Shown here: in pieces, positions 1 to 64,000 of the stretch | Position numbering within the stretch: the first letter of the stretch is position 1 | How the letters are laid out: the number at the start of each line of letters is the position of its first letter | Source: Caryophanales bacterium | GTDB taxonomy: Bacteria > Bacillota > Bacilli > CAJFEE01 | Assembly (NCBI GenBank): GCA_029256085.1 | Contig: JAQSYP010000004.1 | Coordinates: 172,414-236,413, forward strand | DNA length: 64,000 nucleotides | Reading direction: 5' to 3' | Notes under the pieces: model-generated | Told to the model about the DNA's origin: nothing | The model's database searches: none | Seen by the model: the letters and a program-made list of their open reading frames with translations, nothing else | Made by a program: the position numbers and the translations under genes

Positions 1-266
1 CACTTTCTCAAGTGGTTATATGGGGGCTACCATTTCCTCCAAACGATCCTGTTTTTAATTCTTTCAGAAAAAATACGGCAGAACCATTTAAAAATGTTGA
101 TTTACCATATATGCTTTTAAGACTTCGTCAAGGTATTGGTAGATTAATAAGAAATGAATCTGACTACGGTAAAGTAGTAATTTTTATGGATAATTCAAGT
201 TATTCTGATGTTTTTAATGAAATTTCAAATGCCTTGCCAGTTTCAGCTAAAGTCATAATTGATTAA
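1..266 (+). CDS. DinG-family ATP-dependent helicase, C-terminal fragment (5' end outside window)
   Basis: Open from base 3: LSQVVIWGLPFPPNDPVF...LRQGIGRLIRNESDYGKVVIFMD, typical C-terminal motif VI (QGIGRLIR) of DinG/YoaA helicases. Confidence 0.85.
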   Translation, partial: LSQVVIWGLPFPPNDPVFNSFRKNTAEPFKNVDLPYMLLRLRQGIGRLIRNESDYGKVVIFMDNSSYSDVFNEISNALPVSAKVIID

Positions 267-356
267 ACCTCCTTTTTGGGGGTTTTATTAATATAATTGA
301 ATAAGTTGACATATAGTTTTATTTACAGAAAATAAAACTAAGGTGGCGAGATTTAT

Positions 357-587
357 ATGTCAAACTTTAATTCAGTTGAATTGATTGAAGAATTCATTAT
401 TTTGGATAATAGAAGAAAATTTCTGATTCGAGAAGCAATTACTATTTATAAAAAAAATAAGAAAATTGATCTAAGACAATTAATTAATCCAATAAATAGT
501 ATTGTTCACGAAATAAATAATATTTCAAGACTAATTATTACACCTTATAGAAGTATAATAACTGAGGAATTTTTTAATTATAAGTAA
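357..587 (+). CDS. hypothetical protein (76 aa)
   Basis: ORF with upstream AAGGTGGCGAG; no recognised domain. Confidence 0.45.
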   Translation: MSNFNSVELIEEFIILDNRRKFLIREAITIYKKNKKIDLRQLINPINSIVHEINNISRLIITPYRSIITEEFFNYK

Positions 588-661
588 TTAAATAAATAGA
601 GGCTAAAACACTTCTAAAAGAACAAAATAGTATTATCGAGTAATAATGTCATACTTATGGG

Positions 662-1324
662 GTGATTCTTATTAAAGCAAGAATAGAAGTAGAATATATT
701 ACTAAATCAAAAAAGAAATTTATATTAGAATCAGAAGAAATATATCATAAAGATTTATTAATCTTAATTAATGATTTATTAAATAGTGGAAGAGTAAAAA
801 ATATTACAATTACTGATTCTGAAGGGACAACTTGGACCAAAAAAGAACTAGAAAAACTTACTAAAGAAATTGAAGTTGAACCTCACGATATTATTTGTTA
901 TTTTGATGGGGGTTATGAAAAGGATACTAAAATGTCAGGGCTTGGAATAGTTATTTATTTTAGTAAGGACAACAAGAACTATAGAATTAGAAAAAATAAA
1001 TCAATTGAAGGTTTAATATCAAACAATGAATCGGAATTCGCAGCTTTGCATTATGTTCTACAAGTTCTAGAGGAAATGAATGTAACCGGACAAGAAATTA
1101 AAGTATTTGGTGATTCAAATGTTGTTGTTAATCAGTTTTTTGATATCGAGCCAACTTTCGAAAAAGAGCATTTATTTTGGTTAGGTAAAATAGACGAAAT
1201 ACTTGAAAATAATAAGCTTAGAATAAATTTAGAGCAAATTGATAGGCGAAAAAATGAAGAGGCACATAATCTGGCTACTCAGGCCCTAAAAAATATTTTA
1301 ATTGAAAGTGAAATTCAGATTTAA
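662..1324 (+). CDS. RNase H-like (reverse-transcriptase-like) protein, YpeP-like
   Basis: GTG start; CYFDGGYEKDTKMSGLGIVIYF...NNESEFAALHYVLQ...GDSNVVVNQ...RRKNEEAHNLATQAL typical of RNase HI family. Confidence 0.8.
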   Translation: MILIKARIEVEYITKSKKKFILESEEIYHKDLLILINDLLNSGRVKNITITDSEGTTWTKKELEKLTKEIEVEPHDIICYFDGGYEKDTKMSGLGIVIYFSKDNKNYRIRKNKSIEGLISNNESEFAALHYVLQVLEEMNVTGQEIKVFGDSNVVVNQFFDIEPTFEKEHLFWLGKIDEILENNKLRINLEQIDRRKNEEAHNLATQALKNILIESEIQI

Positions 1325-1503
1325 TGTGTAGAATGGATAGGGATGTACTACGTGACTTAACAAATTTAATGGACCATTATTGTACGGATTGTTTCATACT
1401 TAAGTGTAATCGAACAGAAGTAGGAAAGAGACCAGCTTTAAAATATTGTAATAAATTATGTGTTGTAGGAGAATGGCTTCAAGAAAGAGGGAAATTATTA
1501 TAA
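1324..1503 (+). CDS. small zinc-finger-like protein, YpeQ-like (59 aa)
   Basis: Not in ORF track; ATG overlaps TAA of upstream gene (TAATG); MCRMDRDVLRDLTNLMDHYCTDCFILKCNRTEVGKRPALKYCNKLCVVGEWLQERGKLL, conserved Cys/His pattern. Confidence 0.75.
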   Translation: MCRMDRDVLRDLTNLMDHYCTDCFILKCNRTEVGKRPALKYCNKLCVVGEWLQERGKLL

Positions 1504-1510
1504 TTAAAAA

Positions 1511-1528
1511 AGCCCACAAAGGTGGGCT
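1511..1528. terminator. hairpin AGCCCACAAAGGTGGGCT between convergent genes
   Basis: Perfect stem with A-run upstream and T-rich downstream. Confidence 0.65.
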
Positions 1529-1544
1529 TATTACACAATAATTC

Positions 1545-1802
1545 CTACATATTAGCTTCATTTAACTGATGTTCTGCTGATTTAAGTATCTCGTTGTTTG
1601 TGTAATAAAAATGATCTTCAGGATTATTGACGTGATCATAATAAGTATTTAATTCAACGCGAGCCTTTCTAGTAGCCTCTACAGCCTCATGCAAAAGTTC
1701 ATTATCCATTTGTTGTGTTGCTGCCCCTACCATTTTTTGAGCTGATTTAACTAACATAGAGATATTTTCATAACTATTAAAAGGTTCTGACACACATATC
1801 AC
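1545..1802 (-). CDS. DUF2564 family protein
   Basis: 85 aa; SAQKMVGAATQQMDNELLHEAVEATRKAR...; resembles small Bacillus DUF2564 proteins. Confidence 0.6.
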   Translation of the reverse strand: MICVSEPFNSYENISMLVKSAQKMVGAATQQMDNELLHEAVEATRKARVELNTYYDHVNNPEDHFYYTNNEILKSAEHQLNEANM

Positions 1803-1963
1803 TCCTTATAAGTTTTGCATTTATATTGTGTATTCAAAACCAAACTAATATACAAATAAAATAAACTTGGCTTTGCCAAGTCCTAGAAAGAATATATAAG
1901 TCGGAATACGTTTAACTAGTGTTAAATAAATGATTCAACTAATAAATTATTTATAAAAAAATA

Positions 1964-1984
1964 AAGGAGGCAATTTGCCTCCTT
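1964..1984 (-). terminator. terminator of cold-shock gene
   Basis: AAGGAGGCAATTTGCCTCCTT followed by T-run on minus strand. Confidence 0.7.
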
Positions 1985-1998
1985 AAAGTACATTGTTA

Positions 1999-2196
1999 TT
2001 ATAACTTAACAACGTTTTCCGCTTGTGGTCCACGGTTTCCGTCAACGATTTCGAATTTAACTTCTTGTCCTTCTTCTAAAGACTTAAAGCCATCTCCTTG
2101 AATAGCTGAAAAGTGAACAAACACATCTTCTCCACCTTCAACTTCAATAAAACCATAACCTTTTTCATTGTTGAACCATTTAACTTTACCTTGCAT
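1999..2196 (-). CDS. cold shock protein (CspA/CspB family)
   Basis: [68 protein letters not shown] motifs KGYGFI and VFVHF; start placed at 2196 after AGGAGG. Confidence 0.97.
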
Positions 2197-2432
2197 ATTA
2201 ATCCTCCTAAAACAATACACGATTGTGCGAAATTACATCAACTTTTAACCTGTATATATACAAATAAAAATATTGACGCATTTAATATACAATAATTAAA
2301 TATGTAGAGTCAAGAAAGTAAAGTTAAATATTGGAAATTTAAATTATAAGTTAAATATATAATTAATTTATTAATGTGAAAAATTTGTGTACAATGGTAA
2401 GTAAAGACAATTTTCTATACGGGGGATTCATA

Positions 2433-4115
2433 ATGACGACGGCATATAAGTCAGACATTGAAATTGCACAGAGTGCAAAAATGGTACCAATAACACAAAT
2501 CGCGCAAAAATTAGGATTAAGTGAAGACGATATTGAATTGTACGGAAAATATAAAGCCAAGATTAACTTGGATGTTTTAAAAGACCATAATAAGAATAAA
2601 GATGGACAAGTTATTCTTGTTACTGCAATAAATCCAACCCCTGCGGGTGAGGGTAAATCAACTGTAACTGTTGGTTTAGGGCAAGCATTCAATCAAATCG
2701 GTGAAAACACAGTAATTGCTTTAAGAGAGCCTTCTCTTGGGCCAACTCTAGGTGTAAAAGGTGGAGCAGCTGGAGGTGGTCACTCACAAGTAGTTCCAAT
2801 GGAAGATATTAATCTACATTTCACAGGTGACATACATGCCATTACAACGGCAAATAACGCATTAGCTGCGCTAATCGACAACCATATATTTCAAGGAAAT
2901 CACCTAAAAATTGATACAAGGAAAATAACTTGGAAAAGAGCAGTTGACTTAAATGACAGAGCACTAAGAAAGATTGTTATCGGGCTGGGTGGACCATTTC
3001 AGGGTGTACCTAGAGAAGATGGATTCGATATAACTGTTGCTTCAGAAATAATGGCTATACTTTGTTTAGCAAGGGATCTAAAAGATTTAAAGGTAAAACT
3101 TTCAAGAATAGTTGTAGCCTACAATATTGATAACGAACCTGTAACTGTTGAAGATTTAGGAGTACAGGGGGCATTATTATTAATACTAAAAGACGCAATA
3201 AAACCGAATCTTGTTCAAACACTTGAAAATACTCCTGCAATTATTCATGGAGGACCATTTGCAAACATAGCGCATGGATGTAATAGTATACTTGCAACAA
3301 ACATAGCAAGAAAGTTAGCTGATTACGTTATTACTGAGGCTGGCTTTGGTGCAGATCTAGGTGCGGAGAAGTTTTTTAATATTAAATCTAGAGCTGCTGG
3401 ATTGAAACCTGCAGCCGTAGTAATTGTAGCGACAATACGTGCATTAAAAATGCATGGAGGAATGTCAAAAGACCATTTAAATAATGAAAATATTGCTGCG
3501 CTAGAGTTAGGAATGCAAAATCTTGAGAAGCACATAGATTCTGTTCAGCAATTTGGAGTACCGTTTGTTATAGCTATTAATAAATTTGTAACTGATACTG
3601 ATAAGGAAGTTAATTATTTATTGAATTGGGCAAATGAAAAAAATTATACAGTGTCTCTAACTGAAGTATGGGAAAAGGGAGGCCAGGGTGGCATAGATCT
3701 TGCTAGAAAAGTAATTAATGAAATTAAGGTTAAGAAGAATAATTTTAATTATATTTATAATTCTTCCGATTCTATTCAGGATAAAATTCTAGCGATTGCA
3801 AGTAGAGTATACGGAGCAAAAGGCGTAAACTTTACTACCAAGGCTCTTAATCAAATAAAAAAGTTTGAAGTCGAGGGTTGGGATTCATTACCTATTTGTA
3901 TGGCTAAAACACAATATTCATTATCAGATCAACCAAATTTATTAGGAAGACCAACGGATTTTGAAATTACTGTTAAGGAGTTCAAACCTTCTATTGGAGC
4001 AGGATTCTTAGTTGCGCTCACTGGAGATATAATGACGATGCCTGGGTTACCTAAAAATCCATCTGCAAATAATATGGATTTAGATGATAGTGGAATTGCG
4101 AAGGGAATATTTTAA
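2433..4115 (+). CDS. fhs: formate--tetrahydrofolate ligase
   Basis: [54 protein letters not shown]; start at [13 protein letters not shown]. Confidence 0.97.
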
Positions 4116-4120
4116 AATTT

Positions 4121-4146
4121 TGGCGGGTTGTTATACCCGTCTTTTT
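4121..4146 (+). terminator. terminator after fhs
   Basis: GCGGGTTGTTATACCCGTC-TTTTTA. Confidence 0.6.
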
Positions 4147-4245
4147 ATTTAAAAATTAACTTATTTTTGCATTCGTGAGTTAAAATTGCTAAATTAATAA
4201 AGTAAACAAATTATTTTAAATAAATTTTTAAATATGAGGTAAATT

Positions 4246-4779
4246 ATGCACCCAACTGTTTATGATAATATTAAAACAGTAGTTGAAGGTATACATTACG
4301 ATTTTGAGACCGAGAACTTGATTAAAATCATTGATAGAAATGATTTTGTTAATTTGGCCAAACTATCGAGGAGATTCGAGATATTATACTCTTCAAAAAT
4401 TTCTAATGAGTTATTAACAAAAGTCACTCTAGTGTTTGAAAATGACGACTGGGTACATGAAGTTATTAACTCAAGCGAGGATGAAGGATGTAGTTTAAAA
4501 ATTAAATATTATTTACATGATATTGATGGTGTAACTTTAACTGTAGATAATATAAACAGTCTTTTAAATAAGTTTTTTTGGAATTTTAATCTTACAATTG
4601 ACAAAATAGTAAGGTTTGATGAAAATTTTGAAATATACTATAAACTAACAATTGCCTTTAATACTAAATTCACTGAAAATGACTATGAAAGAATAGAAGA
4701 TATATGTATCCAAAATTATAAGCTTCTTAGTAAGCTACTTGAGGAATCAAAAAAAGGAGAAATTCATGCTGGATTATGA
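4246..4779 (+). CDS. uncharacterised protein (177 aa)
   Basis: AGGTAAATTATG start; overlaps start of downstream helicase; no recognised domain. Confidence 0.6.
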   Translation: MHPTVYDNIKTVVEGIHYDFETENLIKIIDRNDFVNLAKLSRRFEILYSSKISNELLTKVTLVFENDDWVHEVINSSEDEGCSLKIKYYLHDIDGVTLTVDNINSLLNKFFWNFNLTIDKIVRFDENFEIYYKLTIAFNTKFTENDYERIEDICIQNYKLLSKLLEESKKGEIHAGL

Positions 4780-5887
4780 TTATTTAAATTCTGAGCTAAA
4801 AGAAATATTTATTAAAAAGAACTTCAAACTATTAACGAATATACAAGCTAAAGCAATACCATTAATACTTGAAAATAAAAATATAATATTGAGTTCACCT
4901 ACTGGTACAGGTAAGACATTAGCTTTTGTTATCCCAATCTTAAATAGAATAGATAAAAATAGCGATAATCTTCAAGCACTAATACTTGCCCCTACGAAGG
5001 AGTTAGTTAGCCAAATAACTGATGTAGTTAGAGAATGGACTTTAGATAGTGGAATTAGAGTTGCTCCAATTATTGGAGGGGCAAATTTAAAGAGACAACT
5101 CGATAAGTTAAAAGAAAAACCGCAAATAGTTGTCGGGACTCCTAGCCGTGTACAAGAGTTAATTCAACTTAAGAAAATTAAAATGCATTTAGTAGAGACT
5201 ATTGTAGTTGACGAAGTTGATGAAATTATTAAACAAAAGTCGACAAATAGTGTTTCTAGTATTATTAAAAGTGGACTTAAGGATAGTCAAATTATTTTCT
5301 CATCTGCTACAATTAATGAGCAAGCAAAAGACTTAATGAAGTTATTTAGAACAGAGTCAGTAATATGTAAGGTAGACGAGGAAGACGTGAATAACAACGT
5401 TAAATATTATTATATTGTTATCGAGCATAATAACAGAAAAGACATTGTTAGAAGATTATCAGTACACTTAAATGGTCAGTCATTAGTTTTTAGTAATGAT
5501 AATTACTTACTAAAAACTATGGAGGACATAGTTGCTAGTAATAAAGAAATTAGTGTTATTAACTCAAATACACCTAAAGAAGCTAGAGTGAATAGAATTA
5601 AGGACTTTAGAAAAGGTAATATTAAGACTTTAATATCCTCCGACTTAACGTCAAGAGGTATTGACATTGAAAATTTGGAAACTGTAATTCATTTAGATTT
5701 ACCTGAAAACAACTCCCAATTTAAGCATAGAAATGGTAGGGTTGGTCGTATGGGTAAAGACGGCAACATAATTTTTATAGTTACAAAAGATAGGATTAAA
5801 GATTTAAAAACAATAACTACTAGACATAAAATAAATGACAAAATTCAAGAAATTCAAATTGCAAATGGAATAATGACAATAAAATAA
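4766..5887 (+). CDS. DEAD-box RNA helicase, YfmL-like
   Basis: TGTGKTLAFVIPIL, APTKEL, GTPSR, VDEVDE (divergent DEAD), SAT, HRNGRVGRMG; AAAAGGAG upstream of 4766. Confidence 0.85.
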   Translation: MLDYDYLNSELKEIFIKKNFKLLTNIQAKAIPLILENKNIILSSPTGTGKTLAFVIPILNRIDKNSDNLQALILAPTKELVSQITDVVREWTLDSGIRVAPIIGGANLKRQLDKLKEKPQIVVGTPSRVQELIQLKKIKMHLVETIVVDEVDEIIKQKSTNSVSSIIKSGLKDSQIIFSSATINEQAKDLMKLFRTESVICKVDEEDVNNNVKYYYIVIEHNNRKDIVRRLSVHLNGQSLVFSNDNYLLKTMEDIVASNKEISVINSNTPKEARVNRIKDFRKGNIKTLISSDLTSRGIDIENLETVIHLDLPENNSQFKHRNGRVGRMGKDGNIIFIVTKDRIKDLKTITTRHKINDKIQEIQIANGIMTIK

Positions 5888-5912
5888 CCCGAGTTTTCGG
5901 GTTATTTTTTAA
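5886..5912. terminator. bidirectional terminator
   Basis: TAACCCGAGTTTTCGGGTTATTTTTT. Confidence 0.65.
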
Positions 5913-6099
5913 GTAATTTTTTTATAATAGTATTCCATATCACTGTTCCTAATAATAACATTGAAATTAATCCTGATAATCGAAAGTACTTACTAAATAA
6001 TATGCCATTAACGTCCATTAACCACCCAGTAAATATCATTAGTGTAAAGAAGAGAAAAAAAACAGTATCTTTAATATTGAGTTTATATTCCCTAGTCAC
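5902..6099 (-). CDS. small membrane protein (65 aa)
   Basis: Two hydrophobic segments; GGAGGAATTAC upstream of start. Confidence 0.5.
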   Translation of the reverse strand: MTREYKLNIKDTVFFLFFTLMIFTGWLMDVNGILFSKYFRLSGLISMLLLGTVIWNTIIKKLLKK

Positions 6100-6168
6100 T
6101 GTAATTCCTCCTTTTCAAAACATTTTCACTATACATATATTATAAAATATAAAAAATAGGAGAATTTT

Positions 6169-6801
6169 ATGATAAAAGAAATTGAAAAAATAGTTAAAGA
6201 AGCACATAAAAATGACAGTACTGGCCATTCCTGGGATCATATTGACCGTGTCAGAAATTTGGCACTTAAAATATCTGACACGGAAGGCGGAGATAAAGAA
6301 GTCATCGAAATTTCAGCCCTCCTACATGATTTAATCGATGATAAATTAGGTTTTAGCGAATGGACAATAGCTAAAATTAAACAACTACTTAATGAGCTAA
6401 ATTTGCCAAGTCAAAAAATAGAGAGCGTTATATCAATCATTGATTCCGTTTCATTTAAGGGGGGAAATGGAATAGTGCCAAACTCTACCGATGGTAAAAT
6501 AGTTCAAGATGCAGATCGTTTAGATGCTTTAGGAGCAATTGGAATAGCTAGAACTTTTATATATAGTGGTTCTAAGGGTCAAGCTATATATAATCCAAGC
6601 ATATCAGTTAGAGAAAACATGTCATTTGTTGAGTATAGATCTGGTAAATCTACGGCTATAAACCATTTTTATGAAAAACTTCTTAAACTAAAGAATTTAA
6701 TTAATACTCAGACTGCAAAAATTATCGCTGAAGAAAGAACTAAATTCATGGAATTATTTCTAGAACAATTTTTAAAAGAGTGGAATTTTATTAATAATTA
6801 A
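6169..6801 (+). CDS. HD-domain phosphohydrolase
   Basis: GHSWDHIDRVRNLALKI, LLHDLIDDK, DADRLDALGAIGIART. Confidence 0.85.
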   Translation: MIKEIEKIVKEAHKNDSTGHSWDHIDRVRNLALKISDTEGGDKEVIEISALLHDLIDDKLGFSEWTIAKIKQLLNELNLPSQKIESVISIIDSVSFKGGNGIVPNSTDGKIVQDADRLDALGAIGIARTFIYSGSKGQAIYNPSISVRENMSFVEYRSGKSTAINHFYEKLLKLKNLINTQTAKIIAEERTKFMELFLEQFLKEWNFINN

Positions 6802-6960
6802 ATAAAACTAATTTTAATTATTGAGAAAATATTAAATTTACTATAGGAAAATTGAATTTTTGTTAATTAAAATGGATGAAAATGCAATTTTATTAGTTTT
6901 ACATAATTTATCTATTCGTCTATCTTTTAAATATATTTATTGAGGGGATGGATTATTATG

Positions 6961-7326
6961 ATGAACAAAATACTACTTGTTGGAAGACTTACGAAGGATC
7001 CTGCAGTGAAATATACTGCTGATGGTAGGGCAGTATGTCGAGTTACATTGGCTGTTCAAAGACCATTCAAAAATAAAAATGGTGAAAAAGAGGCGGATTT
7101 TATTCAATGCTCTTTGTGGAATAGAGTAGCCGAAACAATTGGTAGCTATTGTGAGAAAGGAAGTATGGTTGGTGTCGTAGGTAGATTACAATCAAGAAGT
7201 TACTTGGATTCTAATCAGCAGAAATCAAATGTGACAGAGGTTGTGGTCGATTCAGTCTCGTTAGTAGGTAGAAAATCAAAAAGACAAATTGATTCAGACC
7301 AAATTATTTCAATGAGTGTAAATTAA
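6961..7326 (+). CDS. ssbB: single-stranded DNA-binding protein (short, SsbB-like)
   Basis: MNKILLVGRLTKDPAVKYTADGRAVCRVTLAVQRPF...EADFIQCSLWNR; lacks the acidic C-terminal tip. Confidence 0.85.
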   Translation: MNKILLVGRLTKDPAVKYTADGRAVCRVTLAVQRPFKNKNGEKEADFIQCSLWNRVAETIGSYCEKGSMVGVVGRLQSRSYLDSNQQKSNVTEVVVDSVSLVGRKSKRQIDSDQIISMSVN

Positions 7327-7360
7327 ATGTATAATTATTATAAATGATTTTATAATAGAC

Positions 7361-7450
7361 GCTTTCGGCGCTCTCTTTCTTTGGGGAAATAAATTCGTTT
7401 TCCAAGCCAATAATTGTCTTTTGGCTTTTCCCTTAAGAGTTGAGCGCCTT
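7361..7450. repeat. structured intergenic element (dispersed-repeat-like)
   Basis: Nested complementary arms GGCGCTC(7367-7373)/GAGCGCC(7442-7448), GGGAAA/TTTCCC, AGCCAA/TTGGCT; related to 11688-11783. Confidence 0.55.
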
Positions 7451-7500
7451 ATATTTTCTAAAATTAATTATTAAAAAGAATACATTACTTAGGTGATCCA

Positions 7501-8277
7501 ATGAAAATTACTACTGCTGGAAGAACTAATAATGAGATGATTGAATACGCAAAGTTAATTTCAATTGAATTATGTTGCGAATATATAAGTAGAGAAAAAA
7601 GGTCCGTAGAATTACTATCTGAATCATACAATGATGACTTCATAGTTGTAGGGAAAAACAGATTAGAACTACATTTGACTACAAGTAGGGACCCGTTTTT
7701 TTTCCATCCCAATTCAGCATTATTTCGAATTAAAAGAATAATTAATAACATGAATGACCCATTGATAGATATTTGTGAATTAAAGCCTGGTGATACATTT
7801 TTAGATTGCACGTTAGGTATAGGTTCAGATGCAATAGTTGCAAGTTTCATTGTAGGATCATCTGGAAAAGTCATTGGTGTTGAATCAAATAAATATATAG
7901 CTTATATAGTAAATGAGGGGTTAAATAAATATGTGTATGATATTAATAAGGATATTGAAGATTCGTTACGACGGATAAAAGTAATAAATTACAATCATTT
8001 AGATTACTTAAAAAAACAATCTAGTAATTCAATAGATATTGTATATTTTGATCCAATGTTCTCGTTATCAATTGAAAATTCAAATGGAATCAGTAAGATT
8101 AAGAACATAGCTGATTATGGTGCAATCACAGAAGATGTATTTAATGAAGCACTTAGAGTAGCAAAAAGGAGAGTTGTTGTTAAAGAGCATTATCAAAGTG
8201 AAATATTCAAAGAATTTAATATGAATGTAGTTAGAAGGAAAACGAGTTTATTCCATTTTGGTTATGTTAATAAATAA
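7501..8277 (+). CDS. class I SAM-dependent methyltransferase, YpiP-like
   Basis: GDTFLDCTLGIGSDAIVAS (SAM motif I), IDIVYFDPMF (motif IV). Confidence 0.75.
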   Translation: MKITTAGRTNNEMIEYAKLISIELCCEYISREKRSVELLSESYNDDFIVVGKNRLELHLTTSRDPFFFHPNSALFRIKRIINNMNDPLIDICELKPGDTFLDCTLGIGSDAIVASFIVGSSGKVIGVESNKYIAYIVNEGLNKYVYDINKDIEDSLRRIKVINYNHLDYLKKQSSNSIDIVYFDPMFSLSIENSNGISKIKNIADYGAITEDVFNEALRVAKRRVVVKEHYQSEIFKEFNMNVVRRKTSLFHFGYVNK

Positions 8278-8331
8278 CCTTTCATGTTAATATAGAAACG
8301 ACAAAATTCATAACTTTTTAGGGTGATTATA

Positions 8332-9126
8332 ATGAAACAGTATTTAGAACTATGTAAACATGTATTAAATAATGGAATACTTAAGGAAGATCGAACAGGA
8401 ACTGGTACTATAAGTACTTTTGGATATCAAATGAGATTTGACTTAAATAAAGGATTTCCAATGGTTACTACAAAAAAATTACACTTAAAATCAATTATTC
8501 ATGAGTTATTATGGTTCTTGAGTGGAGACACAAATGTAAAATATCTTCAAGATAACGGAGTTAGAATTTGGAATGAATGGGCTGACGAAGAAGGTAACTT
8601 AGGACCAGTATACGGTTATCAATGGAGATCTTGGACAACCCCTAGTGGAGAAACAGTCGATCAAATAAAAAATCTAATTAATGAAATAAAAACTAACCCT
8701 TCATCAAGAAGATTAATCGTTTCAGCATGGAATGTGGCTGATGTTGATAAGATGGCTTTACCACCTTGTCATTGTTTGTTTCAATTCTATGTTCAAAATG
8801 GGAAATTAAGCTGCCAATTATACCAAAGGTCTGCTGATGTATTCCTAGGTGTACCTTTTAATATTGCCTCTTATGCTCTTTTAACAATGATGGTTGCTCA
8901 AGTATGTGATTTGGAAGTTGGAGAATTTGTACACACATTTGGGGATGTACACATCTACACAAACCACTTAGAGCAAATAAATACTCAATTAGCTAGAGAA
9001 CCAAAGGCTTTACCAACATTAAAGATTAATAAGGAAGTAAAGGATATTTTCAGTTTCAAATTTGAAGATTTTGAACTAATTAATTACGAAGCGCATCCTC
9101 ATATCAAAGGAATTGTTAGCGTATGA
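8332..9126 (+). CDS. thyA: thymidylate synthase
   Basis: [38 protein letters not shown]...[13 protein letters not shown]...[20 protein letters not shown]. Confidence 0.98.
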
Positions 9127-9602
9127 TTTCTATTATAGTTGCAATGGACGAGAATGGTTTAATTGGTAAAGATAATGATTTACCGTGGTATTTACCAAAT
9201 GATTTAAGGTATTTCAAGAAAATAACGACTGGGAATACAATTCTTATGGGTAGAAAAACATTTGAATCTATTGGTAGACCTCTCCCTAATAGGAAAAATG
9301 TAATTTTAACTAGAAATAAAAATTATTTCTCTGATAATATAACTGTAATTCACTCAATTGAAGAGATTGAAAAACTTGATATAGGTGAAAATTTGTATGT
9401 TATTGGCGGAGCAGAGATTTTTAAGGAGCTAATAGATATTACTGACAAGCTTTATATAACTAAAATATATAGTACATTTGATGGAGATGTATTTTTCCCA
9501 AAAATTGATTGGGATATATGGGAAGTTGAGAGCGTAGAAACAGGTTTAGTTGATGAAAAAAACATCTATCCTCATGATTTTTTTTTATATAAGAGAAAGT
9601 AA
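9123..9602 (+). CDS. dfrA: dihydrofolate reductase
   Basis: [35 protein letters not shown]...[20 protein letters not shown]; 4-nt overlap with thyA. Confidence 0.97.
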
Positions 9603-9607
9603 CAGGG

Positions 9608-10357
9608 GTGGAGAGATTGATTAGAGCAATTAAAGTAATATTTTTTGCAGTAACGTATGTCTTATTTTCGTATATTAAAGTTAAAAGATATGAGAAAACT
9701 GCAGTTAACGGGTATAACAAAGACCTAGAAGAAAATGTGCATAAATTTGCAAAGAAATTCGGGACAGAAATTATTAGAAAAACAGGTTCTAGTGTTTCAG
9801 TATCAGGTTTAGAAAATATTCCCCAAGATCAAGCAGTGCTTTTTGTAGGTAATCATCAAAGTAATTTTGATATCCCTTTACTTGTTGGCTACTTGGAAAG
9901 ACCAGTAGGGTTTGTTGCTAAAATAGAAATAAATAAAATCCCAATATTATCAAGATGGATGAAACTTCTTCACTGTGTATTGATGGATAGGAGTAACCGT
10001 AGGCAGTCACTGCAAGCTATTAAAGATGGAATTGATAACTTGAAGAATGGATATTCAATGGTTATTTTTCCAGAGGGGACTAGAAGTAAAGGTAAAGGAA
10101 TGGTACCATTTAAACAAGGTAGCTTAAAGCTTGGTACAGCAGCTGAAGTTCCAATTGTACCTTTTGTGATAACTGGCACTCATGACTTAATGGAAACAGC
10201 AGATTCTTTATTTGGTAAGGGAAATGTTACACTTAAAGTCTTAGAACCTATTAATTTTAGCGAGTATAGAGATATAGATAATCAAGAACTAGTTGCAATA
10301 ATTCAATCTAGAATCAATAAGGAACTTCCTGTAGTATATAAAATGTTGAGTGAGTAA
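9608..10357 (+). CDS. plsC: 1-acyl-sn-glycerol-3-phosphate acyltransferase
   Basis: NHQSNFDIPLL (HX4D) and FPEGTRSKG motifs; start may be TTG at 9617. Confidence 0.9.
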   Translation: MERLIRAIKVIFFAVTYVLFSYIKVKRYEKTAVNGYNKDLEENVHKFAKKFGTEIIRKTGSSVSVSGLENIPQDQAVLFVGNHQSNFDIPLLVGYLERPVGFVAKIEINKIPILSRWMKLLHCVLMDRSNRRQSLQAIKDGIDNLKNGYSMVIFPEGTRSKGKGMVPFKQGSLKLGTAAEVPIVPFVITGTHDLMETADSLFGKGNVTLKVLEPINFSEYRDIDNQELVAIIQSRINKELPVVYKMLSE

Positions 10358-10452
10358 ATTTGTGTCTAAAGTATGTCTTTAATGTGAACTTTAATACGTA
10401 TATGTAAAAACGAGTTATAATAGTCCTAGTCCACTAATTAGGAGGAAATCAA

Positions 10453-10635
10453 ATGTTTTCAAACATCGGTGTTCCAGGGTTAATTTTAATACTTGTTTTA
10501 GCGCTTATAATTTTCGGCCCAAAAAGGTTACCAGAGATGGGTAGGGCAATTGGTGATACATTAAAGGAATTTAAGAAATCTACAAAGGAATTGACAAGTG
10601 ACGTACTAAATGAAAATGAACCTAAAAAATCTTAA
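10453..10635 (+). CDS. tatA: Sec-independent translocase subunit TatA
   Basis: [43 protein letters not shown]. Confidence 0.96.
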
Positions 10636-10645
10636 TTAATATATT

Positions 10646-10680
10646 AGGTGAAGATGTACATCATCTTACACCTTTTTTTT
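10646..10680 (+). terminator. terminator between tatA and tatC
   Basis: AGGTGAAGATGTACATCATCTTACACCTTTTTTTT. Confidence 0.8.
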
Positions 10681-10751
10681 GACTATTATAATCAAAAATA
10701 TCTTATTAGTTTGACAGAATTATTATTTAATATTAGTCAAACAACCTAGGG

Positions 10752-11537
10752 GTGATTTTTTTGTCTGATAAAGATATGGGCCTTATAGATCATTTGGATG
10801 AGTTAAGAAAGCGCTTAATTATTGTCGCAGTTGCTTTTGTAATTTTCTTTATAGTTGGTTTCGCTTATGTAGAAGAAATTTACAAGTTTATAACACGTGA
10901 CATAGATAAACTTGCTGTTTTGGGCCCGAGTGATATTTTATGGATTTACTTTATGATAGCAACAATTGTTGCACTTGTTTTTACAGTCCCAGTAATTGCC
11001 TGGCAAATATGGTTATTTGTAAAACCTGCATTATCAAAAAAAGAACAAAGAACAGCATTATTTTATATACCATCGTTATTTGTATTATTTGTTGGTGGGT
11101 TTGCATTTGGATATTTTGTTATTTTACCAATTATTATGGATTTCCTAACGTCTATAGGTGAAGATATGTTCACAACAATGTTCACAGCAGACAAATATTT
11201 CAAGTTTGTTCTAAATATGACAATTCCATTTGCCGTATTATTTGAAATGCCTGTTGTAGTAATGTTTTTAACAAGTATTGGTTTAATAAATCCAATTACT
11301 TTAACAAAGGTACGTAAATATGCCTATTTTGTATTAATAGTAACGGCTATTTTAATATCTCCACCTGATTTCATGTCAGACTTTGTTGTTGCTGTTCCGC
11401 TATTAATCGTTTATGAAATAAGTGTAAATTTATCTAGGGTTGTATTTAGAAAGAAACTAAGAGATCAAAAGAAATCAGAAGCTTTGGATCTTGAGCAGCA
11501 ATTTGAAGATTCTAAATTACAAAAAAGTGAAGAATAA
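10752..11537 (+). CDS. tatC: Sec-independent translocase subunit TatC
   Basis: DHLDELRKRLIIVA, FVKPALSKKEQRTALFYIPSLFVLFVGGFAFGYF; start may be TTG at 10761. Confidence 0.95.
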   Translation: MIFLSDKDMGLIDHLDELRKRLIIVAVAFVIFFIVGFAYVEEIYKFITRDIDKLAVLGPSDILWIYFMIATIVALVFTVPVIAWQIWLFVKPALSKKEQRTALFYIPSLFVLFVGGFAFGYFVILPIIMDFLTSIGEDMFTTMFTADKYFKFVLNMTIPFAVLFEMPVVVMFLTSIGLINPITLTKVRKYAYFVLIVTAILISPPDFMSDFVVAVPLLIVYEISVNLSRVVFRKKLRDQKKSEALDLEQQFEDSKLQKSEE

Positions 11538-11547
11538 ATTCTTTTAA

Positions 11548-11587
11548 TCGAGGATGCCGTAAATAATTACGACATCCTCGATTTTTT
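11548..11587 (+). terminator. terminator after tatC
   Basis: ATCGAGGATGCCGT...ACGACATCCTCGATTTTTT. Confidence 0.8.
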
Positions 11588-11687
11588 GGCTCTTCGTCAA
11601 ATTGTGTTGGTGAAGCATCAAACAGAATAAATTTCAAGATCGGTGGAGGATAAACCTCTACCTATTTTTTATATGTGTATGATTTTT

Positions 11688-11783
11688 ATTTGATTTTCGC
11701 TTTCGGACGCTTGCTTTCCGCGACCTGTAGTCTCGCTGGTTCACTTTCCCACTGGAGACAAGCGTCCTTCGCTAAATCAAATT
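11688..11783. repeat. Bacillaceae-type structured dispersed repeat inside the IS remnant
   Basis: Perfect arms GGACGCTTG(11705-11713)/CAAGCGTCC(11759-11767), outer ATTTGATT/AATCAAAT; shares CGCTTTCGG and CTTTCCC...GAG..AAGCG with 7361-7450. Confidence 0.55.
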
Positions 11784-11848
11784 AGGGTATTCTATGAAAA
11801 CACTAATCCCTGAATTAAATAAATCCTATTTCGGAAATTATAAAAGTT

Positions 11849-12337
11849 TCAATATCCAAATGATACTCGCTTTATTACCTCAATTTTATTATTTAATCCT
11901 TCTGTCCTACCATTTGAATAAATCATTAGTAGAGAATTTTCTACACCTTCTTTATATTTAAAAAAGATATTAAATTTTGACCGGAACCATTGTGGTAAGC
12001 TTCTATCTAAATTTTTTATTGCACCGAAGAACATGTCCGAAGCTACGAAAGTAGCGCCACAACTATAACAAATAAATCTTGTACGATTTAATTGTAAAAA
12101 GGTCAATTGATAATTAAATACAGGTAGTTGTGTTGTAGTTTGTACAGTATCATTACAAATAATTTGATTTTGATTAATCTCGCCGCCACACATTTCGCAG
12201 CACAGGGGACGATAAGATAACTTTCCAGAAATGACATTAGCAGTAGTACCACGATAATTCTTTTCGGATAACCAATCTTGAGTAAAGTGTGTATTATTAT
12301 TTGTTAATCCAAGTAATTTTCTAGTATTATAATCCAT
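11849..12337 (-). pseudogene. internally deleted ISL3-family transposase
   Basis: N-terminal zinc finger (CCEMCGGE...FICYSCGATF) joined almost directly to the C-terminal signature YSNGRTEGLNNKIEVIKRVSFGY; catalytic core missing. Confidence 0.8.
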
Positions 12338-12769
12338 AGAGAAGCATCCTTTTCAGTGATAAATTGGTTTTCATCGACTTAATTTTATCAGGAAGATGCT
12401 TCTTTTTTGTATTCTTTTGCATAATGGAGAGAATAACGATTTATAATCCCCATAGAAAAACCAAAAGTATTAGTAGAAAATGAAAGAACATTTTCTCATC
12501 AACACTAAATAATATAGAACCGAATTTTTTGACTAGTAAAATACGACTCAATCAGAAGTTTACTTATAATTGTAATTTGTTTGTAATATATTGTAATAAG
12601 TTTTTAGATTGTGAAATAGTTTATAGTAAGATTGCTCATTTGTGAAATTAACCAAAAAATATTAGGTTCTTTCATATCTTTCGACAAATTTTTACATTTT
12701 TTATGAAAAGTCTGAAAATTTTGTTACAACATTGTGTACAACTATGACTAAATTACTATTATATGGTAA

Positions 12770-12783
12770 TGTAAACGTTGTCA
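12770..12783. promoter_or_regulatory. cre (CcpA) site upstream of hydrogenase operon
   Basis: TGTAAACGTTGTCA matches TGWAANCGNTNWCA at every position. Confidence 0.6.
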
Positions 12784-12836
12784 AAGGGCTTTTTATTTTT
12801 AACTCAATGCTATAATTGTGTGAAGGTGAAAGGGAG

Positions 12837-13916
12837 ATGGTAAGGTTGAAACAAGAGAAAACTATTTTACAGGAGGTTCTTGATAGGGGCTTTTCACGTC
12901 GCGATTTCCTAAAAATGTGTACAGCTTTAGCTGCAACACTAGGATTAGACTACTCTCAGACAAATAAAGTAGTTAATGCGATGGAAACAAAGAAGCGTGT
13001 ACCAGTAATTTGGTTACAGATGCAAGATTGCACTGGGTGTTCTGAATCTTTTATAAGATCATCGCAACCAAAAACTGAAAGCGTTTTACTAGAGATGATT
13101 TCTTTAGAGTATTCTGAAGTATTATCTGCTCCTTCAGGCCATTACGCTGAAAAATCTATTAAAGATGTAATGGAAAAGTACAAGGGTGAGTATATCGTTG
13201 TAGTTGAGGGTAGTATTCCTTCAAACGATATATACTTAATGATTGCAGGCAAATCAGCTCGTAAAGAACTTGAGCATGTTTGTGAAAACGCTGCAGCTGT
13301 TCTTGCATACGGAAGTTGTTCTTCATGGGGTGGTGTTGCTGCTGCTAAACCAAACCCTACAGGTGCAGTACCAGTTACTGATATTATTAAAAATAAGCCA
13401 GTAATTGTTGTACCAGGATGTCCACCAATCGCAGAAGTAATGACGGGAGTTATCGCACATTACGTGACTTTCGGTGTTCTTCCAGAGTTAGACCATTTAG
13501 GTAGACCAAAAGCATTCTATAGACATCGTATTCATGACAAATGTAATCGACGTGCTTATTTTGATGCAGGGTTATTTGTAGAGAATTTTGATGATGAAGG
13601 TTCTAAGCAAGGTTATTGCTTATATAAAGTTGGATGTAAAGGACCAACTACATATAACTCATGTGCAGAGATGCGTTGGAATGGTGGAGTAAGTTACCCA
13701 ATCCAATCGGGTAATCCTTGTATCGGATGTTCTGAGAAAGATTTCTGGGATAATGGCCCATTTTTTACTAGAGTTGCAAAAATACCTGGAACTCAGACAA
13801 CAATAAATCCAGATGTTGTTGGTGCAGCTGTAGTTGGAGCAACAATCGCAGGTGTTGCAGCACACGGTGCTCTAACAGCATTAGATAAGAAGAAGAAAGA
13901 ATCAAAAGATAAGTAG
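12837..13916 (+). CDS. hyaA: [NiFe] hydrogenase small subunit, Tat-exported, C-terminal membrane anchor
   Basis: Twin-arginine SRRDFLKM; DCTGCSESFIRSS, YGSCSSWGG, PGCPP, HDKCNRRAYFDAG, GCKGPTTYNSC, NPCIGC; C-terminal TM helix. TTG at 12846 is an alternative start with better SD spacing. Confidence 0.93.
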   Translation: MVRLKQEKTILQEVLDRGFSRRDFLKMCTALAATLGLDYSQTNKVVNAMETKKRVPVIWLQMQDCTGCSESFIRSSQPKTESVLLEMISLEYSEVLSAPSGHYAEKSIKDVMEKYKGEYIVVVEGSIPSNDIYLMIAGKSARKELEHVCENAAAVLAYGSCSSWGGVAAAKPNPTGAVPVTDIIKNKPVIVVPGCPPIAEVMTGVIAHYVTFGVLPELDHLGRPKAFYRHRIHDKCNRRAYFDAGLFVENFDDEGSKQGYCLYKVGCKGPTTYNSCAEMRWNGGVSYPIQSGNPCIGCSEKDFWDNGPFFTRVAKIPGTQTTINPDVVGAAVVGATIAGVAAHGALTALDKKKKESKDK

Positions 13917-13975
13917 TTTAATAATTAAATTGAAATATAAAAAGAATAGTAGTTAATAAAATGAGGTGAAATACA

Positions 13976-15691
13976 TTGGCAGAACGTATAGTAGTCGATC
14001 CAGTAACACGTATAGAAGGCCATTTACGTATTGAAGCAGATATTCAGGATGGTAAAATTGTAGAAGCATACAGTTCAGGGACAATGATAAGAGGGCTTGA
14101 GCTAATTGTAAAGGACCGCGATCCAAGAGACGTATGGGCTTTTGTACAACGTATTTGTGGAGTTTGTACCACAGTGCATGCACTTGCTGCAATCCGTTCA
14201 GTAGAGGACGCATTAAATATTAAAATTCCTAAAAATGCTCACTTAATTCGTGAAATCATGAATGGTGCACAATATGTACACGACCATGTAGTACATTTCT
14301 ATCACTTACATGCACTTGATTGGGTAGATGTTGTAAGTGCTTTAAAAGCAAATCCAGCAGAAACTTCAAAAATAGCTCAATCAATTTCTGATTGGTCAAA
14401 ATCTTCTCCTGGATACTTCGCTGAAGTACAAAATAAGATTAAAAAAGTTGTTGATTCAGGGCAATTAGGTATATTCGCTAACGGTTACTGGGGACATAAG
14501 GCATATAAGCTTCCACCTGAAGTAAACTTATTAGCGGTAGCTCACTATTTAGAAGCGTTAGACTGGCAAAAAGAAATTGTTAAGATTCATACAATTTTAG
14601 GTGGGAAAAATCCACATCCACATTATTTAGTTGGTGGAATGGCAACTCCATTAGATATTAATAGCGATAATGGTATTCACGCTGAGAGATTAATGCATAT
14701 TTCTCGCCTAATCGACGAAGCTATTGAATTTGTTAATAAGGTATACATTCCTGACTTATTAGCTATCGGTTCATTCTATAAGGATTGGACTCATGGCGGT
14801 GGTTTAAATAACTACATGTCATTTGGGGACTTCTCAACAACTAGTATTTATGATATTAAGAATTATAGAATGCCTCGTGGTGTAATCTTGAATGGTAATA
14901 TTAATGAAGTTCTTGATGTTGATCCAAAAGATGGAGAACAAATTAAGGAATTTATTGATCACTCTTGGTACACATATGATGGCAATGAAACAGGTGGAAA
15001 ACATCCTTGGGAAGGTGAGACTACTTTCAACTATACTGGTCCTAAGGAAGCATACGACCACCTAGATACAGATAAAAAATACACATGGTTAAAAACTCCT
15101 AGATTTAAAGAAAATTCTATGGAAGTTGGACCATTAGCTCGTATCATGATTGGATATGCTGCTGGTAGAGAAGATATCGTTAATATCGTTGATGACACAC
15201 TTAAGAAGCTTCAATTACCAATTAGTGCGCTTCATTCAGCTTTAGGTCGTACTGTTGCTAGAGGTCTTGAAACTGTTTTAATTGCTCAATGGTTACGTGA
15301 TGATATGGATTCATTATTAGCTAATATTAAAGCAGGAAATCAGACGACTTTTGACAGAACTATGTGGGAGCCTAGTTCATGGCCTAAAACTTCTAAAGGT
15401 GTGGGTTGGATGGAAGCACCTCGTGGAGCACTTGGACATTGGATAGTTATTAATGATGGTAAAGTTGAAAACTATCAAGCAATTGTTCCTTCAACATGGA
15501 ACGCTTCACCTAAAGATGGAAAGGGACTTGCAGGAGCTTATGAAGCTGCTCTTAAGGGGACACCTATCATTGATAAAGAACAGCCTATTGAAATTATGCG
15601 TATAATTCATTCGTTTGACCCTTGTCTTGCTTGCGCTGTTCATTTAACAGATCTCGAAAGCAATAGTCAAACTGAAATAAAGATACTTTAG
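13976..15691 (+). CDS. hyaB: [NiFe] hydrogenase large subunit
   Basis: RICGVCTTVHALAAIRSVEDAL and DPCLACAVH Ni ligands, followed by a 15-residue C-terminal extension. Confidence 0.96.
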   Translation: MAERIVVDPVTRIEGHLRIEADIQDGKIVEAYSSGTMIRGLELIVKDRDPRDVWAFVQRICGVCTTVHALAAIRSVEDALNIKIPKNAHLIREIMNGAQYVHDHVVHFYHLHALDWVDVVSALKANPAETSKIAQSISDWSKSSPGYFAEVQNKIKKVVDSGQLGIFANGYWGHKAYKLPPEVNLLAVAHYLEALDWQKEIVKIHTILGGKNPHPHYLVGGMATPLDINSDNGIHAERLMHISRLIDEAIEFVNKVYIPDLLAIGSFYKDWTHGGGLNNYMSFGDFSTTSIYDIKNYRMPRGVILNGNINEVLDVDPKDGEQIKEFIDHSWYTYDGNETGGKHPWEGETTFNYTGPKEAYDHLDTDKKYTWLKTPRFKENSMEVGPLARIMIGYAAGREDIVNIVDDTLKKLQLPISALHSALGRTVARGLETVLIAQWLRDDMDSLLANIKAGNQTTFDRTMWEPSSWPKTSKGVGWMEAPRGALGHWIVINDGKVENYQAIVPSTWNASPKDGKGLAGAYEAALKGTPIIDKEQPIEIMRIIHSFDPCLACAVHLTDLESNSQTEIKIL

Positions 15692-15703
15692 GGGGGTCAG
15701 GTT

Positions 15704-16504
15704 ATGTCTATCCCTACAATTCCTAATTCAAATAAACCTAATGTTCATCATGAACATATTCATTCGAAGATTGATTTAAGTCACAGACCTGAAGCGTCTT
15801 ACGAAACTGTTAGTGACTCAATGATAAAAATTTATGTATGGGAATTACCAGTCAGAATATTTCATTGGGTAAATGCACTAGCAATACTACTTTTAATGGT
15901 AACTGGCATATATATCGGTAATCCATTTGTTTCAGCGTCAGTACAAGAAGATGCGTATTACTCTATGCTAATGGGTTGGGTAAGATATATTCACTTCTTC
16001 TCAGCATTCGTATTTATTGCTAATCTAATATTTCGTTGGTATTGGGTATTTAAAGGAAATAAGTATGCAACTTCAAATCCATTAAAAAGAGGTTTCTGGT
16101 CTGAAACTTTTGAAACAGTTAAATTTTATGCACTAATGAAAAATAAGAAGCCACATTATGTTGGGCACAATCCACTCGCACAATTAGCATATTGGATCTT
16201 TATTGGTTTAGGTTCAATAGTACTAATAATAACTGGTTTATTCTTATATGTTGAACCACAACCAGAATCTTTATTCGGTTCAGCGTTTATATGGACTTCG
16301 TTATTATTTGGCGGAGATAGCTTTACAGTAAGATCATTACACCATCTTGTAGCTTGGGGAATTATGGTTTTCATTGTTATTCACGTCTATTTATCCTTCC
16401 GTGAAGATTGGCTTGAAAAGAATGGAACTATGTCTTCAATTGTTACAGGTTTTAAGACAGAATCTAAACACGTAATTGAGGACCAACATGATGAAGAAAA
16501 ATAA
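15704..16504 (+). CDS. hyaC: Ni/Fe-hydrogenase b-type cytochrome subunit
   Basis: YVWELPVRIFHWVNALAILLLMVTGIYIG; multiple TM helices with His; operon position. Confidence 0.93.
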   Translation: MSIPTIPNSNKPNVHHEHIHSKIDLSHRPEASYETVSDSMIKIYVWELPVRIFHWVNALAILLLMVTGIYIGNPFVSASVQEDAYYSMLMGWVRYIHFFSAFVFIANLIFRWYWVFKGNKYATSNPLKRGFWSETFETVKFYALMKNKKPHYVGHNPLAQLAYWIFIGLGSIVLIITGLFLYVEPQPESLFGSAFIWTSLLFGGDSFTVRSLHHLVAWGIMVFIVIHVYLSFREDWLEKNGTMSSIVTGFKTESKHVIEDQHDEEK

Positions 16505-16970
16505 AATTACTGTTATAGGAATCGGCAACACCCTTTATACTGATGAGGGTGTTGGGGTTCATATACTTCCATATCTTGAGAAAGAATTATCTAATAGAAA
16601 CATCGATTCTGTTGAAATAGTTGAAGGTTCAACAGATGGAATGAGGTTATTAGCTGATATTGAGGACTGCGAATATTTACTTATTATTGACGCTATTAAT
16701 GCTGGGAAAGAACCCGGAACAATAATACGACTTGAAGATGATGAAATTCCTAAGTTTTTTGGAATTAAAATGTCAGTTCATCAGGTTGGTTTTCAAGAAG
16801 TATTGTTTGCTTCAAGAATAAGGGAACAATTACCTAAAGAAATGGTAATGATAGGTGCACAACCGTATTCACTTGAATTAAATATTGGTCTTTCAAAAGA
16901 AATGGAGAATAACATTCCAAAAATGGTTGATGATATTATCAATCAGATTAATATATGGAGTGATAAGTAG
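16488..16970 (+). CDS. hyaD: hydrogenase maturation endopeptidase
   Basis: KITVIGIGNTLYTDEGVGVHILPYLEK, DAINAG, HQVGFQEVL, GAQPYSLELNIGLS. Confidence 0.93.
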   Translation: MMKKNKITVIGIGNTLYTDEGVGVHILPYLEKELSNRNIDSVEIVEGSTDGMRLLADIEDCEYLLIIDAINAGKEPGTIIRLEDDEIPKFFGIKMSVHQVGFQEVLFASRIREQLPKEMVMIGAQPYSLELNIGLSKEMENNIPKMVDDIINQINIWSDK

Positions 16971-17416
16971 TGGATCGTCTTGAATTCCTAACAGAAATGA
17001 AAAAAGGTATTTTGAATACCATTAAAGAGGTCAGTAAGCCATTTTTGGAAGAGGAAGCTGAAAAAGTAAATAAGTTAACAGATGAAATTTCAGGTATCCA
17101 TTGGGCTCCAACTGGACTTTCTGTTGAAACAATTAAAGAAAATAAAGTTGTTGAACTAATTATACTTAGACAACAGATTTTATTAGCTGATCTAAATGAT
17201 CAAATTGTTTGCTATAAGAAGATCTGTAAAAATTGTAATAGTATCGTAAATTACATTTCTTATAGAAAAGTAATTAAATGCTTAATGTGTGAAGAAGAAA
17301 TTAACGTACAAACATGGGAGGGCACAGTACAATTAGATTCATTCAAAACTAAGGTTGAAAATGATAAGTTGTACGTTGCAATTCCTCTTGAACTATTTAA
17401 AAAGAAAGAGGTATAG
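16970..17416 (+). CDS. uncharacterised CxxC-CxxC (zinc-ribbon or rubredoxin-like) protein of hydrogenase operon
   Basis: Abuts hyaD; CKNCNSIVNYISYRKVIKCLMC followed by a short beta-rich tail. Confidence 0.75.
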   Translation: MDRLEFLTEMKKGILNTIKEVSKPFLEEEAEKVNKLTDEISGIHWAPTGLSVETIKENKVVELIILRQQILLADLNDQIVCYKKICKNCNSIVNYISYRKVIKCLMCEEEINVQTWEGTVQLDSFKTKVENDKLYVAIPLELFKKKEV

Positions 17417-17435
17417 TCACCTCTTTCTTTTTTTT
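17398..17435 (+). terminator. intrinsic terminator overlapping stop codon, between structural genes and hyp genes
   Basis: AAAGAAAGAGGTATAGTCACCTCTTTCTTTTTTTT. Confidence 0.8.
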
Positions 17436-17471
17436 AATAACAATTGAAATTGGAATGGATGGTTTATAACT

Positions 17472-17822
17472 ATGCATGAAATGGCACTTATGGGAGATAT
17501 TTTAAATCTTGTTTTCGACGATGCTAAACAAAAAAAAATTACTAAAGTGAAAAGTATAACGCTAACTGTTGGACAATTATCCAACGCATTACCAGATGCT
17601 TTAGAAATGGCGTTTGATATAAATAAAGCTCAAGGACACGATATGTTGTCTGATTCTTCTAAGCTAAACATAATTGTTGAAGAGGCGAAAGCTACATGCA
17701 TTTTCTGTGAAGAATTGTACAAGCCTACTCATAGAATTGCGATATGTCCAAAATGCAATATGCCAGGAGGAAAGTTAACTTCGGGTGAGACTTTTAAAGT
17801 AGAAACATATGAAGGGGAGTAG
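17472..17822 (+). CDS. hypA: hydrogenase nickel incorporation protein HypA
   Basis: MHEMALMGDIL; zinc motif CIFC...CPKC. Confidence 0.95.
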   Translation: MHEMALMGDILNLVFDDAKQKKITKVKSITLTVGQLSNALPDALEMAFDINKAQGHDMLSDSSKLNIIVEEAKATCIFCEELYKPTHRIAICPKCNMPGGKLTSGETFKVETYEGE

Positions 17823-17827
17823 GAACA

Positions 17828-18493
17828 ATGGAAGTAAAATTAAATGCCGATGTTTTAACAGACAACAATGCAGCAGCAGCACATAATAGAGGTGAATTTT
17901 CAAAGAATAATATTTTAGTTGTTAATCTTATGAGTTCTCCAGGTGCTGGAAAAACTACTATTCTTGAAGAAACTGTTAGAAAACTCTCAATTAAATATAG
18001 AATAGGCGTTATTGAAGGGGACCTTGCAACAGAAAGAGATGCTGATCGAATTAGAGCACTTGGTGCAAAAGCGATTCAAATTAATACACATGGAGGTTGT
18101 CATTTAGACGCAAGAATGGTTGCCAAGATTTTACCTGAGTTTGATTTAAATGAAATTGACATTATGTTTATTGAGAATGTAGGTAATCTTGTTTGTCCAT
18201 CTGGATATGATCTTGGACAGCATCATAAGGTTGCAGTTTTAAGTGTTCCAGAAGGTAATGATAAAATACCTAAATATCCTACTATGTTTAGACGTACTGA
18301 ACTTGTACTATTGAACAAAGTAGATCTTCTACCTTATCTTGATTTTAATGTAGAAGAAGCTATTTCAGACTTAAATGGATTAAATCCAGAATCTAAACTT
18401 TTAACGATTTCAGCACGTACTGGGGAAGGCTTTAATAGTTGGATTCAGTGGATTGAGGGTGCATTTGAACAATGCAAACAGCCAAATCAATAA
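17828..18493 (+). CDS. hypB: hydrogenase nickel incorporation GTPase HypB
   Basis: NLMSSPGAGKTTILEET, EGDLATERDADRIRALG, ENVGNLVCPSGYDLGQH, LNKVDLLP; no His-rich N-terminus. Confidence 0.96.
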   Translation: MEVKLNADVLTDNNAAAAHNRGEFSKNNILVVNLMSSPGAGKTTILEETVRKLSIKYRIGVIEGDLATERDADRIRALGAKAIQINTHGGCHLDARMVAKILPEFDLNEIDIMFIENVGNLVCPSGYDLGQHHKVAVLSVPEGNDKIPKYPTMFRRTELVLLNKVDLLPYLDFNVEEAISDLNGLNPESKLLTISARTGEGFNSWIQWIEGAFEQCKQPNQ

Positions 18494-20739
18494 TTGTAAG
18501 AGGAAGGGTTCAAGGGGTTGGATTTAGACCATTTATATTTGGACTAGCTTCAGATTACAATATTGTAGGAACTGTTCAAAATAATATGGACGGGGTATCT
18601 ATAATTGCTGAAGGCGATATTAATTCCCTTGACAAGTTTATTAATGCTATACAAACCAGACTACCTAGACTAGCCAAAATATATGAATATATTGTTAGAG
18701 ATAATGAATTAGCAGGTTTTGAGAATTTTAGTATTATCGAGAGTTCGAAAAGTGGAACTTCATCTTTAGTAATCCCTATAGATGCTTCCATTTGTCCCGA
18801 TTGTTCTGAAGAGCTCTTAAATAAAGACAATAAAAGATACAATTATCCTTTTATAAATTGCACACAATGTGGACCGAGATATTCAATAATTTCTGCGTTG
18901 CCATACGATAGACCATACACATCAATGGAAAATTTTAAAATGTGTGCTGATTGTAGGGAAGAGTATGATAATCCCTTAGATAGGAGACATCATGCACAGC
19001 CAAATGCATGTGAAATTTGTGGCCCTAAATATGAATTATATAGGATTGATGGAACTCTAATCGAGGGAAATATTGTAGAGCATGTTGCTGAACTAATAAA
19101 AAGCGGGAACATTGTTGCAATTAAAGGTATAGGTGGATATCACCTTGTCTGTGATGCTACAAATGAGAGTGTCGTTAATAAACTTAGACAAAGGAAAAAC
19201 CGACCTTCTAAACCATTAGCTATAATGGCAAAAAATATAGATGAAATTAATAAGATTTGTAGTTTTAATATTAAGGAAAGAGATTTATTACAATCCATTG
19301 AATCGCCAATTGTTTTATTAAATAAAAGATCTGATTCAAATATTATAGCTGAGAGTGTCGCACCAAATTTAAGTCAATTAGGTGTGATGATGCCATACAC
19401 ACCTTTTCATGTGCTTCTATTTAATGAAAATAATATTAAATACCTAGTTATGACTAGTGCAAATCCTTCGGGGTTACCTATGCTATATAAAGATTGTGAA
19501 GCATTTACTTATTTAAATAATATTGCTGATTATATAGTTAGTAATAATCGAGAGATATTACATGCGATAGATGATTCAGTTGTTCAAGTTATAGAATCTA
19601 GTGCTAGTATTATTAGACGAGCTCGTGGATATGTTCCAGAGCCCATTACTACACAATCAAGTTGTGACTCAATTATTGCACTAGGTAGTCAGCAAAAAAA
19701 CACATTTTCAATAGGAAGAAACAGTCAGATATTTATTGGACCACATATTGGGGATTTGAATTCTGTAGAAGTATATAATCACTTTTTGTCTGAGTTTAAT
19801 CATTTAAACAAGTGGATGGGTGTAAATCCAATGAAAATAGCTATTGATTTACATCCTAGTTTTACAACAAACGAACTCGCTAAAGAATTCAGTGGTGAAA
19901 TAGTAAAGATTCAGCACCACCATGCCCATCTAGTATCTTGCATGGTTGATAATAATATAAGAGATGAGAATGTAATTGGAATAATATTAGATGGTACGGG
20001 TTATGGCACCGACGGAAATATATGGGGCTTTGAAATACTAGAAGGTAATGAAGGTAGTTTCGAAAGGCTTGCACATTTAAGATACACAAATTTACCTGGC
20101 GGAGATAAAAGTATAATCGAGCCATGGAAAAATGCTGTTGGAATGCTCTATTCGCTGCTCGGTGAAAGAGGAAAAAATTACTCTAAGAAACTATTTAAAG
20201 ACCAGTCAGATACAATAAATATAATTTGTAACATGATAGATAAGAATCTTAATTCACCGCTAGCTGGGACTTGCGGTAGATTATTTGATGCAGTGGCGTC
20301 AATACTTGGTGTTTGTACTAAAGCAACATACGATGGGGAAGCTGCAATTATTTTATCTAATCTTGCAGATCTAAATCTGATTAATCAAATAGAATCATAT
20401 TCATATGATATTTTAAATGAAGATAATTTATTTATAATTGATTTTTCTAGTTGTTTAGAGAGAATAATAGAAGATAAATTTAATAATGTATCTAACGAAT
20501 ATATTGCAACAATGTTTCACCAAACAGTTGTTAATAGTATCATAGATACTATCATTTTATTAGACAAAATAGACTCTAAGATTGTTTTATCAGGTGGTTC
20601 TTTTCATAATCCATATCTATTACTAGGCGTTAAATCAAAACTTAATAAATTAGGTTTTGAAGTGTATTCACATAGAAATATTCCAACAAATGATGGTGGA
20701 TTATCTTTAGGTCAATTAGTTATTGCATCTAAATTATAA
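18472..20739 (+). CDS. hypF: carbamoyltransferase HypF
   Basis: Acylphosphatase-like N-terminus (GRVQGVGFRPFIFGLA), CPDCSEELL and CADCREEY zinc fingers, HHHAHLVSCM, ILDGTGYGTDGNIWG. Confidence 0.96.
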   Translation: MQTAKSIIVRGRVQGVGFRPFIFGLASDYNIVGTVQNNMDGVSIIAEGDINSLDKFINAIQTRLPRLAKIYEYIVRDNELAGFENFSIIESSKSGTSSLVIPIDASICPDCSEELLNKDNKRYNYPFINCTQCGPRYSIISALPYDRPYTSMENFKMCADCREEYDNPLDRRHHAQPNACEICGPKYELYRIDGTLIEGNIVEHVAELIKSGNIVAIKGIGGYHLVCDATNESVVNKLRQRKNRPSKPLAIMAKNIDEINKICSFNIKERDLLQSIESPIVLLNKRSDSNIIAESVAPNLSQLGVMMPYTPFHVLLFNENNIKYLVMTSANPSGLPMLYKDCEAFTYLNNIADYIVSNNREILHAIDDSVVQVIESSASIIRRARGYVPEPITTQSSCDSIIALGSQQKNTFSIGRNSQIFIGPHIGDLNSVEVYNHFLSEFNHLNKWMGVNPMKIAIDLHPSFTTNELAKEFSGEIVKIQHHHAHLVSCMVDNNIRDENVIGIILDGTGYGTDGNIWGFEILEGNEGSFERLAHLRYTNLPGGDKSIIEPWKNAVGMLYSLLGERGKNYSKKLFKDQSDTINIICNMIDKNLNSPLAGTCGRLFDAVASILGVCTKATYDGEAAIILSNLADLNLINQIESYSYDILNEDNLFIIDFSSCLERIIEDKFNNVSNEYIATMFHQTVVNSIIDTIILLDKIDSKIVLSGGSFHNPYLLLGVKSKLNKLGFEVYSHRNIPTNDGGLSLGQLVIASKL

Positions 20740-20753
20740 GGGGGCATTTAAAA

Positions 20754-20993
20754 ATGTGTGTAGGTGTACCAGCAAAAATTATTGAAAAAAAGGAATACTC
20801 CGCGATCGTGGATGTATTAGGTTCACAAATGGAAGTAGGCATTATTTTTGTACCTGAAGTTAGTGTTGGGGAATATGTAGTAGTTCATGCTGGTCAAGCA
20901 ATGACGACTATAGATGAAGAAGCAGCAAAAATTAGCATTGAAGAATGGAGGAAACTTGTAGATGCAAGAGACTCTGAACAGGTTATCCGATAA
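20754..20993 (+). CDS. hypC: HypC/HybG/HupF family chaperone
   Basis: MCVGVPAKIIEK...VGEYVVVHAGQAMTTIDEEAA. Confidence 0.95.
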   Translation: MCVGVPAKIIEKKEYSAIVDVLGSQMEVGIIFVPEVSVGEYVVVHAGQAMTTIDEEAAKISIEEWRKLVDARDSEQVIR

Positions 20994-22074
20994 GAATCTA
21001 GCTATTGAAATCCTAAACGAAGTTATTAGTGAAGCGAAGAAATTTAAAGATTTACACGGTAGAAAACCTGCAATAATGGAAGTTTGTGGCTCGCATACAA
21101 TGTCATTGGCAAGAACGGGCCTAAAAAGAGTATTGAAAGATCATATTAACCTTATTTCAGGTCCAGGGTGTCCTGTTTGCGTAACTGATCAACAGTCGAT
21201 CGATTCAATGATAGAACTTTCAAATGGAGAAAATCGTATAATATGCACATTTGGTGATATGATTCGTATCCCAGGTAGTAAAAAAAGTTTGTTTGAAGCA
21301 AAAACTGAAGGAAAAGATATAAGAGTATTATATTCACCGACAGATTCAATAAGAATCGCCGAGGAAAACCCTGATAAGGAAGTAATATTTTTAGGTATCG
21401 GATTTGAAACTACTATTCCGATATTAGGTGTAGTTATAAAGTTAGCAGAGGAAAAAAATCTAAATAATTTTTCGATGTGGGTAACTACAAAATTAGTTGA
21501 ACCAATCTTAAGAGCGCTTTTAGACAGTGGTGAAGTTATGCTTGATGGTTTCCTTTTACCAGGCCATGTTTCTATAGTTCTTGGAGAAGATCAATATTCC
21601 TATATAGTAGACGACTATGGTATTTCTTCAGTAATTAGTGGATTTGAGCCAGTTGAAATGGCAAGAGGTTTATATAAACTTCTTAATCTACTTAATAATA
21701 ATGAGAAATCAATAATAAATGACCATAAGTGTATGGTTTCAAAAAGTGGAAACCTACATGCACAAAACATTCTCAAGACCTATTTTAAAGAAGTTGATGA
21801 GGTGTGGCGTGGAATCGGTGTTATCCCTAATAGCGGACTAGATATTAAAGATGAGTACAAGAAGTATAATGCAAAAAATAAATTCGAAATAACAATAGGT
21901 GAAGTTAGAAAAACGAAGTGTAAATGTGGAGATATCCTAAAAGGATTAGCAACACCTGAGGATTGTCCTGTTTTCAGCAAAGGTTGTACCCCTGCTAATC
22001 CGATTGGTCCATGTATGGTTTCATCTGAAGGAACTTGTGCTGCTCATTATCAATATATGAGGGAGTTGTATTAA
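20962..22074 (+). CDS. hypD: hydrogenase formation protein HypD
   Basis: IMEVCGSHTMSLARTGLKRVL, LISGPGCPVCVT, DCPVFSKGCTPANPIGPCMVSSEGTCAAHYQY. Confidence 0.96.
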   Translation: MQETLNRLSDKNLAIEILNEVISEAKKFKDLHGRKPAIMEVCGSHTMSLARTGLKRVLKDHINLISGPGCPVCVTDQQSIDSMIELSNGENRIICTFGDMIRIPGSKKSLFEAKTEGKDIRVLYSPTDSIRIAEENPDKEVIFLGIGFETTIPILGVVIKLAEEKNLNNFSMWVTTKLVEPILRALLDSGEVMLDGFLLPGHVSIVLGEDQYSYIVDDYGISSVISGFEPVEMARGLYKLLNLLNNNEKSIINDHKCMVSKSGNLHAQNILKTYFKEVDEVWRGIGVIPNSGLDIKDEYKKYNAKNKFEITIGEVRKTKCKCGDILKGLATPEDCPVFSKGCTPANPIGPCMVSSEGTCAAHYQYMRELY

Positions 22075-23078
22075 TGGAGAAGTTAGTTACGTTAGCTCAC
22101 GGAGATGGTGGGGAACTTGCACATCGCTTAATTCAGGAAGTATTTGTTGAAGCATTTAAACATAATGATCATGCTATGATGGATGCTGCACTATTAACTC
22201 TTACAAGTAATGAAGTAGCAATCACTACTGATAGTTTTGTAGTTAGCCCCATTTTCTTTCCAGGTGGAGATATTGGTAAAATTGCAGTTGCTGGAACAGT
22301 TAATGATTTGGCTGTGAGTGGTGCTAAACCACTTTATTTAACAAGTGCGTTTATTATTGAAGAAGGATTCAAAATTAAAGATTTGCAAACTATTGTAAAA
22401 TCAATGGTTATTGAAGCAAGTAAATCTGGTGTAAAAATTGTTGCTGGAGATACAAAGGTTGTTGAAAGAGGAAAGTGTGATGGAATATTTATCAATACAA
22501 CTGGTATCGGTGTAAAATACCAAAATAGTTCAATTAATCCTTTTGAAATAAATGAAGGAGACAGTGTAATTGTAAGTGGCACTGTAGGTGATCATGGTAT
22601 TGCTATTCTAACAGCAAGAAACGAACTTGGTTTAATTAATAATGTACAAAGTGATTGTGCGTCATTATCCCAAGTAATTGAGAAACTAATTAATTCTGGA
22701 ATTAATATTAAAATTATGCGTGATCCGACTCGTGGTGGACTTGCTACTACTTTAGTTGAAATTTGTGAGGATTTTAATGTTACAATTACTCTAGAAGCAG
22801 ATGAAATTCCAGTAAAAAATGATGTGTTAGGTGCATGTGAGCTATTAGGATTTGAACCAATTTATTTAGCAAATGAAGGTAAATTTATTTTGATAATTGC
22901 AAAGGAAGATGAAAGTAAAGCACTTGATATTTTAAGAGCCGATGATAATGGTGTAGATGCTAAAGTAATTGGTTCCGTTCAAAATAAAGATAAAGGGCAG
23001 TTGCTTTTAACAACAGTTTTCGGTTCAACGAGAAGACTTAGTCGCCTCTCTGGGATGTTATTACCAAGAATTTGTTAA
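22074..23078 (+). CDS. hypE: hydrogenase expression/formation protein HypE
   Basis: LAHGDGGELAHRLIQEVF, PIFFPGGDIGKIAVAGTVNDLAVSGAKPLYLTSAFIIEEGF, C-terminal LPRIC; TAATG coupling with hypD. Confidence 0.96.
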   Translation: MEKLVTLAHGDGGELAHRLIQEVFVEAFKHNDHAMMDAALLTLTSNEVAITTDSFVVSPIFFPGGDIGKIAVAGTVNDLAVSGAKPLYLTSAFIIEEGFKIKDLQTIVKSMVIEASKSGVKIVAGDTKVVERGKCDGIFINTTGIGVKYQNSSINPFEINEGDSVIVSGTVGDHGIAILTARNELGLINNVQSDCASLSQVIEKLINSGINIKIMRDPTRGGLATTLVEICEDFNVTITLEADEIPVKNDVLGACELLGFEPIYLANEGKFILIIAKEDESKALDILRADDNGVDAKVIGSVQNKDKGQLLLTTVFGSTRRLSRLSGMLLPRIC

Positions 23079-23106
23079 AACAGTGAAATAATTTCACTGT
23101 TTTTTT
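23077..23106 (+). terminator. terminator of hyp operon
   Basis: AAAACAGTGAAATAATTTCACTGTTTTTTT. Confidence 0.8.
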
Positions 23107-23186
23107 ATTTAAACTTTGTATTTCGACAAATTTTGGGCTACAATTATAGTATGCTAGTGTTAAACTGATAAAACGAGGTAGATATC

Positions 23187-23438
23187 TTGTTAGTAAAAAG
23201 TGTAATTGTACACTCCAGTAGTGGGAACGTCATAAGAATAAATGATGTCCCTGTCGTTAACCAGCAACACCCAAAATATTTCTTTATAAAAGCGAGGTTG
23301 GATAATTTCATCAATAGGCTAGTATCAGAAGGTGAAACAAAGAAAAATCATTCTTTTAAGCAGCACTTAATGAGACATGTCAATTGGGATACAATCGTTG
23401 AATTATATGAGGATTTTGAATTGAAAAATAATGCTTAA
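23187..23438 (+). CDS. hypothetical protein (83 aa)
   Basis: TTG start after GAGGTAGATATC; own terminator follows. Confidence 0.55.
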   Translation: MLVKSVIVHSSSGNVIRINDVPVVNQQHPKYFFIKARLDNFINRLVSEGETKKNHSFKQHLMRHVNWDTIVELYEDFELKNNA

Positions 23439-23466
23439 GCATGCTAATTGTGCATGCTTTTTTTAT
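23437..23466 (+). terminator. terminator
   Basis: AAGCATGCTAATTGTGCATGCTTTTTTTA. Confidence 0.75.
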
Positions 23467-23597
23467 GTCTATAAACAGGTTGTTTCAACATAAAGATCGT
23501 AAAGAAATAAAATCTAGTTCTTCATACTAGTGAATAAGTCGATTATTATGATACATTATAAATAGTCAAACTGTTATTAATGTAAGGGGTTTTTCTA

Positions 23598-24440
23598 ATG
23601 GAGAGAGTTAAAATTGTAACTGATTCAACTGCAGATATTCCTAAAGTTGTTATAGAAGAATTTGAAATTACTGTTGTTCCTTTAAACATCCATATTAACA
23701 ACGAGACATATTTGGATGGCATAGACATTACACCAATGGAATTTATTGAAAAAATGAGAGATTCTAAAGAACTACCCAAAACATCACAGCCCTCAGTTGG
23801 AAAATTCACTGAGATCTATGAGCAACTTGGAAAAGATGAATGTGATATTATATCTATACATATGACGAGTGGTATGAGTGGTACATTCAATTCGGCAAAA
23901 ACAGCTGCAGACATGGTAAATGCAAAGGTTTATGTTTTTGATACGCAATTCATGTCTATGGCAGAAGGTTACTTCGTTGTTGAAGCAGCAAGACTAGCTA
24001 GAGAGGGTAAAACTGCATTAGAAATAATTGATTTCCTAGAGAAAATGCGAAATAAAGTAAAACTTTTTGTAGTAGTTGATACACTTGACAATCTTGTTAA
24101 GGGAGGCAGGATTGGTAAGGGTAAAGCCTTTATAAGCTCCATTTTAAATATCAAACCAATAGCAATGTTAGAAAATGGTGTTTATTCTCCAGTTGCTAAA
24201 GTAAGAAGTTATGGGCAAATCGTGAAATATCTTACTAATTTCTTAGTAGAAGATACAGAAGGAAAACAAATAAAACGAGTAAATATTTGTCATGCCGACT
24301 CACTTCATTTAGCAAAAAAGTTAAAAGATTCAATTCAAAATGTTTTTAATCAAATTGATGTTGAAATAGGAGAGACATCTCCAATAATATCTACACATAC
24401 AGGCCCTGGAGCAATTGGTTTTTTTTACTATACTGAGTAG
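23598..24440 (+). CDS. DegV family (fatty-acid-binding fold) protein
   Basis: VKIVTDSTADIPKVV, TSQPSVGKF, IHMTSGMSGTFNSAKTAA, HTGPGAIG. Confidence 0.93.
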   Translation: MERVKIVTDSTADIPKVVIEEFEITVVPLNIHINNETYLDGIDITPMEFIEKMRDSKELPKTSQPSVGKFTEIYEQLGKDECDIISIHMTSGMSGTFNSAKTAADMVNAKVYVFDTQFMSMAEGYFVVEAARLAREGKTALEIIDFLEKMRNKVKLFVVVDTLDNLVKGGRIGKGKAFISSILNIKPIAMLENGVYSPVAKVRSYGQIVKYLTNFLVEDTEGKQIKRVNICHADSLHLAKKLKDSIQNVFNQIDVEIGETSPIISTHTGPGAIGFFYYTE

Positions 24441-24538
24441 TCTTTTAAATAATATCTCTATAAAACACCTAAATGGTGTTTTTTCTTTTAAACATTATTT
24501 TGATAGTAAGCGAGTAATGTTTAATAGGAGGGATAAAA

Positions 24539-25120
24539 TTGAAAAAATATTTATACTTATTGCTTTTTCTTATAATTGTAATTTCAGGATGTGAACAAAA
24601 GAAACCTGAGTGGAATTTTGGGACAAAAACATACTTAAATCAAAATAATAAACCTTTTAAGATTCAGAAAGAATTACAAGGGAAGGTTTGGATTGCTAAT
24701 TTCATTTTCACAAATTGTGAAACAGTATGTATTCCTATGTCTGCAAATTTTAAAAAGTTGGCAGAATTAGCAGAAAAAGAAAATTTAGAGGTGAAATTTA
24801 TTTCTTTTAGTGTTGATCCTGAAACTGACAATCCAGAAACTTTAAAAAAATATTCAGCTAACTACGACGCTGAAAAATATGATTGGAATTTCTTAACGAG
24901 TTACTCACAAAAATATATTGAGAAATACGCCAAGGACAAATTTCAAACTTATGTTTATAAGCCAGATACTAAAAATACACACGCAACAGGTCATAATCAA
25001 GTAATTCATGGTACTAGTTTTTATTTAGTAGATAAAGATGGAAACATTGTTGAAACATATGCTGGAGTTCAGGATGTAAAGTTTGATGAAATAATAAGTA
25101 AAGTTAAAGAAATAGATTAA
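24539..25120 (+). CDS. SCO1/SenC family cytochrome oxidase assembly lipoprotein
   Basis: Lipobox IVISGC; FTNCETVCIPM copper motif (CxxxC) and distal HGTSFYLVD. Confidence 0.88.
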   Translation: MKKYLYLLLFLIIVISGCEQKKPEWNFGTKTYLNQNNKPFKIQKELQGKVWIANFIFTNCETVCIPMSANFKKLAELAEKENLEVKFISFSVDPETDNPETLKKYSANYDAEKYDWNFLTSYSQKYIEKYAKDKFQTYVYKPDTKNTHATGHNQVIHGTSFYLVDKDGNIVETYAGVQDVKFDEIISKVKEID

Positions 25121-25265
25121 ATCAATTTAAGAGAGATTTAGCTTGTAGAAAATATAAAATTTCTGCAAGTTTTTTATGATTTGTACTATGTCTTTTGTGT
25201 ACAAGTTTATGGTATTATTAAATAATGTAAATTACAAACTTACAACATGTTAAAGGAGTATATAT

Positions 25266-27170
25266 ATGTGTGGATTTATAGGTTGTGTTCATAATAAACC
25301 TTTTAATAATACTAATGATGATCAAGAAAAATTCAAATTTATGAATGATATAATTACTCATCGTGGACCTGATGATGATGGTTTCTTTACAGATGATCAC
25401 ATACAATTTGGGTTTAGAAGACTAAGCATTATAGATTTAGAAGCCGGTCATCAACCTCTTACATATGAAAATGATAGATATGTAATAATTTTTAATGGAG
25501 AAATTTATAACTATCTTGAATTAAGAGAAATGTTAATTTCAGAAGGGTCTGAATTTAGGACTCAATCCGATACTGAGGTAATAATTGCATTATACGCTAG
25601 TAAGAAACAAAAGGTTGTTGAATATTTGAGAGGTATGTTTGCCTTTTTAATATGGGATAAAGAAGAAAAAGTCCTTTTTGGTGCTAGAGACCACTTTGGA
25701 ATTAAACCATTGCATTATTATGAAAAAAATAATACTTTCTATTTTGCTTCAGAAAAGAAAAGTATTCTTGAAATTATGGACAAACATTATGTAAACCAAG
25801 AGAGTTTGCAACATTATTTTACATATCAATATGTTCCAGAGCCTCTTACAATGTCTATGTCAATTATGAAGCTTGAGCCAGGACATTACTTTATTAAAAA
25901 GATCAATGAAGAAATTGAGATTACGCAATTCTGGAAGCCTGAATTCAAACCAGTAGATGTTGAAAAAAACATACTGATGGAAGAGATTAGAAACGTTTTA
26001 TTTGACTCAGTTCAAATTCATATGCGAAGTGATGTACCGGTAGGATCATTTTTATCAGGTGGAATAGATTCGACTATCATAGCTTCAATTGCGAATCAAT
26101 TCCATCCCGGTATAAAAACATTTTCTGTAGGCTTTAAGACTGAAGGATATAGTGAAGTTGATGTAGCTAAAGAGACTGCTGAAAAAATTGGAGTAGAAAA
26201 TCATGAAGTGTTTGTATCTGCCGAAGAATTTGTTAACGAACTTCCTAAAATTATTTGGCATATGGATGATCCTTTAGCAGACCCGGCTGCTGTTCCATTG
26301 TATTTCGTTGCAAAAGAAGCTGCAAAACATGTTACTGTTGTTCTTTCTGGTGAGGGATCTGATGAGCTATTTGGTGGTTACAATATTTACCATGAGCCGT
26401 TTTCTCTGAAGTATTTTGACTATGTACCTTCGTCTGCTAAAGGTGCGCTTAAAACATTAAGTAAGATCCTACCAGACGGATTCAAAGGTAAAAGTTTTAT
26501 ACAACGTGGAAGTACACCTATAGAAGACAGATACTTTGGTAATGCTAAAATATTTAATGAGACGGAAAAGCAGAGATTAATTAGACTTTATAATGAAGAG
26601 TTAAGTTATAAAGAAGTGACAAAACCATTGTATGAACGTATTCAGAATTATGATGATGTATCAAAAATGCAATATATAGATATGTATACTTGGTTACGTG
26701 GTGATATTTTATTAAAAGCAGATAAGATGACGATGGCGCATTCTTTGGAACTAAGAGTACCATTTCTTGATAAAGAAGTTTTTAACATTGCATCTAAAAT
26801 TCCTACTAATATGAAAATAACGAATGGTACAACTAAAGCAATCTTGCGTGAAGCTGTTAGAGGAATTATTCCAGACCATGTATTAGATAGGAGAAAACTA
26901 GGATTTCCTGTACCGATCAGACATTGGTTAAAGGATGAATTATTTGATTGGGCGGAAAGTTTAATCCATACAAGTGAAGTGGACTATCTACTTCACAAGA
27001 ACTATGTTTTGCAATTACTTAACGATCACCGTTTAGGAAAAGCAGATTATAGTCGTAAAATCTGGACTGTTTTAATGTTTATGTTATGGCACCAGATTTA
27101 TATAGAGAATATATATGATATAAATGAGCTGCAAAATAAAAACCAACGATGTAAGAGCATTATCTCTTAA
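25266..27170 (+). CDS. asnB: asparagine synthase (glutamine-hydrolysing)
   Basis: MCGFIGCVHN, FNGEIYNYLELRE, SGGIDST, VVLSGEGSDELFGGY, LELRVPFLDKE. Confidence 0.96.
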   Translation: MCGFIGCVHNKPFNNTNDDQEKFKFMNDIITHRGPDDDGFFTDDHIQFGFRRLSIIDLEAGHQPLTYENDRYVIIFNGEIYNYLELREMLISEGSEFRTQSDTEVIIALYASKKQKVVEYLRGMFAFLIWDKEEKVLFGARDHFGIKPLHYYEKNNTFYFASEKKSILEIMDKHYVNQESLQHYFTYQYVPEPLTMSMSIMKLEPGHYFIKKINEEIEITQFWKPEFKPVDVEKNILMEEIRNVLFDSVQIHMRSDVPVGSFLSGGIDSTIIASIANQFHPGIKTFSVGFKTEGYSEVDVAKETAEKIGVENHEVFVSAEEFVNELPKIIWHMDDPLADPAAVPLYFVAKEAAKHVTVVLSGEGSDELFGGYNIYHEPFSLKYFDYVPSSAKGALKTLSKILPDGFKGKSFIQRGSTPIEDRYFGNAKIFNETEKQRLIRLYNEELSYKEVTKPLYERIQNYDDVSKMQYIDMYTWLRGDILLKADKMTMAHSLELRVPFLDKEVFNIASKIPTNMKITNGTTKAILREAVRGIIPDHVLDRRKLGFPVPIRHWLKDELFDWAESLIHTSEVDYLLHKNYVLQLLNDHRLGKADYSRKIWTVLMFMLWHQIYIENIYDINELQNKNQRCKSIIS

Positions 27171-27184
27171 TCGTTGGAAATAGT
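27143..27184 (-). terminator. hairpin at overlapping 3' ends of convergent genes
   Basis: CCAACGATgTAAGAG...CTCTTAATCGTTGG; T-run on the minus-strand side only. Confidence 0.6.
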
Positions 27185-27958
27185 TAAGGCTTGACTACCC
27201 ATTTGTACCCACGCATCAATAAAATTTTGCTTGGGTACTTTTTTATTTGGCCTCTCTGCAAGCGGGTCGTTTATATATACATAATTTGAGTCATAACCAG
27301 TTACGATCACTGAGTGCTCTTTGTATGTTATGTTAATTTTGCCTTGTTTAGTATTCCAAGTTTCAAATTCACTTGTCGGCAACTTCTTAAATGTAGTGTT
27401 TGTTATCACCCATACCGGATTCCCTTTTGAAATAAAAAACTTTAGATCTTCAAATCTTTTTCCTGTTAAATTTACGGTCGTGTTCGGAAAATATTTTTTT
27501 GTTAATGTTTCAATAGGTTTGACATAGACTCCATATCCAGGGTGAGATAGGCTATACATGTTACCAACATAACCTTCATTGGGGTTACCGAAATATATTT
27601 GCCCATTCTTCACAATTTTTTTAGTTGTATCTTTTTTTATTTCACTTGCCAAGGTTATTTTACTAATGTTTTTTTTATTATAATTGAAGAGCATTGCTAG
27701 ACTAGTTACCTCACATCCTCTTGGTAGCTCAGGGTATTGTCTTGTAAACGGTACATGTAATTTAACTGTCTTTTTGTATTTTCTAAAATCACTATATAAG
27801 TCATTGTAGTTTGTGTCAGATATTGAATTATGATTATCATCTACAGGGGATTGTATAGATCTATTAAACTTAAATAATAAAATGGAAGAAATGACTACTA
27901 ACAATAAAATTGTACTTATAGTTGCGGAAATATATATGTTATTCTTGTATTTTTTCAA
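27167..27958 (-). CDS. C39-type peptidase domain protein (membrane-anchored)
   Basis: N-terminal TM; VPFTRQYPELPRGCEVTSLAMLFNY, HSVIVTGYDSNYVYINDPL. Confidence 0.85.
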   Translation of the reverse strand: MKKYKNNIYISATISTILLLVVISSILLFKFNRSIQSPVDDNHNSISDTNYNDLYSDFRKYKKTVKLHVPFTRQYPELPRGCEVTSLAMLFNYNKKNISKITLASEIKKDTTKKIVKNGQIYFGNPNEGYVGNMYSLSHPGYGVYVKPIETLTKKYFPNTTVNLTGKRFEDLKFFISKGNPVWVITNTTFKKLPTSEFETWNTKQGKINITYKEHSVIVTGYDSNYVYINDPLAERPNKKVPKQNFIDAWVQMGSQALTISND

Positions 27959-28043
27959 TGTAAGATCAGTCCCAACAAATATTAAAATTACTTTTAATTA
28001 TATTACTAATCTTCAAATACTTAAATAGGAAAAAGGTGTAAGT

Positions 28044-28508
28044 ATGCATTTAGAAAATGTTGAAAATGATAAAATTTATATATTAGAAGAAATATATAAA
28101 AGTAACATTAGTTACTTTCGACTCGAAAATCCTGACATATGTATCAATACTCAATATATAGTAGAAGATTTGAGGATGGAAGATAATAATATTTCTAATT
28201 ATCTCATTAAGCTTGATGACACATATGTAGGTTTCGTACAAGTGATGCTAGTAAATCCAAATGATAATTGTACTTGGATTGGGCTGCTATTAATACATTC
28301 TGATTATCAAAATTTTGGGTTGGGAACTAACGCTGTTAACATTGTACTGAATAACTATTCAAAAAAGGGGTATAAAATTTTCAGAGTTGGAGTACTGCTC
28401 AATAATGCAAAAGTAAACAAATTCTGGAAATGTCTAAATTTCAACTATGTGGAAAATAAGATTAGTAGTATAGGAAAAGAGGTTGAAGTACTTGAATTTG
28501 TACTTTGA
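28044..28508 (+). CDS. GNAT family N-acetyltransferase
   Basis: IGLLLIHSDYQNFGLGTNAVNIVLNNYSKKGYKIFRVGVLLNNAKVNKFWKCLNF. Confidence 0.75.
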   Translation: MHLENVENDKIYILEEIYKSNISYFRLENPDICINTQYIVEDLRMEDNNISNYLIKLDDTYVGFVQVMLVNPNDNCTWIGLLLIHSDYQNFGLGTNAVNIVLNNYSKKGYKIFRVGVLLNNAKVNKFWKCLNFNYVENKISSIGKEVEVLEFVL

Positions 28509-28598
28509 TTATTAATTAAAATGTATAAATATAAATTTTTTTATATAAAAAATATTGAGAAAATTTAAACTAATGGTTATAATAAAAAACAAGGAAGG

Positions 28599-29426
28599 GT
28601 GGTAAACTTGAAAACGAAAAAATTATTTATGGGTCTAACATCATTATTATTAGCATTCACAGTAGTTGGATGTGGTAAGAAAGAGGAAGAAAAGAAAGAA
28701 ACATCTGAAGATACTAAAAAGAAGATAGTAGTTGCTACGGATGCTGCTTATGCTCCATTTGAGTATTTAGAATCAGGAAAGATCGTTGGGTTTGACGTTG
28801 ATCTTCTAGGGGAAGTTTTAAAAGAAGCTGGATACGAATACGAATTCAAAAACACAGGATGGGATCCATTGTTCCCAGCAGTACAAAACAAGCAAGTTGA
28901 TATGGCTGCATCAGCACTAACTATTACAGACAAGAGAAAAGAAACATACAACTTCTCTCACCCGTATTTCCAATCTACTTTTATGATTATGGTAAAAGAA
29001 GGTTCAACAATTAAAAGTGCATTAGATTTAAAGAATGCTAAAATAGGTGTTCAAAATGGTACTACAGGTCAAGAAGCAGTAGAAGGTTTAATTGGTACAA
29101 ATGCTCCAAATATTAAGAAGTATGAGAATAACGTTCTAGCTGTTATGGCTTTAAAATCAGGTGAAGTTGAAGCTGTAGTTACTGACTTTGCTGTTGCTGC
29201 TGAATATGTTAAAAACAATCCTAACGATAAAATCGTAGCAATTGAAGACAAAACTAACTTTGCTTCTGAATTTTATGGCTTCATGTTCCCTAAAGATAGC
29301 ACTAAGTTACAAGAAGAAGTTAATAAGGCTTATAACACTATTTTAGATAACGGAACTTATGCAGAATTATTTAAAAAATATTTCGGTACAGAACCAGATA
29401 TTGAAAGCTTAAAGAAAGAACAATAA
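28599..29426 (+). CDS. artP: amino-acid (basic amino acid) ABC transporter substrate-binding lipoprotein
   Basis: Lipobox VVGC; IVVATDAAYAPFEYLESGKIVGFDVDLL; upstream of permease and ATPase. Confidence 0.88.
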   Translation: MVNLKTKKLFMGLTSLLLAFTVVGCGKKEEEKKETSEDTKKKIVVATDAAYAPFEYLESGKIVGFDVDLLGEVLKEAGYEYEFKNTGWDPLFPAVQNKQVDMAASALTITDKRKETYNFSHPYFQSTFMIMVKEGSTIKSALDLKNAKIGVQNGTTGQEAVEGLIGTNAPNIKKYENNVLAVMALKSGEVEAVVTDFAVAAEYVKNNPNDKIVAIEDKTNFASEFYGFMFPKDSTKLQEEVNKAYNTILDNGTYAELFKKYFGTEPDIESLKKEQ

Positions 29427-29499
29427 TCAAAAAGGCATTTATAAGTAATATCTTATAGATGCCTTTTTCACTAAATTTTATACTTGAAAGAGTGATTTT

Positions 29500-30156
29500 A
29501 TGGATTTTAGATGGGATATAGTTTCTGAATATATGCCGTATTTTCTCCAAGGTGCTGGGTTGACTATAGTATTTTCATTAGTAGCTATATTTATTGGTAC
29601 TATACTTGGTCTATTCATAGGGCTTGGTAGAATGAGTGAGAAAAAAATTATTTCATATATATTTGTTTGGTATATTAATTTCTTTAGAGGTACTCCAATT
29701 TTCGTTCAAATTCTATTAATACATTTTGGAGCAATGCCCTATTTTATGAATCCAGTATCTCCAGCCGTATCTCTAACAGTTGCTTTAACTTTAAATGCAG
29801 CAGCATATATCGCTGAGATTTTTAGAGCTGGTATTCAATCAATAGATAAAGGTCAGATGGAAGCTGCGAGATCTTTAGGTATGACAAAAGCACAAACAAT
29901 GTGGCACATAATCATACCTCAAGCTTTTAAACGAATGATTCCACCTCTAGGGAACGAATTTATCGCCCTACTAAAAGAATCATCACTAGGTGCAGTTATC
30001 GCAGCGCCTGAACTAATGTATTGGGGGAGAGCAGCATCAAGTGCATACTATAGAACTTGGGAAGCATATCTTCCAGTTGCGGCTGGTTATTTAATGCTAA
30101 CATTAACATTAACATACCTATTAACAAAGCTAGAAAAGAGGTTTAATTTATCATGA
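29500..30156 (+). CDS. artQ: amino-acid ABC transporter permease
   Basis: [64 protein letters not shown]. Confidence 0.92.
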
Positions 30157-30875
30157 TAAAAATACGAAATCTCGTTAAACGCTTTGGGAAGCTTGAAGTA
30201 TTAAAAGATATTTCGTTTAATGTAAATCAAAAAGAGGTAGTAGTTGTAATTGGGCCTTCAGGTTCCGGAAAGTCAACACTATTAAGATGTATTAATTTAC
30301 TTGAAACATTTCAAAGTGGTGAGATTGAAGTTGATGGTAAAACGGTACACTTTACAGAAAAAGAAATAAATGAATTAAGAAAAAATGTAGGAATGGTATT
30401 CCAACACTTTCATTTATTTCCACACAAGACTGTTCTGGAAAACCTTACAATAGCTCCGATGAAAGTTAAGAACCTAGATAAAAATTCTGCAAACGAGAAA
30501 GCGACTGCATTATTAAAAAAAGTTGGACTTGAAGATAAAATGTACGTATACCCAGATTCTCTATCTGGTGGCCAGAAACAACGTGTTGCAATAGCAAGAG
30601 CTCTTGCTATGGAACCAAAAATTATGCTTTTCGATGAGCCGACTTCTGCATTAGACCCTGAGATGGTTGGGGAAGTATTAGAAGTAATGAAGCAATTAGC
30701 AAGAGAAGGTATGACTATGGTTGTTGTAACGCATGAGATGGGATTTGCTAAAGAGGTAGGTGACCGAGTAGTCTTTATGGACGGCGGTTATATTGTCGAA
30801 GAAAATAACCCTAAAGAATTGTTTGATGCACCTCAACATAAGAGAACGCAAGATTTCTTAAGTAAAGTTCTTTAA
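30153..30875 (+). CDS. artR: amino-acid ABC transporter ATP-binding protein
   Basis: [45 protein letters not shown]. Confidence 0.95.
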
Positions 30876-30881
30876 ATGATT

Positions 30882-30907
30882 AAACTGCCATTTTGGCAGT
30901 TTTTTTA
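30882..30907 (+). terminator. terminator after artR
   Basis: AAACTGCCATTTTGGCAGTTTTTTTA. Confidence 0.8.
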
Positions 30908-30955
30908 TGTATTTGCTAATCGATTTTTCCATATTTATATATGGAGGTGATAAAT

Positions 30956-32680
30956 ATGCTTTATATGAATGAATCAGTATTTAATGAAATATCGAAATTA
31001 AACTTTCTAGGAACTTTCGTTATAAATAAGAAAAACTTAAATAATAATATGAAGACGCGAAATTTAATTCAGTTTGATAAAGTAGGAGATTATCAAATAA
31101 GAGTTTATAAAAACGTTCCTAAAATATTAGAAAATTTGTTTATTGAGAATCAATATCAAATTCCTGTAGTATTTAATAAACACAATAATCTGAAGGTAAT
31201 AGAAGGTTTGAATGATAGAAATAACTTAGAAAATAAATTAGTGTTATTTAAGTTAGTAATCTCAAAAAACAAAATTCAAGTTAAGTTAATAAAAATTTTT
31301 GAAGAAACGCCAAGTGACAATTATATGATAATACCAATTGCCAGAAAAAAAAGATCAGTAAATATAGATATCTCAAATTTGCATATATCATACTTCAATC
31401 TTCCCTCATATCCAATTATATTTGGCACTCCAAGCTTTTTTTATTATAAGGGCAACATTTATATCCACAAATTCTCAATTACTAAAAGAGTAAATACAAA
31501 CGGAAACCTCAATCCCATATATCAGGATTCTAATATCTTATTAATAAAAATAAATGAAGAGGATATAAAACAGACTGAATTACTTATTGATACAGAAATC
31601 GCAAATAGGAATTCAACTATTAATATTAGTGATTCATTTAAGGAATATGAGTTTTTAGAAATATTATTAAATAATGCAAAAAAAGTTAACTTATTCATAA
31701 CAGAAAAAGATATTATTAATTTTCATACAAGCTTAAAAACTAGTATTTTCACAATATTAGATGGACATAGTGGAGTTGGGAAATCAGAGTTAATAAGATT
31801 GTACGCAAATACTATTGGATTAAATTTATCAACAAATTTTTTAGAGGTTCCTATATCTCAAAACATAACGAGTTTTAAAGATTTTGAGGAAGATTATGAT
31901 GTTAGGGGCTTTATAGAAAAGGCTTATAAAGATGGTGGTAACTTATACTTCTTAGTTTTGGAAGATTTTAACTCTGCTAATGTCGAAGTATATTTATCTG
32001 AATTACTATATTTAATATCCAGAGTCAATTCTACTTGTACTAATTTTTCAAATGAAGATATGGGTACAATAAAAATAAGTGATAATTTAATTATTATTGG
32101 AACTGTATCAAAAGGTATAAGCGCATATCCTATAACACCTAAATTAATAGATCGAGCAAATTACGTTTATATAGAAAAATCTATGTTTAAAAATATTCCT
32201 ACTAAATCTGAAAAGTCTAGTTTTATAACTTTAAACATAGGACATTACAATTTAAAAAGAGAATGGACAGTAAGTGATGAGTTTATAAGATTTTTTTCAC
32301 ATGATGAACTGAAAATATTTGATGCTATTAATGATTTATTAATAGATTATTCATCAAATGCAAATATAAACTTTAGAACACTTGTTAAAATGGGTAAATA
32401 CTCTATGAATCTTCCAATTTCAGGGAATAATAAATTTATATTAAATAGAGCGGAAATAATAGATTTAGTATTGTATTTGAATTTAGCACCTAAAATCTAT
32501 GGATCCCATCCGGCTCTGAGTATGATAATAGGAGAATATAATGGTTCAAAGTGGACTAAAGGTGAATTAATACAACTATTAGAAAGTGATTACGCTAAGA
32601 ATATTTCTAATTTCCATCTCACTATTCAAGCTTTAAATAAAAAAGCAAAGGAGCTTGAATATGAAGGATACGCTAGATGA
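30956..32680 (+). CDS. divergent McrB-like AAA+ NTPase of putative two-gene defence module
   Basis: Walker A DGHSGVGKSEL (about 31763-31789), Walker B-like LVLEDFNSANVEVYLSELLYLI, then IIGTVSKGISAYPITPKLIDRANYVYIE; GGAGGTGA before 30956. Confidence 0.75.
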   Translation: MLYMNESVFNEISKLNFLGTFVINKKNLNNNMKTRNLIQFDKVGDYQIRVYKNVPKILENLFIENQYQIPVVFNKHNNLKVIEGLNDRNNLENKLVLFKLVISKNKIQVKLIKIFEETPSDNYMIIPIARKKRSVNIDISNLHISYFNLPSYPIIFGTPSFFYYKGNIYIHKFSITKRVNTNGNLNPIYQDSNILLIKINEEDIKQTELLIDTEIANRNSTINISDSFKEYEFLEILLNNAKKVNLFITEKDIINFHTSLKTSIFTILDGHSGVGKSELIRLYANTIGLNLSTNFLEVPISQNITSFKDFEEDYDVRGFIEKAYKDGGNLYFLVLEDFNSANVEVYLSELLYLISRVNSTCTNFSNEDMGTIKISDNLIIIGTVSKGISAYPITPKLIDRANYVYIEKSMFKNIPTKSEKSSFITLNIGHYNLKREWTVSDEFIRFFSHDELKIFDAINDLLIDYSSNANINFRTLVKMGKYSMNLPISGNNKFILNRAEIIDLVLYLNLAPKIYGSHPALSMIIGEYNGSKWTKGELIQLLESDYAKNISNFHLTIQALNKKAKELEYEGYAR

Positions 32681-34250
32681 AGGTTATACATTAGTAAATT
32701 ATGATATTAATATAAAATTACCGTTTCTTTTGGAAATAGTTATTGGTAAAGGTGTCAAAGCAAAGCATATTCATATAAAAAATGTATGGAGCGATCTTGA
32801 TTTATATGAAGATGAGGTAGTCCAAATACAGGAATACAGATCTGTAAAGGTATATTTACACTCTCTAAAAGAGCAAGTAGTTAGACTTAATTGGGATAAA
32901 TTAGATGGGAAGTATGGGAAAAATATATCAAACTCCTACTTGTTATCAAAAAACATTCAAAATGTAGTTATATTTGAACAAGGTGTTTCCGAAGAAAATT
33001 ATCCATGGAATTGCGGAATTTATAGTATGGAAATAGTTTTTGAAGGGCAATCATATTGGACGTATTTTCAAATTGTCCCAAAAAACATTACTACATTACA
33101 ACTATATGATATACATGAATTAATACATGAACATGTTAATGGCCTCAGTCATCAATTTCATTCAAGTATAATTAAGGTAGATACACCCTCTAGTAAAATT
33201 GAACAAAGCATTACCGATTTAAATAATAAAATAATAAGTGAAGAAAAGAAGTTAAAAAACATGCTAGATTTAATTATTAACCGAAAAGTTAATAATTTTA
33301 GAATCGTAACAGATCTAATAGATCAAATTAGTGAAACGGTAAGCAAGTTCAACTCTCAATTAGAGAGGCTAAAAACTGCAAAATCCATTAATGTAAATAA
33401 ACATATCGATTATTTGTTTGATGCTGCGTCAAGATCACTTATTAAAATAATTAAAATAAAAAAATTACTTCAACACCTTAAATTGCACTTGAATTATAAT
33501 GATGTTGTTAACAATAACATTCCAAATATAAGAATTTATTCAAAAAAAGCTGAAAAAATTAAATCTAATTACTATAGGACACTCTCGCCGTATAAAGAGA
33601 CGTATTTAATGTATGAATATTACTGCTATTTTCTAATATTAAATATTTTGTTGGAATTAAAATTTAATTTTGATAAAGGAAATAATGATACTATCGACTC
33701 TATTATTAAATTAAATGTGCTACCAGAACCTACACACATTACAGTTGTTAAAGGGGAGTTAATATTAAAACTTGTTTTTAATGATATAATAGAACACTTT
33801 AAGTTTGGTGATGAAATAAAGACTGAGGGATTAATAAGTCTAGAAGAAAAGAGAAAACCAGATATCAGACTTGATATGTATACAAGAAAAAATAATTTAT
33901 TACAGTATCACCAAAGTATTATAATTGAAGTTAAATATAGTCCTATATATAACATTTATCAAAACAACTCTATTACAAAAGCTATGGATCAGCTAAAAAA
34001 ATATTGGACATTAAAATATTTAAAATATAGAAGAGGATACGATAATCAATTCATTAGAAATCCAATAAAGGAAGTAATTTGTTTATATCCAGGAAGTAAA
34101 TCTCATAACAATATAATTGAAACACCGATGGCTTTATTCATACAAACGTTTCCAATTCGTACTAAACAAAATAAAACCGTTCATGTAGGTAAAAAGGAAT
34201 TAAAAGAACTTATAGTTCATTCATTAAAGAATATAGATAAAAGTTTATAA
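32661..34250 (+). CDS. DUF2357-type / PD-(D/E)XK nuclease-like partner protein with coiled coil
   Basis: Overlaps upstream gene by 20 nt; coiled-coil-like SKIEQSITDLNNKIISEEKKLKNM...; C-terminal KPDIRLDMYTRKNN...IIIEVKYS (D...ExK). Confidence 0.65.
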   Translation: MKDTLDEGYTLVNYDINIKLPFLLEIVIGKGVKAKHIHIKNVWSDLDLYEDEVVQIQEYRSVKVYLHSLKEQVVRLNWDKLDGKYGKNISNSYLLSKNIQNVVIFEQGVSEENYPWNCGIYSMEIVFEGQSYWTYFQIVPKNITTLQLYDIHELIHEHVNGLSHQFHSSIIKVDTPSSKIEQSITDLNNKIISEEKKLKNMLDLIINRKVNNFRIVTDLIDQISETVSKFNSQLERLKTAKSINVNKHIDYLFDAASRSLIKIIKIKKLLQHLKLHLNYNDVVNNNIPNIRIYSKKAEKIKSNYYRTLSPYKETYLMYEYYCYFLILNILLELKFNFDKGNNDTIDSIIKLNVLPEPTHITVVKGELILKLVFNDIIEHFKFGDEIKTEGLISLEEKRKPDIRLDMYTRKNNLLQYHQSIIIEVKYSPIYNIYQNNSITKAMDQLKKYWTLKYLKYRRGYDNQFIRNPIKEVICLYPGSKSHNNIIETPMALFIQTFPIRTKQNKTVHVGKKELKELIVHSLKNIDKSL

Positions 34251-34273
34251 AACTAAGCATACGTTAATAATTT

Positions 34274-34311
34274 AAAGCGATAAAGACATTTTGTCTTTAT
34301 CGCTTTTTTTG
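34274..34311 (+). terminator. terminator after the two-gene cassette
   Basis: AAAGCGATAAAGACATTTTGTCTTTATCGCTTTTTTTG. Confidence 0.85.
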
Positions 34312-34480
34312 AATGAAAGATAAATTTTAATGAATAAATATAAAATTGTCAACAATTTAATTAAATATATAAAATATTTAAAAAATTTAAATAAAATAGT
34401 TGTGCTAATTTTGTAAATAGTTTATTATCGATTTAAATGAAAGAATTTTCAAAATGTTCACAATTAGAGGGGGAAGTGAG

Positions 34481-35674
34481 ATGGGTATTAAGAAGTATTT
34501 TTCGGTTTTAGGTTCAACAGCTTTATTAATGAGCCTAATGGTAGGTTGTGGAGGAAACGACGAGAAGGAGACTGGTTCTTCCAAAGATTCAAAAGTAATT
34601 AAGATTGCTACACAATCTCCTCTATCGGGTGGTAGTGCGAACCTTGGAGAATCAATTAAGCTTGGAGCACAATTAAAGCTAGAGGAACAAAAAAAGGCAT
34701 TCGAAGATCTTGGTTTTGAATTGCAACTTGTGCCATACGATGATCAGGCTGATCCTAAGAAGGGGGTAGCGAACGCACAGTTAATCGGTGCTGACGCTGA
34801 TTACTTAGGTCTTGTTGGTCACTTGAATTCAGGTGTTGCAATACCTTCATCTGAGATTTATGAAAAAAACAATTTATTAATGGTATCTCCTGCTAACACA
34901 GCAGTAGATGTAACAGAGCGTGGATTAAAGACAGTTACTCGTATTGTAGCTAGAGACGATCTACAAGGACCAGCTGGTGCACAATATGCGATCGAAAAGC
35001 TTGGTGCAAAGAAAATTTTTGTTATTCAAGACAAAACGGCTTATGGTACTGGATTAGCAGATGCTTTTAAAAAGGCTGCTGAAGAAAAAGGTGCTGAAGT
35101 TGTTGGTTATGAAGGTGTAACAATTGGTGAAAAAGACTTTAATGGTGTAATTAACCAATTATTATCTAAAAAACCTGATTTCGTATTCTTTGGGGGAATG
35201 TATACTGAATTCGGTTTAATTGTTAAACAAGCACGTGAAAAGGGATTAGAGATACCGTTCATGGGTGGAGACGGTGTTGACTCATCTACTTTAGTTGAAA
35301 TTGCTGGAGATGCTGTAAAGAACGTTTATTACACATCTGTAGCAGGTGACACAAAAGCAACAGAAGAAGGAAAGAAGTTTGCAGAAAATTATAAATCTAA
35401 GTTTGGTAAAGAAATTGAATCATTCTCGGCTTATGGATATGATGCGGCTGGAGTTTTACTTGAATCTATTAAGAATGCAATTGAAGCTAATGGCAAAAAG
35501 TTACCAACTAGAGAACAAGTTGTAAGTGAAGCTAAAAAGGTTCAAGATTATCAAGGTATCGTTACTAAAGTAGGTTTCGACGATAAAGGTGACAATACTT
35601 ACGCTGAGGTATATATTTATAAATTTAACGAAGCTAAATATCCAGGATCTTTAGATGGTAAAGTAAGTAAATAA
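34481..35674 (+). CDS. livJ: branched-chain amino-acid ABC transporter substrate-binding lipoprotein
   Basis: Lipobox LMVGC; IKIATQSPLSGGSANLGESIKLGAQLK; heads livHMGF. Confidence 0.93.
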   Translation: MGIKKYFSVLGSTALLMSLMVGCGGNDEKETGSSKDSKVIKIATQSPLSGGSANLGESIKLGAQLKLEEQKKAFEDLGFELQLVPYDDQADPKKGVANAQLIGADADYLGLVGHLNSGVAIPSSEIYEKNNLLMVSPANTAVDVTERGLKTVTRIVARDDLQGPAGAQYAIEKLGAKKIFVIQDKTAYGTGLADAFKKAAEEKGAEVVGYEGVTIGEKDFNGVINQLLSKKPDFVFFGGMYTEFGLIVKQAREKGLEIPFMGGDGVDSSTLVEIAGDAVKNVYYTSVAGDTKATEEGKKFAENYKSKFGKEIESFSAYGYDAAGVLLESIKNAIEANGKKLPTREQVVSEAKKVQDYQGIVTKVGFDDKGDNTYAEVYIYKFNEAKYPGSLDGKVSK

Positions 35675-35785
35675 TATCGATAAAATATTATTACAGGATT
35701 TAGGGGTATGACATAAAAGCCGTACCCCTTTTTTTTATAAGAATCATTTAATTGGATATTTAATACTTGAAAAGAGGTGAAGCAA

Positions 35786-36772
35786 ATGATAGAACACATA
35801 ATTAGTACATTACCACAGGTATTAATTGACGGATTAGCCTTAGGAGCCGTTTATGCAATTATTGCACTTGGATATACAATGGTTTACGGTATTTTAGAAC
35901 TTATCAACTTTGCACACGGAGAGATTTTTATGACCGGTGCATTTATTGGAACAGCATTATTCATCACATTATCAGGACTTGGGTTTTTAGCAGTAATGCC
36001 AGCACTTCTTGCGTTACTTTTGGTCTTGATTGTTACATCAATACTGACAGGATTTTTAGGAGTTGGAATTGAAAGAGTAGCTTATAGGCCTTTACGTAAA
36101 GCGCCAAAATTAATAACATTAATTTCTGCAATTGGGGTGTCTTTTTTACTACAAGACTTAGTTCGATTTATAACTGAACTTAAAAAAGGAAATTATATTT
36201 TAACTGGCCCTTCCTTATTTACAGAACAAATTTCAATTAAAGCAAGTTCAATTCTTAGCTCTTTTGCTGATGCTCAAATCAAATCATCAACAATAATCTT
36301 AGTAGTAACAGCTATAGTTATGATGATTGGATTAGACTACTTCGTAAATAGAACTAAATGGGGAATGGCAATGCGAGCAGTTGCTCAAGATAGAGATACT
36401 GCTTCATTAATGTCAATAAATGTAAATAAAGTAATTTCCCTTACATTCTTTTTAGGATCAGCTTTAGGTGGAGCAACAGGTGTTCTTTTTGCTGTCCAGT
36501 ATGGAACTATTGACCCATATATCGGATTTATCCTAGGATTAAAGGCTTTCACAGCTGCTGTTTTAGGTGGTATTGGTAACATAAGGGGCGCAATGGTTGG
36601 CGGACTTGTACTTGGTTTAATTGAAATGTTTGCAGCTGCCAATTTATCAGTAATAACATCCAATGTGTTTACTGCAGAATATAAAGATGTATTTGCCTTT
36701 ATAATTCTTATAATTGTTCTTATTTATAAGCCAGAAGGTATCTTTGGCAAAGCTGTCGCTGAGAAAGTGTAG
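35786..36772 (+). CDS. livH: branched-chain amino-acid ABC transporter permease LivH
   Basis: LIDGLALGAVYAIIALGYTMVYGILELINFAHGEIFM. Confidence 0.94.
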   Translation: MIEHIISTLPQVLIDGLALGAVYAIIALGYTMVYGILELINFAHGEIFMTGAFIGTALFITLSGLGFLAVMPALLALLLVLIVTSILTGFLGVGIERVAYRPLRKAPKLITLISAIGVSFLLQDLVRFITELKKGNYILTGPSLFTEQISIKASSILSSFADAQIKSSTIILVVTAIVMMIGLDYFVNRTKWGMAMRAVAQDRDTASLMSINVNKVISLTFFLGSALGGATGVLFAVQYGTIDPYIGFILGLKAFTAAVLGGIGNIRGAMVGGLVLGLIEMFAAANLSVITSNVFTAEYKDVFAFIILIIVLIYKPEGIFGKAVAEKV

Positions 36773-36781
36773 GTGGATATT

Positions 36782-38065
36782 ATGAAATTAAAGGAACTAC
36801 TTAATAATAATACTAAACTTCAAGCTGTAACATTAACTTTATATATCATTGTATCTTCAGCAGCGCTATATTTCTCACAAAAATCTGTAACGGCTTTTTT
36901 ACTAGTATTAGCTTCGATATTATTACTTTATCTAACTAAATTTAATAATAAGGTTAAGTGGGGAATTGGATTATTAGTTTTAGTAGTGATATTACCATTT
37001 ACTGCAAGTCAAGGAGTTGCCTATGAATCGTACATGGAAGTAGCAACTTTTGTTGGTATATATGTCGCAATGGCGATAGGACTCAATATTGTAGTTGGTA
37101 TGGCAGGGTTACTAGATCTTGGATTCGTAGCGTTCTTTGCAATAGGTTCATACACCTATGCAATATTCGCAACAGCACAGGCAAATAATTTCTTACCTGA
37201 CATTTTCCCACTTAGTGGTTCATGGTTTTGGTTATTCTTAATAATTGGAACGTTATTTGCAGCTATAGCTGGTATTCTCCTTGGTATTCCGGTATTACGT
37301 GTAAAAGGTGATTATTTAGCGATCGTTACCTTAGGTTTCGGTGAGATTATTCGTATCGTTTTTAATAATTTGGATAAACCTATTAACTTTACTAATGGTG
37401 CAATGGGAATCGCATCAATTGCTCCACCTAGTATTTTTGGATTTGAATTCGTTCAATCTAGTCAGTTTTACTTTATTGTTCTTGGTATATTACTGTTCGT
37501 AATTTTTGCAGTAAAGAGATTAGAATTTTCAAAGATTGGTAGATCTTGGAAGGCTGTACGTGAAAATGAAATTGCTGCACAAGCAATGGGCATTCATCTT
37601 GTTCGAACAAAACTTATGGCCTTTGCAGTTGGAGCATCATTTTCAGGCGCAATGGGTGTTGTGTTTGCAGCTAAGCAAACGTTTATCGACCCGACAAGTT
37701 TTACTTTATTAGAGTCAATAACTATTCTAGTAATGGTTCTCTTAGGTGGAATGGGTAGTGTACCTGGTGTTATTTTAGGGGCTGCAGTTATGACAATCCT
37801 AAATCTACAAGTATTAACTGAAGTTACAAATTGGTTAGGCCAACTTAATATGCAAGGTGTTATAAGTATTCCTGATGCTTTATCTCCAGCCAAAATGCAA
37901 AGAATGATTTTTGGATTAATACTTGTATTATTTGCAATTTATAGACCTCAAGGCTTGATTCCAGCAAAAAATCCTGTATTTGATGAGGAGAAGCTTAAGG
38001 CTGATGACTTAAATCAAAATGAGGAAAAAGTAATTACAGCACAACAAAGTGTAATTGATGCTTAG
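36782..38065 (+). CDS. livM: branched-chain amino-acid ABC transporter permease LivM
   Basis: IGLNIVVGMAGLLDLGFVAFFAIGSYTYA. Confidence 0.94.
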   Translation: MKLKELLNNNTKLQAVTLTLYIIVSSAALYFSQKSVTAFLLVLASILLLYLTKFNNKVKWGIGLLVLVVILPFTASQGVAYESYMEVATFVGIYVAMAIGLNIVVGMAGLLDLGFVAFFAIGSYTYAIFATAQANNFLPDIFPLSGSWFWLFLIIGTLFAAIAGILLGIPVLRVKGDYLAIVTLGFGEIIRIVFNNLDKPINFTNGAMGIASIAPPSIFGFEFVQSSQFYFIVLGILLFVIFAVKRLEFSKIGRSWKAVRENEIAAQAMGIHLVRTKLMAFAVGASFSGAMGVVFAAKQTFIDPTSFTLLESITILVMVLLGGMGSVPGVILGAAVMTILNLQVLTEVTNWLGQLNMQGVISIPDALSPAKMQRMIFGLILVLFAIYRPQGLIPAKNPVFDEEKLKADDLNQNEEKVITAQQSVIDA

Positions 38066-38077
38066 GAGGTTTATAAC

Positions 38078-38851
38078 ATGAATGTATTAGAGGTTAGTAA
38101 TTTAACTAAGAAGTTTGGTGGACTTGTTGCTGTTAATGGTGTGGATCTAAATGTAAAAAAAGGATCAATTACTGCTGTTATTGGTCCGAATGGAGCTGGT
38201 AAAACTACATTCTTTAACATGATTACTGGCGTATATACTCCAGATGGAGGCAGTATAAAGTCTAACGGTAAAGATATTACTGGTTCAAAGCCACATGAAG
38301 TAACAAAAAATGGAATAGCTAGAACTTTTCAAAATATAAGGCTGTTTGGCAATATTACAGTTTTAGAAAATGTATTAGTTGGTATGCATACGCATTTAAA
38401 AGGTGATTTAGTAGGTACTTTATTAGGTTTACCTTATATCCATAAAGAAGAACTAAAGGCAGAACAAGAAGCATATAGACTATTGAAATACGTTGGATTA
38501 GAAACTCTTCTAAATGAGGATGCTACTAATTTATCATATGGGGCTCAACGTAGATTAGAAATCGCACGTGCTCTTGCGACTAAACCTACTATTCTTCTAT
38601 TAGATGAACCGGCTGCTGGTATGAATCCACGTGAAACGGTTGAACTGACAGATTTAATTAAAAAAATGCGTGAAGAACTAAATTTGACAATCGTTCTAAT
38701 TGAGCACGATATGAAACTAGTTATGGGAATCTCTGAGCATATAGTTGTACTCGATCATGGAGAAAAAATTGCAGAAGGAAAACCTAGTGATATTCGGAGT
38801 AATACCAAAGTAATTGAGGCATACCTTGGCAAAAGTGCAGTAGGACATTAG
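38078..38851 (+). CDS. livG: branched-chain amino-acid ABC transporter ATP-binding protein LivG
   Basis: [55 protein letters not shown]. Confidence 0.95.
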
Positions 38852-38863
38852 GGGAGTGATAAA

Positions 38864-39571
38864 ATGAGCTTACTAGAATTAAAAAATATTAATGCTTTTT
38901 ATGGTGGAATACATGCCCTCAAAAATATAAATATCGAAGTTAATAAGGGTGAAATTGTTACATTAATAGGTAGTAATGGTGCAGGTAAATCTACTACACT
39001 AAAATCTATCTCTGGTCAACTAACACCTAAATCTGGACAAATTATTTTTGACGGAAAAGATATTACTCTACAGCCACCACACATAACTGCTCTTAATGGT
39101 GTTGCACATGTACCTGAGGGAAGAAGAATTTTTAGTAAACTTTCAGTAAAGGAAAATCTTGAAATGGGTGCCTTTTCTGTAAGTGATAAAAAAATAGTAA
39201 AAGAACGAATGGAAAGATCTTTTCATTACTTTCCTAAACTTAAGGAACGTTTAGAGCAAAAGGGTGGAACGATGAGTGGTGGAGAGCAACAAATGTTAGC
39301 TATTGCAAGAGCATTAATGATGCAACCACAACTTTTATTATTAGATGAACCATCTATGGGACTTGCGCCTGTAATCGTAGAACAAATTTTTGATATTATT
39401 AAAGAGTTAAACGATGAAGGTATGACAATTCTATTAGTTGAACAAAATGCTTATCAGGCTTTACAAATTGCAAATCGTGGATATGTAATACAAAATGGGG
39501 AAATTATCCTTGAAGGACCTGGTATGGAACTTATTGAAAATGATCAAATAAAAGATGCTTACTTAGCATAA
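38864..39571 (+). CDS. livF: branched-chain amino-acid ABC transporter ATP-binding protein LivF
   Basis: LIGSNGAGKSTTLKSISG, MSGGEQQMLAIARALMMQP, LLDEPSMGLAPVIVE. Confidence 0.95.
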   Translation: MSLLELKNINAFYGGIHALKNINIEVNKGEIVTLIGSNGAGKSTTLKSISGQLTPKSGQIIFDGKDITLQPPHITALNGVAHVPEGRRIFSKLSVKENLEMGAFSVSDKKIVKERMERSFHYFPKLKERLEQKGGTMSGGEQQMLAIARALMMQPQLLLLDEPSMGLAPVIVEQIFDIIKELNDEGMTILLVEQNAYQALQIANRGYVIQNGEIILEGPGMELIENDQIKDAYLA

Positions 39572-39576
39572 AAGAG

Positions 39577-39622
39577 GCCGTCCCAAAAGCCATAATCAAA
39601 TGTCTTTTGGGACGGCTTTTTC
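39577..39622 (+). terminator. terminator after livF
   Basis: GCCGTCCCAAAAG...CTTTTGGGACGGCTTTTTC. Confidence 0.85.
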
Positions 39623-39649
39623 TATTTGTCTTCTTACAAAGAGTTTTTG

Positions 39650-40096
39650 TTAGAATATATTAGTTAAGATATTTCTTTTTGTAATTTTATCATTTTTTAA
39701 TTTGTTATTTTGAAATTGATTTTCAAAAATGTTTTGAAGGATCTTTATCTCCTCGCAAAGTTCATTGTATTTTTTTTCAAGGTCTTCAATTTCTCTTCTC
39801 TGATTTATAAGTTGAACAAATACTACATCATCTGCTTTATTATTAAGTCTAAACTCTAATAACTCCAGCTTGTTCTCTAGCGCCCTAAAATAACTTTCTT
39901 CAGGAGTAATTTGTTTATAGTCATCACAAACATTTAATTTATTTTTATTAATAAAATTTGTTATTTCATCTTGTGTGAAAGTGTACGAGTTATTAACACT
40001 AGTCTTTGGTTTAAGTTTTCCTGATTTTACCCATCTTTGTATAGTTCTTACTGAAACTCCTAATATGTTGCTTACATCACTAGTTTTTAAGTTCAT
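39650..40096 (-). CDS. MerR-type HTH plus coiled-coil DNA-binding protein, RacA-like
   Basis: MNLKTSDVSNILGVSVRTIQRWVKSGKLKPKTSVNNSYTFTQDEITNFI, followed by heptad-rich helix. Confidence 0.6.
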   Translation of the reverse strand: MNLKTSDVSNILGVSVRTIQRWVKSGKLKPKTSVNNSYTFTQDEITNFINKNKLNVCDDYKQITPEESYFRALENKLELLEFRLNNKADDVVFVQLINQRREIEDLEKKYNELCEEIKILQNIFENQFQNNKLKNDKITKRNILTNIF

Positions 40097-40149
40097 AACA
40101 CACCTCCGTGATATTACTTCAACAAAAATCGTTAATTTCCTTTATAGTT

Positions 40150-40181
40150 GTCAAAACTAGTGATGAAACGTCAAAACTAGT
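40150..40181. repeat. two direct repeats GTCAAAACTAGT at 20-bp period
   Basis: Exact copies at 40150-40161 and 40170-40181 upstream of the RacA-like gene. Confidence 0.7.
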
Positions 40182-40252
40182 CAAATTTGTACAACTTAAT
40201 AATGTATTTACTTTATTTTAAAATAATCATATAATTGATATATATAATTTAT

Positions 40253-40335
40253 TGGGGAGCTTATAAATAGGCTGAGAGGATGGTAGTGACCATCGACCCT
40301 TAAACCTGATCTGGATAATGCCAGCGGAGGGATTC
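40253..40335 (+). promoter_or_regulatory. TPP riboswitch (THI element)
   Basis: GGGGAGC...GGCTGAGAGGATGG...CGACCCTTAAACCTGATCTGGATAATGCCAGCGGAGGGA. Confidence 0.96.
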
Positions 40336-40363
40336 ATAATATACGTATTTTGTGTATATTGCA

Positions 40364-40391
40364 CTCCTATTCAGGGGTGCTTTTTTGTTTT
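40364..40391 (+). terminator. riboswitch-associated terminator
   Basis: GCACTCCTATTCAGGGGTGCTTTTTTG. Confidence 0.75.
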
Positions 40392-40425
40392 TTTTTATAA
40401 ATTCAATGGGGTGATACATATATAA

Positions 40426-41187
40426 ATGAAAAAAAATATAATATACATATTTTCTATATTAATAGTTTTTTTTACTTGGGATATATCCATTAGAATTTTT
40501 CACATATCTCCTTGGATATTACCTTCTCCATTTGAAATATTGAAGGAACTGGTAAAGTTTGATAGTTACTTGTTTGAACATATTAAAGTTACATTTTTCG
40601 AAGCGACTATTGGCCTAATATTATCTATTGTATTTGCACTATTAATATTTCTACTTATGATTAGTTTTAAAACGTTTAATTTGTTAATCAAACCTTATTT
40701 GATAGTATCTCAAGCTATGCCAATTATAACAATTGCTCCACTTATAATAATCTGGTTTGGTTATGGCATATTTTCTAAAGTTGCTGTAGTGGTGTTTGTT
40801 TGTTCTTTTCCAATAATAATTAGTCTTTCGGAAGCATTAAAAACCCTCCCGACTAATCAACGCAATTTTTTTATTATTAATGGGGCTAGTAAATTAAGTA
40901 CATTTAGATATTTAATTTTCCCTCATAGTTTACCATTCTTTTTTTCAGGTTTAAGAATCGGAGCAACATATGCAATCACTGGAGCTATTATTGGAGAATG
41001 GTTGGGTGCAAGTCAAGGTCTAGGTGTTTACTTAACTCGGGTGTCAAAATCATTCCAAACTGAGAAGGTTTTTGCAGCAATCATCATTATTTCTGTTTTA
41101 AGTTTAATTTTGTATTTAAGTGTAATTATTATAGAATATCTTGTCCTACCTTGGAAAAGAAAACGAAAAGGAGTTTTTACGAAATGA
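40426..41187 (+). CDS. thiX: thiamine-precursor ABC transporter permease
   Basis: Downstream of TPP riboswitch; SsuC/TauC-type permease (SKLSTFRYLIFPHSLPFFFSGLRIGATYAITGAIIGEWLGASQGLGVY). Confidence 0.88.
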   Translation: MKKNIIYIFSILIVFFTWDISIRIFHISPWILPSPFEILKELVKFDSYLFEHIKVTFFEATIGLILSIVFALLIFLLMISFKTFNLLIKPYLIVSQAMPIITIAPLIIIWFGYGIFSKVAVVVFVCSFPIIISLSEALKTLPTNQRNFFIINGASKLSTFRYLIFPHSLPFFFSGLRIGATYAITGAIIGEWLGASQGLGVYLTRVSKSFQTEKVFAAIIIISVLSLILYLSVIIIEYLVLPWKRKRKGVFTK

Positions 41188-42176
41188 AGAAAATAATAAG
41201 TTTAATTTCAATGTTTTTGGCAATTAACATGTTGGTTGGTTGCGGTACTGATGATAAAGGTAAGACTTCTAAAGAAAAGATGGAAAAAGTTACATTAATG
41301 CTCGATTGGTTTCCAAACACCAATCACACCGGTATTTATGTTGCAAAGGAAAAAGGATATTTCAGAGAACTTGGTCTTGATGTTGAAATTGTACAACCAG
41401 GGGAATCTATTGGGGTTGAACAAGTTGTTGCATCTAATAAAGCAGATTTTGGCATTGGATATCAAGAGGGGATTACTCTAGCTCGTTCTGAAGGTGTTCC
41501 TGTTGTTTCTGTTGCAGCCGTTATTCAACATAATACATCTGCCTTTGCTTCTTTAGACAAGTCAAATATTACTAACGTTAAAGGATTTGAAAACAAAAGA
41601 TATGCAACGTTTGGAAGTCCCATAGAACAGGCTATGCTTAAAGAAATAATGAGTAAAAATAAAGCTGATTTTTCTAAAGTTAGCCTAGTTCAATCAGGAG
41701 CATCTGACTTTTTTAAAACAATGGAGAGAGACGCTGATTTTATGTGGGTTTATTATGGTTGGGATATTGTTGCAGCTAAAAAAAATAACATCGACGTAAA
41801 TTATTTAATGTTAAAAGACTTAGACGTAAACTTTGATTATTATACACCTGTAATTTTTACTTCTGAAACATACTTGAAAGATAAAAAGAATACTGCTAAA
41901 AAGTTTATAGAAGCTGTTGCTAAAGGTTATGAATATTCAATTACCAATCCTGATGAATCAGCAGAATTTCTTATAAAAAATGCACCAGAACTTGATAAAG
42001 AAATTGTGATTGAAAGTCAAAAATGGTTAGCTAATCAATATAAAGCAGATGCAAGTAGATGGGGTGAACAAAAGGTAGAAACGTGGAAACGTTATGCAGA
42101 TTGGCTTTATAATAATAAACTAATAAATAATAATATAGAAGCTGATAAAGCATTCACAAATGCGTTATTACCTTAA
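41184..42176 (+). CDS. thiY: NMT1/THI5-like pyrimidine precursor-binding lipoprotein
   Basis: Lipobox MLVGC; VTLMLDWFPNTNHTGIYVAKEKGYFRELGLDVEIVQPG. Confidence 0.93.
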   Translation: MKKIISLISMFLAINMLVGCGTDDKGKTSKEKMEKVTLMLDWFPNTNHTGIYVAKEKGYFRELGLDVEIVQPGESIGVEQVVASNKADFGIGYQEGITLARSEGVPVVSVAAVIQHNTSAFASLDKSNITNVKGFENKRYATFGSPIEQAMLKEIMSKNKADFSKVSLVQSGASDFFKTMERDADFMWVYYGWDIVAAKKNNIDVNYLMLKDLDVNFDYYTPVIFTSETYLKDKKNTAKKFIEAVAKGYEYSITNPDESAEFLIKNAPELDKEIVIESQKWLANQYKADASRWGEQKVETWKRYADWLYNNKLINNNIEADKAFTNALLP

Positions 42177-42181
42177 ATTTT

Positions 42182-42928
42182 ATGGGATACTTAAAACTTG
42201 AAAATGTTAGTAAATGTTATGGAGAAAGTAGAATCTTTGATAGTTTAACCTTTGATATAGAAAGAAATAAAATAGTTTCGATACTCGGTCCGTCTGGTTG
42301 TGGCAAGAGTACTATACTTAAATTAATTAGTGGACTTGAAGCGCCAACATCAGGTGATATTTTATTAGAAAATTCTAGTATAATTAACAATACTAATATA
42401 TGTAGTTTTATGAGTCAGGAAGGCGACTTGTTAGCTTGGAGAACTTTACTTCAAAACTTAATTCTACCACTTGAAATTAATGGATTACAAAAAAGTCTTG
42501 CTCGACAAGTTGGTGAGGATCGATTAAAAGTTTTTAATTTATCTGAGGCCAAAGACCTTTATCCTAGTGAGAGTTCAGGTGGGATGAATCAGAGAATTAA
42601 TTTACTTAGGACTTTCATGCTTGAAAGAGAAATTGTGCTATTAGATGAACCATTTTCGAAGATTGATCAGATTACAAAAATTGATTTAATGAATTATCTA
42701 ATCAGAATTTGGCAGGAAAGAAAATCCACAGTAATAATTGTTACTCACGACCTAGATGAAGCTTTGTATTTATCAGACACTATCATAGTACTTTCAAAGA
42801 ATCCAACTGAAATTTCTTACAAGATTCATATGGAAAGTAAAAACAAACAAGAGAGTTATCTAACTTCTGAAGACTATGTTTCAAAACGTAGAAACCTTCT
42901 TAATATAATTAGAAATGCATCTATTTAA
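42182..42928 (+). CDS. thiZ: ABC transporter ATP-binding protein (thiamine precursor)
   Basis: GPSGCGKSTILKLISGLE, SGGMNQRINLLRTFMLE, LLDEPFSKIDQ. Confidence 0.9.
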   Translation: MGYLKLENVSKCYGESRIFDSLTFDIERNKIVSILGPSGCGKSTILKLISGLEAPTSGDILLENSSIINNTNICSFMSQEGDLLAWRTLLQNLILPLEINGLQKSLARQVGEDRLKVFNLSEAKDLYPSESSGGMNQRINLLRTFMLEREIVLLDEPFSKIDQITKIDLMNYLIRIWQERKSTVIIVTHDLDEALYLSDTIIVLSKNPTEISYKIHMESKNKQESYLTSEDYVSKRRNLLNIIRNASI

Positions 42929-42956
42929 TGATTATAAAATTTAATAATAATTAATA

Positions 42957-42992
42957 ACACCTATGTGGAATTTATTCTACATAGGTTTTTTG
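42957..42992 (+). terminator. terminator after thiZ
   Basis: ACACCTATGTGGAATTTATTCTACATAGGTTTTTTG. Confidence 0.8.
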
Positions 42993-43103
42993 TTAGCTCA
43001 TAGGAAAGTATAAACTTTTGACTAGTTCATACTTTCCTAACGCATAAGTGCAACTACGGCTCTGACGTCGCCTTAAAGGCTCGGCAATCGCCGAGTTTTC
43101 TTT
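42993..43103 (+). repeat. dispersed palindromic repeat, copy 1
   Basis: TAGCTCATAGGAAAGTAT...ATACTTTCCTAACGCATAAGTGCAACTACGGCTCTGACGTCGCC...GAGTTTTCTTT; near-identical inverted copy at 63140-63231. Confidence 0.85.
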
Positions 43104-43228
43104 AAAGAGGACAAATACAGAGGTATTATTTACTATACTTTTAAAAAAATTTCCAAATATTACAAAAAAAACCCTTAAATCTGTTATAATTTTATTAACT
43201 AAATCTGTTAGTAGGTGATTTTCTTTTT

Positions 43229-44365
43229 ATGAGTAAAATAACTATGGATTTTATTAATCAGATATTTCATGACTTGATTGAAGAATGGATGTTAAAAAGT
43301 ATATATCCCTTAGGTTACAAAAAAATTACCATATTAAGAAAACACAGATATTTCTTACTAGAAACTTTAAAAGATTATTTGTTAGACAAAAATGATAAAC
43401 AAAGTGTGTTAGAATGTTTTGAATTGATTAGTAATGAAAGGATTTATTCCATAAAGACGATAGACGATTTTGTTTTTAACACAAATTTATTAAAAAGTAT
43501 TTTATTTCCTAGGATAGTAAATTCGCATCATGATAGTGAAACATGTAGAGAGACTATTAAAAAGAGTAATGAATTTATAGATGAATATATGCATTACGTA
43601 ACTAATAAGTTTACAAAATACTATAGTGATACTATAGAAGAACGTACACGAAAAATAGAAGAATCACACCATGATCGACTTAGTATTTTAGGTCAAATAT
43701 CATCTTCTTTCGTCCATGAGTTTAGAAATCCATTAACATCAATTATCGGTTTCGTAAAACTATTAAAAGATGAAAATAACGATCTGCCATATTTAGAAAT
43801 AGTGTCCTATGAGCTTGAACAGCTAAATGATAGAATTACACAATTTCTAACACTTTCTCGTAAGGAAGTTGCAACCCCGAAAGACTCAAATTTTTCATTA
43901 TCAGTTTTAATTGAAGATGTAGTTACATTTTTATATCCATCTCTTGTAGATAATAACATAACTATATTTAAGTATTTAGAAAGTGATTTGTACGTGTATG
44001 GCAATAGGAGCGAACTTAGACAGGTAATTTTAAATATCCTGATGAATTCAGTTGATGCATTAAGAATGAATACTAAGAATAGAACTATTAATATTGATTT
44101 AAACTCACTTTCTGATATGGAAGCAATATTAACAATTAGTAATAATGGTCCAATTATTGATGATGATAAGTTATCAACTATCTTTGAACCGTTTTATACA
44201 ACAAAAGATGTAGGAACGGGCATTGGATTATTTGTTTGTAAACAAATATTAGATAAACACAAAGGTTATATAGATTGTTTTTCTAATAATATAATTACAA
44301 AATTTACTATCAAACTTCCATTAACCAAAACTATAGATAAAAACCAAATATTAACGACGAAATAA
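43229..44365 (+). CDS. soluble sensor histidine kinase (sporulation-kinase type)
   Basis: H-box SSSFVHEFRNPLTSIIGFVKLL; N box NILMNSVDAL; G boxes DVGTGIGLFVCKQI; no TM segment evident. Confidence 0.85.
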   Translation: MSKITMDFINQIFHDLIEEWMLKSIYPLGYKKITILRKHRYFLLETLKDYLLDKNDKQSVLECFELISNERIYSIKTIDDFVFNTNLLKSILFPRIVNSHHDSETCRETIKKSNEFIDEYMHYVTNKFTKYYSDTIEERTRKIEESHHDRLSILGQISSSFVHEFRNPLTSIIGFVKLLKDENNDLPYLEIVSYELEQLNDRITQFLTLSRKEVATPKDSNFSLSVLIEDVVTFLYPSLVDNNITIFKYLESDLYVYGNRSELRQVILNILMNSVDALRMNTKNRTINIDLNSLSDMEAILTISNNGPIIDDDKLSTIFEPFYTTKDVGTGIGLFVCKQILDKHKGYIDCFSNNIITKFTIKLPLTKTIDKNQILTTK

Positions 44366-44404
44366 AAGGAGGAACTTCTTAGTTGAGTTCCTCTTTTAAA
44401 TTAT

Positions 44405-45187
44405 TTACTTATTTTTAAAAAAAAGTGCTTCTAGTTTAGGTTCATCCTTAGTAAAGCCTACTGCATAAATTGTATAACTTGTGTTCGGTTCAAAATATAC
44501 ACTATTTATTTCTAAGACTTTTGTTTTTGTCCCGGCTAATCTCACCTCTAAATCTAAATTCATAGATGATAAATTCAAGATATTAGTTATTTGACCAAAT
44601 GAAACATTTGAAAAAATTATATCACCACCAATTACAGCAACATCTACTGTAGGACCATCAGGAGATAAATGAACAAACTTAACTGATGCCTCATTACTAG
44701 GTACCAAAATTTGATCAGGTATTGCTAGTAGAGAGAGTTTATTTAATTCATTAACTGCTGCAATTGTAAATACATTTCCAGAACTCAGTTTAAATAAATT
44801 GTTAACTAATGCATTATCTTTTGTGCCAGTTGGGTATACCTCAACCTTATATTCTCCAGCAGGCACTTTTAAATAGTTGCTCAACATCTTATAAGTAACG
44901 TTTTTAAATACTGGGTGATTGTTTATATAAATATCTACTGCAGGTGAATCTGGTGACGCGTGAAACACTCTGACCATTGGTAACGTGTTTACATTTAAAT
45001 TACCTGTATTTAACTCACTTCGATTCTGGGTTGATAATTGAATTAATTTATTAATACATTCCTGATGATTTTTGCTGAAATAAAGACTGCTTTGAATATT
45101 CCAATACTTAAAGTATTTAGATAAGTAGTCATACCAATTTGCCTCAATCAATAACTTATTAAAATTGTCACTATTCATTAACATCAC
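44405..45187 (-). CDS. DUF4397 domain-containing protein (two repeats)
   Basis: VRVFHASPDSPAVDIYINNHPVFKNVTY and VKFVHLSPDGPTVDVAVIGGDIIFSNVSF; no signal peptide evident. Confidence 0.85.
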   Translation of the reverse strand: MMLMNSDNFNKLLIEANWYDYLSKYFKYWNIQSSLYFSKNHQECINKLIQLSTQNRSELNTGNLNVNTLPMVRVFHASPDSPAVDIYINNHPVFKNVTYKMLSNYLKVPAGEYKVEVYPTGTKDNALVNNLFKLSSGNVFTIAAVNELNKLSLLAIPDQILVPSNEASVKFVHLSPDGPTVDVAVIGGDIIFSNVSFGQITNILNLSSMNLDLEVRLAGTKTKVLEINSVYFEPNTSYTIYAVGFTKDEPKLEALFFKNK

Positions 45188-45322
45188 ACCTTTCCACTAA
45201 AGTTTATTCCCTTATTTCTTCAAATATAGCTTGTGCTTTTAAAAAAAATGGGCGAATGCACAAACCTATTTTGATAAATTACATATTGTAAAGTGTAATC
45301 AAATAATAAAGGAGTGTTTTAA

Positions 45323-45460
45323 ATGTACGGATATCCAACTGGATGGGGTTGTGGCACTGTAGGTAATGTAGGTTATGGTTGTGGTGGTTACGGTAATGGT
45401 TTTGCTCTAATCGTTGTATTATTCATCCTACTTATTATCATCGGGGCTTCAATCTGCTAA
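45323..45460 (+). CDS. YjcZ-family sporulation peptide (45 aa)
   Basis: Not in ORF track; [56 protein letters not shown]. Confidence 0.88.
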
Positions 45461-45475
45461 TTTTAATTTTTCTTA

Positions 45476-45506
45476 GGCTAACGGGGACTACCGTTAGCCA
45501 TTTTAT
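45476..45506 (+). terminator. terminator after YjcZ-like gene
   Basis: GGCTAACGGGGACTACCGTTAGCCATTTTA. Confidence 0.7.
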
Positions 45507-45510
45507 TATT

Positions 45511-45553
45511 TAACGAACGTTTTTTAAAGGTTAGTAAAAAACGTTCGTTTTTT
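45511..45553. terminator. second long hairpin
   Basis: ACGAACGTTTTTTAAAGGTTAGTAAAAAACGTTCGTTTTTT. Confidence 0.55.
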
Positions 45554-45654
45554 ATTGACTTGCAAATAACTAAAATGTTATATTTATCAAGGTTGAAAGA
45601 GATAATTAATATATACTTAAACTTAATAATAGATGTTTACATGGGGGACATACA

Positions 45655-47091
45655 ATGAATACAAATTATGATGTAATAGTTGTAGGAGCAGGACCAGCTG
45701 GTATTTTTACTTGTTACGAAATAATTGAAAAAAAACCTGAAGCGAAAGTTCTCTTAATAGATAAAGGGCATGATATATACACTCGTAAGTGTCCGATTTT
45801 ACAGAAGAAGATTGATAAATGTCCACCAGCAGTTGGAAGAAAAGAATTTGCTGGATGTTTGCCAGCATGTTCTATAACTAATGGATTTGGGGGAGCAGGG
45901 GCATACTCGGATGGTAAATATAATATAACTAGCGAATTCGGTGGATGGATGACAGAATATCTAACACCTAGCGAAGTAGTTGAATTAATTAAATACGTTG
46001 ATGAAATCAATTTAAAGCATGGTGCTACGAATTCAATTACTGACCCTTTAACACAACAAGTAAAGGAAATTGAGAAGCGTGGGTATGCTGCTGGACTTAA
46101 GCTGCTACGCGCAGAAGTTCGTCATTTAGGTACTGAACAAAACTTAGAGATCTTAAAAAGTATTTTCGAATATTTATCAACTAAAATTGACATGGAATTT
46201 AAAGCGGAAGTAGAAGATATTATTACAGAAAAAGATGGACAAGATTACTACGCTAAAGGCATTGTTTTAAAAGATGGTAATCAAATTAGTGCTCAAAAAG
46301 TCGTAATTGTACCTGGCCGTGATGGTTCACATTGGCTTACAGGTATTTTAAAGAAGAGAAAATTGAAAATGATGAACAATCAAGTTGATATTGGTGTTCG
46401 TGTTGAGACTTCTAATGTTGTAATGGATGAAATTAATGAACACCTATATGAGGGTAAATTTATTTTCAATACATCAGTAGGAACAACCGTTAGAACTTTT
46501 TGTTCAAATCCATCAGGACATGTTGTAATCGAAAATCATTCTGGAATAATGTTGGCAAATGGTCATGCCTATAAGGACCCTAAATTAGGAAGTGAAAATA
46601 CTAACTTTGCACTTCTTGTGTCTCATAAATTTTCAGAGCCATTTGATAAGCCAAATGAGTTCGCACATGAAATATCAAAACTTGCAAACAGTTTATCTAG
46701 TGGTTCAGTAATTATCCAAAAGTATGGAGACATAATTAAGGGTAGACGCTCGACTAAAAAACGAATTGATGAAGGATTCATTGAGCCAACCTTAAAAGAA
46801 GCAATACCTGGGGATCTAGGTTTAGTACTTCCTTATATAACAATGAAAAGTTTAATTGAAATGACAGAAGCATTAAATTACGTGACTCCTGGCATTTCCT
46901 CTGAACATACATTGTTTTATGGTGTAGAAGCAAAGTTTTATTCGGCTAGACCGATGTTAAATCAAATGTTTGAAACTGAAATAAAGAGCCTTTATGCTGG
47001 TGGAGACGGTGCAGGTGTTACAAGAGGACTTGCGCAAGCAAGTGCATGTGGTGTCCAAATCGCTAGAGATATAATTGGAAAATTAAAGTAA
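45655..47091 (+). CDS. FAD-dependent oxidoreductase (uncharacterised dehydrogenase)
   Basis: YDVIVVGAGPAGIFTCYEI (FAD Rossmann); C-terminal SLYAGGDGAGVTRGLAQASACGVQIARDI. Confidence 0.88.
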   Translation: MNTNYDVIVVGAGPAGIFTCYEIIEKKPEAKVLLIDKGHDIYTRKCPILQKKIDKCPPAVGRKEFAGCLPACSITNGFGGAGAYSDGKYNITSEFGGWMTEYLTPSEVVELIKYVDEINLKHGATNSITDPLTQQVKEIEKRGYAAGLKLLRAEVRHLGTEQNLEILKSIFEYLSTKIDMEFKAEVEDIITEKDGQDYYAKGIVLKDGNQISAQKVVIVPGRDGSHWLTGILKKRKLKMMNNQVDIGVRVETSNVVMDEINEHLYEGKFIFNTSVGTTVRTFCSNPSGHVVIENHSGIMLANGHAYKDPKLGSENTNFALLVSHKFSEPFDKPNEFAHEISKLANSLSSGSVIIQKYGDIIKGRRSTKKRIDEGFIEPTLKEAIPGDLGLVLPYITMKSLIEMTEALNYVTPGISSEHTLFYGVEAKFYSARPMLNQMFETEIKSLYAGGDGAGVTRGLAQASACGVQIARDIIGKLK

Positions 47092-47221
47092 ATATAATTG
47101 ATTTATGTTTAATAATCAATTAAATTATTGTTTAAGGTGCTAATGTAAAATTTACATTAGCTTTTTTAGTTTGGAAGATATGAAGAACAAATGGCACAAG
47201 TGATAGCCAAGTAAGGAGAAT

Positions 47222-47446
47222 ATGATGCAGAAATCTTTTTATCATTATATAGTTCAGTTTCGTTTTAACTTAGTTAGTAATGTTTGGTCAGAAGTTGCTG
47301 ATTCAATTTATAATGACCATAGCTTCCCAAAACAATCACGTGATTTTCACGAACTTTCTGTTTACCTTGAGGAGTACGCTGACTATGTACCTAGTATGTT
47401 AATATTTGAAGAAATGTGGGAAAGTTATAATTTAAACTGTAAGTAA
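47222..47446 (+). CDS. YozE-like small protein (74 aa)
   Basis: FYHYIVQFR...SDVADSIYNDHSFPKQSRDFHELSVYLE-type sequence; resembles SAM-like YozE family; read as MMQKSFYHYIVQFRFNLVSNVWSEVADSIYNDHSFPKQSRDFHELSVYLEEYADYVPSMLIFEEMWESYNLNCK in the track. Confidence 0.65.
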   Translation: MMQKSFYHYIVQFRFNLVSNVWSEVADSIYNDHSFPKQSRDFHELSVYLEEYADYVPSMLIFEEMWESYNLNCK

Positions 47447-47524
47447 TTATTTAAACTCACTCGCCAAATAGTTAATTTTACATATAATGCAGTAAGATTA
47501 ACTTATTAGAGGGAGGGGTTAACT

Positions 47525-48190
47525 TTGTCTAAGGAGCAGCCAAGATTTAAAGTCGGGGATATTGTAGTCGTTCATGCTAATGGAACAATCGGTAAGGTAA
47601 CGAAAGTAAAGTATATCGATCCATATTATGTTTATGAAATTAATAATAATGAAGGTCTATACTTTGAAAACTCCATTCGCCCCGTTGATAATTATGATGG
47701 AAAACCCCCACATAAAGAGGTTGTTGAAATTTCATTTGAATACCAGTTTGGAGATCTCGTTAAAGTCAGTGGTTACGGTGAAGAATTATATAAAATTGTA
47801 GGAAAAAGAACAGAAATTTGGAGATATAAAAATGATTCATGGGAAGACATAATTTATGAACTATCAAGATTAAAAGATGGTGAATGGTTGGAGGCAAATG
47901 AAGAGGATTTAATTTTGATAGCTAATGTAGAACGCGCTCAACAATTCATAAAGAAAATTAAAAGTTTAAAGACTCCAATATCTAAACTAGATTCAGAGAA
48001 ACTGAAGTCAATAAATGAATATAAGAAATTAGGTGTAAATCCTGAAAAAAGACAAATAATTGATGGGTTACTTGATGTTTATAATGACTATCATCTCTTA
48101 TATAATTACTTTCAAGATGAAGAATATAAACTTGTAATGGAAATTGTTTTAAAAAACCTTAAAAAAATAACCGAACATAAAAAGATATAA
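47525..48190 (+). CDS. uncharacterised protein, YodN-like
   Basis: 221 aa, two KOW/SH3-like segments (FKVGDIVVVHANGTIGKVTKV; FEYQFGDLVKVSGYGEELYKIVGKR). Confidence 0.55.
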   Translation: MSKEQPRFKVGDIVVVHANGTIGKVTKVKYIDPYYVYEINNNEGLYFENSIRPVDNYDGKPPHKEVVEISFEYQFGDLVKVSGYGEELYKIVGKRTEIWRYKNDSWEDIIYELSRLKDGEWLEANEEDLILIANVERAQQFIKKIKSLKTPISKLDSEKLKSINEYKKLGVNPEKRQIIDGLLDVYNDYHLLYNYFQDEEYKLVMEIVLKNLKKITEHKKI

Positions 48191-48326
48191 AAAGATATAA
48201 AATATACGGCACACAGTACCACTTCATAAGTTTTATTAGAACACCTTCGAATGTGTCAATCAAATTGCAAATAATTAATTCTATTTCGTCAGCTTTATAA
48301 CTATTACTTTTATAATTTGAAATCAT
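48159..48326 (-). CDS. hypothetical small protein
   Basis: Start at 48326 preceded by AAGGGAG; overlaps end of convergent gene; weak support. Confidence 0.3.
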   Translation of the reverse strand: MISNYKSNSYKADEIELIICNLIDTFEGVLIKLMKWYCVPYILYLFISFYVRLFF

Positions 48327-48438
48327 AACTAAAAACTCCCTTAGGCTCGTCCATTTATAAAAAATATTCATTTGGGATGAATTTTATTACAACATATTTG
48401 TTGAAAGTTATGCATATTTAAATGTAAGAGGTGATTAT

Positions 48439-48609
48439 ATGAACGAAATAGAAATTATAATAGATACAGAAGATATTAAGGAATTTCTTTATTTAAATCT
48501 TATTGATAGGGGATTTATCCCAGAAGAGAATTTTTTAGAGGAAATTTCTGATATCTTTTTTGATTATTTAATTACCAAAAATGTAATTGACGAATTAAAT
48601 GAAATATAG
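48439..48609 (+). CDS. YozD-like small protein (56 aa)
   Basis: Not in ORF track; AAGAGGTGATTATATG; MNEIEIIIDTEDIKEFLYLNLIDRGFIPEENFLEEISDIFFDYLITKNVIDELNEI. Confidence 0.75.
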   Translation: MNEIEIIIDTEDIKEFLYLNLIDRGFIPEENFLEEISDIFFDYLITKNVIDELNEI

Positions 48610-48703
48610 ATAAGTTTACTGTATATAAAATTCTTGTAATTATATTAAATATTAGAGACAATATTAGTGATATATATAATTTAGAGGGGGAGTATTTAAC
48701 TAT

Positions 48704-49474
48704 ATGAGTTTCTTTAAGAAAGCATTGGCAAGTATCGGAATTGGTTCATCAACTGTTGATACTAGGTTGTCCGAAGATAATTTAAATCCTGGTGAGTTGA
48801 TAAAAGGCGTTGTTCAAATTAACGGTGGAAATGTTGAACAGGAAGTAAACGAACTATATTTGAAGATTTATACGCAATTTTTAAAGAAAGATGGGGATAA
48901 TAAGACATATGTTACATACCCATTAGTTAAATACCGACTAACTGAGTCATTTACAATTAAGCCAAACTCAACTAGAGAGATTCCTTTTTCTGTACAGTTA
49001 CCTTTTTTTACTCCTATTACTGTAGGCAAAATTAAAGTTTGGGTACAGACTGAACTTGATATATCAAATGCAATTGATCCAAATGACCGAGATTATATTA
49101 ATGTTATACCGTCACTTCTTTGTGACGAAGTATTTCAGTCGTTATCTGACCTTGGATTTAGACTTAGAGACGCTGAGTGTATAACATCTCCAAGAAGATT
49201 TTCTACTTCGTCAACTTACGTTCAAGAGTTTGAATTTATTCCAGTAAGAGGACCTTTTGCAAATAAATTAGATGAATTAGAAGTTGTAATCCTAAGTGTG
49301 AATGAAAACGAGGTCGATATCCTTTTAGAAATAGATCGAAAGGCAAGAAACTTTGGTGGATTTCTATCTGAGATGCTAGAACTTGACGAATCACATGTTA
49401 GACTAAGTATTACAAAAGATAATGCACAAGATACTAAAGACATAATATATAACATAATTCAGAAACACTGCTAA
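48704..49474 (+). CDS. spo0M: sporulation control protein Spo0M (arrestin-like)
   Basis: MSFFKKALASIGIGSSTVDTRLSEDNLNPGELIKGVVQINGGNVEQEVNELYLKIYTQ. Confidence 0.92.
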   Translation: MSFFKKALASIGIGSSTVDTRLSEDNLNPGELIKGVVQINGGNVEQEVNELYLKIYTQFLKKDGDNKTYVTYPLVKYRLTESFTIKPNSTREIPFSVQLPFFTPITVGKIKVWVQTELDISNAIDPNDRDYINVIPSLLCDEVFQSLSDLGFRLRDAECITSPRRFSTSSTYVQEFEFIPVRGPFANKLDELEVVILSVNENEVDILLEIDRKARNFGGFLSEMLELDESHVRLSITKDNAQDTKDIIYNIIQKHC

Positions 49475-49488
49475 AAGAGGTTGCATCT

Positions 49489-50115
49489 ATGAATGTTCAT
49501 AATGCTAAATATAAATTATTATTTCTATTTTTTATAACACTGTCTTTATTTATAAATAAAAGTAATAACTATATTTTAACCAATTTTATAGACAGAATAT
49601 TAAATAATTTACATTTATGGACCCTTTTAGAGATAAAAGGGTTTTTAGTTTTTAAATTTTTCACCTACCTTGGTGATGGACATGTTATATTCGTATTTCT
49701 TATAATACTAGGAATCTCATGTTGGATAAGAAACAATTATAGAAAATTTGTGTTTTTATTTATTATTTTTACTTCTTCAAAGATAATTAATGAGATTTTA
49801 AAAAATTACTTTGAAAGACCTCGACCAACAAATAGGTTTTTAATAAATGCAGAAGGTTGGAGTTTTCCCTCTGGTCACACAATGAATGCAGCTTCTTTTT
49901 ACCTAGGGTTACTTTTATTAGGGTTTGGTTCAACTAACAGTTTAATTGTTAGAATTTTAATATTATGTATAATTATCATGGTCGGACTAAGTAGAATCGC
50001 ATTAGGGGTACATTATGCAACAGATGTCATTGGAGGATGGTTCATTGGATATTTAGTTGTAATAGTAGGTATTTTTATTATCAATAGATTAAATATTGAA
50101 AAAGAAAACCAGTAG
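49489..50115 (+). CDS. PAP2 family phosphatase
   Basis: KNYFERPRP, SFPSGHTMNA, SRIALGVHYATDVIGGW. Confidence 0.92.
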   Translation: MNVHNAKYKLLFLFFITLSLFINKSNNYILTNFIDRILNNLHLWTLLEIKGFLVFKFFTYLGDGHVIFVFLIILGISCWIRNNYRKFVFLFIIFTSSKIINEILKNYFERPRPTNRFLINAEGWSFPSGHTMNAASFYLGLLLLGFGSTNSLIVRILILCIIIMVGLSRIALGVHYATDVIGGWFIGYLVVIVGIFIINRLNIEKENQ

Positions 50116-50137
50116 TTCTCACTACTGGTTTGTTAAT

Positions 50138-50998
50138 TTAATTATGTGGTTCAACGTGAACGTGACAAAAAATCCCAAATTTATCTTTTAGTGAAATTTC
50201 AATGTTATCTGCTATTTCATGACTTTCCACAATACCTAACTCCGGATTAACTAAGATGGTAACTTCAACTAGCGTATATGTACCGTGAGATCTAGCTCTT
50301 AGTTCTTTTATTGATACTACTCCTTTTACTTTTTCAATTGATTCTTTATAGACACTTACTTTATCAGGATCGTACCCATCGATTAGTGTATTTGTAGCGT
50401 CCAGAAAAATCTCCCATGCTGTTTTACATATTATAATACCAACAATAACAGCTGCTAATGGATCTAACCATGCAAGGCTAAATTGTGCACCAATTATTCC
50501 CACAACTGTACCTATACTCACAAATGCATCTGATAAATTATCTTTTGCAGCTGCATTTAAAGCAGAGCTATTTACTTTTTTTGCAAGTCTAGAATTGAAT
50601 GCATAAACTCCAAACATTACAATTGCACACCCTGCACCAGCCCATGCAGAGATCAAGTCAGGAGCTTCAGGTTTATTTTCAAAGATTTTTAGTGCAGCAT
50701 TCCATATAACCTGTAACCCAACACTCATCATAATAAAAGATGCTATCAGTGAGGAGATATGTTCTGCTCTAGAATGACCGTATGGGTGATCTAAATCTCT
50801 AGGTTTTCTAGAAATATTAAGACCAATTAAAACCGCTACTGATGCTAAAATATCTGTAACATTATTTAAGCCATCAGCTTTTAATGCGTCTGAATTTGCT
50901 ATATATCCTACACCTAGCTTGATAATTGATAATAATATGTACGCGATTATACTAACCCAGGCTCCAAAGTCGGCACGTTTATCTACAGTTTGTTGCAT
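50138..50998 (-). CDS. cation diffusion facilitator family transporter
   Basis: NSDALKADGLNNVTDILAS, DHPYGHSRAEHISSLIASF. Confidence 0.93.
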   Translation of the reverse strand: MQQTVDKRADFGAWVSIIAYILLSIIKLGVGYIANSDALKADGLNNVTDILASVAVLIGLNISRKPRDLDHPYGHSRAEHISSLIASFIMMSVGLQVIWNAALKIFENKPEAPDLISAWAGAGCAIVMFGVYAFNSRLAKKVNSSALNAAAKDNLSDAFVSIGTVVGIIGAQFSLAWLDPLAAVIVGIIICKTAWEIFLDATNTLIDGYDPDKVSVYKESIEKVKGVVSIKELRARSHGTYTLVEVTILVNPELGIVESHEIADNIEISLKDKFGIFCHVHVEPHN

Positions 50999-51068
50999 TT
51001 AATCATTCCTCTATAAAGTTTCTTAGTTCATTTTTAACATGCATTTATAATAATAATATTTTCCTATA

Positions 51069-51097
51069 AAAAAAGCACTAAAAATACTTTAGTGCTG
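51069..51097 (-). terminator. terminator of YkvI-like gene
   Basis: minus strand CAGCACTAAAGTATTTTTAGTGCTTTTTTT. Confidence 0.7.
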
Positions 51098-51159
51098 ATA
51101 ATATATTTATTAGTTTAGCATGAAACAACAAAACTATTCGAATTTGAAGATTTCAATAT

Positions 51160-52185
51160 TTAAACTTTATTTCTAAAATACAGTATCTTTATAACTAATA
51201 ATAAACTAAGAGCACCGAATGCTGGATAAATGGTACCCAATAAGGATTTATATTGAAAAAAAGAAATTGATGTTGCAATCACCAATATGATAATTAGTGA
51301 TACATTATTAGATCTCATTTTCGTTTCCATTAATTTTACGAGGCCAAACCCATTTGCCACAAGAGTAGTAAGTATCTCACCAAGTATGACTAAAACAAAT
51401 AAAACATGTAGAATTGGAAATTTATTATGTAATATTTCAGCAGTAGGTATTTGAACGTAATTAAAATTTGGTAATGTAGAGATAGAGTAATGGTTAAATA
51501 AAAGTAATACAGTAAGTCCAAATGACCCGATAATTGAACCATTTATTAGTATTTTTTTATTATTTTCTGTGGAGGCAATTGGAGCAAATACTGCGATTGA
51601 AAGTGTAAGATTGTACGCAACATAACTTAAACTCTTTGTAAACCAAAAGCCGTTACTATTAGGTTGTGGTTCGAACAATAAATTTACATTGTTAAATGAA
51701 AGTAATATTATTGATAAACTAAATAAGATCATTAGGGGAACAACAAAGCTATTGATAGCGTGTAATCCTTTGATATCTCTTGAAATAATAAGAAATGATA
51801 ATACTATAAAAATGGAAATACCAAATACTCTAGAAATATTTAGTTGTTCACTAAATATTGCTCCAGCACCAGAAATCATAACACCTGCTACTCCAATTAA
51901 CATTAAAGACATGATCAGATTTATAACTTTTCCAAACCTATTACCAAAAAGTAAAATGCAAAACTCATAATTATTTTTAATACGGTGTAATGAACATATT
52001 TCCATTATTTTAATTCCTAATATGGTAAAAAGAATGCCTGAGCAAATTATACCAATTGTTCCGTAGTAACCATATTGGGTAAAAAATTCAACTATCTCTC
52101 TTCCGGTTGCAAACCCAGCCCCAACGACAGTACCAATATAAGTTGCAGCGATCTTTAATGATTGTATAAAACTGTTTTTATTCAT
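51160..52185 (-). CDS. YkvI-type multi-pass membrane protein
   Basis: MNKNSFIQSLKIAATYIGTVVGAGFATGREIVEFFTQYG; about 10 TM segments. Confidence 0.8.
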   Translation of the reverse strand: MNKNSFIQSLKIAATYIGTVVGAGFATGREIVEFFTQYGYYGTIGIICSGILFTILGIKIMEICSLHRIKNNYEFCILLFGNRFGKVINLIMSLMLIGVAGVMISGAGAIFSEQLNISRVFGISIFIVLSFLIISRDIKGLHAINSFVVPLMILFSLSIILLSFNNVNLLFEPQPNSNGFWFTKSLSYVAYNLTLSIAVFAPIASTENNKKILINGSIIGSFGLTVLLLFNHYSISTLPNFNYVQIPTAEILHNKFPILHVLFVLVILGEILTTLVANGFGLVKLMETKMRSNNVSLIIILVIATSISFFQYKSLLGTIYPAFGALSLLLVIKILYFRNKV

Positions 52186-52349
52186 ATTTATACCTCGGTA
52201 TATAAACTTGTACAATATGTTTATGTTAATTAATAAAAAAAAAGAATCTTAATACTTTATTAACAATTTCATTACCTTATTGAATAATAAATAGAATTTC
52301 TGTAATATAAATGGGTATATATATTTAAAGCTTAGCAAGGGAGAGTTAT

Positions 52350-53132
52350 ATGAATAATTTTGAGGCTTTTATTTTGGGCTTGATTCAAGGGTTAACTGAG
52401 TTCTTACCAATTAGTTCAACTGGTCATCTTTTTCTTGGAAGACATTTATTTGGATTAAACGATGCGGGATTATTTCTTGATACAATGCTACATATTGGTA
52501 CGCTACTAGCAGTTTTCGTTTATTATAAGGACGAATTTATAAAAATGATAAGAAATCCATTTAGTAAACTAACCTATTTACTAGTGATAGGTACAATTCC
52601 AGCCGTAATAATTGGGTTATCTTTCAAAGATTATTTTGAGGAAATATCTGTAAGTGGTGCAACCATAGGGTGGGAATTCTTAGTTACAGGTGCATTCATG
52701 TATTATGGAGATACAATTAAAAATGGGCATAAAAAGATGCAAGATATCACATACAAAGATGCGTTTATTATCGGAAGCTTTCAAGCTGCAGCAATCTTCC
52801 CAGCTGTTTCAAGGTCGGGATTAACTATTGTCGGAGGCCTAATAAGAAAACTAGATCGAGAAACAACAGCATATTTTTCTTTCTTATTATCAACACCAGC
52901 GATACTTGGTGCAATAGTTTTACAAAGTAAAGATCTTTTCTCTGGTAATCCTGAAGAAACAATTTCAACAAATGCCTTAATAATTGGAACAATTTCTTCT
53001 GCATTTTTTGGATATATTGCAGTTAAATGGATGATTAACTATTTAAAGAAGGGTAGTCTAAAACAATTTGCATACTATGTTTGGGCTCTAGGATTATTTA
53101 TAATTGTTATGCAATTCTTAGGGAAATTCTAG
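52350..53132 (+). CDS. uppP: undecaprenyl-diphosphatase
   Basis: LGLIQGLTEFLPISSTGHL, FQAAAIFPAVSRSGLTIVGGL. Confidence 0.95.
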   Translation: MNNFEAFILGLIQGLTEFLPISSTGHLFLGRHLFGLNDAGLFLDTMLHIGTLLAVFVYYKDEFIKMIRNPFSKLTYLLVIGTIPAVIIGLSFKDYFEEISVSGATIGWEFLVTGAFMYYGDTIKNGHKKMQDITYKDAFIIGSFQAAAIFPAVSRSGLTIVGGLIRKLDRETTAYFSFLLSTPAILGAIVLQSKDLFSGNPEETISTNALIIGTISSAFFGYIAVKWMINYLKKGSLKQFAYYVWALGLFIIVMQFLGKF

Positions 53133-53308
53133 ACAGAACTTTCAAACAAAAAATAACACAGAACCAGACAAAGAAGCCGTATTGGCTTCTTTTTTTGTAA
53201 ATTATTCACTAAAAATACAATTAATGGTAATTTAAGAATTTACAAAATTATCTGAAGATTGTTATAATACACAAGTAAGTTAAGTTTAATTAAACGGGGA
53301 GGACAAAA

Positions 53309-54937
53309 ATGAAAAAAATTACTTTATTTGCTTCTGCAATACTTTTGATTGCCGGAGTGATGTCAGGGTGTAACTCTGATAAAGCGGCTGACAAGAAAGA
53401 AAAAAAAGAAGAGGTTAAACAAGTTTTAAATTTAACAGCAACATCAGAAATACCATCGATGGATTCAACTCTTGCAACAGACAACGTATCATTCTTAGTA
53501 ATGGACAATACTATGGAAGGGTTATATCGTCTTGATAAGGACAATAAGCCTACAGAAGGTATTGCAAAGTCTTATGACGTTTCTGAAGACAAAAAGAAAT
53601 ATACTTTTCATTTAAGAGATGCGAAATGGTCTAACGGTGACCCAGTGACAGCACATGACTTTGTATTCGCATGGCAACGTGCCGTTAACCCTAAAACTGC
53701 TGCAGAATACGCTTTTATATTATTTGATATTAAAAATGCTGCAGAAATAAACAATGGAAAACTGCCAGTTGATCAATTGGGAGTAAAGGCACTTGATGAG
53801 AAAACTTTAGAGGTAGAATTAGCAAATGCTATACCTTATTTCCTTGAGTTAACTACGTTTGGTACATATTATCCATTGAATGAAAAATTTGTAACATCAC
53901 AAGGTAGTAAGCATGGTGTTGAAGCTGATAGCGCTTTATACAACGGTCCTTTTGTATTAAAAGAATGGAAGCATGAAGAAAGCTTTAAGTTAGCAAAGAA
54001 CCCTAATTATTGGGATAAGGACACTGTTAAATTAGAGGAAATTAATTTTGCGATTGTAAAGGATGTAGCAACAGCAGTAAACCTATATGATACAGATCAA
54101 GTTGATAGAGTAATTTTAAATGCAGAATATGTTGATAAATATAAAGATAACAAAGAGTTTGGTACACTACTAGATTCTCGTTTATTCTTTATCCGTTATA
54201 ACCAAAAGAATAAACTCTTTGCTAATGAAAAAGTTAGAAAGGCAATTGATTTAGCTTATAACAAAGAAGATATTGCAGATGTAATTTTAAATGATGGGTC
54301 TCAACCAGCATATTCTCTTGTTCCAAAGAATTTTGTAAAAGGACCAGATGGGAAAGATTTTCGTGATATTAATGGTGACCTAAACAAAGGTTCTGTAGAT
54401 GAAGCTAAAAAACTTTGGGCTGAAGCGAAAAAAGAATTGGGGATAACTACTATTAAAGTAGAAATGCTTAATTACGACAATGACAGTGCAAAGCGCATCG
54501 GTGAGTTTATAAAAGAAGAATTAGAGAAAAATCTTGAAGGTATCGAAGTTAATATTAAGCAACAGCCGTTTGCACAAAAGTTAGATCTTGAAAAGAATTT
54601 AGATTATGAATTCTCATTCTCAGGATGGGGTCCAGATTATCCAGATCCAATGACTTTTGTTGATATGTTCATAACTGATTCTGACTTTAACGAAATGGCA
54701 TACTCAAACAAAAAGTATGATGAATTGGTTGCAAAGGCTAAGGGCGAGCTTTTAGTAGACCCTCAAGCACGTTGGGATGCAATGGCAGAAGCAGAAAAAG
54801 TATTATTTGAAGATATGGCAATCTCTCCAGTATATCAAAGAGGTATTGCATTTGTTCAAAAGGAATATGTAAGAGATGTTCATAAACATAACTTCGGCGG
54901 AGACTACAGCTTTAAGTGGGCTTACATTGAGAAGTAA
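53309..54937 (+). CDS. oppA: oligopeptide ABC transporter substrate-binding lipoprotein
   Basis: Lipobox VMSGC; LNLTATSEIPSMDSTLATD, YTFHLRDAKWSNGDPVTAHDFVFAWQRAV. Confidence 0.92.
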   Translation: MKKITLFASAILLIAGVMSGCNSDKAADKKEKKEEVKQVLNLTATSEIPSMDSTLATDNVSFLVMDNTMEGLYRLDKDNKPTEGIAKSYDVSEDKKKYTFHLRDAKWSNGDPVTAHDFVFAWQRAVNPKTAAEYAFILFDIKNAAEINNGKLPVDQLGVKALDEKTLEVELANAIPYFLELTTFGTYYPLNEKFVTSQGSKHGVEADSALYNGPFVLKEWKHEESFKLAKNPNYWDKDTVKLEEINFAIVKDVATAVNLYDTDQVDRVILNAEYVDKYKDNKEFGTLLDSRLFFIRYNQKNKLFANEKVRKAIDLAYNKEDIADVILNDGSQPAYSLVPKNFVKGPDGKDFRDINGDLNKGSVDEAKKLWAEAKKELGITTIKVEMLNYDNDSAKRIGEFIKEELEKNLEGIEVNIKQQPFAQKLDLEKNLDYEFSFSGWGPDYPDPMTFVDMFITDSDFNEMAYSNKKYDELVAKAKGELLVDPQARWDAMAEAEKVLFEDMAISPVYQRGIAFVQKEYVRDVHKHNFGGDYSFKWAYIEK

Positions 54938-54948
54938 TAACAAATTCT

Positions 54949-54977
54949 AAAACGTAGCATTTTGCTACGTTTTTTTG
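54949..54977 (+). terminator. terminator after oppA-like gene
   Basis: AAAACGTAGCATTTTGCTACGTTTTTTT. Confidence 0.8.
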
Positions 54978-55017
54978 TTATTATTTAACTACTAAATTTA
55001 AATTCGGAGGTTGTTAT

Positions 55018-55500
55018 ATGGAGTTATTACTATGGATTTTAACAGTGGTACTATTTCTAGGAGCTTTTATTGGCCTTATATATCCAATAATTCCAGCAAT
55101 TTTACTAATTGTATTAGGTTTTATAGTTTACGAAATGGGTATCGGTGATATTGGAAACTCCTATTTATTTTGGGGCATTCAAATTCTATTAATCCTATTT
55201 GTTTTCCTTGCTGATTTTATTACGAATAAATATTTTCTAGGTAAGGCTGGAAGTAGTAAAAAAGGTCAGTTAGTCGGCACTGTTTCATTAATTATAGGGT
55301 CCTTTATAGTCCCACCAATAGGTTTAATTGTCTTACCATTCATTTCAGTATTTCTGTATGAATTTATAACAAGCAAAGATATTTCAAGATCGGCTAAACT
55401 TGCTGTTGTTACAGTTTTATCATTTGTAAGTAGTACTTTTGCTAAGGCTATTATTCAATTAACTATGATTATTATATTTTTAATTTTCATAAATATTTAG
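55018..55500 (+). CDS. DUF456 family membrane protein
   Basis: FIGLIYPIIPAILLIVLGFIVYE...; typical repeated glycine-rich TM pattern. Confidence 0.7.
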   Translation: MELLLWILTVVLFLGAFIGLIYPIIPAILLIVLGFIVYEMGIGDIGNSYLFWGIQILLILFVFLADFITNKYFLGKAGSSKKGQLVGTVSLIIGSFIVPPIGLIVLPFISVFLYEFITSKDISRSAKLAVVTVLSFVSSTFAKAIIQLTMIIIFLIFINI

Positions 55501-55590
55501 TATTTTACCCCTTTATTAAAAATAACTCTTTTATATTTATGCATATATATGTATAATTATAAATATGATTATTTCAAGGGGGTTTTTTAC

Positions 55591-56586
55591 ATGCAAAAAA
55601 CATTAAGTTTAAAGGGACGTAGTTTTTTAAGATTCGTAGATTTTTCTAAAGAAGAAATATTAGATTTAATTGATATAGCTGAAAAGTTTAAAACATATAA
55701 GAAAAATGGTGTAGTTCATAAATATTTAGAGGGGAAGAATATTGCTTTAATTTTTGAAAAAACTTCTACAAGAACTAGAGTAGCATTTACTATCGCAGCT
55801 AATGATCTTGGAATGAACGCAGAATTTTTCAATGTTAGTGATATCCAACTAAGCAAAAAGGAATCAGTTGAAGATACAGCAATTTTCTTAGGAAGTATGT
55901 TCGATGGAATTGAATACCGTGGTTTTTCACATAGTGTAGTAGAACAGTTAGCAGAATTTTCTGGGGTACCTGTTTGGAATGGATTAACTGATGACTTACA
56001 TCCTACGCAGTTATTAGCTGACTTGTTAACTATTAAGGAGAAGTTAGGTTCTATATTTAATGCTAAGATTGTTTATATCGGAGATGGGCGAAATAACGTT
56101 GCAAACACATGGTTACTCGGTTCAGCTATGCTAGGTTTAGATATAAGAATATGTACTCCTGACGCTTTAATGCCTGATAATAAATACATTGTCGAAGCCC
56201 ATGAATTAGCTAAAAGTTCTGATGCTAAAATATTAATTTCATCGAATATTGAGCAATGCATGGAAGGTGCTAACGTCGTATACACAGATGTTTGGGCGTC
56301 GATGGGTGAAGAAGATATTATAAGTGAGAGAGTTGCTTTACTAAAGGAATATCAAGTAAATTCAGAACTTATGAATCTAAGTAACGAGGAAAATGTATAT
56401 TTTATGCATTGTCTACCAGCTTTCCATGATTTAAATACAGATTTTGCAGTCAAGGTAAAGAATGAGTTAGGTATTGATTTATCAGAAGTTACAGACGAAG
56501 TTTTTAGAAGTAAAAATTCTATAGTTTTCCAACAAGCAGAGAATAGAATGCATACAATTAAGGCATTAATTTACAGTACATTATAA
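55591..56586 (+). CDS. argF: ornithine carbamoyltransferase
   Basis: FEKTSTRTRVAF, FHDLNTDF, HCLPAFHD, DGRNNVANTW; start at MQKTLSLKGRSFLRF after AAGGGGG. Could be the catabolic arcB paralogue. Confidence 0.93.
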   Translation: MQKTLSLKGRSFLRFVDFSKEEILDLIDIAEKFKTYKKNGVVHKYLEGKNIALIFEKTSTRTRVAFTIAANDLGMNAEFFNVSDIQLSKKESVEDTAIFLGSMFDGIEYRGFSHSVVEQLAEFSGVPVWNGLTDDLHPTQLLADLLTIKEKLGSIFNAKIVYIGDGRNNVANTWLLGSAMLGLDIRICTPDALMPDNKYIVEAHELAKSSDAKILISSNIEQCMEGANVVYTDVWASMGEEDIISERVALLKEYQVNSELMNLSNEENVYFMHCLPAFHDLNTDFAVKVKNELGIDLSEVTDEVFRSKNSIVFQQAENRMHTIKALIYSTL

Positions 56587-56651
56587 AAAAGTACTTTTCA
56601 AAATATTTCTAATAGTATATAATCCATTTATCGACAAATAAATACTTTTTA

Positions 56652-56725
56652 CACTCATATAATTGTAGGGATATGGCCTACGAGTTTCTACCGGGTAACC
56701 GTTTATTTTACCTGACTATGAGTGA
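56652..56725 (+). promoter_or_regulatory. purine (guanine-type) riboswitch
   Basis: CACTCATATAATTGTAGGGATATGGCCTACGAGTTTCTACCGGGTAACCGTTTATTTTACCTGACTATGAGTG; C in GACTATG as in guanine class. Confidence 0.96.
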
Positions 56726-56769
56726 GCGACTAGTCATGTTCTTTAAACATGTTTATTTAAACATATTTA

Positions 56770-56818
56770 ATCCTTATTGGCTTTGCCTCACTCTGGGCAA
56801 AGAAAATAAGGATTTTTT
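56770..56818 (+). terminator. riboswitch-controlled terminator
   Basis: AATCCTTATT...AATAAGGATTTTTT hairpin ahead of xpt. Confidence 0.75.
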
Positions 56819-56846
56819 GTTGTTGTTTGATCGTTTTTATAATTAA

Positions 56847-57452
<606 letters not shown>

Positions 57453-57473
57453 TAAACAAAAGGGGATTGAGTC

Positions 57474-58784
57474 ATGAAAACTAATTATACGAAAGTAGCA
57501 TCACTTGGAATTCAACACGTACTTGCAATGTACGCTGGAGCTATAATAGTACCACTTATAGTTGGTGGAGCATTACAACTTTCTCAAGAACAACTAACTT
57601 ATTTAGTTGCTATCGACCTACTAATGTGTGGAGTTGCGACAATTCTACAAGCCCTAAATAGCAAATATTTTGGGATTGGTCTTCCGGTTATGTTAGGTTG
57701 TACATTCACAGCAGTTGGTCCAATGATCGCTATTGGAAGCCAGTATGGCGTGGGAGCGGTATATGGATCAATAATAGTTGCAGGTATATTTGTAGTAATA
57801 TTTTCTGGATTATTCGGTAAGCTAGGAAAAATTTTCCCACAAGTTGTTACAGGTTCTGTAGTTACAATAATTGGTGTTACATTAATACCTGTTGCAATTA
57901 ACGATATGGCTGGCGGTGTTGGCAGTAAAGATTTTGGAAGCTTAACTAATTTAGCACTTTCATTTGGAGTCTTGATGTTTATATTAGTTGTATATAAAAC
58001 AGCAACAGGTTTTATTAAGTCAATATCAATCCTATTAGGTATAATTTTTGGTACAGTGGCATCATTTGCATTAGGAATGGTTAATTTTGATGCTGTAGCA
58101 AATGCTGGATGGTTTCACCTACCACAGCCTTTCTACTTTGGAAAACCAACTTTTGAGTTAACACCAATTATCACAATGATACTTGTTGCATTAGTTGGAG
58201 TAGTTGAAGCGACTGGTGTATATTATGCTTTATCAGATATAACGAATAAGAAATTGACTAATAAAGATTTAACAAATGGTTATCGCGCTGAAGGTTTAGC
58301 ACAAATTTTTGGTGGAATATTTAATGCATTTCCATACACAACATATTCTCAAAATGTAGGGCTAGTTCAACTTTCAGGTGTAAAGGATAGAATAATAATT
58401 TTTACAGCTGGTGGCATTTTAGTGTTACTAGGTTTTGTTCCAAAAATTGCCGCATTAACTACAATCATACCTACTCCTGTTCTTGGTGGTGCAATGTTAG
58501 CAATGTTTGGCATGGTAATTGCATATGGAATTAAAATGCTTAGTAATGTTGATTTTAGTTCACAAGAAAATTTACTTATCGTTGCTTGTTCAGTTGGAAT
58601 TGGCCTAGGTGTAACGGTAGTTCCAAACCTATTTGATAATTTACCAGAAAGTATTAAGATATTAACTAGTAATGGTATTGTTTTAGGATCTCTAACAGCT
58701 GTATTTTTAAATATATTATTCAATATTCTTCCTTCATTCGACCGTAAAACAGAGATAGAAAATGCAAATAATTTAGCTTCATAA
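57474..58784 (+). CDS. pbuX: xanthine permease (NCS2 family)
   Basis: LGIQHVLAMYAGAIIVPLIVGGAL; FNAFPYTTYSQNVGLVQLSGV. Confidence 0.96.
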   Translation: MKTNYTKVASLGIQHVLAMYAGAIIVPLIVGGALQLSQEQLTYLVAIDLLMCGVATILQALNSKYFGIGLPVMLGCTFTAVGPMIAIGSQYGVGAVYGSIIVAGIFVVIFSGLFGKLGKIFPQVVTGSVVTIIGVTLIPVAINDMAGGVGSKDFGSLTNLALSFGVLMFILVVYKTATGFIKSISILLGIIFGTVASFALGMVNFDAVANAGWFHLPQPFYFGKPTFELTPIITMILVALVGVVEATGVYYALSDITNKKLTNKDLTNGYRAEGLAQIFGGIFNAFPYTTYSQNVGLVQLSGVKDRIIIFTAGGILVLLGFVPKIAALTTIIPTPVLGGAMLAMFGMVIAYGIKMLSNVDFSSQENLLIVACSVGIGLGVTVVPNLFDNLPESIKILTSNGIVLGSLTAVFLNILFNILPSFDRKTEIENANNLAS

Positions 58785-58928
58785 TTTTTATTACAAAAAA
58801 ATATATAAATACAATTAAGCGTCTAGAAATGGATGCTTTTTTTGATTTAAAGTAAATCTTAACTAGAAATATTTTTTAAATTTTGCATTTTACGATACAC
58901 TATATATAGATAAGGAAGGAGAAATGTT

Positions 58929-59750
58929 GTGACTAAGAAAAAAATATTTATTAACCTAATACTATTAATGTCGTTATTAATAAGTGCTACATTTTTTTAC
59001 GGATTTTTAAGCGCAACGAATGTAATTAAAAATAAAGGTGAAAAAGTGGCAAAAAATGTTGAGAAAAGCAACAACAAAGAAGATAAGAAAGAATTGAAAA
59101 ATACAATAATACTTGGACTTGGTGATTCTTTAACAAAAGGGATCGGAGATGAAAAGGGTGAAGGATATTTCCAAAAAACTATTAACAAATTAAAAGTAGA
59201 TAACCCTAAAATCAAGGGAATTAACTTTGCTGTATCAGGAGCAAAAACAAATGATCTTCTAACTACAATAAATCAAAATGGTGTAGTATCTGCAATCAAA
59301 GAAGCTAATATCATTGTTATAACGATTGGTGGAAATGATCTATTTCCTGGTTGGGACAGACTAAGTCCTGATATGGTAAAGAACTCCACTTTTAACAGTA
59401 AAGACTTTAACAATCGCATGGATACAATTTTCACATCTATTCATAAAATTAATCCTAACACAAAAATATACTGGTTAACTTTATACAATCCTTTTGAAGA
59501 ATTCGAAGTACTAGGAAATACGAATGAGTATGTTCAACTATGGAACTTCGAGGCTGAAAAACTTTCAAATAAATATAAGTATGTAAATGTTATACCAATT
59601 TTTGATTTATTTAAAGGTAAAACAGTCTCAATGTTGTATTCAGATAACTTCCATCCTAATTCTATAGGATACGAGGTAATAAGTGAAAGAGTGGTCCAAA
59701 ACTTATCAGTTGAAATTAATGAATTGAATGGTGTCAAAAATGGAAAATAA
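58929..59750 (+). CDS. SGNH/GDSL hydrolase family protein, YpmR-like
   Basis: LGLGDSLTKGIGDEKGEGYF, FAVSGAKTNDL, ITIGGNDLF, DNFHPNSIGY. Confidence 0.9.
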   Translation: MTKKKIFINLILLMSLLISATFFYGFLSATNVIKNKGEKVAKNVEKSNNKEDKKELKNTIILGLGDSLTKGIGDEKGEGYFQKTINKLKVDNPKIKGINFAVSGAKTNDLLTTINQNGVVSAIKEANIIVITIGGNDLFPGWDRLSPDMVKNSTFNSKDFNNRMDTIFTSIHKINPNTKIYWLTLYNPFEEFEVLGNTNEYVQLWNFEAEKLSNKYKYVNVIPIFDLFKGKTVSMLYSDNFHPNSIGYEVISERVVQNLSVEINELNGVKNGK

Positions 59751-60657
59751 TACTTTAGTCGTTAAAAATTTATCTAAAAGCTTTGGAAATAGAAAAATTA
59801 TAGATGATGTTAGTTTTGAAGTTAATAAGGGTGAAATTTTTGGTTTTTTAGGTCCAAACGGCGCAGGTAAAACAACAATAATTAGAATGTTAGTTGGGTT
59901 AATTAAGCCTACAGAAGGAAAGATCTATATTAGTGGATTTGATGTTCGTAAAGATTATAAGAAAGCTATGAGCAGACTAGGTTGTATTGTTGAAAATCCT
60001 GAATTATATTCATTTTTAACTGGCTGGGAAAACTTAATGCAATTTGCCAGGATGATTGGTCTAAACGACGAGAATAAAATATTAGAAATTGTAAATTTAG
60101 TTAAATTAGATCAAAGAATTCACGATAAAGTAAAAACATATTCATTAGGAATGAAGCAACGACTTGGTATTGCTCAAGCACTTTTGAATGATCCTGATCT
60201 TCTAATCTTAGATGAACCAACAAACGGACTAGATCCTGCAGGTATTAGAGAACTTCGAGACTTCATAAAAAGAATAGTAAAGTTTAGAAATATGAGTGTT
60301 TTTATTAGTAGCCATCTTTTAAGTGAAATAGAAATGATGTGTGATACTGTTGCAATAATACATAAAGGTAAACTTATAAAGCAATCACCTGTTTCTGATC
60401 TTTTAGAAGAAACACAAAAGGTGAGTGTATGGGAGATATCAGATGTTAATAAAGGAATAGAATTACTAAAAAAGGTTTCGAGAAATGTAATTCAGATAAG
60501 TGATACTACTTTGAAATGTGAAATAGGAAAAAATGAAATACCAGAAATCATAAACATGCTTATTAATAATGATATTTTGATATATAATGCTTCTGTTGTA
60601 CAAGAATCATTAGAGGATTTATTTATTAGGTTTACAGGAGAAGAAACGAATGACTGA
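59740..60657 (+). CDS. ABC transporter ATP-binding protein
   Basis: [48 protein letters not shown]. Confidence 0.94.
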   Translation: MENNTLVVKNLSKSFGNRKIIDDVSFEVNKGEIFGFLGPNGAGKTTIIRMLVGLIKPTEGKIYISGFDVRKDYKKAMSRLGCIVENPELYSFLTGWENLMQFARMIGLNDENKILEIVNLVKLDQRIHDKVKTYSLGMKQRLGIAQALLNDPDLLILDEPTNGLDPAGIRELRDFIKRIVKFRNMSVFISSHLLSEIEMMCDTVAIIHKGKLIKQSPVSDLLEETQKVSVWEISDVNKGIELLKKVSRNVIQISDTTLKCEIGKNEIPEIINMLINNDILIYNASVVQESLEDLFIRFTGEETND

Positions 60658-61639
60658 ACTCTATAACTTACTATATAACGAAAGCGAAAAAATTATAAAA
60701 AAGAAAAAACTACTAGTACTTATCGGTATATTAATTATTTTAATTCCGTTATTTGTTTATGCTTCTGAACGCCAATATTCAGCAGCGGTTAAAATCCTCG
60801 GAACTGACGATTGGAGAGTTTCTCTTCAAAAAGAAATTTTAGAGGACCAAAGCCGAATGCAGAACGTTGGGAGATCTGAAGAATGGAAAAAGTGGTTAGA
60901 AATCAAAATAAAACAACAACAATATTACCTTGATAATGATATTAATCCAAATGAACCTGGCGCACCTACTTTTACGAGAACATTTATAGAAAATGCAGTT
61001 TCATTATTTATACCATTACTCGTAATGGTAGTAAGTATTGATATTGTAAGTTCGGAAAGATCTGACGGTACTATAAAAGCCTTGCTCACTAGACCAATTA
61101 ATAGATGGAAAATACTTTTGAGTAAGTACCTTGCTGTATTGTTGTTCTCAGCTGTAGTTGTATTTTTAGTTTGCTTTCTTTCAATATTAATTTCAGGCAT
61201 ATTTTTTAGTTTTAGAGGATGGGAAGCTCCAATTCTAACCGGATTTAAATTTGATAACGGGCAACTAATTACTAGTGACGTTACAACTATTCCACAGTGG
61301 CTTTATTTATTACGTGTAATTGGGATAGCGTGGTTTGTTAGTATTTGTATTTCGTCAATTAGCTTTATGGTGTCAGTAATAGTACGAAATACCGCTGCTG
61401 CAATGGGTATAATGCTTGCAGCATTAATAGCAGGTTCCATTTTAGTTGGGTTTGCATCAACGTGGGAAGGTGCTAAATATATATTCAGTGTACATTTACA
61501 ATTAACTGACTATATTTCTGGCCAAATGCCAATGATAAGTGATGTGACACTAGGTTATGCTATATTGATATTATCTTTATGGTCAATAGCAGCAGTATTT
61601 ATATCTTTTTATACATTTATAAAACAAGATATTTTATAG
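60650..61639 (+). CDS. ABC-2 type transporter permease
   Basis: VSIDIVSSERSDGTIKALLTRPINRWKILLSKYLAV; multiple TM; overlaps ATPase gene. Confidence 0.9.
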   Translation: MTELYNLLYNESEKIIKKKKLLVLIGILIILIPLFVYASERQYSAAVKILGTDDWRVSLQKEILEDQSRMQNVGRSEEWKKWLEIKIKQQQYYLDNDINPNEPGAPTFTRTFIENAVSLFIPLLVMVVSIDIVSSERSDGTIKALLTRPINRWKILLSKYLAVLLFSAVVVFLVCFLSILISGIFFSFRGWEAPILTGFKFDNGQLITSDVTTIPQWLYLLRVIGIAWFVSICISSISFMVSVIVRNTAAAMGIMLAALIAGSILVGFASTWEGAKYIFSVHLQLTDYISGQMPMISDVTLGYAILILSLWSIAAVFISFYTFIKQDIL

Positions 61640-61656
61640 TTAAAGGGTGGGAAAAA

Positions 61657-61947
61657 ATGAATAAAGTAAATGTTGCATTTCAAGTTATTCCTTTTACAAA
61701 AAACAATGATACATATGACATAATTGATAAAGTTATTCAAATGATTCACGAATCAGGCATTCATTACGAAGTTGGTCCAATGGAAACTGTGATGGAAGGC
61801 ACACTAGAAGAACTTTTTTCGATAATAGAAAGAGCACAAGAGCTTTGCGCTAAAAATGGCGCCTACCAAGTACTTTCAAATATAAAGATTCAGTACCGTC
61901 CTAATGAGGATGTTACAATTGAAGAAAAAATAGGTAAATACAGATGA
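61657..61947 (+). CDS. MTH1187-family thiamine-binding protein (YqgV-like)
   Basis: NVAFQVIPF...HESGIHYEVGPMETVMEGTLEELFSIIERAQELC. Confidence 0.85.
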   Translation: MNKVNVAFQVIPFTKNNDTYDIIDKVIQMIHESGIHYEVGPMETVMEGTLEELFSIIERAQELCAKNGAYQVLSNIKIQYRPNEDVTIEEKIGKYR

Positions 61948-62022
61948 ACAGGGATAACATCCCTGTTTTTTTGCATTTAATTAATACTTTTGTGAAACAA
62001 TATTGTTAAAGGAGGGATAAAC

Positions 62023-62262
62023 ATGGAAAAAATGTGTTGTCCAAATTGCAAAACTAATAAATCAAGATTTTATATAATTGATCAAGTACCTCGAGCTGTA
62101 AAATTATCAAATGACATAGAATCTACACATGAAATGACAGTTGATTCTGAGAAAGATCCATTTTTTGCACCATACTCTGGTCCAGAGTATAGAGTACAGT
62201 GTGGTTTATGCGGAACTATCGAGAATCCAGAGCAATTTATAAAAACAGCTAATCTTAATTAA
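62023..62262 (+). CDS. small zinc-ribbon protein (79 aa)
   Basis: CCPNCKTNKS...YRVQCGLCGTIENPE; AAAGGAGGG SD. Confidence 0.65.
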   Translation: MEKMCCPNCKTNKSRFYIIDQVPRAVKLSNDIESTHEMTVDSEKDPFFAPYSGPEYRVQCGLCGTIENPEQFIKTANLN

Positions 62263-62360
62263 TAAACCACTGTATAAAGTGGTTTTATTTTTTTGTTGTT
62301 TAAAATCCAATAATTCCTTAATATGATAGGTGAGAAGTATACAATAAAGGAATGTTATAA

Positions 62361-63140
62361 ATGGAAAATAACTCTTTAACAGAACAACAACTTAATGAAA
62401 TGGCAAGTAACCTTCATAATTTTGTTGACTTCGGTCTTAAAATTTTGGAGGAAATTATTAATAAACCAACTTTCTATACACCTTTAATTACAAACTTTAA
62501 TCACTTCCTAGACTTTTTAGACGCAGTAGCCATAATGATTGAGAAGGGTAGTTCATATCCTGTTGAACTTTTGCTTAGAAATTTATTTGAAACAAATCTG
62601 ACAATTGATTTTATCGTTTCCGAAAATACGAACGATAAGATAAAGGCTTACGAAATTGCTCAAATATTAGAGAAAATTGACATGCTTAAGCAAAAGGGAA
62701 AGTTTTGTAATGAAGACAAAGCAGACTCACTTTTAAACATTGAAGACCTAAATAATATATATTGTTCTTTGTCACTTCAAGATTCAATTGATAAACTAGA
62801 AGCAGTACTTAAATTAGATGAATACAGTGATTTAGCTTTAGTGCTAAAGAAGCAATCTTCAACAAAGTGGTACAGGTCATTTGGACCACGTAATTTAAAA
62901 GAAATGGCTTCATTACTTAATAAGAGTGCTTTTTATGAGATATATTATCATGAATTTTCCCAAACCGTTCATTCTAAAGGATCTTTAAGTAGAATCAAGT
63001 TATCTGATAACGGTGAGCTAGTTTTATCTTCTTTAAGAGATAGTACAAATATAGATATTTATTATAAATTAACAACCCAATTAGCAGTAGATACATTTGC
63101 GATACTAATAAAATTTTATGAATTAGATTTTGAATGTTAA
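62361..63140 (+). CDS. DUF5677-like protein
   Basis: IEKGSSYPVELLLRNLFETNLTIDFI...YYHEFSQTVHSKG pattern; tentative. Confidence 0.55.
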   Translation: MENNSLTEQQLNEMASNLHNFVDFGLKILEEIINKPTFYTPLITNFNHFLDFLDAVAIMIEKGSSYPVELLLRNLFETNLTIDFIVSENTNDKIKAYEIAQILEKIDMLKQKGKFCNEDKADSLLNIEDLNNIYCSLSLQDSIDKLEAVLKLDEYSDLALVLKKQSSTKWYRSFGPRNLKEMASLLNKSAFYEIYYHEFSQTVHSKGSLSRIKLSDNGELVLSSLRDSTNIDIYYKLTTQLAVDTFAILIKFYELDFEC

Positions 63141-63231
63141 AGAAAACTTGGCGACGGCAGAGCCATAGTTGCACTTATGCGTTAGGAAAGTATGAACTGC
63201 GCAGATGTTTGTACTTTCCTATTAGCTAAAT
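63140..63231 (-). repeat. dispersed palindromic repeat, copy 2 (inverted relative to copy 1)
   Basis: Reverse complement TAGCTAATAGGAAAGTACAAACATCTGCGCAGTTCATACTTTCCTAACGCATAAGTGCAACTATGGCTCTGCCGTCGCCAAGTTTTCTTT. Confidence 0.85.
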
Positions 63232-63233
63232 GA

Positions 63234-63288
63234 AAAACGTTATAAATTAATTAATTCCGATATGGAATTATTATTTATAACGTTTTTT
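63234..63288 (+). terminator. long hairpin terminator
   Basis: AAAACGTTATAAAT...ATTTATAACGTTTTTTC with inner TAATTCC/GGAATTA. Confidence 0.7.
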
Positions 63289-63371
63289 CTTGTCCTACAT
63301 AATTTTAGTAATATAGACAAACTTTGACTTAATATGTTAGAAAGTAGAATAATTTTGAGGAGGTGCAGTAA

Positions 63372-63605
63372 GTGACTCAACCACATGAAAGATTGCAAAA
63401 TACACCAATGAAGGCTTATAAAGTGTTTCATGCACCAACCGATCCATGCCCACCTATTGGTGTGAAATTTTATTCGACACCACCAAATCTATATGTAGGT
63501 TTTCAACCGTACAATTTAGAGCAGTTTGCACCAAAAGAGGCACTTAGAAAAGGGACTTTGTGGCCTGTATTTTACGACTTTTACGATAACCCTTACAAAA
63601 AATAA
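63372..63605 (+). CDS. cotJA: spore coat associated protein CotJA
   Basis: [63 protein letters not shown]. Confidence 0.95.
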
Positions 63606-63619
63606 GGGAGGGAGAACCT

Positions 63620-63877
63620 TTGGAACTAACTCAGGAGTATTACAGTTTACTTGAAGATATTCAAGCAGTTGATTTCGTGCTAGTTGAATTAACACTTTAC
63701 CTAGATACTCACCCAGGTGATGTTAATGCTTTAGCACAATTTAATCAATATGCAGCTTACAGTAAACAATTAAAAGCAAGATACGAGTCTTTATATGGCC
63801 CCCTTCTTCAGTACGGAAATAGCTTAGGAGGGGAATCATGGGATTGGTGTAAAGCACCTTGGCCATGGCAAGTCTAG
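63620..63877 (+). CDS. cotJB: spore coat protein CotJB
   Basis: [39 protein letters not shown]...[12 protein letters not shown]. Confidence 0.95.
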
Positions 63878-63895
63878 AAAAGAAAGGAGATTAAC

Positions 63896-64000
63896 ATGTG
63901 GATTTATGAGAAGAAACTACAGTATCCCGTTCGAGTAAGCACATGTAATCCATACCTTGCAAAACTTCTTGTTGAACAATATGGTGGAGCAGATGGTGAA
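63896..64000 (+). CDS. cotJC: CotJC (manganese-catalase-like spore coat protein), 5' part; runs off window
   Basis: GAAAGGAGATTAACATG; MWIYEKKLQYPVRVSTCNPYLAKLLVEQYGGADGE. Confidence 0.93.
   Translation, partial: MWIYEKKLQYPVRVSTCNPYLAKLLVEQYGGADGE

Follow-up and report, generated by a model that had tools for sequence, protein, structure and literature searches.

Type I-B CoCoNuTs are three-gene systems of the McrBC class, comprising a coiled-coil protein (CnuA), a motor (CnuB) and a partner with DUF2357 and PD-(D/E)XK domains (CnuC), and are restricted mainly to Bacillota (Bell et al. 2024, PMC11090510). Pseudo-Type I-B CoCoNuTs of Bacilli have a two-gene CnuBC arrangement that lacks CnuA (PMC11090510). 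Type II and III CoCoNuTs present the reverse of the case proposed here, as they keep the GTPase and have an inactivated or lost PD-(D/E)XK nuclease. In McrB, the Asn and the Asp of the GTPase signature are each needed for basal and stimulated GTPase activity (PMC7680126); mutation of the Walker B Glu leaves the protein hydrolysis-deficient, and Walker B Asp mutants do not oligomerise (PMC6344862). A member of the McrB family can also be co-opted: Staphylococcus aureus PcdA, which positions the division plane, is a degenerate McrB and shows weak hydrolysis despite its degraded motifs (PMC10602043).

Here we analyse a pair of genes in a 64,000-nucleotide stretch of DNA (the window), which lies within contig C16 of a Bacilli genome of 2.63 Mb (17 contigs, rated 100% complete). 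The pair occurs in a single copy in this genome.

Results

Organization of the locus

A sequence-only reading of the window had picked out two overlapping genes, bounded by terminators and lying between amino-acid ABC operons, and had proposed that they form a self-contained antiphage module of McrBC type, possibly an unclassified subtype. The layout was borne out. Both open reading frames exist, overlap by 20 nt and have good ribosome-binding sites; terminator-like hairpins, identified by consensus match, lie on either side (Table 1); and strong Pfam matches mark the flanking transport genes as SBP_bac_3, BPD_transp_1 and ABC_tran upstream and Peripla_BP_6, BPD_transp_2 and ABC_tran downstream. 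Between the first hairpin and the motor gene, no promoter-like site was recognised. Those neighbours that were examined have metabolic and transport functions and give no defence-island context.

Table 1 Features of the locus, in window coordinates; gene limits run from ATG to stop, as read from the open reading frames
Feature	Position	Strand	Basis
Terminator-like hairpin 3' of the upstream amino-acid ABC ATPase gene	30882..30902	+	consensus match only
Motor-gene ribosome-binding site GGAGGTG, six bases before ATG	30943..30949	+	sequence
CnuB/McrB-like AAA+ protein, 574 aa, degenerate NTPase motifs	30956..32680	+	alignment, profile comparison, model
Walker A GHSGVGKS, residues 270-277, kept in window copy	31763..31786	+	alignment
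Degenerate Walker B LVLEDFN, residues 333-339 (family consensus hhFDEMN)	31952..31972	+	alignment
Lost GTPase signature GTVSKGI, residues 382-388 (family GTVNxDE)	32099..32119	+	alignment
GELIQLLESDY, residues 536-546	32561..32593	+	alignment with ortholog and canonical CnuB
Partner-gene ribosome-binding site GGAG	32650..32653	+	sequence
CnuC/McrC-like partner, 529 aa	32661..34250	+	alignment, profile comparison
Nuclease Glu319 (YEYYCYF helix)	33615..33617	+	alignment
Nuclease P400-D401	33858..33863	+	alignment
Nuclease E423-V-K425 (ExK)	33927..33935	+	alignment
Nuclease Q444...Y448 (QxxxY)	33990..34004	+	alignment
Terminator-like hairpin 3' of the partner gene	34274..34306	+	consensus match only

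A locus shared by two genera

The comparison within the order covered two genomes from different genera: the window genome (G000) and Candidatus Harrysmithimonas galli (G001), a metagenome-assembled genome that carries the pair at the same locus on contig CAJFEE010000005.1 (L061). In a scan of genome contigs with the partner pair, the H. galli record was the only match. Gene order and orientation are shared, with protein identities of 72% for asparagine synthase, 52% for the C39 peptidase, 43% for the SBP, 55% for the permease, 71% for the ATPase, 25% for the motor and 32% for the nuclease. The pair thus evolves faster than its surroundings (25 and 32% versus 43-72%). Downstream, the window, unlike H. 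galli, has further genes, among them the branched-chain amino-acid ABC operon, between the pair and a probable FAD-type protein (window 45655-47091), which is 73% identical to the product of the first gene after the pair in H. galli and has no Pfam match at 1e-10.

Identity at codon positions 1/2/3 is 0.43/0.60/0.39 for the motor gene and 0.46/0.60/0.40 for the partner gene, with shuffles giving about 0.27/0.31/0.33. These values show selection on protein sequence; by this measure, purifying selection has acted on both proteins for much of the time since the two genera separated. The shared chromosomal place of the pair suggests that its function is settled and resident, not that of a mobile defence cassette. 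Universal vertical conservation at the locus across the genus, with no defence-island association, was what the sequence-only reading had named as evidence against its own proposal, and the presence of the pair at one place in the two genomes compared comes close to it.

Homology to Type I-B CoCoNuTs

Single-sequence scans of both window proteins (Pfam, NCBIfam, PHROGs and a PDB sequence search) returned nothing above cut-offs. When each protein was paired with its ortholog, hhalign against the Type I-B CoCoNuT-like family gave E=3.9e-46 for the motor and 4.2e-41 for the partner. Structure prediction and PADLOC had both been suggested as checks in the sequence-only reading. In AlphaFold models built from shallow alignments, the AAA+ core blocks of the motor are mostly at 65-88 pLDDT, the N-terminal 228 residues fall under 50, and the best Foldseek match is E. 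coli McrB (6hz4, with 6ut6 also among the best matches; E about 1e-6), so that, with the PD-(D/E)XK partner, the McrBC homology proposed in the sequence-only reading is correct; the partner gave a poor model and a fold search without a match. The sole PADLOC match of the motor, to PDC-M26A of the PDC-M26 candidate system, is weak (4.5e-7), and the window partner has no match to PDC-M26B; a complete system elsewhere in the same genome matches PDC-M26A at 1.1e-41, and its partner matches PDC-M26B.

Motor-related matches occur in 58 of 399 genomes of the class, a count that includes more distant McrB relatives. In nearly all of the 25 related loci read in detail, a gene of DUF2357/PD-(D/E)XK type comes after the motor, and in 23 of them a frame of 313-498 aa lies directly before the motor; the two exceptions are L060, where the upstream gene is in shorter broken frames, and L034, where the sequence stops 17 bases past a 147-aa frame. 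One complete operon of Type I-B CoCoNuT-like layout is present in the window genome itself (L012:7030-11739, equivalent to G000:C1:117029-121738; motor locus L004/L012), with a coiled-coil protein of 325 aa, a motor of 678 aa with intact motifs and a DUF2357/PDDEXK_7 protein of 569 aa. In the Pfam scan, this last protein passes the cut-off for PDDEXK_7 and falls just short of it for DUF2357. By their layout, NxD signature and Bacillota range, the related three-gene loci match the published Type I-B, an assignment made without alignment to the sequences of the paper. By origin, therefore, the window pair is not an unclassified subtype.

The window pair resembles Type I-B CoCoNuTs in its almost full-length homology to CnuB and CnuC, gene order, overlapping frames and PD-(D/E)XK partner. 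It differs in having no CnuA, in the loss of NxD and of the DUF2357 hallmark, in its altered Walker B, in its fixed locus and in length (574 and 529 aa versus about 620-746 and 540-645 aa). The gene 5' of the motor encodes the amino-acid ABC ATPase; a search for CnuA found one match in the host genome, at the other locus (G000:C1), and none in H. galli, where the DUF2357 of the complete operon likewise has no match. Because the tests for CnuA and NxD fail, we file the pair as derived from Type I-B CoCoNuT, a variant and not a member.

In a tree, the two motors of the order form a clade (97/92) nested among the Type I-B-like motors and separate from the CnuB that the window genome encodes in its complete system, although both branches are very long (2.88 and 7.03). 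Since long branches call for caution, the case for orthology rests more on synteny. With the same caution, the separate groups in the tree disfavour an origin of the window pair by duplication of the complete CoCoNuT in its own genome.

Several other loci show how the family varies. Among the loci read, from 399 genomes of the class and 398 of the phylum, no other degenerate pair was seen. L092:3472-7291, from outside the class, is a motor-nuclease pair with intact motor motifs and no upstream CnuA, its upstream genes being HD-GYP-like and thioesterase-like; loss of CnuA alone need not, then, bring loss of motor motifs. In L096:4509-6226 and L099:2491-4535 (same phylum, outside the class), the motor is in two frames and the downstream nuclease gene is open, through either assembly error or real decay. 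Searches of a viral collection and phage records with the window motor found no relatives of it, and tblastn against plasmids found distant relatives of the motor only and none of the partner. On an Enterococcus faecium conjugative plasmid (L100; NZ_MT074686.1 82263-90757), AAA ATPase, motor-like and nuclease-domain pieces of the family are present with several IS elements between them, and a complete three-gene system of the family (L062:5943-10706) lies on a 120-kb viral contig, IMGVR_UViG_2910903598_000004.

Degeneration of the motor

We scored the motor motifs against 28 canonical motors, among which N-x-D-E is near-invariant. The Walker A reported in the sequence-only reading is present. 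The Walker B-like stretch VLEDFNSAN is also real, aligning to hhFDEMNL, but both of its acids are altered; likewise, the GT...PKLIDRA block corresponds to the GTVNxDE...DKVLDRAN of the family, but the N, D and E of the signature are all replaced. About 12 residues are missing from the loop after Walker A. The H. galli motor has lost Walker A (GRDSYTHR), has VENLN at Walker B and reads GTLLDSE at the signature, so NxD is lost there too. A sequencing error in the metagenome-assembled genome is an unlikely cause of its Walker A loss, as its reading frame and flanking sequence are undamaged and both genomes have lost other motifs. Overall, 32 of 56 near-invariant motor positions are kept in the window copy, 28 in the ortholog and 21 in both.

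Because residues required in the McrB proteins studied (Asn and Asp of the signature, and the acids of Walker B) are replaced, GTP hydrolysis by the window motor is probably lost or weak. The window copy may still bind nucleotide or hydrolyse it weakly, since Walker A, R400 and R474 are kept. Two otherwise canonical motors (L006:5122-7146 and L091:3064-5175) have EEMN for DEMN in Walker B; the first acid is thus not strictly Asp, and its change to Glu is not by itself inactivating.

The N-terminal ~230 aa of the motor, judged from alignment, appear to be a shortened and diverged CnuB N-terminus and not an unrelated module. CnuB of Type I-B has CSD/YTH-like domains at this end; in the window motor, the stretch is the one modelled at pLDDT under 50. 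Near the other end, GELIQLLESDY has the same letters in the ortholog and is unconserved in canonical CnuB, making it a lineage-specific motif.

Retention of the nuclease

Residues 15-166 and the C-terminal third of the partner align to canonical CnuC. The region between them is diverged and shorter: the DUF2357 hallmark is gone and invariant DUF2357 positions are absent or altered, and the DUF2357 model, which scores above cut-off on the CnuC of the complete system, finds neither the window partner nor that of H. galli. The C-terminal PDIRLD...IIEVKYS fits the PD...ExK of a PD-(D/E)XK core, to which Glu319 and Q444...Y448 can be added, and all of these residues (Glu319, P400-D401, E423-x-K425 and Q444...Y448) are found in both orthologous partners. 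Identity to the ortholog is 50-57% in 40-residue windows from residue 377 to ~456, and the H. galli partner exceeds the PDDEXK_7 cut-off (22.8 versus 22.1 bits). Both copies keep 11 of 13 partner invariants, compared with 21 of 56 for the motor. The chemistry of the motor and the domain that stimulates it have thus eroded together, and the nuclease has been retained.

Discussion

The explanation we favour, and regard as fairly probable, is that the pair arose from a Type I-B CoCoNuT and has been passed on vertically as a derived two-gene form from which CnuA is absent, in which motor chemistry is mostly lost and the nuclease kept, and whose motor is a non-cycling scaffold or gate. The AAA+ protein would bind nucleotide at most statically, or turn it over weakly, and would no longer drive GTP-powered translocation; instead, it could act as an assembly scaffold or gate for the PD-(D/E)XK nuclease. 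Activation of the nuclease would then follow from target binding to the divergent N-terminal region, or from a change in assembly, rather than from processive GTP hydrolysis. The weakest step concerns the role, which would most likely be an immune or stress response, based on the nuclease and resident in this bacterial order; we favour such a use over housekeeping because the pair diverges faster than the neighbouring genes. The fuller statement, that a CoCoNuT-class restriction system has been domesticated at a fixed locus in one Bacilli order, with its GTPase now a pseudo-enzyme and its nuclease still active, we put forward tentatively, at slightly less than even likelihood. With two orthologs known, both on very long branches, some of the losses could come from relaxed constraint.

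That the pair was co-opted for a cellular role outside defence, as PcdA was but with the nuclease still attached, seems rather unlikely, although it has a precedent. Like the window motor, PcdA is an AAA+ protein of the McrB family that has degenerated and persists in one Bacillota lineage; it has a degraded Walker A and has lost the Walker B Glu (PMC10602043). The fixed locus and selection on the window pair would suit such a role. By contrast with the window motor, and comparing by description, PcdA carries EVE domains, lacks a nuclease partner and has lost the helical bundle at its C-terminus, whereas here the nuclease is kept and is among the most constrained parts of the pair. Moreover, the pair diverges faster than its neighbours, and the neighbours examined show no link to division genes.

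A working antiphage module of McrBC type, in which GTP-driven translocation on modified nucleic acid is followed by cleavage by the partner, is improbable. McrBC/CoCoNuT homology, the Walker A of the window copy, intact nuclease residues and a fast divergence like that of conflict genes all fit such a module. Against it, NxD is lost in both orthologs and Walker A in one, the DUF2357 hallmark of the partner is gone and the locus is fixed in two genera. The window pair shares with E. coli McrBC the AAA+ core fold and a PD-(D/E)XK partner in the following gene; the NxxD GTPase, methylcytosine-binding ADAM domain and McrC DUF2357 of E. coli McrBC are not recognised in it. The self-contained antiphage module of the sequence-only reading is doubtful for the same replaced GTP-hydrolysis residues, for the shared locus and for its metabolic and transport neighbours.

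Equally improbable is assignment to the Pseudo-Type I-B CoCoNuTs of Bell et al., for which a stress role is proposed and which may borrow CnuA from a complete system. The pair lacks CnuA, and its genome does hold one complete CnuABC-like operon, at G000:C1. However, NxD is stated for all motors of the tree of Bell et al. and is lost in the window motor; the described neighbours, a quorum-sensing synthase and a mechanosensitive channel, are absent among those examined; H. galli has no CnuA match; and, in the tree, the window motor and the CnuB of the complete operon fall into different groups. The comparison with the published type, which has NxD and another neighbourhood, is by description.

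Finally, a decaying restriction-system relic heading for loss, as the absent CnuA, lost motor motifs and long branches might suggest, is the least probable reading, since purifying selection on both proteins argues against a simple relic, both genes are open in two genera, conservation at codon positions 1 and 2 is far above chance with the third near chance, and the nuclease core and C-terminal motor motif are near-identical between the orthologs.

More broadly, GTP-driven motion is understood as needed for cutting in McrBC-class systems, and a selectively maintained pair whose motor is degenerate and whose nuclease is intact offers a natural test of nuclease control without GTP hydrolysis. 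If the descent and domestication proposed here are correct, the window motor would be, besides PcdA, a second McrB relative settled in the chromosome of a Bacillota lineage, in this case with its nuclease still attached.
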